IMG/VR virus record: IMGVR_UViG_3300031565_000040 | Coordinates: 1-56,108 of that record | Reading direction: 5' to 3' (one strand) | Origin: a virus | DNA length: 56,108 bases | In this document: positions 1 through 56,108 of the stretch, piece after piece | How the letters are laid out: each line of letters starts with the position of its first letter | How positions within the stretch are numbered: position 1 is the first letter of the stretch | Notes under the pieces: generated by a model | The model's input: only the letters and a program-made list of their open reading frames with translations | Told to the model about the DNA's origin: nothing | Database searches by the model: none | Program-made: the position numbers and the translations under genes

Positions 1-1
1 T

Positions 2-763
2 TATGTCAAAATGGTGCGCCCGATTTTCAAATGGGCGATACGCCAGGGCTGGATTGCAAGCGATCCGTTCGAGGGAGTTCGGAAGTTCCGCGTACCTCAG
101 GAACGGATTCACGTTTACAAGCCATGTCAAATCGAAGCCATGCTTGCGGTGTCCAACGATATTTGGCAGGCAAGAATTTTGGCTGCGGTAACGGCAGGCG
201 CGAGACGTTCGGAAGTCTTGAATCTGACCCTCGATGATATTAACTTCGACGATTGCGAAATAGCAATCCAGCCGAAACGCGACACCGCAGAGACTTGGGA
301 ATACTGGCCGAAGAATAAAAAGTATCGGATAGTACCATTAGTCCCGATGTTTTATAATCTGATAGTCAGTAAGATAATTCCCTCTCTAAAAGGACAGCAG
401 TATCTAACTCTCTCGGAGAAACGTCACTGGACATTGCAGCGGCAAAGACCGTTAAATTACAGAAGAAGAATCAATCCAGATGAGAATTTCAACAAACCGT
501 TTAAGCGAATCATTGAAAGAGCAAACACATTACTTCCTTCTTTAGACAGAATAAGTCTTAACAGGACATTTCACGACCTGAGACGGACCTGTATTACCCA
601 CTGGACCCAGAATCCGAAACTGTCACCGCAGGAAGTACAATTGCTCGCCGGACACGCCGATATTAAGACGACAATGGAGTACTATGCAGCCGTCCGCGAC
701 GACGTGTGCCGACGAGCACAAACATCAATCGGGGCGGCCGGGAATGATCCGGCGACCTCTTGA
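2..763 (+). CDS. Tyrosine integrase, 3' fragment (cut by window start)
   Basis: The window opens inside this gene, equivalent to residue 67 of the complete integrase at 53152-54111. The catalytic domain is present: arginine in AGARRSEV, the HDLRR box, LAGH and the YY motif holding the tyrosine nucleophile. The protein is identical to the second copy after the first ~35 residues. Its family performs site-specific integration and excision of phage DNA. It belongs to the element lying upstream of this window, not to the prophage that follows. Confidence 0.9.
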   Translation, partial: YVKMVRPIFKWAIRQGWIASDPFEGVRKFRVPQERIHVYKPCQIEAMLAVSNDIWQARILAAVTAGARRSEVLNLTLDDINFDDCEIAIQPKRDTAETWEYWPKNKKYRIVPLVPMFYNLIVSKIIPSLKGQQYLTLSEKRHWTLQRQRPLNYRRRINPDENFNKPFKRIIERANTLLPSLDRISLNRTFHDLRRTCITHWTQNPKLSPQEVQLLAGHADIKTTMEYYAAVRDDVCRRAQTSIGAAGNDPATS

Positions 764-811
764 CCCCCAGTCAAACGGTAGGGTCAAAAAGTAAAGTATA
801 ACGGTTCGACC

Positions 812-831
812 AAGCTGTGACAAGCTTTTTT
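812..831 (+). terminator. Possible intrinsic terminator behind integrase
   Basis: AAGCT and AGCTT form a short stem with a six-base loop, followed by a run of T. It sits ~50 bases after the integrase stop and is repeated exactly at 54160-54179. The stem is only 5 bp, so it may be weak. Confidence 0.4.
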
Positions 832-834
832 GAA

Positions 835-963
835 TGTGTCCGGCGGCGTGGTAGCGCCGGTGGCTTAGAGATATGAGATAATGCTTGAGGTTATCAGAAA
901 CTACTAATACTGATGCCAAAAAAGGCAGAGACGTAGCAGGCTGGGGAATCCTGCCCGGACACA
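835..963 (+). ncRNA. Candidate multi-stem structured RNA/att DNA element
   Basis: A 9-bp closing stem (835-843 with 955-963) encloses four hairpins: 844-848/855-859, 877-881/891-895, 914-917/924-927 and 936-940/950-954. All stems are perfect complements, and the last hairpin abuts the closing stem. The region is identical in the second copy at 54183-54311. I do not recognise the family. It could be an RNA or part of a structured recombination site. Strand is uncertain because the pairs are all Watson-Crick. Confidence 0.5.
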
Positions 964-1123
964 GCAAATAACCCGCTTCGAGCTTTCCTTAAAATCTCCT
1001 CGGCTCAGGCGGATTATCTCAGGGATGGGCCGAAGAACACGGATGTCATCGGCGGAGTACAATTTCTGACTATATAAAGACCCTCTTTGACTTTCACTTC
1101 GGCCCCCCTTTTTAAGCTTATCA
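964..1123. other. Conserved non-coding DNA, probable att-site region
   Basis: No gene is visible. GGGCCGAAG (1027-1035) pairs with CTTCGGCCC (1097-1105), enclosing a small hairpin at 1076-1088. Identity with the second copy ends just after, at 1123/54471, and the flanking genes differ from there. That is what a recombination core or its arm would leave in a tandem prophage array. The exact core cannot be set from one window. Confidence 0.4.
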
Positions 1124-1140
1124 CAACCTCCTCCGCGAAA

Positions 1141-1164
1141 GGGGTCAGGGATGACTCTGGCCCC
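1141..1164 (+). promoter_or_regulatory. Cassette leader hairpin L1
   Basis: GGGGTCA (1141-1147) pairs with TGGCCCC (1158-1164), followed by AATCGTTATTAAAGAAAGG and the start codon of the next gene. The same arrangement precedes three genes at the right end (54537, 54876, 55228), with different bases but a conserved GGGG/CCCC stem. Confidence 0.6.
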
Positions 1165-1193
1165 AATCGTTATTAAAGAAAGGAACATTAGAA

Positions 1194-1535
1194 ATGGAAA
1201 AAAGCGTATTGGAAAAACGAATTATAGAAAAAGCCAAAAATCGTTTTGACCAGGATGTTGAGAGTGCACGTGAAGTCTTAGCAAAACATCCTATACTTAA
1301 TGCTCTTTGGATTCATATCAAAGATAATGTCAAATTGAAACTTTGCGCAGTACACGGCTATTGTCCAGCAACGGACTTATTCACATACTCCCATGATAGA
1401 AAACTACTTTGCGAGAATACAAACTTCTATGAAATCAAGAGCAAATTGATGGAAAAGTACATCGAAGAGGAAACCGACAAAATCCTTAATCAACTTTCTA
1501 TTCTTCAGGATTATATAATCAATGAAAGTGAATAG
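1194..1535 (+). CDS. Small cargo protein, 113 aa, unknown
   Basis: I do not recognise this protein. It is largely helical and charged, with a central stretch containing CAVHGYCPAT that could bind metal. The start is set by AAGGA ten bases upstream. It lies exactly between leader hairpin L1 and the trailer hairpin at 1543-1556. The matching place in the next prophage holds unrelated proteins, so it behaves as an exchangeable cargo gene. Confidence 0.7.
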   Translation: MEKSVLEKRIIEKAKNRFDQDVESAREVLAKHPILNALWIHIKDNVKLKLCAVHGYCPATDLFTYSHDRKLLCENTNFYEIKSKLMEKYIEEETDKILNQLSILQDYIINESE

Positions 1536-1563
1536 AGAGAATCCGCCGAAAGGCGGCTCACGA
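1534..1563 (+). repeat. Cassette trailer hairpin T1 (GNRA loop)
   Basis: AGAGAGAATC is followed by CCGCCGAAAGGCGG, a 5-bp stem with a GAAA tetraloop, then CTCACGA. The unit begins on the stop codon of the gene at 1194. Close copies follow three cargo genes at 54831-54857, 55101-55129 and 55511-55532. Confidence 0.7.
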
Positions 1564-1624
1564 AGAAGCCGGATAATGACCGTTTGAAAAGTTAATATTG
1601 GGCAGTGGCGAAGGTGGGAAGTTA

Positions 1625-1849
1625 ATGAGCAAGAAAACAAGATATATAGACATAAATGATGGTGATGGAATATGTGCAAAATCAGACCAGAGTTTCTATT
1701 TAACATGCTGTGATTGTGCTTTGACTCACCATATTAAGGTCATCATTGTCAAGAATGAAGTAATGATGATGATAACAAGAGATAAACGCAGAACAGCACA
1801 GAAAAGGCGAAGAATTAAAGAAGTGACAGCAGCCGATTTTAAGGAATAA
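1625..1849 (+). CDS. Unknown basic protein, 74 aa
   Basis: Unrecognised. The sequence has a CCDCALTHH metal-ligand-like patch and a strongly basic C-terminal stretch (TRDKRRTAQKRRR), so nucleic-acid binding is possible. ATG at 1625 is preferred over an upstream TTG because GGTGGGAAG sits just before it. The next gene starts five bases after its stop. It is absent from the matching interval of the next prophage. Confidence 0.55.
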   Translation: MSKKTRYIDINDGDGICAKSDQSFYLTCCDCALTHHIKVIIVKNEVMMMITRDKRRTAQKRRRIKEVTAADFKE

Positions 1850-1853
1850 GAAA

Positions 1854-2033
1854 ATGAAAACATGCAAAGTATGTGTGCATTACAGTAAATATGAGGGGGA
1901 TATGTTAAACAAATCAAATCGTGGCGAAAAAATGATAATGTACTGCCGAAAACATGAAGTGCATTACGATAATACAATAAGTTGCTCCGGTTTTGAAGAA
2001 GAACCAATAAAAATAGAAATAACACCAGAGTGA
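1854..2033 (+). CDS. Small Cys/His protein, 59 aa
   Basis: Begins MKTCKVCVHYSKYEGDM and carries CRKHEVHY and ISCSGFEEE further on, so four cysteines and several histidines could hold a zinc. Proteins of this look are common small phage products of unknown role. The RBS AAGGAA overlaps the end of the preceding gene, so the two are probably translated together. Confidence 0.6.
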   Translation: MKTCKVCVHYSKYEGDMLNKSNRGEKMIMYCRKHEVHYDNTISCSGFEEEPIKIEITPE

Positions 2034-2040
2034 ATAAACC

Positions 2041-2146
2041 GGCTTCGGGGCGTTGCCAAAGTCAAGGCAAGGGAGGTCAGACTTAAATTAACACTTTTTT
2101 GAGCATTAAAATAGGAAACTGCAATCAGGATGCCCGAAGCCTTTTT
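2041..2146 (+). ncRNA. Candidate structured leader RNA
   Basis: GGCTTCGGG (2041-2049) pairs with CCCGAAGCC (2133-2141), followed by TTTTT. Inside, TTGCC and GGCAA form a hairpin (2053-2070). The second copy at 55539-55644 keeps the closing stem with one A-to-G change that turns a U-A pair into U-G, as expected if the RNA fold matters. It lies directly before a ribosome-binding site. I cannot match it to a known riboswitch class. Confidence 0.5.
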
Positions 2147-2157
2147 GGAGATAGATT

Positions 2158-2280
2158 ATGAACTATTACGAGGACAAATTCAGGAGTCGATTTGAGATGG
2201 TCGAGTGTTGGTGCTGGCTCTTCAAGTGGACGGCAATAGCCATGTTTTTTATATGGCTCGGAACGAAGATTGGAGGTTAA
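2158..2280 (+). CDS. Small single-pass membrane protein, 40 aa
   Basis: N-terminal charged segment followed by one hydrophobic span (KWTAIAMFFIWLGTKIGG). A homologue sits at 55812-55934 in the next prophage; its C-terminal half is identical while its N-terminus differs. The next gene starts two bases after the stop, with GGAGG inside this gene's last codons. Role unknown. Confidence 0.65.
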   Translation: MNYYEDKFRSRFEMVECWCWLFKWTAIAMFFIWLGTKIGG

Positions 2281-2282
2281 TC

Positions 2283-2675
2283 ATGCCGGAAGAAAAGAAA
2301 TCAATTTATGAATTGAAGTTGCACGAAGAACTGTCACTTAATAAATGGCTGTGTGTATTTAGAGTTCCAGGTGGATGGATATACCAAACCTCTGACCCTC
2401 GATATGAATGGGACAATATGGCCGTTTTCGTCCCTTTCAGCAACCAATTTTATCGAGAAGAAATGAAGAGGGTACTAACTGAATACTTATCACTTGAAGC
2501 ATTAAGCGCGAGGCTGAACTTGCCACAGAATTATCTGAGGGTATTGACCGATAGCAGCGCAATTCCATCCTTAGATGTCAATGGACGTCTCAGATTCAGT
2601 GAGCCGGATGTCAGAGATGCTCTTTCAGTTCTTGCGCTCAAACCGAAGCACAATCACGATGAAAGGAAGTTATGA
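2283..2675 (+). CDS. Helix-turn-helix protein, possible excisionase/regulator
   Basis: 130 aa. Residues 1-60 include the patch WIYQTSDPRYEWDN, conserved in the copy at 55937. Residues ~70-118 (SLEALSARLNLPQNYLRVL then GRLRFSEPDVRDAL) read like a winged helix-turn-helix of the MerR/excisionase group. The start is fixed by GGAGG six bases upstream. Its place beside the att region would suit a recombination directionality factor, but that is inference. Confidence 0.55.
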   Translation: MPEEKKSIYELKLHEELSLNKWLCVFRVPGGWIYQTSDPRYEWDNMAVFVPFSNQFYREEMKRVLTEYLSLEALSARLNLPQNYLRVLTDSSAIPSLDVNGRLRFSEPDVRDALSVLALKPKHNHDERKL

Positions 2676-2676
2676 A

Positions 2677-2739
2677 ATGCTAAACCTAAAATCACCCACG
2701 AAATTAGACCAAATAGCCGAGGCGGAGAAAGAAGGTTAA
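2677..2739 (+). CDS. Possible 20-aa peptide
   Basis: An ATG just after the preceding stop has GGAAG at a good distance and opens a 20-codon frame. Too short to judge; it may only carry ribosomes into the next gene. Confidence 0.2.
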   Translation: MLNLKSPTKLDQIAEAEKEG

Positions 2740-2762
2740 TCATCGACAGATGGGGGCCATCA

Positions 2763-3029
2763 ATGGATTGTGTAATATGCGGCCAAGCAAGGAGTGCCAT
2801 ACAGATGCGTCATTGTAACGACTGCGAAAAAGATATGTGCAACCAATGTATAGATGACCATGACTGTCACAATATAGACGATTTCATCGAGAGACTGAAC
2901 GAACCTTTAGCAGTATGTTTGGCCAATTTTGGCTATTATTTCGCCGGCGAATCCGAGAAAGACGGCCAAAGGATATTTGAGTTTCGTTCTTCTGAAGCTC
3001 CAAGAATGGAAGTGAGAATTGATATTTAG
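2763..3029 (+). CDS. Zinc-finger (B-box-like) small protein, 88 aa
   Basis: Residues 1-37 carry CVICG, HCNDCEKDMCNQC and DDHDCH, a spacing like a B-box or FYVE-type zinc-binding fold. The rest (to residue 88) is a mixed domain of unknown type. No function can be assigned. It sits in the left-arm run of small genes, all on the plus strand with short gaps. Confidence 0.6.
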   Translation: MDCVICGQARSAIQMRHCNDCEKDMCNQCIDDHDCHNIDDFIERLNEPLAVCLANFGYYFAGESEKDGQRIFEFRSSEAPRMEVRIDI

Positions 3030-3039
3030 AGGACAAGCA

Positions 3040-3189
3040 ATGACAGATAATAGATGCAATTACAAAGTATGGACTGGTAGTTATATAAATCCACAGCGCA
3101 GATGTTCACGCAAAAACGGACATGGCAATAAAGGTTTATATTGTAAGCAACATGCAAAGATAATGAAAAAGCGAAAGGATAAGCAATGA
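3040..3189 (+). CDS. Small Cys/His basic protein, 49 aa
   Basis: Four cysteine/histidine ligands are visible (RCNY, RCSR, LYCKQH) and the C-terminus is very basic. Its start junction AGGACAAGCAATGACAGA is nearly repeated at the start of the next gene (3176-3193), so both genes begin MTDN although they are otherwise unrelated. Its stop overlaps the next ATG. Confidence 0.55.
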   Translation: MTDNRCNYKVWTGSYINPQRRCSRKNGHGNKGLYCKQHAKIMKKRKDKQ

Positions 3190-4025
3190 CAGATAACGCC
3201 AATTTAATACAAGGTTCTCCCGAATGGCATGAAGCCAGGATGGGGAAGATAACTGGAACGGGATTTCATAAAGTCTTATCAAAGAAAGGCAATACCCGCA
3301 AACACTATATGAGAGAGCTAATCCTTGAAAGAAAGACTGGCATATCAACAGAGTCTTTCACTAACGCCGAAATGGAGTGGGGAACACAAAATGAACCTAT
3401 GGCACGGGAATATTATGAGAAGGTCAATTATGGCCGTGTCAAGATTAAGCAAGTGGGATTTATCAATTACCAACCTGAGTCTCAAGCTGAACGAGTAGAG
3501 TTTGCCGAGTATGTAGGTGTTTCTCCAGACGGTTTGGTTGAAACCTTAGAGGCAGATGATGGAGTTATCGAAATCAAATGCCCGAATACCAGTACGCATC
3601 TTGGATATATGGCTTCACGTATTTTGCCTTCAAAGTACAAATCTCAAGTGCAGGGAATACTCTGGGTAACTAAAAGAAAATGGTGTGACTTTATCAGCTT
3701 TGACCCCCGTGTTGAGAAACAGCCTTTTTGTTGTATTAACGTCAAACGAGATGAGGAATATATCAACAATCTCAAGCAAGAAGTATCCAAATTCATAGAT
3801 GAGATGGTAAAAATGCAGAATGAAATAAAAGACGTTGACCCTCAACTTTTGATAGATGTTACGGGTGGGTGTTCTGAGGAGGAATGGTTAGAATCAAGAC
3901 AAATGGAGATTCGGGGCAAAGTCCGTCATGGTGTGGTCTGTGCAATAATTTCAACAGGAAATTTTGAGGATTTGAATAAAGATTTTATCAACAAGTGGGT
4001 CGATTTCATAGTGACGGGAGAATGA
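3186..4025 (+). CDS. YqaJ/lambda-exonuclease-type recombinase nuclease
   Basis: 279 aa, the usual length. Family motifs appear in order: SPEW..AR.GKITGT (11-26), EWGTQNEP (64-71), the acidic GVSPDG (111-116), the catalytic EIK (129-131) and QVQGILWVTKRKW (154-166). The family degrades duplex DNA 5'-3' to leave single strands for annealing during phage recombination and repair. The SSB-like gene at 5965 is a likely partner; no Bet/Erf-type annealing protein was recognised. The last ~50 residues are an unassigned extension. Confidence 0.85.
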   Translation: MTDNANLIQGSPEWHEARMGKITGTGFHKVLSKKGNTRKHYMRELILERKTGISTESFTNAEMEWGTQNEPMAREYYEKVNYGRVKIKQVGFINYQPESQAERVEFAEYVGVSPDGLVETLEADDGVIEIKCPNTSTHLGYMASRILPSKYKSQVQGILWVTKRKWCDFISFDPRVEKQPFCCINVKRDEEYINNLKQEVSKFIDEMVKMQNEIKDVDPQLLIDVTGGCSEEEWLESRQMEIRGKVRHGVVCAIISTGNFEDLNKDFINKWVDFIVTGE

Positions 4026-4027
4026 CA

Positions 4028-4294
4028 ATGGAAATAGTCAGAAATCAAACATTATATAAATGTTCTTATTGCAACCGTCGCAAACTAACAAAACGTGGCT
4101 GTATCCAACATGAAAACAATTATTGTTCATCACCGAATTCTCCACACAAAATTAGGATGGAAAAAGAACGAATCGAAAAACAAAGCAAATGCAAACATGC
4201 TCGGAAAGAAACCATTTATTCATACATCCCCGGCGAGTGCGTGAAACAGCCAGACCATGATTTGTGTATAGATTGCAATAAGATTTTAGGATGA
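4028..4294 (+). CDS. Zinc-binding small protein, 88 aa
   Basis: Begins with a CSYCNRRK knuckle followed by CIQHENNYC, and ends with CKHARKE and CIDCNKIL. These pairs suggest one or two zinc sites and possible nucleic-acid binding. ATG 4028 is preferred to the in-frame ATG 4022 because GGGAG at 4016 then has normal spacing. Flanked on both sides by the junction repeat. Confidence 0.6.
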   Translation: MEIVRNQTLYKCSYCNRRKLTKRGCIQHENNYCSSPNSPHKIRMEKERIEKQSKCKHARKETIYSYIPGECVKQPDHDLCIDCNKILG

Positions 4295-4307
4295 CGGGAG
4301 AATGACA

Positions 4308-4682
4308 ATGAGCAAACATACTTGTGGTCAATGCGAATATTATATGAACAAAGAGTGTCCATTTTCAGATAGAACGGCATTATCTGAGGGATGTGGAAAA
4401 TTCAAATATACAAATCCAGAAGGTCGTATAGATTTCCTCCAAGCTGAGAACGAACACCTGAGTAATACGGTGGAATCTACACGCCAAGATTACGCAGACT
4501 TATTAGATGGAACTATGGAAGCCAAACTCCAAGCCGAGAACGCTTCCTTAAAAGAAATCGCTGACCTCGCTCTCAATATTCATACAAGAGACGGATTGTA
4601 TGTAAAAGAGAAGTGGGGTGTTATGGGCATAGATGCAGAGAAGCTTTTAGTCAGTAAGATTGAAGCACTGACGGGAGAATGA
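4308..4682 (+). CDS. Zinc-knuckle plus coiled-coil protein, 124 aa
   Basis: The N-terminus has CGQCEYYMNKECPF and a later EGCGKF, a common phage CxxC-type motif. Residues ~40-85 form a coiled coil with two LQAEN units. The same unit occurs in the protein at 5077, and the DNA for it (CCAAGCYGAGAACG) is also shared. Function unknown. It ends in TGE supplied by the junction repeat. Confidence 0.6.
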   Translation: MSKHTCGQCEYYMNKECPFSDRTALSEGCGKFKYTNPEGRIDFLQAENEHLSNTVESTRQDYADLLDGTMEAKLQAENASLKEIADLALNIHTRDGLYVKEKWGVMGIDAEKLLVSKIEALTGE

Positions 4683-4683
4683 C

Positions 4684-4896
4684 ATGAATAAAATATTACC
4701 AAAACACATGAACCAAACACTTAGGCAGTTCAAAAAACAAAAACGAAAAGAGTTTAGAGCTATCAGACAAGCCAGTCGTAAATTGAACTTTGCCTCTGCA
4801 TATCTTCCAAGGGAAGCCTTTCGTAAATTCTCAAAAGCAGAAAAGCTCATTGAAGATGCTTATGAAATCTGCAAACCGTGGTGGAAGAAAGCCTGA
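4684..4896 (+). CDS. Small basic protein, 70 aa
   Basis: Highly basic N-terminal helix (QFKKQKRKEFRAIRQASRK) followed by an amphipathic helical stretch. It could bind nucleic acid. Nothing marks a known family. Its start comes from the shortened junction copy (4669-4686) and its stop is the TGA of the next copy. Confidence 0.55.
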   Translation: MNKILPKHMNQTLRQFKKQKRKEFRAIRQASRKLNFASAYLPREAFRKFSKAEKLIEDAYEICKPWWKKA

Positions 4897-4903
4897 CGGG
4901 AGA

Positions 4904-5074
4904 ATGACAATTATTACAAAAAGAAAACTATCGGCACAAATTGTTCATTATCGGTTGATGATAAAGAAAGGTTATCATCCTAAATTTTTCCAAAAATTAG
5001 TAAATAAGGCTTTAGAGAAGCAAAGAAAATTGTTTGAAGAAGAACGGAAATTTCGGAACGTGACGGGAGAATGA
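4904..5074 (+). CDS. Small basic protein, 56 aa
   Basis: Lysine- and arginine-rich helical protein of unknown function, ending NVTGE from the junction repeat. Here the second ATG of the junction is ATT, so the first ATG (4904) is used and the protein starts MTIITKRK. Longer upstream starts would lie inside the preceding gene. Confidence 0.5.
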   Translation: MTIITKRKLSAQIVHYRLMIKKGYHPKFFQKLVNKALEKQRKLFEEERKFRNVTGE

Positions 5075-5076
5075 CA

Positions 5077-5532
5077 ATGGACGAATTTGAAAAATGGTTC
5101 GATAGAGTATTCGGAGATCCAAACCACAAGGAAATTATCAAAAGAAAAATTGAAAGATTGACAACCGAGAACGCCAAGCTGATGGAACGGGCAAATAATG
5201 CGGAAGCTGTTCTTGTTAAATTTGAACAGTTGGCCGGTGAAGAAGTTGCGGGATTTAATGTCCTCCAAGCCGAGAACGCAAAAATTCTGACTCGATTGAG
5301 CAATGCTTTTGATGAAATCGCCAAGCTGAGAGATACATTGGAACGCATTGATATTTGGGTAAAAGCATATCCACTTGACGTTTTCCCGAAACCAGACCTA
5401 AACAGAGCCGCTGAGGTTTTGAGAGCTTCGGGAATAACACTTGATGCCATTTCAGCAGATGCTATGCGTCAAGTTTTGGACGGTATTAAGAATATAGTTG
5501 AGCAAGCCCTGAAAGAAGACTCCGATGGATAA
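5077..5532 (+). CDS. Coiled-coil protein, 151 aa
   Basis: Residues ~18-95 form a long heptad-rich coil with ERLTTENAKL and VLQAENAKI. The rest is helical. It shares the LQAEN unit with the protein at 4308 but not the rest, which suggests an exchanged coiled-coil segment. Its end overlaps the next start by eight bases. Confidence 0.6.
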   Translation: MDEFEKWFDRVFGDPNHKEIIKRKIERLTTENAKLMERANNAEAVLVKFEQLAGEEVAGFNVLQAENAKILTRLSNAFDEIAKLRDTLERIDIWVKAYPLDVFPKPDLNRAAEVLRASGITLDAISADAMRQVLDGIKNIVEQALKEDSDG

Positions 5533-5713
5533 CGGCTGCCCAAAATGCGAGCAGTTACCGGAATTTGCTATATGTCTCGATTGCCAACTGGCTCAAGCAG
5601 AATGGGAAGCTATAAAATGGCAGCAAGAAATTCAAAGAATAAAAATACTTAGAGTACAAGTAGAAAAACTCAAAAAGGAGCAAGAACATGCTGACGATTA
5701 TAATTCCAATTGA
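5525..5713 (+). CDS. Zinc-ribbon plus coil small protein, 62 aa
   Basis: The N-terminus holds CPKCE and CLDCQ, a four-cysteine zinc ribbon, followed by a coiled-coil helix. Function unknown. It overlaps its neighbours at both ends, suggesting translational coupling in the left-arm operon. Confidence 0.6.
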   Translation: MDNGCPKCEQLPEFAICLDCQLAQAEWEAIKWQQEIQRIKILRVQVEKLKKEQEHADDYNSN

Positions 5714-5987
5714 TTCTAATGGTTATTTTCATGTAACAAACAATGGGCGTGACGAATTATTCTCATGTTACAATCACGAACCGAAAAATGTTGATTTAGC
5801 TATAGATATAATCAATATCTATAACATGAAAGGAGGGGAAAAAGTAATCACACCACAGGAAGCGTTGATTATCAAACTTGATTTGCAAATCAGATGTGAC
5901 ACATCACAACTCGAAATCAAAAAATTTAATCTAAAGAGACTCAGAGAAGAAAAGGAGCAAATGAATGTTTCACACAGCGTACAATAA
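5688..5987 (+). CDS. Unknown protein, 99 aa
   Basis: Unrecognised. The N-terminal half is beta-like (LTIIIPIDSNGYFHVTNNG) and the C-terminal half is a charged helix. AAGGAG precedes the start, inside the end of the upstream gene. The end overlaps the SSB-like gene in another frame. Confidence 0.55.
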   Translation: MLTIIIPIDSNGYFHVTNNGRDELFSCYNHEPKNVDLAIDIINIYNMKGGEKVITPQEALIIKLDLQIRCDTSQLEIKKFNLKRLREEKEQMNVSHSVQ

Positions 5988-6489
5988 TCTCGGTAAATTC
6001 GAGCCGGGTACTAATTACAATCTTAAAGTCGAAATGCCCGCTATAGTTAGAGCGGTTAAACCGATAGAGTATTCCAAGCAATCCGGCAAGCCGGGACAAT
6101 CTATTTTTCTTGAGGACAATACCGGCGTTAAACAATGGGTAAAGCTGACAGGCACTTTTGAACCCCTCGATGACAGCTATATCGGCAAGACCTTCACTTT
6201 CAAGATATGGCCTTTCAAGCCCGACCAGTCACCCAAGACTTTTCTCTATTGTTGGATACAACGTCAAGTCCCTCAGAACGCCCAACAGAGTAACACTCAG
6301 ACGCCTCAGACGCCGCCGCAGCATCCTAACCAGTCACAGGGCATAGATATTACGGCTCAGTTCATAGCCTTAGCAGAACGGCTTATACAGGCTGTGGAGT
6401 ACGTAGTGCACGGCCACATAGAAACTGGTGGGAATCCCAATTATGTAGGAGACCATCCCGAAAAACCAACAGACGAAATACCATTTTGA
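5965..6489 (+). CDS. SSB-like single-stranded DNA-binding protein
   Basis: 174 aa. Residues ~15-95 read as an OB-fold-like beta domain (KVEMPAIVRAVKPIEYS, SIFLEDNTG, QWVKLTGTF). A Q/P-rich linker follows (~100-125), then a helical segment, and the protein ends PTDEIPF. That acidic-phenylalanine tip is the hallmark by which SSB proteins recruit repair partners. It probably coats single strands made by the YqaJ-type nuclease at 3186. The OB-fold call is by pattern only. Confidence 0.65.
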   Translation: MFHTAYNNLGKFEPGTNYNLKVEMPAIVRAVKPIEYSKQSGKPGQSIFLEDNTGVKQWVKLTGTFEPLDDSYIGKTFTFKIWPFKPDQSPKTFLYCWIQRQVPQNAQQSNTQTPQTPPQHPNQSQGIDITAQFIALAERLIQAVEYVVHGHIETGGNPNYVGDHPEKPTDEIPF

Positions 6490-6497
6490 GGTAAATC

Positions 6498-6866
6498 ATG
6501 GAAGTAATGAAAGTAGCAGACCAGATAAATGACAGAATCAAGCGACTTGAGGAACTTTGTGGTGAAATTGACGATATTGGTGAAGAGAAAGCCAATGCTA
6601 TCGCCAATTACGATGTTTCCTTAGCCGTTGCGATGGCTAAACTGGCAAGAGGTAAAATCAACCAAGTCGAGGGAGAAGCGTTACCTGACAATATACCTGC
6701 AACTGTCGCCAAAGACTACGCTAAAGGTTTATGCAGAGAAGAAAGATTCAAGTTGGAGAATGCCACGAACAAATATAAGGGACTTCTCACGAAAATCGAA
6801 GCCTTAGAAGCAAGTCTTAATGGCAAGCAGAGCATATTCAGGCACTTGAGTCACGAGGTTAAGTGA
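6498..6866 (+). CDS. Helical phage protein, 122 aa
   Basis: Two long helical segments, with KRLEELCGEIDDIGEEKANAI early and ERFKLENATNKYKGLL later, resembling small phage proteins found near recombination genes. No domain is named. Its last residues, LSHEVK, are encoded by the first copy of a 27-base direct repeat. Confidence 0.55.
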   Translation: MEVMKVADQINDRIKRLEELCGEIDDIGEEKANAIANYDVSLAVAMAKLARGKINQVEGEALPDNIPATVAKDYAKGLCREERFKLENATNKYKGLLTKIEALEASLNGKQSIFRHLSHEVK

Positions 6867-7119
6867 CCCGAACTGGAAGGACAAGTAATGAGTATTGTAC
6901 GAGTTTTTAAGATAAAAAAGGATGCAACTGATGAGCAATGTAAAGCCATTTCGGACAAGTTGGATTATCACGGCAAATTGCTATGTGACAATGAAAGGCG
7001 AAAAGAAATAGTTGCTTGTTTCGATGATGAGCTTGATTTGTTGGCATTTATGGTAGCGATAGGCGGAGCTAAAATAATCATAAAATAAGCATTTGAGTCA
7101 CGAGGTTAAGTGACCCGAA
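6846..7119. repeat. 27-bp direct repeat bracketing the 66-aa gene
   Basis: An exact 27-base sequence beginning TTGAGTCACGAGG lies at 6846-6872 and 7093-7119. The first copy encodes the end and stop of the upstream gene. The second lies beyond the stop of the 6888-7088 gene and is untranslated. A gene inserted with duplication of its neighbour's 3' end would leave this pattern. Confidence 0.9.
6888..7088 (+). CDS. Unknown protein, 66 aa
   Basis: Compact alpha/beta protein (KIKKDATDEQCKAISDKL, then a hydrophobic AFMVAIGGAKIIIK end). Unrecognised. GGAAGGACAAG precedes the start. The gene is flanked by the 27-base direct repeats, so it could be lost cleanly by recombination between them. Confidence 0.5.
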   Translation: MSIVRVFKIKKDATDEQCKAISDKLDYHGKLLCDNERRKEIVACFDDELDLLAFMVAIGGAKIIIK

Positions 7120-7131
7120 AGGACAAGGACA

Positions 7132-7263
7132 ATGAACGACCCTAATATAATCAAAGCTATAGAACAAATAGCCTCTAATGTAAATGTTTTGTCTATAGTT
7201 ATTCCATTAGTTATTTCATTGATTGGATTAGCCATAGTTATCGCTATTTTATCAAAACGCTAA
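7132..7263 (+). CDS. Small membrane protein, 43 aa
   Basis: A short soluble N-terminus (MNDPNIIKAIEQIASN) is followed by one long hydrophobic span (~18-39) and ends SKR. GGACAAGGAC gives the RBS. The junctions on both sides share GGAYAAGGACAATGAA with the next gene. It might be a holin-like or accessory membrane peptide; no family is evident. Confidence 0.55.
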   Translation: MNDPNIIKAIEQIASNVNVLSIVIPLVISLIGLAIVIAILSKR

Positions 7264-7280
7264 CTGGAAGGATAAGGACA

Positions 7281-7757
7281 ATGAATGAAATTATCGAAAA
7301 ACTAAAAGACAAGAATTATGTTCGTCCGTTCGGGCTTATGACGCCGGAGGAGCAGGAATGTTTCAGGAAGGTCGGAATAAAAAGCTGCGAAACATATAAT
7401 CAGGCTTATTGGCAACAAGCAGTAGGAGGATGCATGTTCGAATATGATCAAGATTGTACCTACGCCATCAAGCCCGACTACCAGCCTGAGCCGGAGTATG
7501 TGGATTGGGAGATTGTAAAAGGCAATGATAACTTTTTAGGAATCCATAGGCGAATTTTTAATGATCCTCCTATACCCTTCTCGTTCACCCACCTACATTG
7601 TGTGCCGTCCCTGTCGGGATTTAATTGCTTTTGGCATGATGAAGGGCCGGGTATTGCTGGAAAAGGATACATGCACAAAAATTCGTTTTGGTCCATCGGA
7701 TTGGTATCACCAAAAAAAGCCGAAGGCAAGAAAGTTTACGCAAGGTTTAGAAAATGA
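7281..7757 (+). CDS. Phage protein of unknown function, 158 aa
   Basis: Starts MNEIIEKLKDKNYVRPFGLMTPEEQ and has YAIKPDYQPEPE further on. This layout is familiar from small phage proteins whose role is not known. Aromatic-rich and glycine-rich near the end (FNCFWHDEGPGIAGKGYM). The stop overlaps the next start (ATGA), indicating coupling. Confidence 0.6.
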   Translation: MNEIIEKLKDKNYVRPFGLMTPEEQECFRKVGIKSCETYNQAYWQQAVGGCMFEYDQDCTYAIKPDYQPEPEYVDWEIVKGNDNFLGIHRRIFNDPPIPFSFTHLHCVPSLSGFNCFWHDEGPGIAGKGYMHKNSFWSIGLVSPKKAEGKKVYARFRK

Positions 7758-8473
7758 GAGAACTGCCAATAATATTCAGTACAGATATGGTCAAGGCTAT
7801 TCTCGATGGCCGAAAGACGGTGACTCGGAGAGTGATTAAACCACAACCAGTATTTGATGGTAAATATTGGTCATGGAAAAAATCAGAAAAGGATTGGTTT
7901 TCTGGTGTGACTTATGAACAACTCATAAGTGATAAAGGACTTTTATATCCCGAAAGAACACCCTACCAAAAAGGCGATTTGCTATGGGTGAGGGAGACAT
8001 GGTGGGACTTGGGACACATGGAGAATGGAAAATGGCAAGGCCGTATCGAAAGCCACACAATCAAGCCCCGCTATGTTGCCAGTTGTCCCGACCCGTTTTC
8101 CGAAGGGATAGGCGGTATAATACAGCCAGTAAATATTCCATGGCGCCAAACCTCTTTTCTTAATAGTACATGGCGAAAAAGACCATCAATCCACATGCCC
8201 AAATGGGCAGCCCGTATATGGCTTGAAGTTCTCGATGTTCGGGTGGAGAGGTTGCAGGAGATAACAGAAAAAGATGCTATTAAGGAAGGAATGTATCAAG
8301 AAGGCTTTGAAATAGAAATTAGTAAGTATGTTGATAATCCAGTGGAACAATTTGCTCAATTATGGGATTCCCTCAATGCCAAGCGCGGCTACGGATGGGA
8401 CGTAAATCCTTGGGTATTGAGATATGAGTTTAATGTAAAGCAGGGAAGCGATGAAAAAGCCGAAGACATCTGA
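7754..8473 (+). CDS. ASCH/PUA-like phage protein
   Basis: 239 aa. The opening (IIFSTDMVKAILDGRKTVTRR) and the later KGDLLWVRETW, SIHMPKWAARIWLEV and ITEKDAIKEG blocks match a widespread phage family with an ASCH-like fold, which is related to RNA-binding PUA domains. The usual end block, WDSLNAKRGYGWDVNPWV, is also present. Its biochemical role is not established. It overlaps both neighbours, so it is part of the same operon. Confidence 0.75.
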   Translation: MRELPIIFSTDMVKAILDGRKTVTRRVIKPQPVFDGKYWSWKKSEKDWFSGVTYEQLISDKGLLYPERTPYQKGDLLWVRETWWDLGHMENGKWQGRIESHTIKPRYVASCPDPFSEGIGGIIQPVNIPWRQTSFLNSTWRKRPSIHMPKWAARIWLEVLDVRVERLQEITEKDAIKEGMYQEGFEIEISKYVDNPVEQFAQLWDSLNAKRGYGWDVNPWVLRYEFNVKQGSDEKAEDI

Positions 8474-8930
8474 AATAGAAACTTTTGATATTGCAAGAAA
8501 AGCATATCCGAGCGTTAAGCGGGGTCTTAATACCGAGTTTGATTATTTCTGCAAGCACAAAGACTGGAAGCAAGCTCTACCGCTATTAAAACCAGCTATT
8601 GATGAACAAATAGAAAGGCGGAGGCTCGATGCCCAAGCTAATCGCTTTGTCCCCCCGTGGAAACACTTAAAGACTTGGCTATACAACCGATGCTGGGAAG
8701 AGACAGAGGGCGTGACAGAATCACCGGAAGAAAAGGCAGTCAAAGAGAAACAGGAACGGGAAAGAAAGAAACAAAAAGACAGAGATGATTTTCAAAGATA
8801 TTTAGAAAGCAAATCAACTCCCGCATTATTGGATATAAAAAAAGATGGTGGTTACTTACCAGGTCTTTGTGGCTGGCTTATAGATGAAATCCTGCAGAAT
8901 CGGCAGAGAAGGGAATTAGGAGTGAAATAA
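8451..8930 (+). CDS. Unknown phage protein, 159 aa
   Basis: Residues 1-80 are alpha-helical with the block FVPPWKHLKTWLYNRCWEE, a pattern seen at the end of phage replication or helix-turn-helix proteins. A very charged coil follows (~90-115). AGGGAAGCG precedes the start within the upstream gene. It ends NRQRRELGVK, the same tail as the unrelated next protein, because both ends are encoded by a repeat. Confidence 0.55.
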   Translation: MKKPKTSEIETFDIARKAYPSVKRGLNTEFDYFCKHKDWKQALPLLKPAIDEQIERRRLDAQANRFVPPWKHLKTWLYNRCWEETEGVTESPEEKAVKEKQERERKKQKDRDDFQRYLESKSTPALLDIKKDGGYLPGLCGWLIDEILQNRQRRELGVK

Positions 8931-9438
8931 GAATGTCAATCGTTTATGTTAAACCTGTTATTGAATTGTCAATGCGACAAATTTGCAAAAAGCCATATTT
9001 CAATCATAAACATGGCTGTCCTAATTATGGCAAAAGGCCAACCTGCCCTCCATTCGCACCTTTGGTATATGATTTTTTTGATATGTCGAAACCTATACTT
9101 GCTGTGTGGGTAGCGTTGGATTTGGAATTACACCGGGAAAAAATAAGAATTAAACATAAAGATTGGAGCAAACGTCAACTCGATTGCTGTTTGTATTGGC
9201 AGGGAACATTACTTAAAAGACTTCGCAGAGATGTAGAATACAATTTACATCGCCACTTATTCAATAATGCCGAACATTTAATCGTTACTTATGTACCAGA
9301 GGCAATGGGTGTTAATGTCACTGCTACTATGATGGAGGTTGGTGTGGTGTTGGAATGGCCACCCGAAAAAACAGTTATAAAAGTTGCTTTTATTGGTGTA
9401 AAGAAAATCAAAAATCGGCAGAGAAAGGAATTAGGAGT
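8898..9438. repeat. Shared 3'-end junction, two copies
   Basis: AATCGGCAGAGAAGGGAATT plus AGGAGT lies at 8898-8923 and, with one mismatch, at 9413-9438. It supplies the C-terminal NRQRRELGV-like tails of two otherwise unrelated proteins and an AGGAG ribosome-binding site. Confidence 0.85.
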
Positions 9439-9442
9439 ATAA
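8933..9442 (+). CDS. DUF2284-like predicted metal-binding protein
   Basis: 169 aa. CKKPYFNHKHGCPNYGKRPTCPPFAPL (quoted in part: CPNYGKRPTCPP) is the cysteine block of the DUF2284 predicted metal-binding family; these four cysteines could hold an iron-sulfur cluster or zinc. A late segment, EAMGVNVTATMMEVGV, fits the family's usual end. Function is unknown. Such a protein is unusual in a phage left arm and may be host-derived cargo. Confidence 0.6.
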   Translation: MSIVYVKPVIELSMRQICKKPYFNHKHGCPNYGKRPTCPPFAPLVYDFFDMSKPILAVWVALDLELHREKIRIKHKDWSKRQLDCCLYWQGTLLKRLRRDVEYNLHRHLFNNAEHLIVTYVPEAMGVNVTATMMEVGVVLEWPPEKTVIKVAFIGVKKIKNRQRKELGV

Positions 9443-9454
9443 AGGAATCCACGG

Positions 9455-9931
9455 ATGGGTAATTTCGGCCACGTTGAAAAAATAACAAGAGAAGTTGGCG
9501 GCAAGATTTGTACTTTCCGCTCTAAGCTTGAGTACAGGTGGTCTGTCTGGTGTCAGCTAAGGAAAGAGCAGGGCATTATTGTGGAGTGGTGGTATGAGGC
9601 ACACGATACCTTGCTTGAACTGGAAACTGCTTATTTCAAGAATCGCAAACTATACTTGCCCGATTTTACTATCAAGATAATAGACGGCTATGAGTTTGAG
9701 GAGACTAAAGGCTATTTCCCGCCGAAGGACTACACCAAAATCAAGTTAGCTGCACAGCAGTACGAAAACCCAATTACCCTGATATTTGCCAGCCTTCCTT
9801 CTAATAGCAAAAACTCAAAGACAAGAAAACAATACGGTAGGGCAAAGCGGTTAGAGCCTTTTCTCAAAAGAGTAATCTATAATGCAAATCGTGATATATT
9901 CAAAAAAATAAAACATTTATTTACTGCATGA
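9455..9931 (+). CDS. PD-(D/E)XK nuclease, DUF1064-like
   Basis: 158 aa. FRSKLEYRW (22-30), LYLPDFTI (~66-73) and EFEETKGY (~79-86) give the acidic E, D and E-x-K core of the endonuclease fold, in the order seen in DUF1064/phage endonuclease relatives. The C-terminus is basic. It probably cuts or resolves phage DNA intermediates and sits with the recombination genes. Confidence in fold is good; the exact substrate is unknown. Confidence 0.65.
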   Translation: MGNFGHVEKITREVGGKICTFRSKLEYRWSVWCQLRKEQGIIVEWWYEAHDTLLELETAYFKNRKLYLPDFTIKIIDGYEFEETKGYFPPKDYTKIKLAAQQYENPITLIFASLPSNSKNSKTRKQYGRAKRLEPFLKRVIYNANRDIFKKIKHLFTA

Positions 9932-9942
9932 GGCGGTGACTG

Positions 9943-10071
9943 ATGGATGAAGAAGAAATAGAAGACGACTACGAACCGGAGGTTTTTGGCTCTTTTGAGA
10001 AAAGGGCTATGGCAGACCGAATGCGCCGATTAAAAGAACCTATTGTGTCAATTTATCAGGAGATTTCGTGA
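9943..10071 (+). CDS. Small acidic protein, 42 aa
   Basis: Starts MDEEEIEDDYEPEVF and ends in a basic/helical half. GGCGGTGAC lies just upstream as a weak RBS. Unrecognised. It sits between the nuclease and methyltransferase genes. Confidence 0.45.
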   Translation: MDEEEIEDDYEPEVFGSFEKRAMADRMRRLKEPIVSIYQEIS

Positions 10072-10104
10072 CCGAGAACGAAATAATATGCGGGGATTGG
10101 CGGT

Positions 10105-11073
10105 GTGGATAATCCCGAACAACTTAGATGTATCAGCCTGTGTACGGGATACGCTGGGCTCGAATTGGGACTCAAACGAGCTTGGCCGAACGTGCGAACG
10201 GTCGCTTATGTGGAGATCGAAGCCTTCGCGGTGGCGAACCTGGTTAGCAAGATGGAAGCGGGTAAGTTGGATGTCGCTCCTGTCTGGACGGATGTTAAAA
10301 CCTTCGATGGCTCGCCATTTCGTAAAAGGGTACACATCGTCACTGCCGGTTATCCTTGCCAACCGTTCAGCGTTGCCGGCAAGAGGAAAGGGACTAAAGA
10401 CTCTCGACACCTTTGGCCGCATATTGCTCGAATCATTGAGGCAGTTAGACCTGTTTGGTTCATCGGAGAGAACGTCCCCGGACACCTTAGCATTGGATTC
10501 CCCGAAGTTTACAGAAACCTACGAAATATGGGTTACTCAGTTGAGGCTGGACTGTTTACGGCGGCAGAGGTCGGCGCTCCCCACAAACGGCAAAGATTGT
10601 TCATCCTATCCTACGCCAGCAATGGTGGACGGGGGCAGTTATTTCAACAAAAGCAAAAGTGCAGGAGCAGCAATACGGCCGACTTTGGGGGCAATGGCAA
10701 AATACAACATCTGGCCGACGCCGAACAGCAACTGCGTAACGGGATCCGGACGGCAAGGACGGGAGGGCGGAATGAATATTCAGACTGCCGCTGGCCTGCC
10801 CGCCCCGGACAGACTCAGTACGAATGGGAAGAGCCGAGAGTTGTTGTGGAAAACTCCAGCAAACGAAGAAGGATTCAACAGAAGACGAGCGAAAAAAGGC
10901 GTGAGGACAGACGGTCTATCGACGCAAGCGGGCAAGGGCAAGCTCAATCCAGCGTGGGTCGAGCAGTTGATGGGACTTCCTGTCGGGTGGACAGAATGCG
11001 ATTACTCGGCAACGGAGTCATCCGACAGCAGGCGGAGAAAGCGATAAGGATGTTAACAACGTTATTTGAATGA
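10105..11073 (+). CDS. C5 cytosine DNA methyltransferase
   Basis: 322 aa from a GTG start. Motif I LCTGYAGLELGL (12-23), motif IV GYPCQPFS with the catalytic cysteine (C85), motif VI GENV, motif VIII KRQRLFIL (161-168) and motif X LGNGV near residue 301 are in order. The enzyme would methylate phage DNA, probably against host restriction. No partner restriction gene is near. The variable region (~175-290) is unusually Arg/Gln/Ser-rich. A second frame is open across it and encodes another methyltransferase-like C-terminal motif (10043-11047). Confidence 0.8.
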   Translation: MDNPEQLRCISLCTGYAGLELGLKRAWPNVRTVAYVEIEAFAVANLVSKMEAGKLDVAPVWTDVKTFDGSPFRKRVHIVTAGYPCQPFSVAGKRKGTKDSRHLWPHIARIIEAVRPVWFIGENVPGHLSIGFPEVYRNLRNMGYSVEAGLFTAAEVGAPHKRQRLFILSYASNGGRGQLFQQKQKCRSSNTADFGGNGKIQHLADAEQQLRNGIRTARTGGRNEYSDCRWPARPGQTQYEWEEPRVVVENSSKRRRIQQKTSEKRREDRRSIDASGQGQAQSSVGRAVDGTSCRVDRMRLLGNGVIRQQAEKAIRMLTTLFE

Positions 11074-11176
11074 TGGCAGCACAAGTGCCGAGAGGCGGAA
11101 AGGAGGTAGCTGAATGAATACATAAATTGGTTCTTGTAAGGAAAAAAGAGAATTTATTTTAAGGGGTAAAGTAAAA

Positions 11177-11647
11177 ATGAATAAGTTAATTGTTATGTTG
11201 GTGCTCATTTGTTTTTGTTACGGTTGTTCAGAGCAAATGGCAGTAACACTACTCAGCAGTCCGAACGAATTCGAGGATGCTACAACTGAGGATGCTATCA
11301 GGGTTGGCACACGGATCGAGCAGACTGAAGTCGGCTTGGCAAGCTATTGGTGGCCGGAAGGAGATTCGGATATAGACCAAACTTACGGAGCTTATATTTT
11401 ACAGTCTCTTACAGACCCAAACGGTTTAGGAATATTGGGAAGGCCATACATCGGCGGCCAGGCAACTTTAGACATCGACAATGACGGTGGTATGTATGCT
11501 TTCATTGCAGGAACGGTCTACGAGATAGGGGGCGTAGAAATCCTCACTGAGTTTTCTTTGCGGTCGTACAGCGAATATCTGAAATTAGCAAATGACTCAG
11601 GCACTGATAGGTACAAAGTTGCTATTGGGACTCGTTTCAGGTTTTGA
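11177..11647 (+). CDS. Outer-membrane-like lipoprotein
   Basis: 156 aa. MNKLIVMLVLICFCYGCSE is a lipoprotein signal with the lipobox CYGC (acylated Cys ~17). The body is rich in alternating beta strands and ends KVAIGTRFRF, an outer-membrane-type aromatic terminus. It would be exported and anchored at the outer membrane. A superinfection-exclusion or lysogenic-conversion role is possible but inferred. It follows the methyltransferase with AAGGGG as RBS and has its own strong hairpin after it. Confidence 0.6.
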   Translation: MNKLIVMLVLICFCYGCSEQMAVTLLSSPNEFEDATTEDAIRVGTRIEQTEVGLASYWWPEGDSDIDQTYGAYILQSLTDPNGLGILGRPYIGGQATLDIDNDGGMYAFIAGTVYEIGGVEILTEFSLRSYSEYLKLANDSGTDRYKVAIGTRFRF

Positions 11648-11654
11648 GGATATG

Positions 11655-11690
11655 TCGGCGAAGGGCGGTAAAAGCACTGCCGCCCTCGCC
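11655..11690 (+). terminator. Strong hairpin after lipoprotein gene
   Basis: CGGCGAAGGGCGG pairs with CCGCCCTCGCCG with one bulged A around a ten-base loop. There is no U-run, so it may act as a transcript-stabilising or pausing hairpin instead of a true terminator. Confidence 0.5.
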
Positions 11691-11701
11691 GGCATTAGAA
11701 A

Positions 11702-12160
11702 ATGAAGAAGGAATGCACAACATGTAATAAAAGAAAGCCTCTCGGCGAATTCTACAACCAGACAAAAGGAAAATATGGTTTAAGGTCTTCTTGTAAGGAA
11801 TGCGAAAAAGTATATCACAAAATATATTATCGCTCAAAACATCCGCTTCAGCCGAAACAAAAGCATTTTTGGAGGCCGGAAAAAGGCCAACAGTTCGACG
11901 CTTACGGAAGTTTTGACGGTAAAAAAAAGAATGATTCTATATACTCAAAAAAACACCACAAACACCCGGCGTCACCATTTATTTGTATTCATAATGAAAA
12001 TAATTACATCTTAGCCAAAAGCCAAGATGGGAATGAATATGAATTGTATACGAACTTATTTTACTTCACAAAAAGCCCCCCGGCACAACGGCACAGGGGG
12101 CGGGTTGGAAATTACTATTGTTCTATTTCATCGCCGGTGTATATCTTCACGAGCCTTTAA
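11702..12160 (+). CDS. Zinc-finger protein, HNH-nuclease-like N-terminus
   Basis: 152 aa. CTTCNKRKPLGEFY and CKECEKVYHKIYY form the CxxC...CxxC zinc module seen at the front of many phage HNH endonucleases. No clear HNH core follows. The last ~35 residues are encoded over the minus-strand terminator and overlap the convergent gene, so the end may be frameshifted or truncated. Function uncertain. Confidence 0.5.
   Translation: MKKECTTCNKRKPLGEFYNQTKGKYGLRSSCKECEKVYHKIYYRSKHPLQPKQKHFWRPEKGQQFDAYGSFDGKKKNDSIYSKKHHKHPASPFICIHNENNYILAKSQDGNEYELYTNLFYFTKSPPAQRHRGRVGNYYCSISSPVYIFTSL
12070..12101 (-). terminator. Intrinsic terminator of minus-strand operon
   Basis: On the minus strand GCCCCC (12101-12096) pairs with GGGGGC (12080-12075), followed by TTTTT and G. 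It lies ~25 bases after the last minus-strand stop and inside the 3' end of the convergent plus-strand gene. Confidence 0.65.
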
Positions 12161-12325
12161 CCAATCTCGATTAGTCAATGGTTTTGGACAGCACTCAAGA
12201 GGTACACGTTTTGTTATGCCTATTATAATACTTTTTGTTGTGGTCTTATATTTAAGTTGACAACCAAATGTTTCCGAGCATTTGCAACCAAGACAATCTT
12301 TACGTATACGTTTACTTACTTTCAT
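12128..12325 (-). CDS. Small Cys-containing protein, 65 aa
   Basis: Begins MKVSKRIRKDCLGCKCSE, with further cysteines (FGCQ, ECCPKP) that suggest zinc binding. Basic and possibly nucleic-acid associated. It overlaps the preceding gene's stop (ATGA-type coupling) and is the last gene before the operon terminator. Confidence 0.5.
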   Translation of the reverse strand: MKVSKRIRKDCLGCKCSETFGCQLKYKTTTKSIIIGITKRVPLECCPKPLTNRDWLKAREDIHRR

Positions 12326-12612
12326 AAAGACCAACAATCTTTGCCGGAAACACTTCTTTCAGGGTCAACGGCTTGCGTAGCTATTTCAGTTTTACTCCAA
12401 CCTTGTTCTTTCGCACAATATCGGCAGATAAGTTCATCTGCTTCTCCACAAAAATAAACATTGACGGCGACATATTTACACATTCTACGTGAACAGCTAT
12501 CACATTTATCAGTTTCTGGGCATTTTCTACAGTCAGCCAAACTTCTCCATCCAGAACAACCTTCATCTGGCATATCAAAATCGGGATTTCCTAAAATATC
12601 TGCTTTTTTCAT
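12322..12612 (-). CDS. Cysteine-rich zinc-ribbon protein, 96 aa
   Basis: Eleven cysteines, in pairs such as CRKCPETDKC, DSCSRRMC and CRYCAKEQ, suggest two zinc sites. No family name can be given. The start overlaps the stop of the recombinase gene, so the two are probably co-translated. Confidence 0.55.
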   Translation of the reverse strand: MKKADILGNPDFDMPDEGCSGWRSLADCRKCPETDKCDSCSRRMCKYVAVNVYFCGEADELICRYCAKEQGWSKTEIATQAVDPERSVSGKDCWSL

Positions 12613-13175
12613 TGGTAAAGCCCATTAAGTCCATCCTGCATATCCTCAAAGCTGACATCGGCGTACATATTGGCAGTAGTGGCTGGTGAAGCGTGACCTA
12701 ATTGCTTCTGGACTTGTCTTAGATTTCCGGTTTTCTTTAACAGGTGAACGGCTATTGTATGACGTGCTGAATGAATTGATAGCTCTTTCGGTAGGCCGGC
12801 CAGTCGAACCGACTTATACCATATCCTTTGCAGGCCCTGCGCGGTCAGTGGGCCTCTTTCTCCGATGAATAGAGAGCCAGAGTCTCGACTGCCGATAAAA
12901 CTCCTTAAATGGGCGGCAAACTCCACGCTGATAGCCAATATATCATCGCCGTCGCCGTTACGTTTCTTGAGTCGATGGATGTGGATTAAGGAACGGTCAA
13001 AATCTATATCTTCAATCTTAACAGAAGCAATCTCCGAGACCCTCAGACCTGTTAGCAAAGCAAAGTCAACCAGCATCCAAGCCAACACTCCCGTCTTTGT
13101 GGTCCGGGCTTTAGTTACTTCCCGCAGACGGCCTACTTCTTTACTATTCAGGTATTTGGTGCGGTCAATACTCAT
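12609..13175 (-). CDS. Minimal tyrosine recombinase (catalytic domain only)
   Basis: 188 aa, far shorter than usual integrases because the core-binding domain is missing. The catalytic set is complete: R45 in TGLRVSE, K70/71 in RLKKRNG, H135 and R138 in HSARHT, H161 in LGHAS and Y171. Such small recombinases can resolve dimers, invert segments or assist integration. This is the prophage's second tyrosine recombinase. It lies mid-operon on the opposite strand from the main integrase, with GGAGAAACC as RBS. Target unknown. Confidence 0.75.
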   Translation of the reverse strand: MSIDRTKYLNSKEVGRLREVTKARTTKTGVLAWMLVDFALLTGLRVSEIASVKIEDIDFDRSLIHIHRLKKRNGDGDDILAISVEFAAHLRSFIGSRDSGSLFIGERGPLTAQGLQRIWYKSVRLAGLPKELSIHSARHTIAVHLLKKTGNLRQVQKQLGHASPATTANMYADVSFEDMQDGLNGLYQ

Positions 13176-13468
13176 GGTTTCTCCGCCAGAGCGATGGCGG
13201 CTTTAATCTTTCTTTTATTTTCCGTTGTGCCACAATAAGCCTTAATAGCTATCTTGCACGCATCCAGCAGGGCATAGTGGCTGTTGCAAGCCTTGACAAT
13301 AAAACAGGCATTGGCATCTATTTGTTTTATAGGAACACCATTATCTTGAGGCAGTCGCATATCACAAATACACTTTGCTTTAGATAAGCCTTCTGTTGCT
13401 TTTATTGCATAACTTCGAGGCCCAGCATCTATTTTCCACGGCCCTGGTGTATGTTTACCTTCCATCAT
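13172..13468 (-). CDS. HTPGPW-family phage protein, 98 aa
   Basis: Starts MMEGKHTPGPWKID, the signature opening of a common small phage family of unknown role. The C-terminal NKRKIKAAIALAEKP helix resembles the C-terminus of the next gene upstream (MLIAAIVLAQKGE), suggesting a shared or exchanged end. It overlaps the recombinase start, so it is part of the operon. Confidence 0.6.
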   Translation of the reverse strand: MMEGKHTPGPWKIDAGPRSYAIKATEGLSKAKCICDMRLPQDNGVPIKQIDANACFIVKACNSHYALLDACKIAIKAYCGTTENKRKIKAAIALAEKP

Positions 13469-13722
13469 TATTCCCCTTTCTGCGCCAGAACGATGGCGGC
13501 TATCAACATTTGCTTACATTTAGCATCTGTTGGAGATAATTCTAATTCATCATCCCCGTTTTCATCGACTGTGTAATTTATCAATAAAGCAAGCTTAGAC
13601 GCTTCCAGCAAATTAGCCTTATCTGCCGCGTCCTTTGTCACTTCATATCCGCACTTTTGGCAGATAACCATTCCACATTTTTCAATGCAGACTTCGCCAC
13701 ATTTTTTGCAGTAATAATCCAT
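13468..13722 (-). CDS. Zinc-ribbon protein, 84 aa
   Basis: CKKCGEVCIEKCGMVICQKCGYEV carries five cysteines in paired knuckles, a zinc ribbon. A helical C-terminal half follows. ATG at 13722 is chosen because the junction AAGGGGTTGGAAATGG precedes it. Function unknown. Confidence 0.6.
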   Translation of the reverse strand: MDYYCKKCGEVCIEKCGMVICQKCGYEVTKDAADKANLLEASKLALLINYTVDENGDDELELSPTDAKCKQMLIAAIVLAQKGE

Positions 13723-13818
13723 TTCCAACCCCTTTCTGCGTCTTGAGACGCCGTACAAGCCACGATCTCGGTTCGAGGCATAGTTAGTGCCACCAACAAC
13801 TCTTATATATTTGAGCTA

Positions 13819-14037
13819 TTAGATATGGCCAATCAATTTATCAGCCATTCCAAGAGCTGCTGATTTTGTGCCACGATAAGCCTGCTCAGTCGGCTGACTA
13901 TCAATTGCGCCAATTGTGGCGCATAAGTTAATCACCTCTTGTTCTTGTGGTAAAAGCCGACAGTCTTGTTGGGCATCCGAGAATTTGTCGTCCTCGATAA
14001 GTATGATAATTCCCTGTAGTATTTTTGTGGAGTCCAT
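13819..14037 (-). CDS. Small helical protein, 72 aa
   Basis: Begins MDSTKILQGIIILIEDDKFSDAQ, with amphipathic helices and no cysteines. Unrecognised. It starts with the same AAGGGTTGGAAAATGG junction as its neighbours. About 96 bases separate it from the next gene, with nothing clear in them. Confidence 0.5.
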   Translation of the reverse strand: MDSTKILQGIIILIEDDKFSDAQQDCRLLPQEQEVINLCATIGAIDSQPTEQAYRGTKSAALGMADKLIGHI

Positions 14038-14119
14038 TTTCCAACCCTTTCATAAAAGTTATAGTTTACATCCTACACGTCGCCGCCTACGCGCACGCAG
14101 AGGGCAGTGGGGAGGATGG

Positions 14120-14290
14120 TTAAGATTCGTCAAAAACAGCATTAAATTCTCCACACTTAGGACAATTAGAGCCATGTAATTCATTTATGCAGGTCGAACA
14201 TAAGACAAATACTTCGCCGCAACTATTACACTGGACGCCTTCGCCTTCAAGTTTATTCAACTGTTTTTTACATTGTGAGCAAGCTTTCAT
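14120..14290 (-). CDS. Zinc-ribbon protein, 56 aa
   Basis: CSQCKKQLNKLEG, CNSCGEVFVLCSTC and NCPKCGEF give three to four CxxC knuckles, a typical rubredoxin/zinc-ribbon layout. ATG 14290 is preferred to an upstream one because AAGGGTTGGAAAATG precedes it. It is the first gene of the minus-strand operon, ~150 bases after its promoter. Confidence 0.6.
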   Translation of the reverse strand: MKACSQCKKQLNKLEGEGVQCNSCGEVFVLCSTCINELHGSNCPKCGEFNAVFDES

Positions 14291-14424
14291 TTTCCAACCC
14301 TTAAATAGACGCCCGGCCAGTGTTGTCATGGATACAGACCAAAAGAAGGAGTGTAGCCCACCGGCCAGGCATATTGTTGATAATTGAATTGTTTTTATCT
14401 ATATCCATATCCATGACGTCTATT

Positions 14425-14453
14425 ATTAAAGGATAAAATACCCGGAAAGTCAA
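14425..14453 (-). promoter_or_regulatory. Sigma70-type promoter for minus-strand operon
   Basis: On the minus strand TTGACT (14453-14448) and TTTAAT (14430-14425) are separated by 17 bases. It points to the zinc-ribbon/recombinase operon. The interval 14291-14568 otherwise shows no gene. Confidence 0.55.
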
Positions 14454-14568
14454 GCAAATAATGAGAAATCTTTGAAAGTTTTTGTAAATGTAGCATAAAT
14501 AAAGGCTTATAAGCCTTAAAATTTGAGACGGTGACATATACTTGCTTGAAACTTAAAGCAATTTGTCC

Positions 14569-14596
14569 TTGACTTCCGATGCGTTTGTGATATAAT
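14569..14596 (+). promoter_or_regulatory. Strong sigma70-type promoter
   Basis: TTGACT (14569-14574) and a perfect TATAAT (14591-14596) are 16 bases apart. It diverges from the minus-strand promoter ~115 bases away and leads directly to a terminated short transcript. Confidence 0.7.
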
Positions 14597-14602
14597 ACCG
14601 GT

Positions 14603-14699
14603 TGATATGATGCAAGGATGCGATAATAATTTGATAGTAGGATTAACCCGGCAAGGGCAGTCTTTACCAAAAAGATCACTGCTCTTCGCCGGTTTTTTT
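14603..14699 (+). ncRNA. Short terminated transcript (sRNA or early leader)
   Basis: From the promoter's expected start to a strong intrinsic terminator is only ~97 bases. The terminator arms (14648-14661 and 14678-14692) pair over 14 bp with one bulge, followed by seven T. No convincing start codon with RBS lies inside. It could be a small regulatory RNA, or an attenuated leader controlling read-through to the packaging genes. Confidence 0.6.
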
Positions 14700-14781
14700 A
14701 TGTATGTTACTTGCCGAGGGTTCGCCGGTAGGCAAGATAATATAAAAGACATAAGTGATTATTTTGGTAAAGGCGGGAGCA

Positions 14782-14949
14782 ATGTCTGAAAGCTTGACAA
14801 CTCCACAACTGGCAGGATGCTCGGACGGTTTTAACCTGCCAGGAGCGCTATCAAAAAAAGGCACAAATGCATATAACCAGCATAGCCTATATGCAATATT
14901 TGTCCGTCCGACCATAAGCAACACCCTCTCCGCTAACGGGAATGGATAG
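14782..14949 (+). CDS. Possible small protein, 55 aa
   Basis: ATG 14782 has a good GGGAG RBS and opens a 55-codon frame. The composition is unremarkable and the frame lies over a strongly paired region, so RNA structure is a competing explanation. Confidence 0.25.
   Translation: MSESLTTPQLAGCSDGFNLPGALSKKGTNAYNQHSLYAIFVRPTISNTLSANGNG
14809..14911 (+). other. Pseudoknot-like paired region
   Basis: CTGGCAGG (14809-14816) pairs with CCTGCCAG (14835-14842). The loop sequence TCGGACGG (14821-14828) pairs with CCGTCCGA (14904-14911). TGCATATA (14868-14875) pairs with TATATGCA (14888-14895) between them. Three 8-bp perfect matches form a pseudoknotted layout in ~100 bases. No known family is recognised. 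Confidence 0.4.
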
Positions 14950-15068
14950 TTTTTTAAGCTAGCGCCAAAATGATTACGAAACTGATAGTTAAGCATTTTC
15001 TTCTGTTTAACAACAGCTAAAAGCCATTGCGCTTCCACCATCCGCACTGGGAATGGATAAGGGGAAAT

Positions 15069-15317
15069 ATGATAGTAACAAAAAAAAGATTAGATAACTT
15101 ATTGGCGCAAGGTATGAGTTTAAAAGGCGCATGGAATTCAGCGCAGATAAAAGCTTTAGTTAAAGATGAAGAGTTTATTGGTGGATTCCCTCGTCCAGGT
15201 TGGAAGATTAGGTTAATTGGTAAGAAAATATCTCAAGCTCAGATTGATGAGTTTTTAAGACTAAAAAATAAACATTTAAGTCAAAAAATGCCCTTATTTG
15301 TAGGAATACAAGCATAA
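15069..15317 (+). CDS. Unknown protein, 82 aa
   Basis: Starts MIVTKKRLDNLLAQGMSLKGAWNSAQIKAL and contains a GFPRPGWKIRLIGKKIS segment, plausibly a small DNA-binding or helical protein. AAGGGGAAAT gives the RBS. The sequence GGGAATGGATA just upstream (15050-15060) also occurs at 14938-14948. Function unknown. Confidence 0.55.
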   Translation: MIVTKKRLDNLLAQGMSLKGAWNSAQIKALVKDEEFIGGFPRPGWKIRLIGKKISQAQIDEFLRLKNKHLSQKMPLFVGIQA

Positions 15318-15357
15318 GCAAGAAGTGAAAAACCAATAAATTAAGGAGTAACAAGAA

Positions 15358-15723
15358 ATGGCTGAAACAGAAGGAAGAGCAAAGCAAGACATTGGGCAGG
15401 ATGAAGCCTATATTGTCAATCTTAAAAAGGTTGTCGAGCTCGCAGCAGACAGGGATGACCGCAATCGCTTGTGGTTTGACATGATTATATCTCAAGCGGT
15501 TGCCTTGAATAACAACATGACTACTGCGATAAGCGGCATCAATTCGCAGATGTTGGGAATGGTCAAACAATCGAGAGTTCCGGCTGATAAGACGGCAGAA
15601 AATACCATTGGCGTCAATGAGACTGACCACATCGTAGGCCAAATTCTCAATTCTCCCTGGGCTGAAGCGATGAAGACTTTGATGGCTCAAGTAATGACAG
15701 CAGAATCGGATAAAAAGAAGTAA
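15358..15723 (+). CDS. Helical protein ahead of terminase, 121 aa
   Basis: Charged start (MAETEGRAKQDIGQDE), a helical middle (NNNMTTAISGINSQMLGMVKQ) and a lysine-rich end. AAGGAG precedes the start. Its position just before the small terminase suggests a packaging or head-related role, but no motif confirms this. Confidence 0.6.
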   Translation: MAETEGRAKQDIGQDEAYIVNLKKVVELAADRDDRNRLWFDMIISQAVALNNNMTTAISGINSQMLGMVKQSRVPADKTAENTIGVNETDHIVGQILNSPWAEAMKTLMAQVMTAESDKKK

Positions 15724-15810
15724 CAGCATCCATTCTAAGCCACGATCTCAACATGAGGGGACTATAAAGTCGGCCAGAACAAGAGAATATGGCCGTAATA
15801 GTCTAAATCT

Positions 15811-16293
15811 ATGAAAGAAAAAGAAAATCATCAAGGCGAAGGAGGAGGAAGACCAACAAAGTATCGAGATGAATACTGTGATAGATTAGTAAAGTTCTTC
15901 GACCAAGACATATATGAAGAAATCAAAACAGATAAGCTTAAAAATGGTGTGAAGGTTGGAACTGATGTAAAGAGATTTCCTCGTAAACTACCTACATTAG
16001 TAGGTTTTGCCAAAGAAATAGGCATAGGATACAGTACGCTAAAAGACTGGTGTAATGAGAATCACCCCTCATATCATGGCGAGTTTTCGGCTACAGTCAC
16101 GCGCGTAAAGGATTTACAAAGGGATTTTCTCATCCAAAGTGGCCTTTTAGGGCTATTTAACCCACAAGCATTCAAATTTGTCGCAGTCAACATCACAGAC
16201 ATGGTAGATAAGAGGGACGTAGGCATTGAACCAAGCCAGGAGGCTAAGAAGTTTATGGAGTGGCTTGCCGGCAGATCAGAAGACCAAGATTAA
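15811..16293 (+). CDS. Terminase small subunit
   Basis: 160 aa. GGGRPTKYRDEYCDRL, LPTLVGFAKEIGIGYSTLKDW (read in two parts) and a C-terminal LFNPQAFKFVAVNITDMVDK block are typical of small terminase/DNA-packaging proteins of podoviruses. The central part is a helix-turn-helix that recognises the packaging start on phage DNA. It is separated from the large subunit by ~1.7 kb of small inserted genes, an unusual spacing. Confidence 0.8.
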   Translation: MKEKENHQGEGGGRPTKYRDEYCDRLVKFFDQDIYEEIKTDKLKNGVKVGTDVKRFPRKLPTLVGFAKEIGIGYSTLKDWCNENHPSYHGEFSATVTRVKDLQRDFLIQSGLLGLFNPQAFKFVAVNITDMVDKRDVGIEPSQEAKKFMEWLAGRSEDQD

Positions 16294-16399
16294 TTACTGG
16301 ACACAGTATAGCAATAAGGCGTACAGTTTGGGCTATTTGAGAGTGAATGGGTGACATCAATGCCCATTATTGGGCCAATAATGAGGATAAGTATAAGCA

Positions 16400-16531
16400 A
16401 TGGTGATAAAGGTAATAGGGGCTATATTGGCAGTATTATATATTATTGTGGCTACAAGACAGAGCTACTTAGCGGAGGAACGCGACAAACAACGCACTGT
16501 GAGACTATTGAAAGGTGATAATGATGAATAA
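16400..16531 (+). CDS. Small membrane protein, 43 aa
   Basis: One hydrophobic span (VIKVIGAILAVLYIIVATRQ, residues 2-21) followed by a charged tail (LAEERDKQRTVRLLKGDNDE). It resembles short phage membrane accessory proteins. A 25-codon frame starting at 16524 overlaps its end and is less certain. From 16602 to 16749 no gene is seen. Confidence 0.5.
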   Translation: MVIKVIGAILAVLYIIVATRQSYLAEERDKQRTVRLLKGDNDE

Positions 16532-16761
16532 GCATGCTTTTGTGTCCGGGATGGTCGATGGGGGTAGGGCCGGGTTTTGGTCTTCGGTCTTGTATATATG
16601 AGAAGCCCTCCCCCCACCAGTATATTTTTTTTTCACATAAGAGGCATGATGTTAAGATAGGCAAGCTATTTGAAGGTTAAAAAAGGCGAAAGTATCGGAA
16701 TTTACGGGGGTAGTAATTTTTTGGTATTTTCGGGGTGTTAAGATAGGTAGGTAGTCTCGTA

Positions 16762-17001
16762 ATGGCAAAATCTTTGAGAGTTCATCCGGGCCAGAGATGG
16801 ATTAGGGAGAAACCTGACGGAAAGCATATAATTGTACCATTGTCGCAAGAGCCGGGCCACGAATGGTTATGTGCGCAATTCCAAGTATGCGAGCATGGCG
16901 AAGGTTTCTTGTTAGGCGCTCAAATTATTCCTTATTCAGATGACGAGATTATGAAATATTTTGAGTATCAAGGTGATATATGGCATGAGGTAGCGGAGTA
17001 A
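16762..17001 (+). CDS. Unknown protein, 79 aa
   Basis: MAKSLRVHPGQRWIREKPDGKHIIVPLSQEPG is a beta-like start; the end is acidic with aromatic residues. Unrecognised. Its start and stop both lie in copies of the EVVS-type junction. Its stop TAA overlaps the next ATG by one base. Confidence 0.55.
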   Translation: MAKSLRVHPGQRWIREKPDGKHIIVPLSQEPGHEWLCAQFQVCEHGEGFLLGAQIIPYSDDEIMKYFEYQGDIWHEVAE

Positions 17002-17081
17002 TGGCATGGCTTAGAAAGATATATCGTTTATACATGAGGGGCGCGAGAAATAACTATTTTCCGTTGTGGAGACGAAAATGA
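17001..17081 (+). CDS. 26-aa basic peptide
   Basis: [20 protein letters not shown] plus six residues. It begins at a junction copy and its stop overlaps the next gene's ATG (ATGA), the usual coupling layout, so it may be a real product. Function unknown. Confidence 0.4.
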
Positions 17082-17305
17082 TAGAAACAACAGTAGAAAG
17101 TTCATTGGGTATTAGTCGATTGCGGGAATTTGTTGACGAGCAGCATCTTGAGCCGAAGGTAACGGCGGCGGTTCGTGATTCCCAAACCAAGGAAGTTCGC
17201 GTTGTCAAGGTTGGCAGGAATGAAAAATGCCCGTGCGGTAGTGGGGAGAAGTTCAAGAAGTGTTGTTTTTGGAAGGTTGGTTGTGGTGCTGAGGTAGTCT
17301 CGTAA
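17078..17305 (+). CDS. SEC-C motif protein, 75 aa
   Basis: Residues 46-65 ([19 protein letters not shown]) are a textbook SEC-C zinc motif, as at the C-terminus of SecA, where it binds SecB and ribosomes. The front is an unassigned acidic helix. The tail AEVVS comes from the junction repeat. A stand-alone SEC-C protein could contact the host's export or translation machinery, which is inference. Confidence 0.65.
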
Positions 17306-17517
17306 TGGAAGAAGTAATGATTAACGATTTAATATCGGATGGCATTTTGCCTGCTATCCACGCTCACAGAGAGGATGATGATTCGATAATAATTGAGTGG
17401 ATATTTCCAGATATTCGGTTTGGGCTTAACATTGAAAAAGACAAAAAGGAGTCTGGTTGGCACGTAGTAAGTAAACAAATAGCTGCATCCGGCCCTTTGT
17501 ATGAGGTAGTCTCGTAA
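17305..17517 (+). CDS. Unknown acidic protein, 70 aa
   Basis: Acidic beta-rich protein (REDDDSIIIEWIFPDIRFGL) with a C-terminal EVVS from the junction. Unrecognised; possibly a small anti-host factor judging by size and setting. The following 17517-17578 holds only nine- and six-codon frames between junction copies. Confidence 0.5.
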   Translation: MEEVMINDLISDGILPAIHAHREDDDSIIIEWIFPDIRFGLNIEKDKKESGWHVVSKQIAASGPLYEVVS

Positions 17518-17578
17518 TGGGAAAACCCAACTTCAATAAAACATAACAAATTAGGGATATGGCAAAGGTAATCTCGTA

Positions 17579-17653
17579 ATGTTCAATATTTCGGCAATAT
17601 TATTACTTATGATATGTTTTGACATTTGGCCTTTTGATGGTTGGCTTGAATGA
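17579..17653 (+). CDS. 24-aa hydrophobic peptide
   Basis: MFNISAILLLMICFDIWPFD plus four residues, a single hydrophobic helix, set between two junction copies. Probably a small membrane peptide if translated. Confidence 0.35.
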   Translation: MFNISAILLLMICFDIWPFDGWLE

Positions 17654-17665
17654 GAAAGTCTCGTA

Positions 17666-17983
17666 ATGATTAGAGTGAAGTCTCGCAAAAATGGAATATG
17701 TCAGGATATGTGTGATTTCGGTTTTCATAGTTATATGCGGGTTCCTTTTTATGTGTGGCATGAAGACCCGGATTGTGAAGATACTCCAAGGGATATACCC
17801 AGCAACTTACGTAAGTATTTTGCCAGTCTTGCCGAACAGGGTGTAATTCTCAGTGATAGGCAGAAGGCGTGGTATGTGAATATGCTTGCACGCAGACTTA
17901 ATGACGTTGAGTTAATGAAGTTTGAGTACCCGTCAACAGAGGAGGAATTTATATTTTTTGGTCGAGATTATAGGGAAGCATAA
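17666..17983 (+). CDS. Terminase-large fragment-like protein, 105 aa
   Basis: Residues ~24-100 align with residues 221-296 of the full terminase that follows: PFYVWHEDP with HFYAWHQDP, RKYFASLAEQGV with NGYFEELAEKGI, RQKAWY with EQRAWY, and KFEYPSTEEEF with KQEHPSTVDEAF. Both ends of terminase are missing. It starts on a junction copy with an intact frame, so it is either a maintained domain (perhaps a packaging regulator) or a remnant of an exchanged terminase gene. Confidence 0.65.
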   Translation: MIRVKSRKNGICQDMCDFGFHSYMRVPFYVWHEDPDCEDTPRDIPSNLRKYFASLAEQGVILSDRQKAWYVNMLARRLNDVELMKFEYPSTEEEFIFFGRDYREA

Positions 17984-18043
17984 ATGAAAATTCGAGGCAT
18001 ATTAGTCTCGATAATAATTGGGTTACTTTTGCCTGGGGGGGCA

Positions 18044-19651
18044 ATGTTACCGAAGACGAAGGCACAATTGAAGAAATGTTTAAACACGAAGACGTGGCGT
18101 AAAAACCATCTTTACACCATAGTCGATGAGGGCGGTACGAAGATGCCTTACCGTCAGAGGCCGGTTCAAAAGGAATTTGCCGCCGACACTCATCCCCTCA
18201 AAGTCGTTTTGAAGTCGCGTCAGCACGGATTTTCAACCGAGACCGATATTGACATGCTCGATGATTGTCTTTTCATTCCGAATTTAGTATGTGGTATTAT
18301 AGCTCATACCAAGATAGATGCCGAGGAGATATTCAATTCCAAGGTTAAGTTGCCTTATCATGCATTGCCCGATTTTATAAAGTTACAAAACAAGGCATTG
18401 AAAGATGATGCCTGCACTTTAAGGTTAGCAAACGGTTCGAGTATAAGGGTAGCGGTGGGATTCAGATCGGCGACGACTCATCGTCTTCACGTTTCGGAGT
18501 TAGGCAAGATATGCGCCAAGTACCCCAAGCGTGCGGAGGAGATAAAGACGGGAACAATGCCGTCTTTGCACCCCCAATTTGGCAGTAAGGCCGTAATAGA
18601 GGGAACTGCCGAAGGTGCGGCGGGCGACTTTTACGATTTATGCACCCACGCCCAGGCCGAGACCGCCCAAGCCGAGAAGGAAGGTCGAAAATTAAGTCCT
18701 TTACAGTACAAGTTCCACTTTTACGCATGGCATCAGGACCCCAAGAACTCGATTGAGCCGTTAGGTATAACGATTAGCGATGAATTGAATGGTTATTTCG
18801 AGGAATTGGCGGAGAAGGGTATAGTCACGAATTTAGAACAGCGTGCGTGGTATGCGGCCAAGAGGGATGGTGCCGGCGGTTTGGGTAAGTTAATGAAGCA
18901 GGAGCATCCATCTACGGTAGATGAAGCCTTTGAGACTTCGGTTAGCGGCGCGGTTTACGGCGATGAGATGGAAAGGGCGCGGGCGGAAGGCCGGATAGGA
19001 TTTTACCCGTGGGTAAGAAATATTCCGGTACATACATTCTGGGACTTGGGATACAGGAACTCGACTTGTGTCGGGTTCGTTCAGTTTATTAAGGAACAAA
19101 TCAGGATAATAGACTATTATTGTGAGAGGGGCCGGGGCGCGCCTTATCACGCCTCTCAGGTCAATAAGAAGGACTACAACTACTGCGAACATCACATGCC
19201 CCACGATGTAATGAGCCATGAGAAGGGTACGGGCATCATCTTAAAAGACACCTACCAGTCTTTATTAAAAGAACCTATTCGCACCGTCCAGCGTCCGAGG
19301 TTGAAAAAGGACTCCATAGAGGCTTTATCGGACATCTACGATTCGATATGTTTCAATAGCAAAACGTGCTGCGTTGTCGTCGAGGGTCACCCTGAGAAAA
19401 ACTTAATCAAGTCTTTAGCTTATTACAGGTACAAGTGGGATGAGGACCTTAAAGTCTATAGTAAAGACCCGATGGGCGATTGGGCGGCCGACCCTTCGGA
19501 TATGATGCAGACTTTAGCGTTACAGTACAGGTGGGGAAATATAAACGGCGAGCGTTTAGGTTATCCGAAGGCCATTCCCATCGAAATAGATGACGATGAT
19601 TACGATCCTTACGCTCATAAGGTGCTGGAATTCGGGAGGCGCAGGGTATGA
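18044..19651 (+). CDS. Terminase large subunit
   Basis: 535 aa from ATG 18044, which has a G-rich RBS. The Walker A-like KSRQHGFST (57-65), Walker B LHVSE (148-152) and coupling motif EGTAEG (185-190) make the packaging ATPase. FWDLGYRNST (331-340) opens the C-terminal nuclease. The frame stays open upstream to 17984, adding MKIRGILVSIIIGLLLPGGA, a signal-like stretch containing a degenerate junction. I take the internal start as the real one. The protein cuts and drives DNA into the prohead. Confidence 0.85.
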   Translation: MLPKTKAQLKKCLNTKTWRKNHLYTIVDEGGTKMPYRQRPVQKEFAADTHPLKVVLKSRQHGFSTETDIDMLDDCLFIPNLVCGIIAHTKIDAEEIFNSKVKLPYHALPDFIKLQNKALKDDACTLRLANGSSIRVAVGFRSATTHRLHVSELGKICAKYPKRAEEIKTGTMPSLHPQFGSKAVIEGTAEGAAGDFYDLCTHAQAETAQAEKEGRKLSPLQYKFHFYAWHQDPKNSIEPLGITISDELNGYFEELAEKGIVTNLEQRAWYAAKRDGAGGLGKLMKQEHPSTVDEAFETSVSGAVYGDEMERARAEGRIGFYPWVRNIPVHTFWDLGYRNSTCVGFVQFIKEQIRIIDYYCERGRGAPYHASQVNKKDYNYCEHHMPHDVMSHEKGTGIILKDTYQSLLKEPIRTVQRPRLKKDSIEALSDIYDSICFNSKTCCVVVEGHPEKNLIKSLAYYRYKWDEDLKVYSKDPMGDWAADPSDMMQTLALQYRWGNINGERLGYPKAIPIEIDDDDYDPYAHKVLEFGRRRV

Positions 19652-19818
19652 GTTTATTCGATACACCTCCCAAACCGATAAGTCCGAGTCCTCCGGTGAT
19701 AATACCGGGCGAATCTCAAACCAAGCCGAAGACGAAGAAGAAATACCGGCAACTAATGGCTATGGATAAGGAGTTACAATTAGGAGTGGCGGGCAAGACA
19801 TTGGGGAGCGGTAGTTAA
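19648..19818 (+). CDS. Small proline-rich protein, 56 aa
   Basis: MSLFDTPPKPISPSPPVIIP then a lysine-rich stretch and a helical end. Short proline-rich proteins in this place, between large terminase and connector genes, are common in podoviruses, often of unknown function. Its start overlaps the terminase stop region (GGGTATGAG), so it is coupled. Confidence 0.6.
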   Translation: MSLFDTPPKPISPSPPVIIPGESQTKPKTKKKYRQLMAMDKELQLGVAGKTLGSGS

Positions 19819-19833
19819 GAGGTTTGATATATA

Positions 19834-19938
19834 ATGCCTAAGAAGACAGTAAACGGAATAACGTACCACAAGACAGGTGGCAAATGGAGACGTGTAGGGA
19901 AGAAGAAACGTCGCAAAGGGAGTCTGATGGGCAAATGA
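19834..19938 (+). CDS. Very basic peptide, 34 aa
   Basis: MPKKTVNGITYHKTGGKWRR and a further KKKRRKG run. More than a third of residues are basic, so DNA or RNA binding is likely. Such tiny basic proteins occur near phage packaging genes. AGAGG lies upstream. Confidence 0.5.
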   Translation: MPKKTVNGITYHKTGGKWRRVGKKKRRKGSLMGK

Positions 19939-19949
19939 GAGGTTAAGGA

Positions 19950-20069
19950 ATGACACCATTTCAAGCTCTACTTTATGGACTGTTGTGTTTTACGGTAGGT
20001 TATTTATTTAGAGAATTTGAAAAATGGCTATTAAAAAAACCAGAAGAACCGAACGAGGTTAAGGAATGA
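19950..20069 (+). CDS. Small membrane protein, 39 aa
   Basis: One membrane span (ALLYGLLCFTVGYLF), then a charged tail ending PEEPNEVKE. The tail is encoded by the junction GAACGAGGTTAAGGAATGA shared with the next genes. Stop and next start overlap. First of four membrane-anchored genes inserted between terminase and connector. Confidence 0.5.
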   Translation: MTPFQALLYGLLCFTVGYLFREFEKWLLKKPEEPNEVKE

Positions 20070-20171
20070 TAATTAAGACACTTATCAAAATATCTTTTGT
20101 TTTGTTTATCGCCTGCCTTTTATTTTGGTTAGTTTATTTCATTGGTTTGGATTCCGAGCCAAACGAACCGA
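20053..20171 (+). repeat. 119-bp duplicated gene start (first copy)
   Basis: Identical to 20809-20927. It covers the junction, start codon and first ~35 codons, including the membrane anchor, of two genes whose remaining parts are unrelated. Exact identity implies a recent copying event. Confidence 0.9.
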
Positions 20172-20557
20172 TGTTTACGAATTGTACGTTTACTGAGTCG
20201 AATGAGCCTATCAATGAAACATTTTTTGATACGAATGGTGTGTCAAGGTCGATAGAAGTTAAACACGGTGATCATGTCGATTTTATGACAAGCGGTACGT
20301 GGACTGGATGCTTAATTTTCGAGTATTCCACTGATGAAATAACGTGGATAATGGAAGAACATCCAATATTTCTGAGTTGCAATAATAGGAATTATCAATA
20401 CTCAGATTCTGCAAATGAAAGCAATTATGGAGAGGGTATGGCTCTCGGTTTTTATCGTTGGAACATGATTGCCATGTTAAGTGGTAGATGTAATTATAGT
20501 TGGAACAAACGAATAGGTTCTATGATTACTACCGATCCGAACGAGGTTAAGAAATGA
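20066..20557 (+). CDS. Membrane-anchored protein, 163 aa
   Basis: Residues 1-28 form a hydrophobic anchor (LIKISFVLFIACLLFWLVYF) followed by SEPNEP. The exported domain is beta-rich, with RSIEVKHGDHVDFMTSGTW and a cysteine pair. It would face the periplasm. The anchor is identical in the gene at 20822. The tail TDPNEVKK comes from the junction. A moron acting at the cell surface is likely but unproven. Confidence 0.55.
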   Translation: MIIKTLIKISFVLFIACLLFWLVYFIGLDSEPNEPMFTNCTFTESNEPINETFFDTNGVSRSIEVKHGDHVDFMTSGTWTGCLIFEYSTDEITWIMEEHPIFLSCNNRNYQYSDSANESNYGEGMALGFYRWNMIAMLSGRCNYSWNKRIGSMITTDPNEVKK

Positions 20558-20832
20558 AGAAAGAACAAAAAGCGAGCTTATATATCTTATTTTACTTACT
20601 ATTCTTGGGATTATGGTTCTTCGGAGTTTACGACTATATTTGGGAAAAATACCAAATTCATCGACTAACACCAGATTTAAGAATAAATATCATCGGCCTT
20701 GATAAACCGGAACTTGATAAGAGATATTATCATTTCGTTACAGATTACACCGAAAGCGGATTGCCGTTAAAAGGCGGAGTTGGCTTTACTAAGGAAGAAT
20801 ATGATGCTACGAGGTTAAGGAATGATAATTAA
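20554..20832 (+). CDS. Membrane-anchored protein, 92 aa
   Basis: MKKEQKASLYILFYLLFLGLWFF gives an N-terminal anchor; the remaining ~60 residues are soluble and charged. Unrecognised. The C-terminus (ATRLRNDN) is encoded through the junction in another frame, so it lacks the NEVK tail of its neighbours. Confidence 0.5.
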   Translation: MKKEQKASLYILFYLLFLGLWFFGVYDYIWEKYQIHRLTPDLRINIIGLDKPELDKRYYHFVTDYTESGLPLKGGVGFTKEEYDATRLRNDN

Positions 20833-20927
20833 GACACTTATCAAAATATCTTTTGTTTTGTTTATCGCCTGCCTTTTATTTTGGTTAGTTTATTTCATTG
20901 GTTTGGATTCCGAGCCAAACGAACCGA
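20809..20927 (+). repeat. 119-bp duplicated gene start (second copy)
   Basis: Exact copy of 20053-20171, spanning the junction and anchor-coding start of the 180-aa protein gene. Confidence 0.9.
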
Positions 20928-21364
20928 ACGAAACAAAGATTCATGGCAAGCCCGGTTGGTATGGCGAACCAAATCTTAGCCAAGACATGAGATTTAATTG
21001 TTATTGTGGCCAAAAAGTATGGATAAATTCTATGTGTATTTATCCTATTGATCGCGATTACCCCCTAAATTCTGAACCATATTTATATAAATGTCCTAAA
21101 TGTGGACGGATTTGGATATTAAACAAAAGCATGATCTGGTGGTTGGACACAACTTCGCCAGGTCTATTGAACAGAGCGAGAACGGACGAAAATTTGAAAA
21201 AAGCATTATTGATAGTCAATCCTAACATTAAGTGTTTTCACGAATTGCTCGAAACAGATTATAGTGTGACACCGGGGGAAAATAAGTGTATTAAATGTGG
21301 TAAAGTTTACAGTGATGGCGATGGAAGGTTACTACGTGTCGACCCGAACAAGGTTAAGGAATGA
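20822..21364 (+). CDS. Membrane-anchored zinc-ribbon protein, 180 aa
   Basis: The first 35 residues are identical to the protein at 20066. The exported domain then differs, with FNCYCGQKVW, YKCPKCGRIW and later NKCIKCGKVY, three cysteine knuckles. It ends DPNKVKE from the junction. So one anchor cassette has been joined to two different domains. Function unknown. Confidence 0.55.
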   Translation: MIIKTLIKISFVLFIACLLFWLVYFIGLDSEPNEPNETKIHGKPGWYGEPNLSQDMRFNCYCGQKVWINSMCIYPIDRDYPLNSEPYLYKCPKCGRIWILNKSMIWWLDTTSPGLLNRARTDENLKKALLIVNPNIKCFHELLETDYSVTPGENKCIKCGKVYSDGDGRLLRVDPNKVKE

Positions 21365-21445
21365 ATGAGAATTTTCAGATTACTTAGGGCTATTCTCGTT
21401 GAGTTAATAAATGATATAGAGGATTTTACGAGACACATGGGATGA
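21365..21445 (+). CDS. 26-aa peptide
   Basis: MRIFRLLRAILVELINDIED plus six residues, amphipathic. It starts within the last junction copy and its stop overlaps the next start (GATGAGACG). May be real but short. Confidence 0.35.
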   Translation: MRIFRLLRAILVELINDIEDFTRHMG

Positions 21446-21627
21446 GACGAAGAGACTATGGATATAGTTTGATTGATTTTCGCATGTTGAACCGGTTAAA
21501 TAGATTGGAGAGATTGCGATTAGAATGGGAATCAAAAAGACAAGAGATATGTGGATTCTTTGGGTTCCTTGCAGACTTATATTGGAGAAATGTAAGAGTG
21601 CCGGACTATAAGGAATTCAGGATATGA
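21442..21627 (+). CDS. Arg-rich small protein, 61 aa
   Basis: MRRRDYGYSLIDFRMLNRLNRLERLRLEW is a strongly basic helix, followed by a hydrophobic segment. Unrecognised. Its first 16 bases ATGAGACGAAGAGACT recur at 21625-21640, where they open only a 10-codon frame, another duplicated gene start. Confidence 0.5.
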   Translation: MRRRDYGYSLIDFRMLNRLNRLERLRLEWESKRQEICGFFGFLADLYWRNVRVPDYKEFRI

Positions 21628-21652
21628 GACGAAGAGACTTTAGGTGTGGGCA

Positions 21653-21814
21653 ATGAAGAAGAATGATAAAAATGAATTTATTAAATCTTATCCAACAGAA
21701 GTTTCAATAATTTGTGCCCCTTTGAACAGAAACTTTTGTTCAGGGTGTACTACTTGGCATGGGCCGCATTGCAAATATGCAAATTATTATAAAGGAAAAT
21801 GGCATCCTCGGTAA
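21653..21814 (+). CDS. Cys/His-rich small protein, 53 aa
   Basis: CAPLNRNFCSGCTTWHGPHC carries four cysteines and two histidines, a likely metal or disulfide knot. GTGTGGGCA precedes the start. Unknown function; last small gene before the connector. Confidence 0.5.
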   Translation: MKKNDKNEFIKSYPTEVSIICAPLNRNFCSGCTTWHGPHCKYANYYKGKWHPR

Positions 21815-21854
21815 CAAAAAGTTCAGGAGTATATGGAAAATAAATTAATTTAAG

Positions 21855-21889
21855 GCCGGTAGGTTCTCAAATGGGGGGGATTTACCGGC
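21855..21889 (+). promoter_or_regulatory. Hairpin before connector gene
   Basis: GCCGGTA (21855-21861) pairs with TACCGGC (21883-21889), enclosing a G-rich loop, one base before the connector start at 21891. It may occlude initiation there; the in-frame ATG at 21903 would escape it. Confidence 0.4.
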
Positions 21890-21890
21890 T

Positions 21891-23666
21891 ATGGGGGGCC
21901 TAATGGGGGCCGAGTATAAGGACAAGACGTTCTACGAGCGTGTAATGATGCGCCACGTTGAAATGGCGGAGGACCGGAAAAACTGGGATTCTCAGCGTGA
22001 GGTAATTGTCGAATATTACCGTCCCGACATTACGATATATTCAGCCAAATCATCTTCGGAGACCGGCAAGTTCCTTCACGAAGATTTAGTTGAGGGTACG
22101 GGTTCGTGGTCGGCTGCGGTAATGGCGAGGGGCTTTCAGGGTTCTATGGTCGGCCCGACCCTTCAGTGGCGTCAAAGCCAGATGAAGCAGATGCGGTTCC
22201 GCGGCAACGACTCTCTAAACGCATGGCTTCAGCGGGGCGATGATTACATGCTCGAAGTCTACCGGCAGAGCAATTTTTACGAGATAATCGGCCCTGATGT
22301 CCTCGATGGTATCACCGTGGGTTCCCCCGTAATGTTAATAGAGGAAGATGAGGCCACCGGCAAGATAATATGCAAGTTGCCCCATTACAAGGAGAATTAC
22401 CTCAAGCGCGACTGGTTCGGTAACGACATTGCTTATCACAGATTATTTGAAGTTACCGGCATGAACGCGATGATGGAGTTCGGGATTGACAATCTTCCAC
22501 CTGATATTCAGCAGAAATTAAGGAGCGGCGACCACAAGACAAAAGACAAGTACCTTATGGTAGTCTACCATGAGGACGACCCCATCTTTAAGGATTTGAA
22601 AGAACCCGAATTAGACAGGCCGGACAATTCAAATCTTCTATACACTCCGAAGCGCGTTCCGGGCAGGCCGTGGCAGATGTACTATCTTCCCTATACCTGT
22701 ACCGATGACCGATACAAAGGCGCACTGCCCCACGGAGTACCCGCCTATTGGTACAAACCTTTCGCCGCATGGCATTATTTCAGGAATCCCCACGAGACCT
22801 ACGCCCGTACTCCCGCGTGGTCGGCGATATACGATGAGAAGGCCGGTCAAGCGGCGTGGACGGCTCTTTATGATGTAGCGGAGTATTCGGCCCGGCCCCC
22901 GATGATAGCTCTTCAGGAGGCCAAGAGACGTACAAAAGCCGTACCCGGTAAGTTCTCATGGGCTATGTCGGATAACGAATGGGACAGGGCACCGAAGCCC
23001 CTTATAACGGGCATAAAATATCCTGATACCACAAACTTTGTGGATAGGATAGATGCGAACCGCAAAAGGCATTTTCACATTGATTTATTCAGAATGTTAG
23101 ATGAATACCACCGCGAGCACAAACAGCCTCCCACCGCTTACGAAGTTGCCCAGATGTTAGCCGAAAAGAACGTCCAGATAGGCCCGGCGATAGAGTCTTT
23201 CGACAGGGGTCTTTTGACCCCGGTGGACGAGCGGTTCATGGAGATAGAGATAAGGTCGGGAAGGTTCTGGAATCAGACCGATCCGCCCGATGAGATATAC
23301 GAGACGGACGGCGAGACTATCCCTCAGTTCACCGGACCTTTGGCTCAGGCCCAGAAACTGTCGGTGGTAATGAGAAGGGTGACAGACAATCTTAGTATGG
23401 TCGCCCCGATATTTGAATTATGGCCCGATGCAAGGGACAAAATCAACGCCGGTATTTTAGTCGAACGGATACTTGAGGAAGGCGGATTCTTCCAGGATGC
23501 CATCGTACCGCAGGAGAAATTCGAGAAGATACAAGAGGACAAAAACGCCATGCGTCAGCGCCAATTGCAACTCGAACAGATGTCTATGATGGCCGATGCC
23601 GTTCCGAAGTTGCAGGGCGCAACTCAATCCGGCAGTCCCATGAAGATATTGGAGTCGGCGGCATGA
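21891..23666 (+). CDS. Head-to-tail connector (portal), podovirus type
   Basis: 591 aa, or 587 from ATG 21903. Blocks YERVMMRHVEMAEDRKNWDSQR (in part), YYRPDI, ARGFQGSMVGPTLQWRQSQM, PFAAWHYFRNPHETYARTPAW and LAEKNVQIGPAIESFDRGLL match the T7-gp8-like head-tail connecting protein family. The dodecamer forms the DNA gate of the capsid and docks terminase and tail. The C-terminal helical region is as expected. Codons look well adapted and GC content is higher than in the small genes before it. Confidence 0.85.
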   Translation: MGGLMGAEYKDKTFYERVMMRHVEMAEDRKNWDSQREVIVEYYRPDITIYSAKSSSETGKFLHEDLVEGTGSWSAAVMARGFQGSMVGPTLQWRQSQMKQMRFRGNDSLNAWLQRGDDYMLEVYRQSNFYEIIGPDVLDGITVGSPVMLIEEDEATGKIICKLPHYKENYLKRDWFGNDIAYHRLFEVTGMNAMMEFGIDNLPPDIQQKLRSGDHKTKDKYLMVVYHEDDPIFKDLKEPELDRPDNSNLLYTPKRVPGRPWQMYYLPYTCTDDRYKGALPHGVPAYWYKPFAAWHYFRNPHETYARTPAWSAIYDEKAGQAAWTALYDVAEYSARPPMIALQEAKRRTKAVPGKFSWAMSDNEWDRAPKPLITGIKYPDTTNFVDRIDANRKRHFHIDLFRMLDEYHREHKQPPTAYEVAQMLAEKNVQIGPAIESFDRGLLTPVDERFMEIEIRSGRFWNQTDPPDEIYETDGETIPQFTGPLAQAQKLSVVMRRVTDNLSMVAPIFELWPDARDKINAGILVERILEEGGFFQDAIVPQEKFEKIQEDKNAMRQRQLQLEQMSMMADAVPKLQGATQSGSPMKILESAA

Positions 23667-23932
23667 GTGACGAGAAGAAAATAGAATCTGAAAAAAGGTA
23701 CAGGCGGAAACTTATAGAAGGTTTTACCAAATCGCCTGAATTATTGAGCCGGATAATTGCAAGGCTCTTCTGGCGGGTCGGCCAGCCCGACCACTTGATT
23801 TGTGTAGAGCAGTTCATTACGGATGTGAATATTCTTGCAGGTGACAACATAATGTGTCTTTGTGACGATATAGCGAAAGTTATTTTGGAGAATGTAAAAG
23901 ATGTCAGTAATGCCGATGATACAGATTCCTAA
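23663..23932 (+). CDS. Unknown structural-region protein, 89 aa
   Basis: Helical protein with a cysteine-containing middle (ILAGDNIMCLCDDIAKVI). Overlaps the connector stop (ATGA). Not recognised; could be a minor head or assembly protein from its place. Confidence 0.55.
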   Translation: MSDEKKIESEKRYRRKLIEGFTKSPELLSRIIARLFWRVGQPDHLICVEQFITDVNILAGDNIMCLCDDIAKVILENVKDVSNADDTDS

Positions 23933-24104
23933 AGTGCATTTTTTCGGAAGAAGGATATTTTGTGAGTTAAAACCTACAGATAACCCTGATATGCTCGGAA
24001 TCGAATTAAGCAAGGTACTTATGAAGGCAATAACGAACGAAACAACCAAAAAAACAAAAGAGTTACTCAATCCGAAAGGTGCGAAGATAATCCAACCCAA
24101 TTAA
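23901..24104 (+). CDS. Unknown small protein, 67 aa
   Basis: MSVMPMIQIPKVHFFGRRIF then a lysine-rich helical end. It overlaps the preceding gene by 32 bases in another frame, with GGAGAATG upstream. Position suggests a virion or head-assembly role only. Confidence 0.45.
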   Translation: MSVMPMIQIPKVHFFGRRIFCELKPTDNPDMLGIELSKVLMKAITNETTKKTKELLNPKGAKIIQPN

Positions 24105-24114
24105 GGAAAGACTA

Positions 24115-24693
24115 ATGAACGAAGAAAGAATTAAAGAACTGAAAAACGAATGTCTCCGAAAGGATGGTAAGCCAAGAGCGAATTGCGACCGTGAAAAGTT
24201 GATAGAATTAGTGACTCTTCAGGCGGAGAAGCCCGATGGCCCGATAGTTGAGGCCGCCCCGGACAAAATAGAAAAGCTTCAGGCCGAATATGACAAGCTC
24301 GTAAACATAATTTTCGACCGTACCGACGAGGATAACCCGAAGCTCAGGGAGGGTGTTACCGAAAAACAACTTGCCCGCTGGCTTTCATTAAGGGATATGA
24401 TACGCCAGAAGGAGCCGGAGCCGGAGAGGATAGAGACGAAAGTTCTCAAGGACGGCAGGACCGAGGTAAAGGTCAGGAAAGGCCCGCCCGTTTTCCTCGA
24501 AGGAAAAAATGAAAAGGGATGGAAGGTATTGGCCCAGATAATGCCCGCCGGCGGGAAAGTGAAAGTCAGGGGTTACACGGCATTTCGCATCGCGAGGGGA
24601 ACTGAAAGGACGCCTTACATAGCACCCCCGGCCAGTAACGCCAATCCGAACGCGAAAGTAATGCGGAAGGGCAAACCTAAATATGACATTTAA
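24115..24693 (+). CDS. Head-region protein, 192 aa
   Basis: N-terminal coil (EERIKELKNECLRKDGKPRANC), a charged middle, and a basic C-terminal KAKVMRKGKPKYDI-like end (NAKVMRKGKPKYDI). Located between connector and scaffold. No motif gives a function. RBS AAGGAAAG. Confidence 0.55.
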   Translation: MNEERIKELKNECLRKDGKPRANCDREKLIELVTLQAEKPDGPIVEAAPDKIEKLQAEYDKLVNIIFDRTDEDNPKLREGVTEKQLARWLSLRDMIRQKEPEPERIETKVLKDGRTEVKVRKGPPVFLEGKNEKGWKVLAQIMPAGGKVKVRGYTAFRIARGTERTPYIAPPASNANPNAKVMRKGKPKYDI

Positions 24694-24704
24694 GGAAGAA
24701 GACT

Positions 24705-25598
24705 ATGAAGAAAAGATTTAGAAGTTGCTGGTCATTTGGCAATCCGTTCAGTTTACGTTTTCTCGAAGGTGAAGGCGGTGAAGAGGGTGGAGGCGACCCG
24801 CCCGTTCTTTCAGTTGACCTTGACGGTCTCAAAAGTCACAAGGGCGCGGATGGTCTTAACTTTTTTAGTGACGAGCATCTTGAGAAATTAAACCTGTGGG
24901 GTTCGGACGACCCGACGAAGGCGAAGTTCCGCACGGAAGACGGTAAGTTGGACGTTCCGAAGATAGTAAAAAGTCTTTTGGAGCGTGATAAGCAGATAAC
25001 CAAGATGGCAAGTCCCTTACCGGAAGATGCCACGGAATCTGAAAGATTTGAGTACCGCAAGAATCTTTCGAGGATGTTGGGAGTGCCGGACACACCGGGT
25101 GATTACAAGCCAATCATACCCGAAGGCGTTGATATTGACCAGGATGCTCTTAATGAATATTTGATAGGGGCACACAAGCATAATCAGTCCCGCGAGTCTG
25201 TTCAGTTTGCCGTAGATACCCAACTCAAAATGTTAGCAAAACGGGAGGAAAAGCACCAGCAGAATCTCGGCAAACAAAACGAAGAGTCCGAGATAAAGAT
25301 TAAGGCCCACCTGGGCGGTGCCGACAAATTCGCTGCCAATGACCAACTCTTGCAGAGGTACATCCACGACTTTACCGAGACCGATGAGCAGTTCGATATA
25401 GTCTTTGAAGGTATCAAAAATACTCTCTTTTCCGGTGGTGAACCTGTAAAGACGGCCATTATGAAGGCTTTATGTCACGCCGCCGAACAGTTCAAAGGCG
25501 AGGCCAAGACTATTTACTCGGACGCCAAAGAACGAATAACCGAAGAGCAGTCTCTTAAAGAGGAATTTCCTAAATCACACGAAGACTTAAAAGATTAA
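24705..25598 (+). CDS. Scaffold/capsid assembly protein
   Basis: 297 aa, very acidic and glycine-rich at the front (EGEGGEEGGGDPP), a middle with LGVPDTPGDYKPIIPEG, and a helical, charged C-terminal half ending KSHEDLKD. The PDTPGDYK block is seen in podoviral scaffold proteins. The gene sits directly before the major capsid gene, the usual place. It would guide prohead assembly and leave the finished head. Confidence 0.7.
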   Translation: MKKRFRSCWSFGNPFSLRFLEGEGGEEGGGDPPVLSVDLDGLKSHKGADGLNFFSDEHLEKLNLWGSDDPTKAKFRTEDGKLDVPKIVKSLLERDKQITKMASPLPEDATESERFEYRKNLSRMLGVPDTPGDYKPIIPEGVDIDQDALNEYLIGAHKHNQSRESVQFAVDTQLKMLAKREEKHQQNLGKQNEESEIKIKAHLGGADKFAANDQLLQRYIHDFTETDEQFDIVFEGIKNTLFSGGEPVKTAIMKALCHAAEQFKGEAKTIYSDAKERITEEQSLKEEFPKSHEDLKD

Positions 25599-25615
25599 AA
25601 ACCTGATTCAGACAA

Positions 25616-25666
25616 CTCGCGCAAGCGAGCCTGATGCTTAGAGGCTAAAGCGGCCTCCGCGAAGCA
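25616..25666 (+). promoter_or_regulatory. Structured leader before capsid gene
   Basis: CTCGC/GCGAG with a GCAA tetraloop (25616-25629) is followed by a two-part hairpin, TGCTT/AAGCA (25635-25639/25662-25666) around GAGGC/GCCTC (25641-25645/25653-25657). The 149-base gap before the capsid gene is the longest in the head module, so translational or processing control of the most abundant protein is likely. Confidence 0.45.
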
Positions 25667-25747
25667 CGCGTTAAGTGTCAGGGGAGCCTGAAAGCTCAGA
25701 TAACTCTCCGAAACGTGAAGTAAGTAAATACGAATTGGAGAATTATT

Positions 25748-26749
25748 ATGAGCGACCACGATTTTGGTACAAGATACCATTTAATCCAGTTGGCGAAGCT
25801 CGACGACAAGAGTCCTCTCAGTCGTTTCGCCAAAGTGCTCAGTGAATCCAATCCCATACTCGGTGACATGCCGATATACCCCTCCAATGAAATTCTGGGC
25901 TATACCGGTACGCGCGAGACCAGCCTTCCGACCCCTGTGATTATCAATGTCGGGGAAGGATGGGACGCCAGCAAGATGGAATGGGACAGCTTCACTGAGG
26001 TAATTTCAATGTTCAAAGACCGGATAGACGTTCCGCGTGATGTTCTTCGTATCCAGAAGAATAAAGCGCAAAAGATGCGTCTTATCCGCCAAAGGCATCA
26101 GGAAGGTTTTTCGCAGGGCGTTGCCAACCATCTTATCAACGGTTCGAGCGTAGCCAGTCCGCGTAAGTTCGACGGTTTGGGCATAAGGTATAAAACACCC
26201 GACGCCTCGGATGTTCTCAGTCCGACCAACGGCGATTACGGCGTCTACGATATGGGAGGCACGGGCGACGATACAACGAGTATCTGGCTCATCCAATGGG
26301 CCGAGGACAAGATTTGCGGTATCTGTCCGCAGAACGACCCTCATAAAGGTATTCGCATCGAGGACATGGGCAGGCAGTATTACACCGCCGAGAATTCCAA
26401 ATCCAATATCTGTTTAAGAACGGAGTTGGAATGGGATTTGGGACTTTGTGTAAGCGACTATACGGCCTGTGCGAGGATAAGGAATGTTGAGGTATCTATT
26501 GATTCGATGGATACTACCCTTTGGAAAAAAGTCATCGAAGCGAGGAACAACTTCAAGGGTTCCGAACCAGTGTGGATGTACTGCTCTCGAACCATCCTCA
26601 CTCAACTCGACATCATGTCGGTGGAGAAACAGAACGTCTTTTACGACAAGAACAACCCGTGGGGCACCCTGCGCCTGCGATTCCGTGACATGCCGATAGG
26701 CAAATGCGATTGCATCAGTGAGTCTGAGACTGCGGTTGCCGCGGCATAA
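25748..26749 (+). CDS. Major capsid protein
   Basis: 333 aa. LSRFAKVLSESNPILGDMPI (read around 24-43), TGTRETSLPTPVIINVGEG and SIWLIQWAEDKICGICPQND match the major capsid family of BPP-1-like and related podoviruses, an HK97-type fold. C-terminal DMPIGKCDCISESE is as expected. GGAG precedes the start. It follows the scaffold gene and precedes the cement protein, the normal order. Confidence 0.85.
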   Translation: MSDHDFGTRYHLIQLAKLDDKSPLSRFAKVLSESNPILGDMPIYPSNEILGYTGTRETSLPTPVIINVGEGWDASKMEWDSFTEVISMFKDRIDVPRDVLRIQKNKAQKMRLIRQRHQEGFSQGVANHLINGSSVASPRKFDGLGIRYKTPDASDVLSPTNGDYGVYDMGGTGDDTTSIWLIQWAEDKICGICPQNDPHKGIRIEDMGRQYYTAENSKSNICLRTELEWDLGLCVSDYTACARIRNVEVSIDSMDTTLWKKVIEARNNFKGSEPVWMYCSRTILTQLDIMSVEKQNVFYDKNNPWGTLRLRFRDMPIGKCDCISESETAVAAA

Positions 26750-26766
26750 AGAAAGGAGGCACTCTT

Positions 26767-27228
26767 ATGGGTGCAGAGACTAATTTAGGCGTATTCAGTG
26801 AAAGTCAGGTCATTAACAGCACTGAAGCGTCCACAAAAGATATAGATTTGGCAATGACTCGCCATCAAATCGGCGTTGGCGTTCCAATCTATATTTGTGT
26901 TCGTGTTGCGATAGCTTTTACAGGCGCTACGAGTGTGGCTATCGCAATGGAAAACGACACCGATTCTGCTTACGGAAGCGCTGTCACGTTCCCCCTTCGG
27001 GCTGCTATCGAGTTGGCCGACGGACTTTCAACGCTTGGCCAATGGCTTTACAGGGGAACGCTGCCGTATGAATTAACAGAGACGTATTTACAGCTCAAAT
27101 ATACTTTGGTCGGTGCCGAAACTGTCGGCGCGGTCGATGCGTGGCTGAGTTTACTGCCGCCTTCGGATATTGGCGCTAACGCTCAGGTATGGGCTTCCAA
27201 TGTAGGCGATCCGGCGGCCCCGGCATAA
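26767..27228 (+). CDS. Bbp16-like capsid cement protein
   Basis: 153 aa. A threonine/alanine-rich beta protein with DIDLAMTRHQIGVGVPIYICVRV, the DLG/GAG-type block, and TSVAIAMENDTDSAYGSAV. This resembles the Bordetella phage BPP-1 cement protein family that decorates and stabilises the capsid. AAAGGAGG is the RBS. Confidence 0.7.
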   Translation: MGAETNLGVFSESQVINSTEASTKDIDLAMTRHQIGVGVPIYICVRVAIAFTGATSVAIAMENDTDSAYGSAVTFPLRAAIELADGLSTLGQWLYRGTLPYELTETYLQLKYTLVGAETVGAVDAWLSLLPPSDIGANAQVWASNVGDPAAPA

Positions 27229-27242
27229 GAAAGGAGATAAGC

Positions 27243-30200
27243 ATGAAAAAGTTAATACTAATAACGATTATGGCCGTTCTTGCCTTCTCTACTCTTGCCG
27301 GTGCGGCCTTGACGTACGGCCCTGAATACTACAGGAAGCGCATTTCAAATGCGGGTTCGGGCTATGCGGACAGCGACCCCGTTTATCTTTTTATGAATGA
27401 GGTCGATGAGAACTTAATAAGTTCGGGCGGGGCGGCGAGTGTCTTGTTCACGCCCGGCACAGCACCTACCGGCGCAGAGGGTCTGGTCTATTACGATGAT
27501 GCTTCGGACACCTTGATGCTCTATTCAGGCGCATCCGGGCCTTGGAAGACTATAGACCTTGCTGGTGCATCAAATCTGGATACGGCCTACAACAACGGAA
27601 ACACTATAACTGTCGATGGAGACGCCTTAACTTTTACGGCGGGTGCCGGTACGAATAACGGCGTACTTACGTTAGTCCAGTCGAATACGGGAGCTTATGA
27701 AGGTTTGAAGATTACCAATGCCGGAACTGACCCATCCATTGAGATTGACGGTTCGGGTACTGGTGACGACATTACAGGGACTGGTGATACCTGGACTATT
27801 TCAGAGGCAGGTGTCGGTAGTTTTGTCGGTTTAATCTCAGGTGCTTCCGATATTGTCATGGAGAACTCCGACATCTTCTCGAACGGCACCAATAATACCT
27901 TTACGTTCGCCGGTAACGAAGCAACTGTCGAAGATTTAAGTATCGGACTTGGTGTAAATACTAATATTGTTACGCTTTCGTCCAGTACCGGTGCTACAAC
28001 CATAGACTGGGGTGCGATGACGACCGCTTCCGGTATGACGACTATCACCGGCGACGCCGCTATCTTTACAATCGGCTCGACGGGCACTTCTGCCGGACAT
28101 GATGTGATTATTCAACAGGCGGGAGTTACGGATCAACAGTTGGTTCTCCAGTCATCGGGTAATGCGACAAATGCTCTGAGACTTCTCGCTTCTGCTGCCG
28201 GTATTGATATAGACGCTACGGGCAGTACACTGACTATCACCAATACAGCCGACGGTGCCGACGACGATATTACTATCGAGCAGGACGGAGATCAAAACGC
28301 TTCTATCATCTTAACTTCCGATGGTACGGGCGGCGATGCTATCAGTCTTATCTCATCGTCTGCCACGGGTGATATTAAAGTGGCTTCCGCCGACGAGATA
28401 GACATTGACGCTGCATCCACTATTGATATTGCCATAGCGGGTTTAGCTACTCAGGACTTTATAGTCACCAATACCGGCGGCTCTATTATTATGACCGCCA
28501 CTGAGGATATTGCGGATGGTATCTATCTTCATTCTACTACCGGTGGAATAGATATTGTTGCCGACGGCGCAGCAGCCAAAGACCTTGACCTGACCTGTAC
28601 GAACGGTTCGGTCATCGTTACGGCAGGCGAGGCTAATTCCGATGCAATTAAACTCAACGCGAGTGCCGGAGGCGTCAATATAGATGCCCTTGCCGCTTAC
28701 GATGTGGATATTGCAGGCGGTCAGGTCTTGATTTCTTCCTTAGACAATGCCGCAAGTGCAATTGCTCTGACAACGAATGTGAATACCTTGGAGACTATTG
28801 TCGTCACCAATACCAAAGGAACGGCAGCAGGCGCAATTACCCTTACCGCAACGGCGGGAGGTGTCGATATTGATGCTGCCGCTGCTAAGGAAATCAATAT
28901 TGCCGGCGGTAACGTGGCGATTGTCAATAAGACGGCTGGCGCAACGGCTATTACGGCGATAACCAACGTAGATACTACCGACCAGATAGTCGTTACCAAT
29001 ACCAAAGGCACTAATGAAGCGGCCATTGATATTACCGCAACGGCTGGCGGTATCGACATTGACGCCGCTGCCGGTAAAAACGTAGCAATTAACGGCGGTC
29101 AAATTCTCATCGAATCGGAAGATGATGGAGCAAGTTCCATTCAGTTAAAGACCAACACAGGCAATACCGAGACTATCGTAATTCTCAATAGTCAGGGCGC
29201 CGGTGACGACTCTATTAATATTGACTCTACCGCAGGCGGTTTGGACGTCGATGTTGCCAAAAGTTTGGCACTTACTTCAAGTGAAGGCGCTCTCGATTCG
29301 GTAGTTATCACATCGACCAACGGCGGTATTGACTTAATTACTACCGGAGCCGTTGCCACGGAAGACATTGACATTACAAGTAGTGCGAGTGTCAATATCA
29401 CTTCTGCGGAAAACATTGCTGCTGCGATTGTAATTGCAACAACAGGCGGCGGAGGAGCGGCCGAAACGATTGATATTACCAATAATCAGGGTATTACTTC
29501 TTCATTAACGACTGAGACGGATGCTGCGATTCAACTCGAAGCTACTGTCGGCGGTATTGGTTTGTATTCGGGTTTGAGCGGCGCCGATGCTATCCGCTTA
29601 GAGACCGCCGGTGCGGCCGCGCAAATGACTTTGCAGGCCATTGCCGGTGTAGGCGCTTCCGCTACCGGAGAAGAAGATGCCGCCATTCAACTTTATGCCC
29701 AGGCCGGTGGTATTGGTCTGGCTTCGGGTCTTGCTGCTGCTGATGCTATTCGCATCGAAGCCCAAGGTGCTAACGGTCAAATAACGATACAGAACAAGTT
29801 AGGTATAACCGCTTCTTCTGCAACGCAGTTCGACGCATCTATTCAGCTTTACAGCGAGGCAGGCGGTATTGGCTTGCATTCAAAACTGAACGGGGCGGAT
29901 GCTATCCGTATCGAGGAAGGCGGTGGTACTGGAGGTACTATCAATATCCACGCCAATACGGGTAACGCCGTTGCCGATGGAGCCGCTTCTATCAATCTTT
30001 TGAGCGATGTTGGCGGTATCGGTCTTAAAGCGACGGGACTGGCAAGTGCTAATGCAATCTGGATTCAGGCTGCCGCAGGCGGTGTTAATATTGACGCTCA
30101 GGCAGCTTACGATGTCGATATTGACGGGGGTCAGATTTTCCTTACCTCATCTCATAACGTACCGGATGCCATCAAGATTCATTCTGATTCAGGTGCGAAT

Positions 30201-32582
30201 GCGAACATAAACATTCTCAACGATGAATGTACGGGCACGGAAGCAATTACGATTACATCAACTCTTGGCGGTATTGACGTTGACGCCCATGAAGATATAA
30301 ATATTACTCTTCACGCCGAGAGCGCCGATGAGGATATTATCCTTTTGACAACCGGAACATCGGATAGTCATATCTCGATTACAGCAGACGGTTCTGACGA
30401 CAATGCCTTGGCGCTTATTGCAAGTGTGGCGGGTATCGACATAGACGCTGCCGGCGTACTGACGATGGATGCCGACGACGATATGACGATTACCGTAGCG
30501 GCAGAGTCCGATGAGGACTTGACTATCCAGTTGCAGAACAATGTCGATGCAAGCATTTTAATTAGCTCTGCGGGAAGCGGAACGGATTCGCTCAGTCTTA
30601 CAACGGTGACAAACGGCGGCGATATTGTTATCAGCTCCAACGACAAAATAGATATGGATTCGACGGGTACGTTTGCCCTGAATGCGGCCGGAGATACCTT
30701 GCTGATTCAGGTGGATTCCGACGGCGCAGACGATGATTTAACTATCAAAGTCGATGGCGATGATGATTCCTCTATCATTCTTGACAGCGACGGTTCCGGC
30801 GCCGATGCGATTAGTTTACAGGCTTCTCATGCAACGACAGGCGGTATTGACGTTGATTTCAAGTCGGGTAACTTTACTCTTACCGGCTCAGGAGCAAGCG
30901 CCGATGTAATCGTAGACTGCGACCTTTTCAGTATAGACGGTACAGGTTCGGCTAATATCACTGTTGCCGCAACTGAAGCCGGTGAAGACCTTACTATCAG
31001 TCAAACCGGTACGAATGCTTCGAGTGTTGAAATTGTATCATCGGGCCGATGTGCGGATGGGATTAAATTGCATTCCAATGGTGATGCAACTTCCGGTATT
31101 TACATACATTCTCAAACCGGAACCGCTGCATCGACAGCGACTGAATCTGATGCCGCTATTCAGCTTTATAGTCAAGTCGGTGGTATAGGTCTTCTGTCGG
31201 CTCTTAACGCCGATGATTCTATCAGGATTGAGACAAACGGCGGCGACGATGAGAATATCACGATACGCGCCAATCAGGGAACCGGAACCGACTCGATTTA
31301 TATATTGAGCGATGAAGGCGGTATCGAGATTGAGGCGACCGCAAGTACGGCGGCAGGCGCAGGGGCATCTGCCGTTCAATTGACCGCTTCGTTGGGTGCT
31401 ATTGAATTGACTTCGGGATTAGATGCTACCAATGCGATTAAGTTGACTGCCAATGGTAATACAAACTCTGATATTAACATCTGGAACGATACCGGTAGTA
31501 CATCAGATTCGATTAAAATATTAAGCGACCTTGGCGGTATTGCCGTTACAGCGAGTGACGATGCGATTGTGTTGACGGCAGACGGCGCTACTGTAGGCGA
31601 TATTACTATTGACGGCGAGAATAAGGTCACGATTGTTTCAGCCGACCTCGATGCCGAAGGTATTTACATCCACGAGAATTCGACAAGCGGTACGGCCGGC
31701 TCGATAAAGATTCATGCCGATAAAGGTATTGCTGAAGCTACCGGAGCATCTTCGGTAACGCTTCTTAGCGACGTTGGCGGTATCAATTTGAAAGCGGCGG
31801 CCTTAACGAGCGAGAGTTCGATTTGGATTGAGTCCATTGCCGGTGGTGTTAATATAGATGCCGCCGCCGGTAAAGACGTCGATATTGACGGCGGGCAGAT
31901 TCTTCTCGAAGCCAACCACGATATAGCCAGTGCAATTTCCTTAATTACCAATACCGGTACATCCGAGACCATTGTAATTACTAATACTTTAGGCAATGCG
32001 ACGGGTGCAATCACCTTAGAAGCGACTGCCGGAGGTATTTCACTTAGTGCTTTATCTGGAATGGACTTCGGAGAAGGTGCCGTTGTCAATGTTGGCGATA
32101 TTTCGGTTGATGATGTTATCGCCGATGCCAACGACAACGTAGTTCTCAGTGCGGTCAAGATGCTTGTGGTTTCGATTTCCGTCGATGACGATCCCGCTAC
32201 CGATTTCCAGTATGACAATACTCAGGAGAACAAAGTAGAACAAGGTATAAGGGTTGGCAGAATTCCAGCCAATTGCATGATTAACTCTGTATTTGTTTTA
32301 TGTACCGAGACTATTACGGCTGGAGGTCAATTTGCCACTGAGATTGGTACTGCTACTGGAGGCGATCAGATTTTAACTACTTCGGATTGTGATACCGCTG
32401 ATGACATTATGGGCACGGCAGCCGCAGAGATACCGGAAATAGCTGTTACCGGCTCCATTATAGATGTTTACGTTAGTGGCACTCCGACTACAAATGACTT
32501 TGATGAAATAACGGCAGGTAGTTGGGACGTTTGCATCGTCTACACGGATTACGCCGCTGCATTAGCGCAGACGGGTACTTAA
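27243..32582 (+). CDS. Giant secreted-type beta-repeat protein, 1779 aa
   Basis: MKKLILITIMAVLAFSTLAGA is a Sec signal (cleavage near 21). Residues ~40-110 form a globular start with YYDDASDTLMLYSG, as in phage fibre bases. From ~120 to ~1610 the chain is ~30 divergent repeats built on GGIDIDA/ITSTAGG-like units, low in Lys/Arg and free of large hydrophobic blocks, consistent with a beta-solenoid. The last ~160 residues are a separate domain. GAAAGGAGA sets the start. Set between cement and tail genes, it may be a head fibre or adhesin. Confidence 0.7.
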   Translation: MKKLILITIMAVLAFSTLAGAALTYGPEYYRKRISNAGSGYADSDPVYLFMNEVDENLISSGGAASVLFTPGTAPTGAEGLVYYDDASDTLMLYSGASGPWKTIDLAGASNLDTAYNNGNTITVDGDALTFTAGAGTNNGVLTLVQSNTGAYEGLKITNAGTDPSIEIDGSGTGDDITGTGDTWTISEAGVGSFVGLISGASDIVMENSDIFSNGTNNTFTFAGNEATVEDLSIGLGVNTNIVTLSSSTGATTIDWGAMTTASGMTTITGDAAIFTIGSTGTSAGHDVIIQQAGVTDQQLVLQSSGNATNALRLLASAAGIDIDATGSTLTITNTADGADDDITIEQDGDQNASIILTSDGTGGDAISLISSSATGDIKVASADEIDIDAASTIDIAIAGLATQDFIVTNTGGSIIMTATEDIADGIYLHSTTGGIDIVADGAAAKDLDLTCTNGSVIVTAGEANSDAIKLNASAGGVNIDALAAYDVDIAGGQVLISSLDNAASAIALTTNVNTLETIVVTNTKGTAAGAITLTATAGGVDIDAAAAKEINIAGGNVAIVNKTAGATAITAITNVDTTDQIVVTNTKGTNEAAIDITATAGGIDIDAAAGKNVAINGGQILIESEDDGASSIQLKTNTGNTETIVILNSQGAGDDSINIDSTAGGLDVDVAKSLALTSSEGALDSVVITSTNGGIDLITTGAVATEDIDITSSASVNITSAENIAAAIVIATTGGGGAAETIDITNNQGITSSLTTETDAAIQLEATVGGIGLYSGLSGADAIRLETAGAAAQMTLQAIAGVGASATGEEDAAIQLYAQAGGIGLASGLAAADAIRIEAQGANGQITIQNKLGITASSATQFDASIQLYSEAGGIGLHSKLNGADAIRIEEGGGTGGTINIHANTGNAVADGAASINLLSDVGGIGLKATGLASANAIWIQAAAGGVNIDAQAAYDVDIDGGQIFLTSSHNVPDAIKIHSDSGANANINILNDECTGTEAITITSTLGGIDVDAHEDINITLHAESADEDIILLTTGTSDSHISITADGSDDNALALIASVAGIDIDAAGVLTMDADDDMTITVAAESDEDLTIQLQNNVDASILISSAGSGTDSLSLTTVTNGGDIVISSNDKIDMDSTGTFALNAAGDTLLIQVDSDGADDDLTIKVDGDDDSSIILDSDGSGADAISLQASHATTGGIDVDFKSGNFTLTGSGASADVIVDCDLFSIDGTGSANITVAATEAGEDLTISQTGTNASSVEIVSSGRCADGIKLHSNGDATSGIYIHSQTGTAASTATESDAAIQLYSQVGGIGLLSALNADDSIRIETNGGDDENITIRANQGTGTDSIYILSDEGGIEIEATASTAAGAGASAVQLTASLGAIELTSGLDATNAIKLTANGNTNSDINIWNDTGSTSDSIKILSDLGGIAVTASDDAIVLTADGATVGDITIDGENKVTIVSADLDAEGIYIHENSTSGTAGSIKIHADKGIAEATGASSVTLLSDVGGINLKAAALTSESSIWIESIAGGVNIDAAAGKDVDIDGGQILLEANHDIASAISLITNTGTSETIVITNTLGNATGAITLEATAGGISLSALSGMDFGEGAVVNVGDISVDDVIADANDNVVLSAVKMLVVSISVDDDPATDFQYDNTQENKVEQGIRVGRIPANCMINSVFVLCTETITAGGQFATEIGTATGGDQILTTSDCDTADDIMGTAAAEIPEIAVTGSIIDVYVSGTPTTNDFDEITAGSWDVCIVYTDYAAALAQTGT

Positions 32583-32597
32583 TAGAAAGGAAAGACT

Positions 32598-32879
32598 ATG
32601 AAAGAATGGAAAACTATTGTGGTAGTGGTTCTTATCGCACTGCTCGTTGCAGCATTGGTCTTTATGGCCGCAGACAAGAACCAGACGAACGCAGCGCCTG
32701 AAGAAGTGGCGTTGTCTAATTTGAAAGAACGAATAGGGCAGTTGAAAGTCCTGAAAGAAGAACAGACTTTGACGCGGGACATTATGGTGATTCAGCAGCA
32801 AATAAGAGACCTTAGCGCCGTTGCTCCGATTCAATCTGTAATTCCGAAAGAGCGACTGCCGGAAGAATTACAGGAATGA
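32598..32879 (+). CDS. Membrane-anchored coiled-coil protein, 93 aa
   Basis: One N-terminal span (IVVVVLIALLVAALVFMAA, 7-25) then a coiled coil (LKERIGQLKVLKEEQTLTRD) and an LPEELQE end. The layout resembles an inner-membrane spanin or a virion-associated membrane protein. Its place inside the structural module favours the second. AAAGGAAAG is the RBS. Confidence 0.55.
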   Translation: MKEWKTIVVVVLIALLVAALVFMAADKNQTNAAPEEVALSNLKERIGQLKVLKEEQTLTRDIMVIQQQIRDLSAVAPIQSVIPKERLPEELQE

Positions 32880-32907
32880 CTATGGATACATGGTTTTCCT
32901 TCGGGAT

Positions 32908-32931
32908 GGGAGGGGGTCGAAAGACCCTCCC
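32908..32931 (+). terminator. Hairpin with GAAA loop, possible terminator
   Basis: GGGAGGGGGTC and GACCCTCCC pair around a GAAA tetraloop (two G bulged), followed by TATCCTTATTT. Imperfect U-tract, so it may instead reduce read-through or protect mRNA ends. Confidence 0.5.
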
Positions 32932-32953
32932 TATCCTTATTTAAGGAGTAAAG

Positions 32954-33313
32954 ATGCAGACTGTAAGAAAAGTCAGTTTAGACCAGCAGAGTTGGGATTC
33001 GGGCGCGAGCGAAAAGGCTACGACTTACAGGAAAGTCAATGGTAAGTGCGAGCAGATAGCGGTCAAAATCAGTGTGAACACGAACACCGTAGCTGGCAAA
33101 GTTTCTATATATGATTCCAACGGCGGTAAGCTCTACGAAAAGACGAGCATCCCGACCGGAACGACTACTATCTATTACGGCAATAGTTTAGGCTCGACTG
33201 ACTGTGACTTCAAATCCTTCCTCTGCGACGGCAAATTGACGGTAGAAATAACACCTGACGGCGATCCCGGCACTACGGGCGTGAAGATAGATGTTGACCT
33301 TTATGTGAGGTAA
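32954..33313 (+). CDS. Beta-rich virion protein, 119 aa
   Basis: Repeated beta strands (AVKISVNTNTVAGKVSIYDS, KLTVEITPDGDPGTTGVKID) with no signal peptide. It looks like a decoration or fibre-attachment domain. Its neighbours do carry signals, so it stands out. AAGGAG is the RBS. Confidence 0.6.
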   Translation: MQTVRKVSLDQQSWDSGASEKATTYRKVNGKCEQIAVKISVNTNTVAGKVSIYDSNGGKLYEKTSIPTGTTTIYYGNSLGSTDCDFKSFLCDGKLTVEITPDGDPGTTGVKIDVDLYVR

Positions 33314-33316
33314 AAG

Positions 33317-33724
33317 ATGAGACGCTTTACGTGCTTTTTACTTTTATGCGCCTTGAGCGGAACGGCTTTAGGCGGGTCGATATGTCCGTTTACGACAATC
33401 TTCATGCGTACTTTGTTAGATGATGCAACGGCTTCGGCGGCGAGAACGACTTTGGGACTTGGTACGACTGATTCTCCGACGTTTGTGAAAGTCACGTTAT
33501 CCGGCAATGAAATCAACGTAGCTACGTCGCAGATACCGAGTTCGGCAACTGCGGCGGGAAATGCCGGTGATATTGCGTGGGGGTCGGATTATATCTATAT
33601 ATGCGTGGCCGGTAATACGTGGAAACGGTCGGCCTTGACTACATGGGGCGGTCTACCGGAAAACGTAATCTTTGCCGGAGAAAACGTCATTTTTGCCGGA
33701 GAACAAGTTATATATTATCCATAA
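33317..33724 (+). CDS. Fibre-like protein with signal peptide, 135 aa
   Basis: MRRFTCFLLLCALSGTALGG is a Sec signal. LLDDATASAARTTLGLGTTD is a common phage tail-fibre block, followed by IAWGSDYIYICVAGNTWKRS, a fibre-tip style motif. The end carries a small repeat (ENVIFAG twice, then EQVIY). A receptor-contact or fibre protein is likely. Confidence 0.6.
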   Translation: MRRFTCFLLLCALSGTALGGSICPFTTIFMRTLLDDATASAARTTLGLGTTDSPTFVKVTLSGNEINVATSQIPSSATAAGNAGDIAWGSDYIYICVAGNTWKRSALTTWGGLPENVIFAGENVIFAGEQVIYYP

Positions 33725-33733
33725 GGAACGATT

Positions 33734-34708
33734 ATGAAAAAGCTATTGATTTTACTCATATTGTTAATGTTTTCAGCAACAGTCTTAGCAGACCTTACAG
33801 GAACGGAAGGTCTTGCGATTGACCTTTCAAGCGCAGGAGCCGGGACTGATATTACTATTGCCTTCGACCCTACCGAGCTTTTAGGAAACCGTACATGGGG
33901 TGACGCTTCTACCGATACGATAGTCTGGACGTGGAACAAGGCCACGGGGACAGACCCTACGATTACCTTTAACAGCGGTTCGATAGCCTTACCGGCCTTG
34001 ACATTAGTTACGCCATTGGCCCTGAATTACGGCGGGGCCGGGGCGGACATTTCAGGCTGGTCGGGGATTGTTGCTGTTTCCGGTGGGTCTGCCGTAGAAG
34101 TAGACACATTTGCGGAGATTGATACGCAAATTGCCGACAAAGCCCTTGTGAATAAAGCCGATGGTGCGGTGTGGCTCGGCATACATGATTACGGAGGGGC
34201 GGATTTGGAACTACCTCAAGCATCACCCGCCGTTCCCGGCGTGGATGGTGGCATTGAGATTGACTTCACAGACGGCACGGTAGTCATTCAGCACGGAGCG
34301 GCACATGCCGAATTAGCGGCTTCCACTGACGTTGTGATAGGTAAGCTCATAAAGTCATGGTCTGGTACAATCTTCGAGCCTGATAATGTGAACGATGTAC
34401 TGACCGTCAAGGCAATCAATTCTATCCAGTATCCTCACGGTGTTGTTATTACAGCCGTTTATCTCGGCGTCTCATCGGATACGGGATACGTATTAACAGT
34501 CCAGAATTTCGACGACTTTGATACGATAAACGCTGCGAACGGGACGATAGACACAGTGACTTATTCCGCCGATACGACGGGAGAAATCATAGATACGACA
34601 CCAACATACGCAACGATAGCGGCGGGGCAGATAATTATGATTAGCATTCCGGCTACAGATGTGGACTGGATACATTTTGAGATTTATTACTACGAACCGG
34701 CGGCATAA
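33734..34708 (+). CDS. Tail-associated protein with signal peptide, 324 aa
   Basis: MKKLLILLILLMFSATVLAD is a clear Sec signal, cleaved near residue 20. The rest is a beta-rich extracellular-style protein (YYEPAA end, many Thr/Asp/Gly). It lacks a named domain, though the order of genes places it in the fibre cluster. RBS AAGGAACG. Confidence 0.55.
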   Translation: MKKLLILLILLMFSATVLADLTGTEGLAIDLSSAGAGTDITIAFDPTELLGNRTWGDASTDTIVWTWNKATGTDPTITFNSGSIALPALTLVTPLALNYGGAGADISGWSGIVAVSGGSAVEVDTFAEIDTQIADKALVNKADGAVWLGIHDYGGADLELPQASPAVPGVDGGIEIDFTDGTVVIQHGAAHAELAASTDVVIGKLIKSWSGTIFEPDNVNDVLTVKAINSIQYPHGVVITAVYLGVSSDTGYVLTVQNFDDFDTINAANGTIDTVTYSADTTGEIIDTTPTYATIAAGQIIMISIPATDVDWIHFEIYYYEPAA

Positions 34709-34723
34709 ATGGGGGTTATTAAA

Positions 34724-35530
34724 ATGAAACGATTACTGATTCTTTATTTTGTATTTTGTATTCTGTGTTCTGTTTCTTTGGGCGATAACGACTTTGGGGA
34801 TGTTAACTGTGTCGCTCTTTGGAGACTTGAGAACGGAGCGCTTACGGTCGATTCAAAAGGCGGCAACACCCTTACAAATGACGCAGTTGTGGCAGATGCA
34901 GTAAATTATAAAGAAGGGGAAGCGTCTGGAGACTTTGAGTGGAGTTCGTCGGCCTTTATGACCATAGCTGACGCTGATCTTGATGCCGGATTTCCTCTCA
35001 AGGATGGCGATTCAACAAAAAAAATATCTGTATGTGCTTGGATTATGCCGGAAAGTTTACCTACCGAAGGTTGCTTTTTTGCAAAATGGGACCATGCTGG
35101 TTTGAAAAGGCAATTGCAAATACTACAACTTGGAAGCCCTAGCGATATAAGAGTTTATATAGGTTATAATGGCGGTGTATCCTATGAAGAAGTAGTTACA
35201 CTCAATACGAACATGGTCGTTAACCAGTGGTATCACATCGGTTTTACATTTCAAGATTCAGACAAATCATGGCGTCTTCGCGTTTGGGACGAGTCTGGCG
35301 AAAGTGTGATGGAGGATACTGGCAATACGATAAATAATATAAACATAGAAGATTCATTTTTTACGTTAGGTTGTGTATCGGATGGGATAAATCATTTTGA
35401 TGGCCGCATAGATGAGGTGGTGGTTTTTAATGATATTCTAACTTCTGATGAAATCGACCAGATAAGGGTAGGCACTTACGGAGTTGCTGCCGGTGGCGGT
35501 GGTCAGGTGATAATCATATATGAAGACTAA
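34724..35530 (+). CDS. LamG-domain protein with signal peptide
   Basis: 268 aa. MKRLLILYFVFCILCSVSLGD is the signal. VALWRLENG.TVDSKGGNTLT, ISVCAWIMPES, NQWYHIGFTF and GRIDEVVVFNDIL are the classical strands of a LamG/concanavalin-type jelly roll that binds sugars. ATG 34724 is preferred to 34709 because GGGGG is well spaced. A role in binding host-surface glycans is plausible. Confidence 0.7.
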   Translation: MKRLLILYFVFCILCSVSLGDNDFGDVNCVALWRLENGALTVDSKGGNTLTNDAVVADAVNYKEGEASGDFEWSSSAFMTIADADLDAGFPLKDGDSTKKISVCAWIMPESLPTEGCFFAKWDHAGLKRQLQILQLGSPSDIRVYIGYNGGVSYEEVVTLNTNMVVNQWYHIGFTFQDSDKSWRLRVWDESGESVMEDTGNTINNINIEDSFFTLGCVSDGINHFDGRIDEVVVFNDILTSDEIDQIRVGTYGVAAGGGGQVIIIYED

Positions 35531-36515
35531 AATTATAATGTGTTCTATATTCTTCGTTTTGTGTTCTGCTGTGCAGGGAGCTAATGAAATCTGCGCCGTC
35601 GCGCCGGGCATTACAAACGCTTATGGCGTCGTAAGAGAACCGGATGGCGATGTCTGGTACGTCACAGGGCAGGTTTTCGAGGTGTGGGGAACGGGTGCTC
35701 GAACGGCTGCGGATTACGACATTGCATTGGTGGACAAGTCGGGCGGTATGTTAGTTGGGGATATGGATACGAGTATTTCAGCCGGATACTATCACATAAT
35801 AACACATTATCGGGTGGGTGCTAATCCCGCCGATACCGACCCTGCCGTGTGGCAGGAATACGGATACTGGAGCGGAACGGTTTGGCAACCCTATACACTA
35901 AAGACTATCGAAGATAAAGTTGATGATTTACCAACCGCTGCCGGGACAGCCGATGCCGTATGGGACGAGGCTATGGCCGGACATACTGGCGAGGCCACTT
36001 TCGGCGGTGAATTACAAACACTCGACCCGAACCTTACTTTGGTATTGGCGGATACGGCCGAGCTTCAAACCGACTGGCACGATGGCGGGCGGCTCGACCT
36101 TCTAATAGACGCTATTAAGGCGGAGACCGACCTAATAACTATCCATTCGACTACGGTAGCCGAGGCCAACGATGCCAACGAATTCATTCTGACTGATGGT
36201 ATAGGTACAGATGTTAACGATTCCTGGAACTATTCGGTGATTATCATTCAGGACGCCGACGACGGCCACTGGGAATCGAGATTCATTTACGAATGGGACA
36301 GCGATAAGGAAGTTGAAGTCGATGAGACTCTTGGCTTCATTCCGGCGGCGGGTGACGTTGTTCATATCATGGGGACTGGATACGGGGGATTTTTGTACCG
36401 GATACTTTCGACCATTCAGCAGGCAAGAGGCGTTCTGAATGTTATTGATACTACGGGAACTTCAAGAGCGGTTGGGGGCGTAACTCGAATAGACGCTATG
36501 GGTGACGACCCGTGA
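35520..36515 (+). CDS. Tail-region protein with signal peptide, 331 aa
   Basis: MKTKIIMCSIFFVLCSAVQGAN is a signal. The body contains VWDEAMAGHTGEATFG, a motif often seen in phage tail-tip or fibre proteins, with a helical stretch after it (AELQTDWHDGGRLDLLIDAI). It overlaps the LamG gene by 11 bases. It is probably part of the tail apparatus. Confidence 0.6.
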   Translation: MKTKIIMCSIFFVLCSAVQGANEICAVAPGITNAYGVVREPDGDVWYVTGQVFEVWGTGARTAADYDIALVDKSGGMLVGDMDTSISAGYYHIITHYRVGANPADTDPAVWQEYGYWSGTVWQPYTLKTIEDKVDDLPTAAGTADAVWDEAMAGHTGEATFGGELQTLDPNLTLVLADTAELQTDWHDGGRLDLLIDAIKAETDLITIHSTTVAEANDANEFILTDGIGTDVNDSWNYSVIIIQDADDGHWESRFIYEWDSDKEVEVDETLGFIPAAGDVVHIMGTGYGGFLYRILSTIQQARGVLNVIDTTGTSRAVGGVTRIDAMGDDP

Positions 36516-36534
36516 CACAATTCCTGGGGGGATT

Positions 36535-37410
36535 ATGGCGGATAATGAAGAAAAACGGGCCTTATGCAACAGGGCGATAACAATTCTAACTGCCGGTATG
36601 ACCGCTCAGGCGGGGATTCTCCATACAGAGATAACCGATGAGCAGTTCGCCGACTATACTTCGGTAACGACCGACCAACAGATAAAGCTTTTATGCTTTT
36701 TGTACGAGCCGGTCTTATTGAAGGTCATTCTCGATATTCAGCCGGACTTCGCTAAACAGTTCGCAGACTTGGGGAATGAGATTTGTATCAATAAAGAGGT
36801 AGGCGACTGGGGACTTCTATTCGAGTTGCCGAGTAACTTTATAGAAGATGAAAATGCGTTAATTGCCCAAATCAGTCAGGCCAATAGGAAAACTAAATAT
36901 GACTGCAAGATTCTGACTTTCGACGGTTACGCCCATGTCGTTAAGGGTACGGACGAACAGTCGTGGTATTGTAAGACCGACCATACGGCGGCGGCGGCCA
37001 ATAAACCGATTACCGGTGCAGATTACGCAACCTATTGGACTCTCTATAATACCGACGACTCTTACGGTGCTGATTGGGTATCTGGATGGTCTTACAAAGC
37101 CTCTCAGGACGGCAAATTATTAGCGGCCAATTCCTATTCCAATCTTGATGGTGACAGTGCGTATATAGAGTATCTCGCCTACATTCAGGCCGGTATTTCC
37201 GACAAGCCCGCGTATTATCCCAATGCCTTTAAGAACGCCTTCTGTACGAGACTTGCAGCTGAGATGGCGGAGGATGGTCACGATTACGAGCGCAGAAGAA
37301 AACTTATGGAGGAATACGAGTTAATTGCCAAGCCGCGGGTGTGGCAGGTTCAGAACAGGAACGATTTCGAGGAAACAAGACCGACATTTTTAGAGTCAAG
37401 GACGATATGA
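36535..37410 (+). CDS. Tail tube adaptor, T7-gp11-like, with CBM-like insert
   Basis: 291 aa, no signal. The front (EEKRALCNRAITILTAG) and LLFELPSNFI, with a late FKNAFCTRLAAEMAE helix, match tail-tube/adaptor proteins that join portal and nozzle. A segment around 141-180 (SWYCKTDHTAAAANKPITG) looks like an inserted carbohydrate-binding-type module. The start is at ATG 36535, behind GGGGGG. Its stop overlaps the nozzle start. Confidence 0.65.
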   Translation: MADNEEKRALCNRAITILTAGMTAQAGILHTEITDEQFADYTSVTTDQQIKLLCFLYEPVLLKVILDIQPDFAKQFADLGNEICINKEVGDWGLLFELPSNFIEDENALIAQISQANRKTKYDCKILTFDGYAHVVKGTDEQSWYCKTDHTAAAANKPITGADYATYWTLYNTDDSYGADWVSGWSYKASQDGKLLAANSYSNLDGDSAYIEYLAYIQAGISDKPAYYPNAFKNAFCTRLAAEMAEDGHDYERRRKLMEEYELIAKPRVWQVQNRNDFEETRPTFLESRTI

Positions 37411-39935
37411 TGAAAAGGTTCATACTTATATTTATATTCTGTACGGCAGCGATGGGCGCGAGCCTTACGCAAACAATTTCTCTCAATAGTTTCAACGCCG
37501 GTGAACTCTCGCCTCTTATGAACGCACGGGTGGACTATCCGAAATATAAACTCGGCGCAAAGACTTTAGAGAACATGATAGTAAGGGCGCAAGGGCCAAT
37601 ATCGAGGAGGCCGGGCACTAAATACATCGCTTCGGTAAAAGACGATACGGACGCTACAAGACTGATTCCCTTCGAGTATTCGACTATCTACGCCTATATT
37701 GAAGAAGTAGGCGACAAATACGCGAGGTTCTACCGTACCGTTGATGGTGTAGCCGGTCCGATTGTAACTACTTATTCTGCATGGGCCACATCCACGGCTT
37801 ACAGTGTAGGTGCGTTAGTGACACACAGCGGTTACTATCGGTGTTTGGTAGCCCATACATCAGATGATTGGGATACCGATTTAACTGCCGTCAAATGGGC
37901 AGTAACCGCCGGGGCTACCGATCTTGCCTACGAGATAGTCACACCGTGGGACGAAAGCGACGTCTTTGAGCTTCAATTCTGTCAGGATGCCGAGACGATG
38001 AGAATTGTCCATCCCGACTACGAACCCTACAAACTCACGAGGACTGGTCATACCTCATGGACGTGCACGCCGATAAACTCTACCACCGGCCCTTTTCTCG
38101 ATGAGAATAACGATACTACGTGGACTCTGACATCAAATAAGACTACGGGTACGGGCGCTACTATTACTTCAACGGACGACCTTTTCTTGCCCGACCCAAA
38201 CTACGTAGGTGCGTTGTTTCAAATAAGTCATTCCCTTGCCGCCGGTTCGGTAACGAAGTTATTTTGGTCGTCTGGTGATTCAACTTCGGATTCGATTACA
38301 GTCCAGAAGTACCGGTACTACGATGTCATTACAAGCGGTTCATGGGCGGGCACTTTCAAAATACAAAGGTCTTACGGTGACGATGTTTGGGAGGATGTCT
38401 ACAGTATCCGCTATACGTATAACGGGAATATCCAATATTCCGGGCAGGAACTTGAAAAGACCTGCCTTTACCGAATGAAAATGGTAGACCAGTATTTAAC
38501 AAGCCACAACCTACGGCATTACGAGGGTATGTGCTACGGCAATTTTAACGCTCGCGGCTTTATGAATAACGGAGTGGTCGAGATAACCAGTGTTACGAAT
38601 ACGAAGGTCGCTACTGCCGATATAAAGATAGCTATAGGAGCGGCCGATACTACTACTTATCACTGGTCGGAGGGTGCATGGAGCAATTACCGGGGCTGGC
38701 CGAGGACGGTCGAGCATCACGAGCAGAGAGTCATTTACGGCGGCTCAGCATCTTATCCCCAGGCTATATGGGCCTCTATTATAGCGACTCAGGACTCCGA
38801 TTACGATGACTTCACTGCCAATACCGAATCCGATTCCACAGGGAATTTAGGAGGCCCGGATGATATTGCGTGGACATATACATTGCCGGGCATGAATCCA
38901 ATTCAATGGATGAAGTCAACCGAATATTTAATGATAGGCACGACTTCGGGGGTAGGGAAATTAGGCCAGCCGGACAAACCAATTACTCCCAACTTCCCCC
39001 CGACTTTTCGTATCCAGAACCATAACGGGTGCGCTTATATTCAGCCGAAAGGCGCGGTTGACGCCCTTCTCTACATAGAGAGGGGCGGTCAGAAAGTCAG
39101 GGAACTCGCCTTTGCATACTCTTCAGATAAATACGAAGCGCCTGATATGACCGTCTTGGCCGAGCACATAACAGGCGATGGCATAGTCGAGATAGATTTT
39201 CAGAACCGGCCGGAACCTATCTTATGGTGCATCAGGGAAGATGGTCAGTTGCTTTCATTCACCTATCACAGAAAGCACGATGTCCTTGCGTGGTCGAGGA
39301 ACGATACGGGCATTGCAGACAAGTTCAAATCGGTAGCGGTGATACCCGGTACTAACGAGGACGAACTTTGGGCGATAGTTGACAGGACGGTAGATACTTA
39401 CGTTGAGCAGTTCCAGCCGTGGGACTGGGGGACAGACCAGAACGACTGCTACTTTGTGGATTGTGCGGTCGATGATATAACGAATTTGATTCATATCGAG
39501 GGCGAGACGGTCGCTCTATTTGCGGACGGCCGGCCGATAGGCACTTACACGGTCTCAGGAGGCGAGATAAGTCCATCGGGTAGTTATACCTATACTACAG
39601 TGGGGCTTCCTTATACATCCGTTTTCGAGACAATGCCGCTTACAGCCTCATCGAGTCATGGTTATATAAACGCAGAATATACAAGGATAGCATCTCTCAT
39701 TGTTGACTTTTACAAGACTTTAGGCTGTCACATAGGCCCGGATGCAACCAATACCCACGATTTCAAGTTCTCCAACGATTCTTTCGCCACGACTTTGGAT
39801 GTTGTAACAGACTTTAAGGTGTCACCGTATCTGTGGGGAACGAAACGGTCGCCGACAATCTATTTTCAGGAATCCGATCCTATCCCTCTGACTATCAGGG
39901 GCGTTTATCCGAGAGTTATAGTAAGTTATGATTAA
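37407..39935 (+). CDS. Tail nozzle/stabilisation protein with signal peptide
   Basis: 843 aa. Residues 1-19 (MMKRFILIFIFCTAAMGAS) look like a Sec signal. Then SFNAGELSPLMNARVDYPKY and RAQGPISRRPGTKYIA mark the podoviral tail-nozzle family. A CBM-like block YSVGALVTHSGYYRCLVAHT lies near residue 132. Residues ~622-843 are repeated as a paralogue in the next gene. This is normally an essential cytoplasm-assembled tail protein, which makes the signal unexpected. Confidence 0.75.
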   Translation: MMKRFILIFIFCTAAMGASLTQTISLNSFNAGELSPLMNARVDYPKYKLGAKTLENMIVRAQGPISRRPGTKYIASVKDDTDATRLIPFEYSTIYAYIEEVGDKYARFYRTVDGVAGPIVTTYSAWATSTAYSVGALVTHSGYYRCLVAHTSDDWDTDLTAVKWAVTAGATDLAYEIVTPWDESDVFELQFCQDAETMRIVHPDYEPYKLTRTGHTSWTCTPINSTTGPFLDENNDTTWTLTSNKTTGTGATITSTDDLFLPDPNYVGALFQISHSLAAGSVTKLFWSSGDSTSDSITVQKYRYYDVITSGSWAGTFKIQRSYGDDVWEDVYSIRYTYNGNIQYSGQELEKTCLYRMKMVDQYLTSHNLRHYEGMCYGNFNARGFMNNGVVEITSVTNTKVATADIKIAIGAADTTTYHWSEGAWSNYRGWPRTVEHHEQRVIYGGSASYPQAIWASIIATQDSDYDDFTANTESDSTGNLGGPDDIAWTYTLPGMNPIQWMKSTEYLMIGTTSGVGKLGQPDKPITPNFPPTFRIQNHNGCAYIQPKGAVDALLYIERGGQKVRELAFAYSSDKYEAPDMTVLAEHITGDGIVEIDFQNRPEPILWCIREDGQLLSFTYHRKHDVLAWSRNDTGIADKFKSVAVIPGTNEDELWAIVDRTVDTYVEQFQPWDWGTDQNDCYFVDCAVDDITNLIHIEGETVALFADGRPIGTYTVSGGEISPSGSYTYTTVGLPYTSVFETMPLTASSSHGYINAEYTRIASLIVDFYKTLGCHIGPDATNTHDFKFSNDSFATTLDVVTDFKVSPYLWGTKRSPTIYFQESDPIPLTIRGVYPRVIVSYD

Positions 39936-42426
39936 ACTACTTATAATATTATTTTTATGCCTAACACCTGAGCAGAAAGCGTGGGAAAACATTCAGTTAC
40001 CTAACGATTCCGTTCTTGCATGGTCGCGCCATAAGACGGGATACAATCAGGATGATAAGTTTCTTTCCGTAGCGACTATTCCCGGATCAGGTGGAGAGGA
40101 TGAGGTCTGGGTGATAGTCGAAAGGACTATAGATGGTGTAAAGCAAGTCAATGTCGAGCAATTCCAGCCCCGCGACTTCGGAGACCAGAACAATGCTTGG
40201 TTTGTCGATTGTGGCTTAGTGGGATGGAGCGATGGCGGTGGTGGGTTAATTAACATAATTGAACCTACCGATGATGTTACGGTGGGCGAATATCCGACTT
40301 TGCAGGAACTTACTGACGATGAGATACCTGATACCCCGGCAGAGCCGGAAGATACGGCGCTTGTCGGAGCAACGAACGTCAATGATTACGCCGGATTACA
40401 GGCTATGACCGGATCAGGTCATTATAATATCACTGGCGATATAGATTTGGAAGGTGAAACGTGGATTCCGATAGATGATTTCAGTGGGGTTATAGAAGGT
40501 AATGGTTTTACAATTTCAAATTTAACTCATACCGCAGAAGCATCGGCATTCGATACCGGCATGTTCAATAATCTACTTTCCGGCGCGGAAATACGCAATT
40601 TGACATTGAAAGATTTTGCCATTACAGGTGATTTTGGGACGGGTGCTTTGGCAGGTAACGGAGTTGGGGATATTGTAATTAAAGATGTTAATGTAACAGG
40701 TTGCACAATTGAGGGTTATTGCTATCTTGGTGCACTCGTTGGTTTTCTGGAAGAAATAACTTCCGGTGGTATTTATGATTGTGATGCAATTGATTGTACT
40801 ATATCGGGTACGGACTGGTCAGGCGGCTTGTGTGGATATATTGAAATTGATAACGATGCAACAGATGACTTTAATATTGTCAACTGTAGTGTTGCTGACG
40901 GCACTCTTACAGTATTGGATGGTACTTATTGCGGTGGCTTGGTCGGTTCGGGAGAGGGAACAATCCATACTACCCCGGATAGATATATCACTTTTCATAC
41001 ATGCAGTTCCTCTATGAACATAATAGTAGGGGACACAGATGAAGCGCAGTCTCTTGGCGGATTTATTGGCCTTGCAGACTGGTGCGATTTCATCAGTTGT
41101 TCCGCAACAGGTAATATAGATTATATAGGTTCAGATAGTGGCGGCATTCCTTATGGAATAGGCGGTTTTGTCGGATTTGAAACAGGCGTAGGCACGTATA
41201 TAAATTGCTATTCAACCGGCGATATAACAATGGACGCAGAAAACTTTTCTCTAATGCAGCTCATTGGAGGCTTTGTCGGAAAATGCGACCAGACAGCAAC
41301 TCAGATATTTACTCGATGCTATTCAACTGGTGATATTACTATGACAAATGTTGGCAGTATGTCATGGCATGGAGTTGGTGGTTTTATGGGAGGCTATCTT
41401 GGTACTGGCGGAACAATTAGAAGATGCTGGTCTGAAGGCGATATTAGTTTAGACGACGAAGGAGTGCCGGGAGTAACATACAAAGGCGGACTTGGAAGTT
41501 TTATAGGCATGATATGGCATAGCGATACCGGGGCAGGAACAATCGAAAATTGCTATGCCTGGGGCAGTATAACAATCGAGACACTGAACGAGAACGATGA
41601 TGATTTGGGCGTTAGCGGCTTTTTGGGAAGTATAGCAAAATTAGGGACATACACATTGACGAATTGCTACGATGCCCAGACCGATACGGCGACAGGTTCG
41701 GGATATACAAGTCAAATCCCAACGGGAGATTATTCCAAAGGTTTGGTCGGATGGCTTACGACGTCTGTTACTGTAACCGATACTGCAATATTCTGGGATA
41801 CAGAGACATCAGGTATAGACGAAGATGATTATGCCGTTGGCCATATAACGACATGGATGCAGACACAGGCGAACTACGAGGCCGCCGGTTGGGACTTCGA
41901 TACGATATGGGTTTTGGATGAAGTGACTACCCCTGGCGAGCCTGGCGACAGCGAACCTAATACATGGAGCGGCATGGATCATGCTATTGGTATGGAAGTA
42001 TGTGTTTACGCCGATGGCCGACCGATAGGAGTTTATACTGTAGATGCCAACGGTGTCTTGGATTTAGGTGCGGAATACGAGACTGTAATAGCCGGTATAA
42101 ACTATTATTCAACTTATGAGTCTTTTCCCTTAGTCACGGAGACCAACTTCGGTTTGAGTACCGGCCAGCAGGCGAGGATAATGGATATTACAATAGACTT
42201 CTACGAGTCTTTAGGCTGTCACGTGGGGGTTGACAGGACTAACAGTACCGACTGGATTTTTAGTAAAGACGATTTCGCAACGAGGATCGACCTTGTGACC
42301 GAATACAAAAAAGGTTCTTTCCTGTGGGGCACTACGCGCGAGCCGATAGTCTATTTGTGGGAATGGGAGCCTGTGCCTCTAACCGTGAGGGCAATATATC
42401 CGAAAATGGGGGTAACAAGTGATTAA
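39928..42426 (+). CDS. Nozzle C-terminal paralogue with inserted GLUG domain
   Basis: 832 aa. After a hydrophobic start (MIKLLIILFLCL), residues 27-96 (VLAWSRHKTG...WFVDCG) and 683-832 (VYADGRPIGVYTV...YPKMG) match the nozzle's C-terminal third. Between them, ~146-660, is a GLUG beta-solenoid, with repeats such as GGFVGFETGVGTYINCYSTG and GGFIGLADWCDFISCSATG. This suggests an exchangeable receptor-binding module inserted in a duplicated nozzle tip. It overlaps both neighbours by 8 bases. Confidence 0.75.
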   Translation: MIKLLIILFLCLTPEQKAWENIQLPNDSVLAWSRHKTGYNQDDKFLSVATIPGSGGEDEVWVIVERTIDGVKQVNVEQFQPRDFGDQNNAWFVDCGLVGWSDGGGGLINIIEPTDDVTVGEYPTLQELTDDEIPDTPAEPEDTALVGATNVNDYAGLQAMTGSGHYNITGDIDLEGETWIPIDDFSGVIEGNGFTISNLTHTAEASAFDTGMFNNLLSGAEIRNLTLKDFAITGDFGTGALAGNGVGDIVIKDVNVTGCTIEGYCYLGALVGFLEEITSGGIYDCDAIDCTISGTDWSGGLCGYIEIDNDATDDFNIVNCSVADGTLTVLDGTYCGGLVGSGEGTIHTTPDRYITFHTCSSSMNIIVGDTDEAQSLGGFIGLADWCDFISCSATGNIDYIGSDSGGIPYGIGGFVGFETGVGTYINCYSTGDITMDAENFSLMQLIGGFVGKCDQTATQIFTRCYSTGDITMTNVGSMSWHGVGGFMGGYLGTGGTIRRCWSEGDISLDDEGVPGVTYKGGLGSFIGMIWHSDTGAGTIENCYAWGSITIETLNENDDDLGVSGFLGSIAKLGTYTLTNCYDAQTDTATGSGYTSQIPTGDYSKGLVGWLTTSVTVTDTAIFWDTETSGIDEDDYAVGHITTWMQTQANYEAAGWDFDTIWVLDEVTTPGEPGDSEPNTWSGMDHAIGMEVCVYADGRPIGVYTVDANGVLDLGAEYETVIAGINYYSTYESFPLVTETNFGLSTGQQARIMDITIDFYESLGCHVGVDRTNSTDWIFSKDDFATRIDLVTEYKKGSFLWGTTREPIVYLWEWEPVPLTVRAIYPKMGVTSD

Positions 42427-42775
42427 ATTAAAACCATATCTACCGACAGACGCCGTGATTTTGACCGGCGACAGGATGTGCGCCGAATTAGCCCAATTGA
42501 ATCAAATATCAGGGCCGGGCTTTACCTTATGTGACGGTAACAGGCCTTTGGCTTCAGGCGGTGTGAGGATATACGGGGTAGCCGAGGCGTGGTTCGTACT
42601 CGGCGATGAGGCTAAGGAAAAGTACCTTTTGATGGTAATGCGTAAGATTAAAAAAGAGTTAGAGAAAATCCAGCGTCGAGAGAAACTTTATAAAATCTAC
42701 GCCGAGGATACGAAGAGCGAGAATTTCCTTCAGCATCTGAGATTCGTAAAGAAGAACAATATATTCGTGAGGTAA
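42419..42775 (+). CDS. Phage gp13-like protein (acetyltransferase-like)
   Basis: 118 aa from a GTG start that overlaps the previous stop. The pattern LPTDAVILTGDRMCAELAQL, GGVRIYGVAEAWFVLG and ENFLQHLRFVKKN matches short T7-gp13-like/DUF2833 proteins found between tail nozzle and ejection genes. They resemble GNAT acetyltransferases; the function is unclear. Confidence 0.65.
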   Translation: MIKLKPYLPTDAVILTGDRMCAELAQLNQISGPGFTLCDGNRPLASGGVRIYGVAEAWFVLGDEAKEKYLLMVMRKIKKELEKIQRREKLYKIYAEDTKSENFLQHLRFVKKNNIFVR

Positions 42776-42779
42776 TAAG

Positions 42780-43256
42780 ATGGCGTTAGCAACAGCCGGA
42801 ATGATGATCGCCGGTACGGGCATGGGCGTGGCGGGTTCTATCATGCAGGGCAGGGAAGTCAACAGGCAGGCCAGAGACGCCGCCCGTGAGAGGCTATATG
42901 AGGCCGCCGTACTTAAAACAGCGGCGGGCGAAAAAGCACACGGACTCGCACAGGAGCGGTCTTATGCAATGGGTTCGGCAAGGGCCACTGCTGCAAAAGC
43001 CGGTGTCAAAGGTACGGGTTCTGTAAAGACCCAAAGGAATCGAATATCCGCGATGTACACACAGAAAATAGCGAATATGGGTTTGGAGACGGGCCATAGG
43101 ATAGGCTTTTTGGAACGGGAGGCCGAAGAACTCAAACGCAGGGGCAGGAGTGCAAAAAGGGCTGGTTATTGGGGTGCGGGTGCAAGTCTATTAAGCGGTG
43201 GTGCTCAATTCGGAAGTACATTTAAATCCGGCGGCGGCAAACTATTATTCCGGTAA
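42780..43256 (+). CDS. Internal virion protein, T7-gp14-like
   Basis: 158 aa. MALATAGMMIAGTGMGVAGS is a glycine-rich membrane-active start, then a helical body (ARERLYEAAVLKTAAGEKAHGL) and a Ser/Gly-rich end. Gene order and layout match gp14-like proteins that leave the virion and form the outer part of the DNA channel in the host envelope. Confidence 0.7.
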   Translation: MALATAGMMIAGTGMGVAGSIMQGREVNRQARDAARERLYEAAVLKTAAGEKAHGLAQERSYAMGSARATAAKAGVKGTGSVKTQRNRISAMYTQKIANMGLETGHRIGFLEREAEELKRRGRSAKRAGYWGAGASLLSGGAQFGSTFKSGGGKLLFR

Positions 43257-43260
43257 GATT

Positions 43261-44772
43261 ATGGCAAACGTATTTAGTGGACGTACATATCGAAGTGAAG
43301 GCGCGGCGATGGCGGGTTTTGGCCGGTCGATGATGCAGGCTGCCGGGGCGATGGCGGCTATCGGCAGGGAAGAACAGCAAGAGGAAGAGAACATACAATT
43401 CAAAAACGAGATAGCAAGAGCCGGTGCGCAGGAAATATCGGGGTGGGAAGGTTTTAAACTCCGCCTTTCGGAGTTTCAGGACAATCCAGAGAAGGCACTT
43501 GAGGCTTTTGATAACGAATATCCCAATATAGAAAAGAGCGTTCTTACCGAGACTTCACTTGACCGCGCCCAATCGGCAATGACTAACGACCTTATCGTTA
43601 AAAAAGCGGAATGGCGGGCATGGGTAGCGGATTGGGCACAGGATGAGAACAAAAGGAACGTAGGCGTCAATTACGAGGCCGGACGCAAGAACGCGATGAC
43701 CTCTAAAGTCTGGATAAATACAGATGACCTCGCCGACAGTCTTGCATATAATTACGGCAATGCTCAGGACGCTTACGAAGGCGGATACCTCACCGATGAG
43801 CAATTACAATTCAATACAAGACAATTATTCCAATACCAGATAAAAGACTACCTTCTCCAGTTGGGCGATGAGAAGTATATCAATAATCCCAATTCATTCG
43901 TAGAGGAAACCGGCCTTAATATCCCCGATGCCGAACGGGAGCTTTACGGGTCGGAAGATATAGCGAAGCTGAAGCAAGACTTTGAGATCAGGAAGAACAT
44001 AAACGAATATGAGGCCAAAGTTCTAAGAGAAAAACGGGAGGCCGAAGTCGAATCAGAGGCACGTGACTTTGCAGTTGCCAATGATTTTAAGTCCGGTATA
44101 GACAAGATTAACTCCGCCCGTCACGAACTCGGCGCAGACTGGCATACGAACGCCCTTAATAAATATAAGAACGCTTTTAGTATTATAAACACTACGGGCG
44201 AGAATCCGTTTACGAAGACCCAGAGTTGGGACAGGTTCGGCGAAATCAGGCAGAAGATATTAGACAGGGAAGTAAGGAGCGAAAAAGAGATACGAGATTA
44301 CACCGGCAAGAAAGACGGCTACGCAATAGCTCAGGAAAAATATCTGCTTGATTTATATAACGGCAATGAGAGTTCCGCCAAAGCCTTCGAGGACTCGGCG
44401 GCTGCCCAGAATCTCAAGGCTTTAATAAATTATAATATAGCCGAAGAAAAAGACGAACCCGATATTTACCAATTCGCCACACAGAGGGGTTTGGGACTTC
44501 TGCAGGATACCATTACAAACAATCCCGATTGGACAGACCGGGAAAAGAAGGAAGCCGCTTTACGGATAGGGCGTCAACTCGAACGGGAGTACGAAGACGG
44601 GACGTTGGAAACAGCTTTAGAGAATGTCATCAAAGGCCCGCTATATAGTAAGTTAAAACCGAGCGGATTTATTAAGCCGGGGGGAAAGAAGAGTATTCTA
44701 AGAACGGCAACTAATCCCAAAACGGGCGAAAGGATAGGTTGGAACGGTACGGAATGGATACCAATACAATAA
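43261..44772 (+). CDS. Internal/ejection virion protein, 503 aa
   Basis: Almost wholly helical with long charged stretches (EAKVLREKREAEVESEARDF). Start MANVFSGRTYRSEGAAMAGF. In podoviruses the gene after gp14 encodes a gp15-like internal protein that also enters the host. The family is inferred from order and composition. Overlaps the next gene by 19 bases. Confidence 0.6.
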   Translation: MANVFSGRTYRSEGAAMAGFGRSMMQAAGAMAAIGREEQQEEENIQFKNEIARAGAQEISGWEGFKLRLSEFQDNPEKALEAFDNEYPNIEKSVLTETSLDRAQSAMTNDLIVKKAEWRAWVADWAQDENKRNVGVNYEAGRKNAMTSKVWINTDDLADSLAYNYGNAQDAYEGGYLTDEQLQFNTRQLFQYQIKDYLLQLGDEKYINNPNSFVEETGLNIPDAERELYGSEDIAKLKQDFEIRKNINEYEAKVLREKREAEVESEARDFAVANDFKSGIDKINSARHELGADWHTNALNKYKNAFSIINTTGENPFTKTQSWDRFGEIRQKILDREVRSEKEIRDYTGKKDGYAIAQEKYLLDLYNGNESSAKAFEDSAAAQNLKALINYNIAEEKDEPDIYQFATQRGLGLLQDTITNNPDWTDREKKEAALRIGRQLEREYEDGTLETALENVIKGPLYSKLKPSGFIKPGGKKSILRTATNPKTGERIGWNGTEWIPIQ

Positions 44773-47700
44773 CATTGCCAGAAGGATTTGTCCTTGACGA
44801 GCCTGAATTACCCGAAGGCTTTGTTCTTGACGAACCTGCAATTCCCGATCCTCGCGAAGAAGAGAAACAGATAAAGGAGACGGTAGATATTTCCTATGAT
44901 TTGGGAGTTCCGGTATTTGAAGTTGATACCAATTACAAACAGTTGGCAGATAAGCCGGAAAAGAGACCGCCAAGTAAAGCTCCAATGAGTCTTGTTGCAT
45001 ACACGCCGAGTCGGTGGGAAAAGTTTAAGGACTTTTTTGTAAGCAAACGGGAACCATTGCCCCCTAACGCCGATAGGATAGAAAAGATTACTCGCGCATT
45101 CGATATTGGCATGAGTGCTCCTCTGCGGGCTTTTATGAAATTCAGTAAGGGCATGACTCTTGGCGCTCCCGATTTGATGTGGGCGGCGATAAAGAGAATT
45201 ACCCCCGATGATATGTGGGTCGATGAAGTAAAGAATATGACTCTTGATGAGGCTATGGATTGGGCGGGTGGATATGACCCATCGGGATTTCAAAAGTCAG
45301 TTGGAGAGATTGCGGAGTTTGTAGGTCGATTAAGAACAGTAGCTCCAATAGCCCAAAAGATAGGAATAATTGGTAATACCCCAAAAGACATTACAGTTTT
45401 AGATAAAGCCTTTGAAAGTGCTAAATTATTTGGTGCGGCAGCCGTAGGTGAACAGGTTGCTAAATATGCTTCTACTAAAATAGACCCGACAGAAGCGGAA
45501 TATGGTTACGAAGGACCAAAGGCTGTCTTGAGGGATATGGCAATCGGGGCGATATTTAGTCTCGTTCATTCAGGAGTTAAGGGCGCATGGTCGAAACTAA
45601 CGCCTACGGAACATCAAAGAGCGTTAAAGTTGCTCGGATTAAAAGAAGGGGCTTCCACAAATGAGATAAAGTCTGCGGCTCGTGATTTGTTTAGAAAGTA
45701 TCACCCGGACAAAGCTAAAGGATTTCAAGCAGAATTTGAGCGTGTTGTTAAGGCAAGAGATACTCTTATTAAGGGCGAACCGCAGGACATAGTTTTTCGA
45801 GGCCAGAAGATTGTATTTAAGCCAAAGTTGCTTCCGGGCGAAACGGTAGAACAGCAAGCCATAAGATTAGCTAAGAAACCCACAGAGGTTGTTAAAGCAG
45901 CCCCCACAAAGCCCATTCCAGCCCCTACCAAGCCCGTAGAGCCGATAAAAGTACCAGAGCCGACCGTAGAGGGGGAAGTGGTAGCGCAAACACCAGAAGA
46001 TGCCCAAAGAGCCTTACGAATTTGGCAGGAATACCTCAGAACGGGAGATGATGCTATTCTTGAAGATATGCCGCCGGGCGCAGAAATCCCTATAAGTCCA
46101 GAAGACGTTAGTTTGAGTTTAGCGGAATCATTAGATACTTCTGAAAAAAGAGTAGAATTCAAGAAAAATATGGCGGATGCTATCAATCTTGTAGAACGTG
46201 GGGGCGCGGAATTTAGAGATTTAACGGCAGAAGTAATAGCATACCAAAAAGTATGGGGCAAAACAGACCCATTACCAACAGATATGCTCAGATATATTGG
46301 TATGGCTCCATCAGAACTCACCCCCACCCCTCCCGCAGAGCCGATAAAAGAGGCAGCCCCGACCGTAGAGGCCAAGCAAGCCCCCGCCGAGGCGAAGGGG
46401 AAGGTAAGAGACATTCTTGGTGGAGTTGAACCTATCACTCAGATAAATAAGGCTTTGAAAGATGCCGTTGAAATCCGGCCTAAAGTCGAAGCGGAGCGCA
46501 AGGCCGAGCTAAGAAAAAGGGTAGGTGCGGCTGCCGGTACTCTTAAATCAACTCTTAAGAAGGGTGAAATGGGTGCCGAAGAAGCTATTGGCCGTTCGAC
46601 CGGACTTCTCAAAGGGCCGCTATCCAATGCGAGATATGAGTCTATACGTGGCGTTATGGAAGAGGCATCCCCCGGCGCAGTTGACAATGCGTTTCGGTCT
46701 ATAGGCGAGAGTAAGAAGTTGAAATACTTTGAAGTCGTTGGAACGAAAGAAGCCTTCGCCAAGTTGATTGACGGCATTCCGATTACTCTTCGTGAAGTCG
46801 AGATGATTAAAAAACATTTCGGAATTGAAATGGGCAAGATAGCCAAAGAGCGTGCGGAGAAGTCGTCACTATCTGATAGAGCCTTTGCTCTTTGGAGGGC
46901 CGGACTTCTTACCGGTATTAAAACCAGCGGACTCAATACACTGAGCAACCTTACCCACGCCTTAACTGAAACGGCTAAAGATGTTATCGCTACTCCTGTT
47001 GATATAGTTGCTTCATTATTCACAGGAGAAAGAACTGTCGGGTTCACGGTTAGAGGAATACCCGGCGGTATGAAAAAGGGTTGGTCAAAGGGATGGGAGT
47101 ATCTTAAAACCGGAATTGATGAACGGGGATTAGAAAAGAAACTCGATTATGAGCCAGTCAATTTCGGAGAATCCAAAACCGGTAAGTTGAAGCAGGTATA
47201 CGTAGAAACGATATTTCATATTATGGGAGCGGAAGATCAGCCGTTCTTTTACGGAGCGATGTCGCGTTCTATTCGCAGCCAGGCGATTGCCCAGGGCAGA
47301 AATAAAGGATTGAAAGGGCAGGAACTCCGGGACTTTGTAGAACAAGCGAGAAAAACTCCGACACAGGATATGCTGGAAAATGGAATACACGATGCGGAAA
47401 TAGCAGTCTTTCAGAACAGGACTATTCTCGGCGATATAGCAAGGGCCATACAAAAAGCGCCGATAGCACGTTGGACGGTTCCGTTTAGTCGAACGCCTTC
47501 TGCTGTTGCTATGCAGATTATCAATTACACGCCAGTTGGCCCCATTAAAGAGGTAATGGCCCAGATACATAAAGGCGAGTTTAATCAGCGCGACTTTGTT
47601 CATGCCGTTGGCAGGGCAGGAGTAGGGATTCCTGCATTAGCTATTGGCGCATTGCTTTTTACTAAGGGTCTTATGACACTTGATTACCCCAAGGGAGAAC

Positions 47701-48560
47701 GGGAACGTAAGCTGTGGGAACTGGAAGGAAAGAAACCGTTTGCTGTTAAAATCGGTGATAAGTGGAGAAGCGTTTATGTTTTAGGCCCGATAGGTAATGT
47801 CCTTCTTATAGGTGGTTTTTTCCAGAAGGCTCTAACGGAATCAGGCAGTCCATCGGAAGCGATTGTAACGGCCCTGTCGGGAGGTGCTAAGTCATTCAGT
47901 GAGCAGACTTTTGTTATAGGAATGAGTCGGGCCGTAGATGCAATGAAAGACCCGGAGCGTTCGTTCGATAGATTCTTTTCAAGTATGGCCGGTTCTTTTG
48001 TGCCTACTATTCTCTCTGATATTGCTTCGGCTACAGACTACACGGAAAGGACATATAAGGGACCGTGGCAAGCCGCAGTTAAAAGGGTTCCAGTCGCGAG
48101 AAGGACTTTAGAAGAGAGAATTGATGTATTCGGTCAGGACCTACCACGTTACGGGGGCAATCCTTTAGAGGTAATGATAGACGCCACGCGCCCGGCCAAG
48201 ATAAGGCAGGATGTTGTAGTCGATGAGATCCGCAGACTTTGGGACAAAGATGTTAAGGTAGCTCCGACCCAACTTGGCAATAGGGATGGTTATAAAATCC
48301 TAACACAGGAAGAAAACACTATCCTTTGGCGACAAGCGGGACGTTTGGCCTATCAGAATTTGTTCAAGTTGATACAGAAGCGGTCTTATCTCCGCAAAGA
48401 CGACAAAGGCAAGGGCAAGATGATAGAAGAAATTATTAAAGAAGCCAAAGACCTTGCACGGGCGGAAGCGGCACAAGTCAAGTTAAATCAGGGCAAGACT
48501 TTGAAGGAACTAAAAGAGGATGGCTTAGTGACAGTTGATGTAGAAAAAGAAATGAAATAA
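44754..48560 (+). CDS. Large ejection protein with J-domain
   Basis: 1268 aa. Residues 8-28 repeat LPEGFVLDEP twice. At ~287-345 lies a J-domain: a helix II-like SAARDLFRKY, then the HPD signature (317-319), then AEFERVVKARDTL. Pro-rich linkers follow (~375-410, ~520-545). Residues ~640-1010 resemble LPD38-type regions of large polyvalent/ejection proteins, with membrane-like blocks (GVGIPALAIGALLF, VYVLGPIGNVLLIGGF). ATG 44754 is chosen over an upstream TTG. No lysozyme motif is visible. Confidence 0.65.
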   Translation: MDTNTITLPEGFVLDEPELPEGFVLDEPAIPDPREEEKQIKETVDISYDLGVPVFEVDTNYKQLADKPEKRPPSKAPMSLVAYTPSRWEKFKDFFVSKREPLPPNADRIEKITRAFDIGMSAPLRAFMKFSKGMTLGAPDLMWAAIKRITPDDMWVDEVKNMTLDEAMDWAGGYDPSGFQKSVGEIAEFVGRLRTVAPIAQKIGIIGNTPKDITVLDKAFESAKLFGAAAVGEQVAKYASTKIDPTEAEYGYEGPKAVLRDMAIGAIFSLVHSGVKGAWSKLTPTEHQRALKLLGLKEGASTNEIKSAARDLFRKYHPDKAKGFQAEFERVVKARDTLIKGEPQDIVFRGQKIVFKPKLLPGETVEQQAIRLAKKPTEVVKAAPTKPIPAPTKPVEPIKVPEPTVEGEVVAQTPEDAQRALRIWQEYLRTGDDAILEDMPPGAEIPISPEDVSLSLAESLDTSEKRVEFKKNMADAINLVERGGAEFRDLTAEVIAYQKVWGKTDPLPTDMLRYIGMAPSELTPTPPAEPIKEAAPTVEAKQAPAEAKGKVRDILGGVEPITQINKALKDAVEIRPKVEAERKAELRKRVGAAAGTLKSTLKKGEMGAEEAIGRSTGLLKGPLSNARYESIRGVMEEASPGAVDNAFRSIGESKKLKYFEVVGTKEAFAKLIDGIPITLREVEMIKKHFGIEMGKIAKERAEKSSLSDRAFALWRAGLLTGIKTSGLNTLSNLTHALTETAKDVIATPVDIVASLFTGERTVGFTVRGIPGGMKKGWSKGWEYLKTGIDERGLEKKLDYEPVNFGESKTGKLKQVYVETIFHIMGAEDQPFFYGAMSRSIRSQAIAQGRNKGLKGQELRDFVEQARKTPTQDMLENGIHDAEIAVFQNRTILGDIARAIQKAPIARWTVPFSRTPSAVAMQIINYTPVGPIKEVMAQIHKGEFNQRDFVHAVGRAGVGIPALAIGALLFTKGLMTLDYPKGERERKLWELEGKKPFAVKIGDKWRSVYVLGPIGNVLLIGGFFQKALTESGSPSEAIVTALSGGAKSFSEQTFVIGMSRAVDAMKDPERSFDRFFSSMAGSFVPTILSDIASATDYTERTYKGPWQAAVKRVPVARRTLEERIDVFGQDLPRYGGNPLEVMIDATRPAKIRQDVVVDEIRRLWDKDVKVAPTQLGNRDGYKILTQEENTILWRQAGRLAYQNLFKLIQKRSYLRKDDKGKGKMIEEIIKEAKDLARAEAAQVKLNQGKTLKELKEDGLVTVDVEKEMK

Positions 48561-48574
48561 AGGGGAAAAGCAAA

Positions 48575-48793
48575 ATGGCTAAAAAAAACGGGACTTGGAA
48601 GATGATAGCGGTGATAGGAGGATTTATCGTTGTAATTATTGGAGCGGCAGTGACTTATGGTATGCTCAGCGAGAAGGTCGTTAAAATGGAGCCGGACGTC
48701 AAATTGAATAACGAGCATAGGATAAAGTTTGAAGAGAAGATCACGACTATGGAGAAGAACATAGCTGAGATTCTCAAGGAAGTGAGAAAATGA
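48575..48793 (+). CDS. Membrane plus coiled-coil protein, spanin-like
   Basis: 72 aa. One N-terminal span (MIAVIGGFIVVIIGAAVTYG) then a coiled coil to the end, the layout of an inner-membrane spanin. A small lipoprotein gene lies on the opposite strand ~350 bases on, as a possible outer partner. It could also be a virion-associated membrane peptide. RBS AAGGGGAAAAG. Confidence 0.5.
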   Translation: MAKKNGTWKMIAVIGGFIVVIIGAAVTYGMLSEKVVKMEPDVKLNNEHRIKFEEKITTMEKNIAEILKEVRK

Positions 48794-48966
48794 ATGCAAT
48801 AGAGGAAAACATTAAAATATGCGATGAAATCCTCGATAGGTTTGCCAAATTGAGCGATTCGGAAGAAAACGAGACAAATACATGGCTGCTAATCGGGGAT
48901 TTAGAAACGCAAACGATGGAACTCAAGAAACTTTATAAGCAGATTATTCCAAAGGTGAAAAAATGA
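48790..48966 (+). CDS. Small acidic helical protein, 58 aa
   Basis: MNAIEENIKICDEILDRFAK and a second helix. It overlaps the gene before (ATGA) and the gene after (ATGA), so the three are tightly coupled. Unrecognised; possibly a lysis-module helper. Confidence 0.55.
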   Translation: MNAIEENIKICDEILDRFAKLSDSEENETNTWLLIGDLETQTMELKKLYKQIIPKVKK

Positions 48967-49163
48967 AACTACCGAATTTATCAGAAATGGATGTCTCGAA
49001 AAAGATGTTAATGGCTATTTCAGGGGCATATTTCGTTAAGGACATCGCCGAGTTTCGCATGGCGGCTCTTGTGGCCGGCCTTATCGGTGTAGGGATTGTA
49101 TGCCAGACCTTTATCGACATTTTCATAGGCAAAAAGACTACGGCCAGCCCAGACTCTCAGTAA
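48963..49163 (+). CDS. Holin-like membrane protein, 66 aa
   Basis: MKLPNLSEMDVSKKMLMAIS is a charged start; LVAGLIGVGIVCQTFIDIFIG is a clear membrane span, and a weaker hydrophobic stretch precedes it. The end is polar (KKTTASPDSQ). Size, charge layout and position after the virion genes fit a holin, but no family is certain. Confidence 0.5.
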   Translation: MKLPNLSEMDVSKKMLMAISGAYFVKDIAEFRMAALVAGLIGVGIVCQTFIDIFIGKKTTASPDSQ

Positions 49164-49317
49164 ACCGTTGATGCTCAATTCTCTGTGTTTGCCTTTCGAC
49201 TCGCTGTAGCCGCATTTCCGTATCAAAATTACGGAGAGCCATTGCCCCTTCGGGTGTCATATTATCAGTACAGCCGGCAACGAAAAGAATGATAATAGTG
49301 CAAAAGAGTTTTTTCAT
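49138..49317 (-). CDS. Small lipoprotein, candidate outer-membrane spanin
   Basis: 59 aa from ATG 49317. MKKLFCTIIILFVAGCTDN ends in a lipobox (VAGC). The mature part is short and charged (RLQRVERQTQRIEHQR). This fits an Rz1-like o-spanin, which joins with an inner-membrane spanin to fuse membranes at lysis. It overlaps the plus-strand holin-like gene end by 26 bases. Confidence 0.55.
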   Translation of the reverse strand: MKKLFCTIIILFVAGCTDNMTPEGAMALRNFDTEMRLQRVERQTQRIEHQRFTESLGWP

Positions 49318-49323
49318 CACTGC

Positions 49324-49422
49324 TTAGAAGTTATCCCAGTGTTTCCACACAAAACGTACAAGCTTAAAGAATATCAATATAATGAATACGCTTATTGAAA
49401 TATATATAATTTTCAATATCAT
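49324..49422 (-). CDS. 32-aa membrane peptide
   Basis: MILKIIYISISVFIILIFFK then a basic, aromatic tail (LVRFVWKHWDNF). One transmembrane helix. AAGGAT precedes the start, and the next gene starts four bases after its stop, so it sits inside the minus-strand lysis-region operon. Confidence 0.5.
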   Translation of the reverse strand: MILKIIYISISVFIILIFFKLVRFVWKHWDNF

Positions 49423-49439
49423 CTTAACATAATCCTTTT

Positions 49440-49766
49440 TTACAAAAAGCCTGGCATTTCCGGCTCTTTCTCTTTAATGAATAGATGAGCAAATCCGATA
49501 ATGATTATAGAAGAAAATCCACCGCCATATATCAATAACAAAGGTAGCCAATCTCCAAATTTTATAATGGCGAACCATGGGCCGGCAAGAACCGTAATCG
49601 GCAGAATGACTAAAGCTATCATAAAGGCACAAAAATTATTTAGGCCACTCTCAAAATTGAAGTCTTTTACAATTCTGATTATGCCAGCAACACTACCAAG
49701 AATAATTACAATAAAATATGCGAAACCTAAAAAAATCCCGATAATGTTATTCGATATGTTTTTCAT
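49440..49766 (-). CDS. Three-span membrane protein, 108 aa
   Basis: Three clear hydrophobic spans (~8-30, ~45-65, ~73-98), with charged ends. Could be a holin, antiholin or superinfection-exclusion protein. Start overlaps the upstream gene, with GGAGAGG as RBS. Confidence 0.5.
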   Translation of the reverse strand: MKNISNNIIGIFLGFAYFIVIILGSVAGIIRIVKDFNFESGLNNFCAFMIALVILPITVLAGPWFAIIKFGDWLPLLLIYGGGFSSIIIIGFAHLFIKEKEPEMPGFL

Positions 49767-49917
49767 GTTCCTCTCCTTTGATTATTTCGTCCCGAACTTC
49801 AACGCACAAACGATAAGACTGCTTCTGCTGCTCGGTAGCATCCTCGGCTGGAATATCGCCTAAGGCGTCAATAACTTCGTTAAAAACTTTCGTTTGTAAG
49901 GATTTTCTCAAGCACAT
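49747..49917 (-). CDS. Small charged protein, 56 aa
   Basis: MCLRKSLQTKVFNEVIDALG and a Gln/Glu-rich middle (EDATEQQKQSYRLCVEVRDE). It overlaps the start of the membrane gene by 20 bases. First gene downstream of the minus-strand promoter. Function unknown. Confidence 0.5.
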   Translation of the reverse strand: MCLRKSLQTKVFNEVIDALGDIPAEDATEQQKQSYRLCVEVRDEIIKGEEHEKHIE

Positions 49918-49930
49918 TTTTCTTTACTTT

Positions 49931-49963
49931 TTGTCACTATGATGGCACTTTGTTATTATAGCA
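49931..49963. promoter_or_regulatory. Overlapping opposed promoters
   Basis: Minus strand: extended -10 TGCTATAAT (49963-49955) leading to the lysis-region operon. Plus strand: TTGTCA (49931-49936), 17-base gap, TATTAT (49954-49959). Both are near consensus, but only the minus one has clear downstream genes. Confidence 0.45.
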
Positions 49964-50062
49964 CATTAGCTTTAATGTTGAGGAAAATGATGAAAAGAAC
50001 AAATCATAACCAAATTATTGACTTTCAAAGAGATAAATTTAATGAAATCACTAACCTCCTAA

Positions 50063-50350
50063 CTATTCTCCCGCCGGAGTGTTCTGATATTGTTCTTCGA
50101 GAGTTAAGGTTTTGTGTAAAGCTTCTCGAAGGCGATGACCAAGATGCTGACATACATCTTGAACATCAATCTCTGGACATGAAATTAGCATGGCCTGAAC
50201 TTCCGTCGGCAAACTAAGCCAAAGTTTCAGGGCTGCTGTCGTAGCATCATTATTGCTTTGTTTGCGTTTTTTCCACTGCTTCTGGAAAGCAGTTCTTACA
50301 GAAGATTCGACCTCTGCGTAAAAATTCTTTGTACCTTTACGATAAGCCAT
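50063..50350 (-). CDS. Helical protein, possible regulator, 95 aa
   Basis: MAYRKGTKNFYAEVESSVRT, a KKRKQSNNDATTAALKLWLS helix and LPTEVQAMLISCPEIDVQDV. Basic start and helical core would suit a small DNA-binding protein. A plus-strand frame (49990-50217) overlaps it and also looks protein-like, so the strand is not certain. Confidence 0.45.
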   Translation of the reverse strand: MAYRKGTKNFYAEVESSVRTAFQKQWKKRKQSNNDATTAALKLWLSLPTEVQAMLISCPEIDVQDVCQHLGHRLREALHKTLTLEEQYQNTPAGE

Positions 50351-50440
50351 AACTACAAATTACCAATAGATTTACATATTACAACTTATATAAATATAAA
50401 TAAATTAACCGGTAATTTTCAATAAATTTATATTTTTGTC

Positions 50441-50469
50441 TTGACAATTTATATACGATGGGGTAAAAT
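50441..50469 (+). promoter_or_regulatory. Strong sigma70 promoter
   Basis: TTGACA (50441-50446) and TAAAAT (50464-50469) are 17 bases apart. It drives the right-hand small-gene cluster, subject to the attenuator that follows. Confidence 0.7.
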
Positions 50470-50516
50470 GCACACAACATAAGGATAGAAAGTGAATAGT
50501 TAAGGAAACTTACAAT

Positions 50517-50638
50517 GCGGCAGAATACACAAGACACAAAAAATTCGCAATTTGGGCAAAATTCAATGTTTCTTCCAGCCCACCCTAATTTCCGTATTCT
50601 GTCGCAAGAACACTTCAAAACGGGTGGGCTGTTTTTTT
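50517..50638 (+). terminator. Intrinsic terminator with antiterminator-like alternatives
   Basis: AGCCCACCC (50577-50585) pairs with GGGTGGGCT (50622-50630), followed by seven T. Its 5' arm can instead pair with TGGGC (50553-50557). A 12-base stem (50517-50528 with 50594-50605, one G-U) would also compete. The layout is that of a transcription attenuator in a ~165-base leader. Confidence 0.6.
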
Positions 50639-50653
50639 CTCTGGAGGCGCAAA

Positions 50654-50743
50654 ATGCTTGAGTTAGCGATTTATCTATTATCAGGTGTGTCATTTTTGTC
50701 TTTCACGATTGCGGCGATATTGATTTACCGCCTGACAAAATAA
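50654..50743 (+). CDS. 29-aa membrane peptide
   Basis: MLELAIYLLSGVSFLSFTIA then AILIYRLTK: a single transmembrane helix. CTGGAGGCG gives a strong RBS directly after the attenuator. Small hydrophobic peptides of this type can be phage toxins or lysis regulators, but nothing assigns it. Confidence 0.5.
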   Translation: MLELAIYLLSGVSFLSFTIAAILIYRLTK

Positions 50744-50801
50744 ACAGATTTCCGTACTAACAAAGATTTTACCACAAGAAAGGAAGGGAGTCAAGAGAAA
50801 A

Positions 50802-50900
50802 ATGAAGAAGGAGCGAAAAAAAAATGTTAGCGAGAATATTATTTGTAATAACCCTGAGTCTTATCGGATTCGGGTGGTTGCGCCACTGGATACGTAATTA
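50802..50900 (+). CDS. Two overlapping short frames (31 or 25 aa)
   Basis: The junction points to ATG 50802, a 31-aa basic peptide ending at 50897. ATG 50823 in another frame gives MLARILFVITLSLIGFGWLR plus five residues, a membrane peptide ending at 50900. Either or both could be made; the second looks more protein-like. Confidence 0.35.
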
Positions 50901-50980
50901 GTGGCATCCGTGCCAATAATGTACGGCTTTAGGCACATAACGGTAGTTTAACAAAAGGATTAAGGGAAGTCAAGAAAAAA

Positions 50981-51412
50981 ATGGAAAAAAAATCAGGAAT
51001 ATATCGGCATTGTCATCATAATAAATTATTTGAGTACGTATACGATGAGCAGGAACGTATCAATTACATTATAAACAGGAAACCGGCAAATGAAGTCGAT
51101 ACAAGATTGCGACTATTCAAGCCAGAAAAAATGGAAAACTTGCCGAAAGAAGTAAAAGAAGCGTACAAAGCCCACAACAAAGCGCGCAAAGCCCGCGAAG
51201 AAGCGTACAAAGCCTGCGAAGAAGCGCGCGAAGCCCGCGAAGAAGCGCTCGAAGCCTACGAAGAAGCGAACAAAGCCTATGGCGCAATGTACAAAGTCCT
51301 CAAAGAAGCGATAGTTAATAATATGGACAAGCTTGAAGAACTCCATCGCAAGGAATGTCCTGATTGTCCCTGGGACGGCAAGACGATTTTTCCCAAAAAG
51401 GAGAAAGTATAA
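50981..51412 (+). CDS. Helical-repeat protein, 143 aa
   Basis: Residues ~60-105 repeat units like EAYKAHNKARKARE, EAYKACEEAREARE, EALEAYEEANKAYG: a long charged single helix or coil. The DNA here is an imperfect repeat of AAAGCCCGCGAAGAAGCG. A CPDCPWDGK knuckle ends the protein. Function unknown; copy number probably varies between relatives. Confidence 0.65.
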   Translation: MEKKSGIYRHCHHNKLFEYVYDEQERINYIINRKPANEVDTRLRLFKPEKMENLPKEVKEAYKAHNKARKAREEAYKACEEAREAREEALEAYEEANKAYGAMYKVLKEAIVNNMDKLEELHRKECPDCPWDGKTIFPKKEKV

Positions 51413-51437
51413 ATAGATAAGGGAAGTCAAGAAAAAA

Positions 51438-51854
51438 ATGTGTCTCGCATACGAATTATCCAAAAATAAAGCTGACAAAATAAAGGATTTAGCCCGAAAG
51501 CGGGGGTACATCCGTGTTTGGAAAGTTTGTACGCCGGATTGTACGGGTTGGTTTTATGTAAATGAATGGATGCCGGGAATACATAAGGCCAAATATCTCC
51601 ATAAAAGATATGGTGGTTGGTACGCATACTTAAGCGAAACAACCGCAAAGAAAGCTAAGAATTATTTGAATAGAAAGCACAATACTGACCACACAATCAA
51701 AGTCTGCTATGCAAAGCCTTCATGGATAAAAAGTCTTGGCGGCGATAGAAGGTTTGGTCATATCGGCATTTTCACTCAATTAGCCTTTCCCGATTGGAAT
51801 AAGGGCAACATGACCATAAGGGAATTTCGGGCACTTTGCAGGAAGGAATCTTAA
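51438..51854 (+). CDS. Unknown basic protein, 138 aa
   Basis: Rich in Lys, Trp and Tyr (GWFYVNEWMPGIHKAKYLHK, GGWYAYLSETTAKKAKNYL). No recognisable domain. It starts on the third copy of the junction and ends KES from the next junction type. Confidence 0.55.
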   Translation: MCLAYELSKNKADKIKDLARKRGYIRVWKVCTPDCTGWFYVNEWMPGIHKAKYLHKRYGGWYAYLSETTAKKAKNYLNRKHNTDHTIKVCYAKPSWIKSLGGDRRFGHIGIFTQLAFPDWNKGNMTIREFRALCRKES

Positions 51855-52133
51855 TCATGGAAATACATATAGTACAAGAGACTTGTTGCCAATGTAATAT
51901 TACTTTTTGGATAACCGCAAGCCATCATGAACGGTTAATTAAGTGCAAAAACGACTTCTATTGCCCGAATGGACATGTTCAACATTATTTAGGTGAAACG
52001 GACGCGGAGAAACTAAAAAGAACTGAGCAATATTTAGAGGATGCCAGAAGTCGTGAAGATGCAGCCAACCGCTCAAATTCAGCCCTTCGCGGCGTAATAA
52101 CAAAAATGAAGAACAAGGAATCTTAATCATGGA
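51843..52133. repeat. Junction AAGGAATCTTAATCATGG, two copies
   Basis: Copies at 51843-51860 and 52115-52132 give two unrelated proteins the same tail KES, a TAA stop and the next ATG. Three more bases (AAA) also match. Confidence 0.85.
51857..52126 (+). CDS. Zinc-finger plus coil phage protein, 89 aa
   Basis: CCQCNITFWITASHHERLIK then DFYCPNGHVQHYLGETDAEK: a zinc ribbon and NGH block familiar from a common small phage family of unknown function. A coiled coil fills the C-terminal half. ATG 51857 is set by the junction. Confidence 0.65.
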   Translation: MEIHIVQETCCQCNITFWITASHHERLIKCKNDFYCPNGHVQHYLGETDAEKLKRTEQYLEDARSREDAANRSNSALRGVITKMKNKES

Positions 52134-52674
52134 AACTGGTAAATATAAACTTGACGGTCACAAAGTAGTTCCATACGAAGGCCAAGCCATGAGCAGCATA
52201 AAGAAAATGAAAGATATAATAATTGATTTAAGAAAGACATTCCGTATGAAACCATTGGGCTATGGCAGGATGATGGAGGATGGTTTTAATAATCTACTTT
52301 CCATGCTCGAAGCTGAGTCTGAGCCGGCGGAGTTGATACAAAAAGTAAGATTGATAATACAAACGGCCATTCAGGAAGGAAGGGAAACAGGATACTCACC
52401 AACCATAGAAGAATGGAGCATGATATCAACGGTTTGTGCAGAAATCAACCGCCTCACCGCCGAGAATGTCAAGTTGAAAGACTCCTTCGCTGGTTGTGAA
52501 AAGTGCAGAGAGGATTATGAAAAGGAAATCGACCGCCTGACCGCCGAGAACAAAGAAAAGGATGAAATCATCGGCACAATTCACGACAAGGGGGAATTAC
52601 CAAAGGAATTGAAACTGGCTTATGGCGCCATAAGCCAGTTATTCAAGAACCAAAAAGCATTCGCTAAGGAATAA
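52129..52674 (+). CDS. Coiled-coil protein, 181 aa
   Basis: METGKYKLDGHKVVPYEGQA starts the protein; an all-helical body has NRLTAENVKL and DRLTAENKEK coil units and a CEKCRED knuckle. It resembles the left-arm coiled-coil proteins at 4308 and 5077 in style. Function unknown. Confidence 0.55.
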   Translation: METGKYKLDGHKVVPYEGQAMSSIKKMKDIIIDLRKTFRMKPLGYGRMMEDGFNNLLSMLEAESEPAELIQKVRLIIQTAIQEGRETGYSPTIEEWSMISTVCAEINRLTAENVKLKDSFAGCEKCREDYEKEIDRLTAENKEKDEIIGTIHDKGELPKELKLAYGAISQLFKNQKAFAKE

Positions 52675-52678
52675 GAAA

Positions 52679-53057
52679 TATAGCTCTTTTACAAAGGATA
52701 AATAATGTTTGAAATACAAGAAGTTGGATTTGCGGAAATAGCTTTTGGTTCTCGCGCTATGGAGTTAATGCCCAAATATGATGAAATACCAAAAGAATAC
52801 AAACACGGAGATACCTTGTGGAACAAACTGTTCAATGATTGGTTCTTTTTGGGCGTAAAGAATCTTGAAATTAAACCAAAGCAGGATGTCGATAAAAACA
52901 AGGCCCTTAAACACATAAAGGCAATAATGGGTTCATTTGAACCGCCCCACGGACACAAAGAGGCCGGAGTTGCTTTTTTAATGTCAGAATGGTTTCAAGA
53001 TGCAACATGGGAAAAAGCAAAACCTATGCCGGAGTAGCAATTATAGCTCTTTTACAA
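52679..53057. repeat. 16-bp direct repeat TATAGCTCTTTTACAA bracketing a gene
   Basis: Copies at 52679-52694 and 53042-53057 flank the 110-aa gene on both sides, both outside coding sequence. The gene could have been inserted or could be lost between them. Confidence 0.8.
52705..53037 (+). CDS. Unknown protein, 110 aa
   Basis: MFEIQEVGFAEIAFGSRAME, an aromatic middle (LWNKLFNDWFFLGVKNLEIK) and KHIKAIMGSFEPPHGHKEAG. It looks like a compact soluble protein, not recognised. Last cargo gene before the integrase, bracketed by direct repeats. AAAGGAT is the RBS. Confidence 0.55.
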   Translation: MFEIQEVGFAEIAFGSRAMELMPKYDEIPKEYKHGDTLWNKLFNDWFFLGVKNLEIKPKQDVDKNKALKHIKAIMGSFEPPHGHKEAGVAFLMSEWFQDATWEKAKPMPE

Positions 53058-53067
53058 GTAAATATTT

Positions 53068-53133
53068 AAGCTTACGCAGCTTGACGTAGCGTGCTTGTCT
53101 TATTATTATGGCGACCGTCACAGTTTGGTCGCC
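53068..53133 (+). promoter_or_regulatory. Integrase promoter, operator-like repeat and leader hairpin
   Basis: TTGACG (53081-53086) and TATTAT (53104-53109) are 17 bases apart. An imperfect inverted repeat (AAGC..ACGC with GCGTGCTT, ~53068-53098) spans the -35, like an operator. GGCGACC/GGTCGCC (53110-53116/53127-53133) then forms a hairpin 11 bases before GGAGG. Confidence 0.5.
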
Positions 53134-53151
53134 GTAGAAACGGAGGTATCT

Positions 53152-54111
53152 ATGAGACTAAGCACGAATAATCTCGTCTCGGAGTACATGCAGACTGCCG
53201 AGTCAATGGATTTGGCGGAATCGACGAGAGAGGCAAAAGTTAGGTTGTTTGAGGAGATAGAAAGATTGTTTGAATACGTTGACGAATTTGATGTAAACAA
53301 GTATCAGCTTTATCTTCTTAAAACCCGAAAGAAAGTGTCGGTAAACAGTTATGTCAAAATGGTGCGCCCGATTTACAAATGGGCGATACGCCAGGGCTGG
53401 ATTGCAAGCGATCCGTTCGAGGGAGTTCGGAAGTTCCGCGTACCCCTGGAGCGGATTCACGTTTACAAGCCATGTCAAATCGAAGCCATGCTTGCGGTGT
53501 CCAACGATATTTGGCAGGCAAGAATTTTGGCTGCGGTAACGGCAGGCGCGAGACGTTCGGAAGTCTTGAATCTGACCCTCGATGATATTAACTTCGACGA
53601 TTGCGAAATAGCAATCCAGCCGAAACGCGACACCGCAGAGACTTGGGAATACTGGCCGAAGAATAAAAAGTATCGGATAGTACCATTAGTCCCGATGTTT
53701 TATAATCTGATAGTCAGTAAGATAATTCCCTCTCTAAAAGGACAGCAGTATCTAACTCTCTCGGAGAAACGTCACTGGACATTGCAGCGGCAAAGACCGT
53801 TAAATTACAGAAGAAGAATCAATCCAGATGAGAATTTCAACAAACCGTTTAAGCGAATCATTGAAAGAGCAAACACATTACTTCCTTCTTTAGACAGAAT
53901 AAGTCTTAACAGGACATTTCACGACCTGAGACGGACCTGTATTACCCACTGGACCCAGAATCCGAAACTGTCACCGCAGGAAGTACAATTGCTCGCCGGA
54001 CACGCCGATATTAAGACGACAATGGAGTACTATGCAGCCGTCCGCGACGACGTGTGCCGACGAGCACAAACATCAATCGGGGCGGCCGGGAATGATCCGG
54101 CGACCTCTTGA
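53152..54111 (+). CDS. Phage integrase, tyrosine recombinase
   Basis: 319 aa. Residues 1-98 are the core-binding domain (STREAKVRLFEEIERLFEYV, VKMVRPIYKWAIRQGW). The catalytic set is complete: R134 in AGARRSE, H257 and R260 in HDLRR, H284 in LAGH, Y293/294. Start is set by GGAGGTATCT; longer frames upstream cover the promoter. It would integrate and excise the prophage at the att region just downstream. It has its own promoter and leader. Confidence 0.85.
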   Translation: MRLSTNNLVSEYMQTAESMDLAESTREAKVRLFEEIERLFEYVDEFDVNKYQLYLLKTRKKVSVNSYVKMVRPIYKWAIRQGWIASDPFEGVRKFRVPLERIHVYKPCQIEAMLAVSNDIWQARILAAVTAGARRSEVLNLTLDDINFDDCEIAIQPKRDTAETWEYWPKNKKYRIVPLVPMFYNLIVSKIIPSLKGQQYLTLSEKRHWTLQRQRPLNYRRRINPDENFNKPFKRIIERANTLLPSLDRISLNRTFHDLRRTCITHWTQNPKLSPQEVQLLAGHADIKTTMEYYAAVRDDVCRRAQTSIGAAGNDPATS

Positions 54112-54471
54112 CCCCCAGTCAAACGGTAGGGTCAAAAAGTAAAGTATAACGGTTCGACCAAGCTGTGACAAGCTTTTTTGAATGTGTCCGGCGGCGTGGT
54201 AGCGCCGGTGGCTTAGAGATATGAGATAATGCTTGAGGTTATCAGAAACTACTAATACTGATGCCAAAAAAGGCAGAGACGTAGCAGGCTGGGGAATCCT
54301 GCCCGGACACAGCAAATAACCCGCTTCGAGCTTTCCTTAAAATCTCCTCGGCTCAGGCGGATTATCTCAGGGATGGGCCGAAGAACACGGATGTCATCGG
54401 CGGAGTACAATTTCTGACTATATAAAGACCCTCTTTGACTTTCACTTCGGCCCCCCTTTTTAAGCTTATCA
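53349..54471. repeat. Right copy of integrase-end/att long direct repeat
   Basis: Matches 1-1123. The non-coding half includes the terminator-like hairpin (54160-54179) and the multi-stem element (54183-54311). Identity ends at 54471, where the next element's own left end begins. Confidence 0.9.
54183..54311 (+). ncRNA. Second copy of multi-stem structured element
   Basis: Identical to 835-963, with the 9-bp closing stem at 54183-54191/54303-54311 and four inner hairpins. Complete conservation in both copies gives no covariation test here. Confidence 0.5.
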
Positions 54472-54484
54472 TCACCCTCCTCCG

Positions 54485-54516
54485 AAGCCAGATTCTGTTT
54501 TTTTAGAATCTGGCTT
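54485..54516. terminator. Perfect 12-bp stem terminator
   Basis: AAGCCAGATTCT pairs exactly with AGAATCTGGCTT around GTTTTTTT, followed by TATT. It is absent from the left copy, so it was gained or lost between the two prophages. It would insulate the cargo genes from integrase transcription. Confidence 0.6.
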
Positions 54517-54536
54517 TATTGAGAACACACTCGGTC

Positions 54537-54553
54537 GGGGCACTCTTGGCCCC
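54537..54553 (+). promoter_or_regulatory. Cassette leader hairpin L2
   Basis: GGGGC/GCCCC stem followed by AATCG, TTTTATTAAAGAAAGGG and the start codon at 54583. Equivalent to L1 but with a shorter stem. Confidence 0.5.
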
Positions 54554-54582
54554 AATCGTTTTATTAAAGAAAGGGACAAGAC

Positions 54583-54822
54583 ATGATACATACAAAAGTA
54601 TTTGCCACAGAAGATGAAATTAAAGATTTGCGGGCATTAGCATGTCAAGGGTGGATGCCTGGGGACGTAATGATGGTTACTTCTGTTATGCAAGGAATAA
54701 CAAAAGACCAAAAAACGGTTGATGCACGAAAGATTTGCCACAATTTAGCTCTTTCACACGGATTAAAAGAAATTGAGGGCTATTATGGTATTACCGAAGA
54801 AGGTGAATTTGTAAATTTTTGA
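54583..54822 (+). CDS. Cargo protein, 79 aa, unknown
   Basis: MIHTKVFATEDEIKDLRALA, then ARKICHNLALSHGLKEIEGY. A compact helical protein, not recognised. Set between leader L2 and a trailer hairpin. The stop TGA lies in TTTGACAACTTAAGAGA, a trailer sequence read in another frame by the gene at 55281. Confidence 0.6.
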   Translation: MIHTKVFATEDEIKDLRALACQGWMPGDVMMVTSVMQGITKDQKTVDARKICHNLALSHGLKEIEGYYGITEEGEFVNF

Positions 54823-54836
54823 CAACTTAAGAGACT

Positions 54837-54850
54837 CCGCCGAAAAGCGG
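54837..54850 (+). repeat. Cassette trailer hairpin T2
   Basis: CCGC/GCGG stem around CGAAAA, a diverged form of CCGCCGAAAGGCGG, preceded by AAGAGACT and followed by TTCACGATA. Confidence 0.55.
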
Positions 54851-54875
54851 TTCACGATACTAATTTTATTTGAAA

Positions 54876-54907
54876 GGGGTTGACTGAAGCGCGAATAGGT
54901 CAACCCC
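54876..54907 (+). promoter_or_regulatory. Cassette leader hairpin L3
   Basis: GGGGTTGAC (54876-54884) pairs perfectly with GTCAACCCC (54899-54907), then GTTATTGAAAGG. The stem sequence differs from L1 and L4 but the pairing and the motif after it are kept. Confidence 0.6.
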
Positions 54908-54926
54908 GTTATTGAAAGGAATTAAA

Positions 54927-55100
54927 ATGAAGTTACCAAAGAAAATCTATGTGAAAAAAGAAAAAGATGGCGATGAGGAATTTCTTATTGCAGGAGAAAA
55001 AGCCAGTGAAATCGCAGACCAAGAAGACGTAACAAAAGCAGGAGAATATATTCTCAAGCGAGAAGTCAATCTTGTTAATGCAACCGAGGTACATCCTTGA
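54927..55100 (+). CDS. Cargo protein, 57 aa, unknown
   Basis: MKLPKKIYVKKEKDGDEEFL, then an acidic helical end. Unrecognised; a small beta-hairpin start is likely. Between leader L3 and trailer T3. ATG 54927 is preferred to an upstream TTG because GAAAGGA is well spaced. Confidence 0.55.
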   Translation: MKLPKKIYVKKEKDGDEEFLIAGEKASEIADQEDVTKAGEYILKREVNLVNATEVHP

Positions 55101-55129
55101 GAGAGAATCCGCCGAAAGGCGGCTCACGA
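55101..55129 (+). repeat. Cassette trailer hairpin T3
   Basis: GAGAGAATCCGCCGAAAGGC plus GGCTCACGA, identical to T1 at 1535-1563. CCGCC/GGCGG with a GAAA loop at 55109-55122. Confidence 0.7.
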
Positions 55130-55252
55130 TAGTCGATCCGAACGCCGGGGTAGAGTAAACGCGCGTTAGACCATACGGGTTCAAAGATCAAGGCGTGACT
55201 TGCCGGTGGAGAGTAACCGGCTTTGATGGGGTCATGGATGACTCTTGGCCCC
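55130..55252 (+). other. Structured spacer and leader hairpin L4
   Basis: No gene. TCAAAG/CTTTGA encloses AAG..CTT and GCCGG/CCGGC (55202-55221) hairpins, a small junction structure. A palindrome AACGCGCGTT lies at ~55159. L4, GGGGTCA/TGGCCCC (55228-55234/55246-55252), then leads to the next gene. The spacer is absent from the other cassettes. Confidence 0.4.
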
Positions 55253-55280
55253 AATCGTTATTAAAGAAAGGGACGTGAAA

Positions 55281-55511
55281 ATGAAGAAGAAAATCTTTTT
55301 GAATAGCGAAGAAAAAAAACTTTTAGAGTCTGAAATAACAAATGAACAGACAGGTCTAACTTTGATGACACAAGGGGCAAAGTTTTATAACGAAGCCGAA
55401 GAAAAGCTTCAGGCAATGGTTAAAGAAAAGTGGCCCACGGCAACAAAACTGCATCATCCACTAAAAGGCAAATGGTCAGTAATTATTGAGGATGCCGATT
55501 TGACAACTTAA
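55281..55511 (+). CDS. Cargo protein, 76 aa, unknown
   Basis: MKKKIFLNSEEKKLLESEIT, then a helical middle and KGKWSVIIEDADLTT. Unrecognised. The last codons and stop lie inside trailer T4 (TTTGACAACTTAAGAGA), so the tail DLTT comes from the trailer. ATG 55281 follows AAAGGGACG. Confidence 0.55.
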   Translation: MKKKIFLNSEEKKLLESEITNEQTGLTLMTQGAKFYNEAEEKLQAMVKEKWPTATKLHHPLKGKWSVIIEDADLTT

Positions 55512-55532
55512 GAGAGAATCCGCCGAAAGGCG
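55511..55532 (+). repeat. Cassette trailer hairpin T4
   Basis: AGAGAGAATCCGCCGAAAGG then CG: four pairs and the GAAA loop remain, and the sequence then joins directly to the structured leader element. Confidence 0.6.
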
Positions 55533-55538
55533 ATAACC

Positions 55539-55646
55539 GGCTTCGGGGCGTTGCCAAAGTCAAGGCAAGGGAGGCTAAACTAAATTAACACCTTTTTGAG
55601 CGTTAAATTAGGAAACTGCAATATAGGATGCCCGGAGCCGTTTTGG
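55539..55646 (+). ncRNA. Second copy of structured leader RNA
   Basis: GGCTTCGGG (55539-55547) pairs with CCCGGAGCC (55631-55639), with one U-G in place of the U-A of the first copy. The TTGCC/GGCAA hairpin and the GGAAACTGCAAT block are kept. It again ends just before a GGAGATAG ribosome-binding site. Confidence 0.5.
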
Positions 55647-55654
55647 AGATAGAA

Positions 55655-55801
55655 ATGATAACTTTAGCATTAGGAATATCAATATATTTGTGGCTTAAAG
55701 TCACCCCAACCCTTGAAATATTAGAAGCAGGTAGTGCTATTCTTATAGCTATGTTATTTGATTTTATAATAGCGATTACAGCGTGCATTTGTTTTTCATA
55801 A
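55655..55801 (+). CDS. Small membrane protein, 48 aa
   Basis: Two hydrophobic spans (LALGISIYLWLKV and SAILIAMLFDFIIAITACIC). It has no equivalent in the first copy: there the structured leader leads straight to the 40-aa membrane gene. It is thus a clean single-gene difference between the two prophages. Confidence 0.55.
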   Translation: MITLALGISIYLWLKVTPTLEILEAGSAILIAMLFDFIIAITACICFS

Positions 55802-55811
55802 GGAAAAGGAG

Positions 55812-55934
55812 ATGAACTATTATCGAGACAAATTTATAGAGAATGTTGAGATGGTTGATTGTATGTGGTGGCTCTGCAAATGGACGGCAATAGCCATGTT
55901 TTTTATATGGCTCGGAACGAAGATTGGAGGTTAA
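55812..55934 (+). CDS. Small single-pass membrane protein, 40 aa (second copy)
   Basis: Homologue of the gene at 2158. The C-terminal KWTAIAMFFIWLGTKIGG is identical; the N-terminal half differs at several positions. It leads to the next gene by the same GGAGG overlap. Confidence 0.65.
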   Translation: MNYYRDKFIENVEMVDCMWWLCKWTAIAMFFIWLGTKIGG

Positions 55935-55936
55935 TC

Positions 55937-56108
55937 ATGCCCGAAGAAAAGAAATCAATTTATCAGTTAAAGCTGCACGAAGAACTGTCACTTAGTAAAT
56001 GGATGTGTGTATTGAGAGTTCCAGGTGGATGGATATACCAAACCTCTGACCCTCGATATGAATGGGACAATATGGCCGTTTTCGTCCCTTTCAGCAACCA
56101 ATTTTATC
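55937..56108 (+). CDS. Helix-turn-helix protein, 5' fragment (cut by window end)
   Basis: First 57 codons of a homologue of the gene at 2283, with few differences (for example YQLKLHEELSLSKWMCV). The DNA-binding half lies beyond the window. Confidence 0.75.
   Translation, partial: MPEEKKSIYQLKLHEELSLSKWMCVLRVPGGWIYQTSDPRYEWDNMAVFVPFSNQFY

Follow-up and report, generated by a model that had tools for sequence, protein, structure and literature searches.

The stretch of DNA analysed here (hereafter the window) is the whole of IMG/VR record IMGVR_UViG_3300031565_000040 (G000), 56,108 bases read on one strand, in which neither tRNA genes nor Rfam matches were found. It appears to belong to an uncultured, temperate-type, podovirus-like phage, with a head-to-tail connector (PF12236), an internal virion protein match and a large terminase subunit. 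Our analyses have focussed on a set of small genes and hairpins located beside the gene of a tyrosine recombinase (phage integrase, 338 aa; 53095..54111, + strand; Pfam PF00589, E 1.2e-15; phrog_1 and phrog_216), the 3' part of which is repeated at 1-763 by the wrap-around of the contig. Positions 1-1125 match 53349-54473 with only six differences (at 27, 97, 99, 103, 1124 and 1125), leaving 1,020 bp without mismatch between the two (104..1123 = 53452-54471, + strand by allele comparison), and 2361-2454 are identical to the final 94 bases of the window. Given these two overlaps, the left and right copies are best read as alleles from two strains of a single phage, with a genome of ca. 53.3 kb that is either circular or terminally redundant. 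Since the contig stops once the second passage rejoins the first, the assembler would have walked round the genome and then out along a strain variant. We have called allele A the tract 1136-2360 and allele B the tract 54485-56014. Beyond the variable part, the copies rematch from 2037 and from 2158 at ca. 91-92% identity, i.e., a right flank that is about 8% different in a patchy way. Both gene sets are directly seen in the contig beside the same integrase sequence; the pairing of flanks with alleles is unphased, and given the uncertain phasing of the assembly the alleles may combine flanks of different genomes.

The initial annotation had located these genes at the left end of a prophage, a placement that finds no support, as no prophage end is visible in the window and the ends overlap as in a circularising phage contig. 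One could also imagine two related prophages in tandem in one host chromosome, with the integrase region present twice on the contig and a different sequence after each copy. However, host DNA was not recognised on the contig, which begins inside the integrase gene and breaks off 94 bases into the stretch where allele B is again the same as allele A, the arrangement of a variant-bubble assembly, and another IMG/VR record (G002), 100% identical over 2925-46504, lacks the doubled region. We consider the tandem arrangement very unlikely.

Four genes of the region, starting at 1194, 54583, 54927 and 55281, are framed, each with a leader before the start codon and a trailer after the gene. The gene content is a-b-c in allele A and d-e-f-g in allele B, with no relation among these genes. 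The framed ones are gene a (113 aa, 1194..1535) in allele A and genes d (79 aa, 54583..54822), e (57 aa, 54927..55100) and f (76 aa, 55281..55511) in allele B, all on the + strand, so that the count given earlier, one cassette in one copy and three in the other over the same interval, was correct. The four framed proteins are unrelated to each other, and the G+C content of their genes is 35-37%, vs 44.6% for the window. Profile searches gave no confident family for d, e or f, and the comparison of the cassette proteins to PHROGs, Pfam, NCBIfam and PADLOC returned only weak matches far below the cut-offs. Gene a has distant phage relatives, ATCCB_0063 of Lactobacillus phage ATCCB (38%) and genes in two IMG/VR phages, all of them without leader or trailer, so the frames do not travel with the genes. 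In allele A, neither gene b (1625-1849) nor gene c (1854-2033) has a leader hairpin (1625..2033, + strand, by gene prediction and fold survey), and the same is true for other small genes of the neighbourhood, including g and h (the starts without leader being 1625, 1854, 55655, 55812 and 2158). The + strand immediately before the cassette genes yielded no sigma-70-like promoter, with a consensus that may not be the phage's own. Between e and f, the tract 55139-55200 has by eye the look of a broken tRNA (GCCGGGGTAGAG ... GGGTTCAAA), and ARAGORN calls none there.

Both borders of the variable segment carry predicted structures. At the point of divergence of the two alleles, allele B has a perfect hairpin, AAGCCAGATTCT...AGAATCTGGCTT (54485..54517, + strand; fold z -7.2). 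The right boundary is formed by R3, a candidate structured element of ca. 110 nt closed by GGCTTCGGG/CCCGAAGCC (or CCCGGAGCC) on the + strand (2036..2147 in allele A, 55534-55645 in allele B), which is followed by a T run and does not differ between the alleles over its first 40 nt. Rfam gave no match for R3, and a search of IMG/VR with its pattern recovered two unrelated matches and no relative. For the region as a whole, Rfam yielded nothing at the gathering score and nothing meaningful at E values up to 5. Between the integrase gene and the cassettes, 830-970 (= 54178-54318) is a candidate multi-branched structured RNA closed by GTGTCCGG/CCGGACAC, identical in both alleles, with a fold z of -3.0 and no counterpart among the Rfam families.

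The leaders consist of a hairpin followed by a tail, CGTTATTAAAGAAAGG, that is exact at 1168 and 55256 and has two mismatches at 54559. Only two other matches exist in the window, with 3 mismatches each, and shuffled sequences had a mean of 0.78 matches, none of 100 reaching 5. L1 (1141..1183; tail search, fold and model), in allele A, has GGGGTCA/TGGCCCC as its stem, predicted to fold with 10 bp, and a Shine-Dalgarno tail. In allele B, L2 (54537..54575; fold and model) has its 5' half replaced compared to L1 and keeps a 5-bp stem, GGGGC/GCCCC; L3 (54876..54916; fold and model) pairs perfectly over 10 bp, with another stem sequence, and has a Shine-Dalgarno, and L4 (55228..55271) was recovered by tail search, fold and model. 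All four are on the + strand. A covariance model built from L1, L2 and L4 found them with E values from 1e-21 to 3e-17, the next best match in the window being at 0.45; as the members match by construction, it is this gap that is informative. The same model gave L3 (gene at 54927) only 7.4 bits (E 1.5), i.e., did not score it as a relative, and therefore, judging from the sequences, L1, L2 and L4 are homologous and L3 is an analogue for which homology is not proven. The initial annotation had described a GGGG/CCCC hairpin with a near-constant tail before all four genes; the element is real and above chance, with the restrictions that the stem of L2 has just 5 bp and that L3 is only an analogue. 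The perfect pairing of the divergent L3 stem was there as described.

The predicted stability of the leaders is variable, with fold z-scores against shuffles of -4.2 for L1 (1194), -3.5 for L3 (54927), -1.5 for L4 (55281) and -1.1 for L2 (54583). In a crude survey of upstream folding energy among 80 predicted gene starts, the four framed genes rank 2nd, 4th, 5th and 7th, which amounts to about two independent cases because three of the leaders are homologous. By hand comparison, the stems of L1/L4, L2 and L3 have two or three pairs in which both partners changed with pairing retained. This would hint at a structure kept while its sequence changed, four leaders being too few for a claim of covariation.

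The trailer sequence GAGAATCCGCCGAAAGGCGG is present in the window only at 1537, 54831, 55103 and 55514, i.e., after each of the four framed genes as had been proposed, vs a mean of 0.01 in shuffles, and a covariance model recovers the four copies at E 3e-11 to 2e-9, with the next best match at 0.47. All four, T1 (1534..1563), T2 (54818..54858), T3 (55100..55130) and T4 (55499..55535), were located by trailer search and model on the + strand. In genes a, e and f they begin at the stop codon. A 17-mer within T2, TTTGACAACTTAAGAGA, overlaps the 3' end of gene d, and T4, which runs straight into R3, has the same 17-mer in another frame (modulo 3, its offset is 1 in gene d but 2 in gene f). This 17-mer includes both stop codons and supplies a different one to each gene. 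The earlier proposal that the trailer is read in different frames in two cassettes, and so is shared at gene ends at the level of DNA, is thus borne out. T2 and T4 have stems of 4 bp; the predicted folds are weak for two of the four trailers and likewise for two of the four leaders.

The joins between genes and elements are ragged. The common trailer DNA varies from 17 to 30 nt, and in d and f it starts inside coding DNA, in different frames. At the left side, L1 and L2 occupy the same place beside an identical integrase flank and have only the 3' half in common: in L2 the 5' half of L1 is gone and another has taken its place, with the GGGGC/GCCCC stem preserved. Identity between the alleles is also patchy, with 4 mismatches in 103 bp, none in the following 1,020 bp, then new genes, and then 92% identity with long clean runs; such runs appeared in 0/20,000 and ca. 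2/1,000 trials when mismatches were placed at random. The mismatch-free tract 104-1123 sits between surroundings that differ by 4-8%. This tract, the sharing of variable length and the coding-end 17-mer in two frames are what homologous or illegitimate recombination leaves behind when it acts at short repeats. With two alleles of differing gene content between the same flanks, one part of the initial annotation is supported, i.e., that gene-sized pieces are replaced between recurring intergenic elements next to the gene of a tyrosine recombinase.

That annotation had also drawn an analogy with integrons, and here the evidence points in the opposite direction. An integron-like mechanism would have the adjacent tyrosine recombinase excising and inserting single-gene cassettes at folded hairpin sites, and the region does resemble integrons and the CALINs of phages (PMC9892861) by its array of small, unrelated, cassette-like genes in one orientation, its repeated hairpins, its neighbouring tyrosine recombinase and the differing content of its alleles. 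However, the recombinase is not IntI (22.9 bits against the integron-integrase model TIGR02249, whose cut-off is 265), and the box-pattern search for an attC pair (RYYYAAC...GTTRRRY, 40-150 nt apart) was negative on either strand of either allele. Moreover, each intergenic unit folds into distinct small hairpins instead of a single cruciform with paired ends, there are two kinds of element per gene (leader and trailer) vs one attC, and the cassettes are not joined at one fixed nucleotide, since the common DNA is of varying length and enters coding ends in two frames. On the integrase model, the missing attC boxes and the ragged junctions we reject an integron or CALIN, and we give almost no credence to an integron-like mechanism. 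Nothing beyond proximity ties the integrase to the repeats. For this same region one might also think of a single-gene cassette system specific to this phage and unrelated to integrons, in which leader and trailer hairpins would be paired DNA sites for active capture and exchange of small genes by the adjacent integrase or a phage recombinase, something that we regard as highly improbable.

The elements, confined to this region, and the two versions of it between the same flanks are there to be seen in the contig. The explanation that we favour, with some reserve, is that this is a small hypervariable accessory-gene region beside the integrase in which phage genes are probably shuffled by recombination at recurring, lineage-specific 5' and 3' untranslated expression elements, and not an integron. 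The leader, with a Shine-Dalgarno shortly before the ATG and a hairpin just upstream, would act as a 5' UTR and translation-start signal, while the trailer, which places a short stable hairpin immediately behind the stop codon, would protect the 3' end; both would be kept for this predicted role in expression. Because the elements recur, they would provide 17-50 nt of homology, usable by phage recombination systems, for gene-by-gene replacement during mixed infection. The exchange would probably be carried out by the phage's own RecE-like, YqaJ / lambda-exonuclease-type recombination nuclease (3186..4025, + strand; PF09588, E 3.7e-23; phrog_149 and phrog_434), or else by host recombination, rather than by site-specific recombination through the integrase. 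Red-type and Rad52-like recombinases and relaxed homology are the subject of PMC2327257 and PMC3945230. No single-strand annealing protein was identified in this phage; a weak endonuclease or Holliday-junction-resolvase-like candidate lies at 9455..9931 (+ strand; phrog_945 and phrog_190, E ca. 1e-6), with no match in Pfam or NCBIfam.

The main alternative sees in the hairpins nothing more than UTR regulatory elements, copied along with the gene slots, and attributes the variation between alleles to generic illegitimate recombination or deletion in which the repeats take no part. All the elements do hold one orientation and position with respect to the start and stop codons, and an analogue such as L3, with another sequence, is what one would expect if function and not homology were selected. 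Searches outside the window bear on this point. The exact 16-mer of the leader was found at 25 loci of IMG/VR, none of them with the leader hairpin, and the exact 20-mer of the trailer at none. A structured leader pattern gave 6 loci in IMG/VR, four of which (L108, L110, L111 and L112) were other hairpins before a start codon, in unrelated viral contigs where a GGGG/CCCC hairpin lies directly before TTATTAAAGAAAGG and ATG. By their sequence these look like terminator-like hairpins fused to a start signal, and their covariance E values (0.001-0.03) were discounted, the loci having been picked with the same pattern. In GTDB the trailer pattern had one match, in apparent coding DNA, close to the chance number (estimated expectation ca. 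0.1). For the idea that such hairpins might stand beside all kinds of host genes, there was no homologous copy in IMG/VR and a single near-chance trailer match in GTDB, but analogous hairpins with TTATTAAAGAAAGG do precede the ATGs of unrelated phage genes, and for this reason a UTR role is plausible. Against an uninvolved role for the repeats, d and f have 17 nt of coding-end DNA in common in different frames, and L1 and L2 lie in the same place with the 5' half swapped, so the joins do fall at the elements. We consider the plain UTR alternative rather unlikely, if still a serious competitor to shuffling at the elements.

Searches for other versions of the region were little rewarding. The integrase led to one relative, cut off at its contig end, and the protein at 2283 to none. 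With the terminase we recovered an identical record in which the region is absent, together with two others at 76-77%; nucleotide searches of phages and plasmids gave none, and no close relative was present in the phage collection. The evidence base is therefore one phage with two alleles, no relative carrying the region having been found.

Among known systems, the nearest by proposed role are the PeSLs of T4-like phages, intergenic stem-loops for which modular gene shuffling has been proposed (Arbiol et al., 2010; Comeau et al., 2014, as cited in PMC4503421). As in that account, the stem-loops here are intergenic, with small orphan genes on either side, and the region that holds them is plastic. 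In contrast, the PeSLs join an early promoter to a stem-loop or terminator in T4-like myoviruses, while here no promoter was recognised and hairpins stand both before and after the gene in a podovirus-like phage (PF12236). By 5' anatomy, the nearest are the SAS/ESAS of cluster K mycobacteriophages, a 13-bp consensus, GGGATAGGAGCCC, in 11-19 copies (PMC3203893). Like the leaders, they are private to one lineage, take in the translation start signal of unrelated non-structural genes, have in many copies an inverted repeat just upstream and lie in large intergenic gaps (PMC3203893). However, the sequences are unrelated, the copies here are 3-4 vs 11-19, and the ESAS arms do not support RNA pairing, whereas the L1 and L3 stems do. 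To our knowledge, no paired trailer is known in PeSLs or in cluster K SAS/ESAS. As the sequences are unrelated, the region is a member of neither group and would rather work like them. The conserved module-boundary sequences of lambdoid phages (discussed in PMC3029335) are likewise short common sequences at gene borders at which homologous recombination can swap modules, but here the repeats recur several times in one genome and form hairpins; the borders are common to the two alleles, one pair only. If the elements do guide exchange, a podovirus-like lineage would here be shuffling its modules gene by gene, through a pair of elements, 5' and 3', instead of one linker, and with two alleles in one assembled contig; it would offer a testable case for the gain of small accessory genes pre-fitted with expression signals.

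Some features elsewhere in the window deserve mention. Upstream of the large terminase gene (17984), the tract 17747-17947 encodes a fragment with 39% identity to residues 246-314 of the terminase, which looks like a second or decayed terminase piece. A perfect 119-bp repeat, detected through the 100% identical record G002, whose coordinates run in the direction of those of the window, is present at 20053-20171 and 20809-20927. Finally, at 37341-42426 two neighbouring large proteins have common segments with 41-60% identity, which suggests a structural gene duplication.
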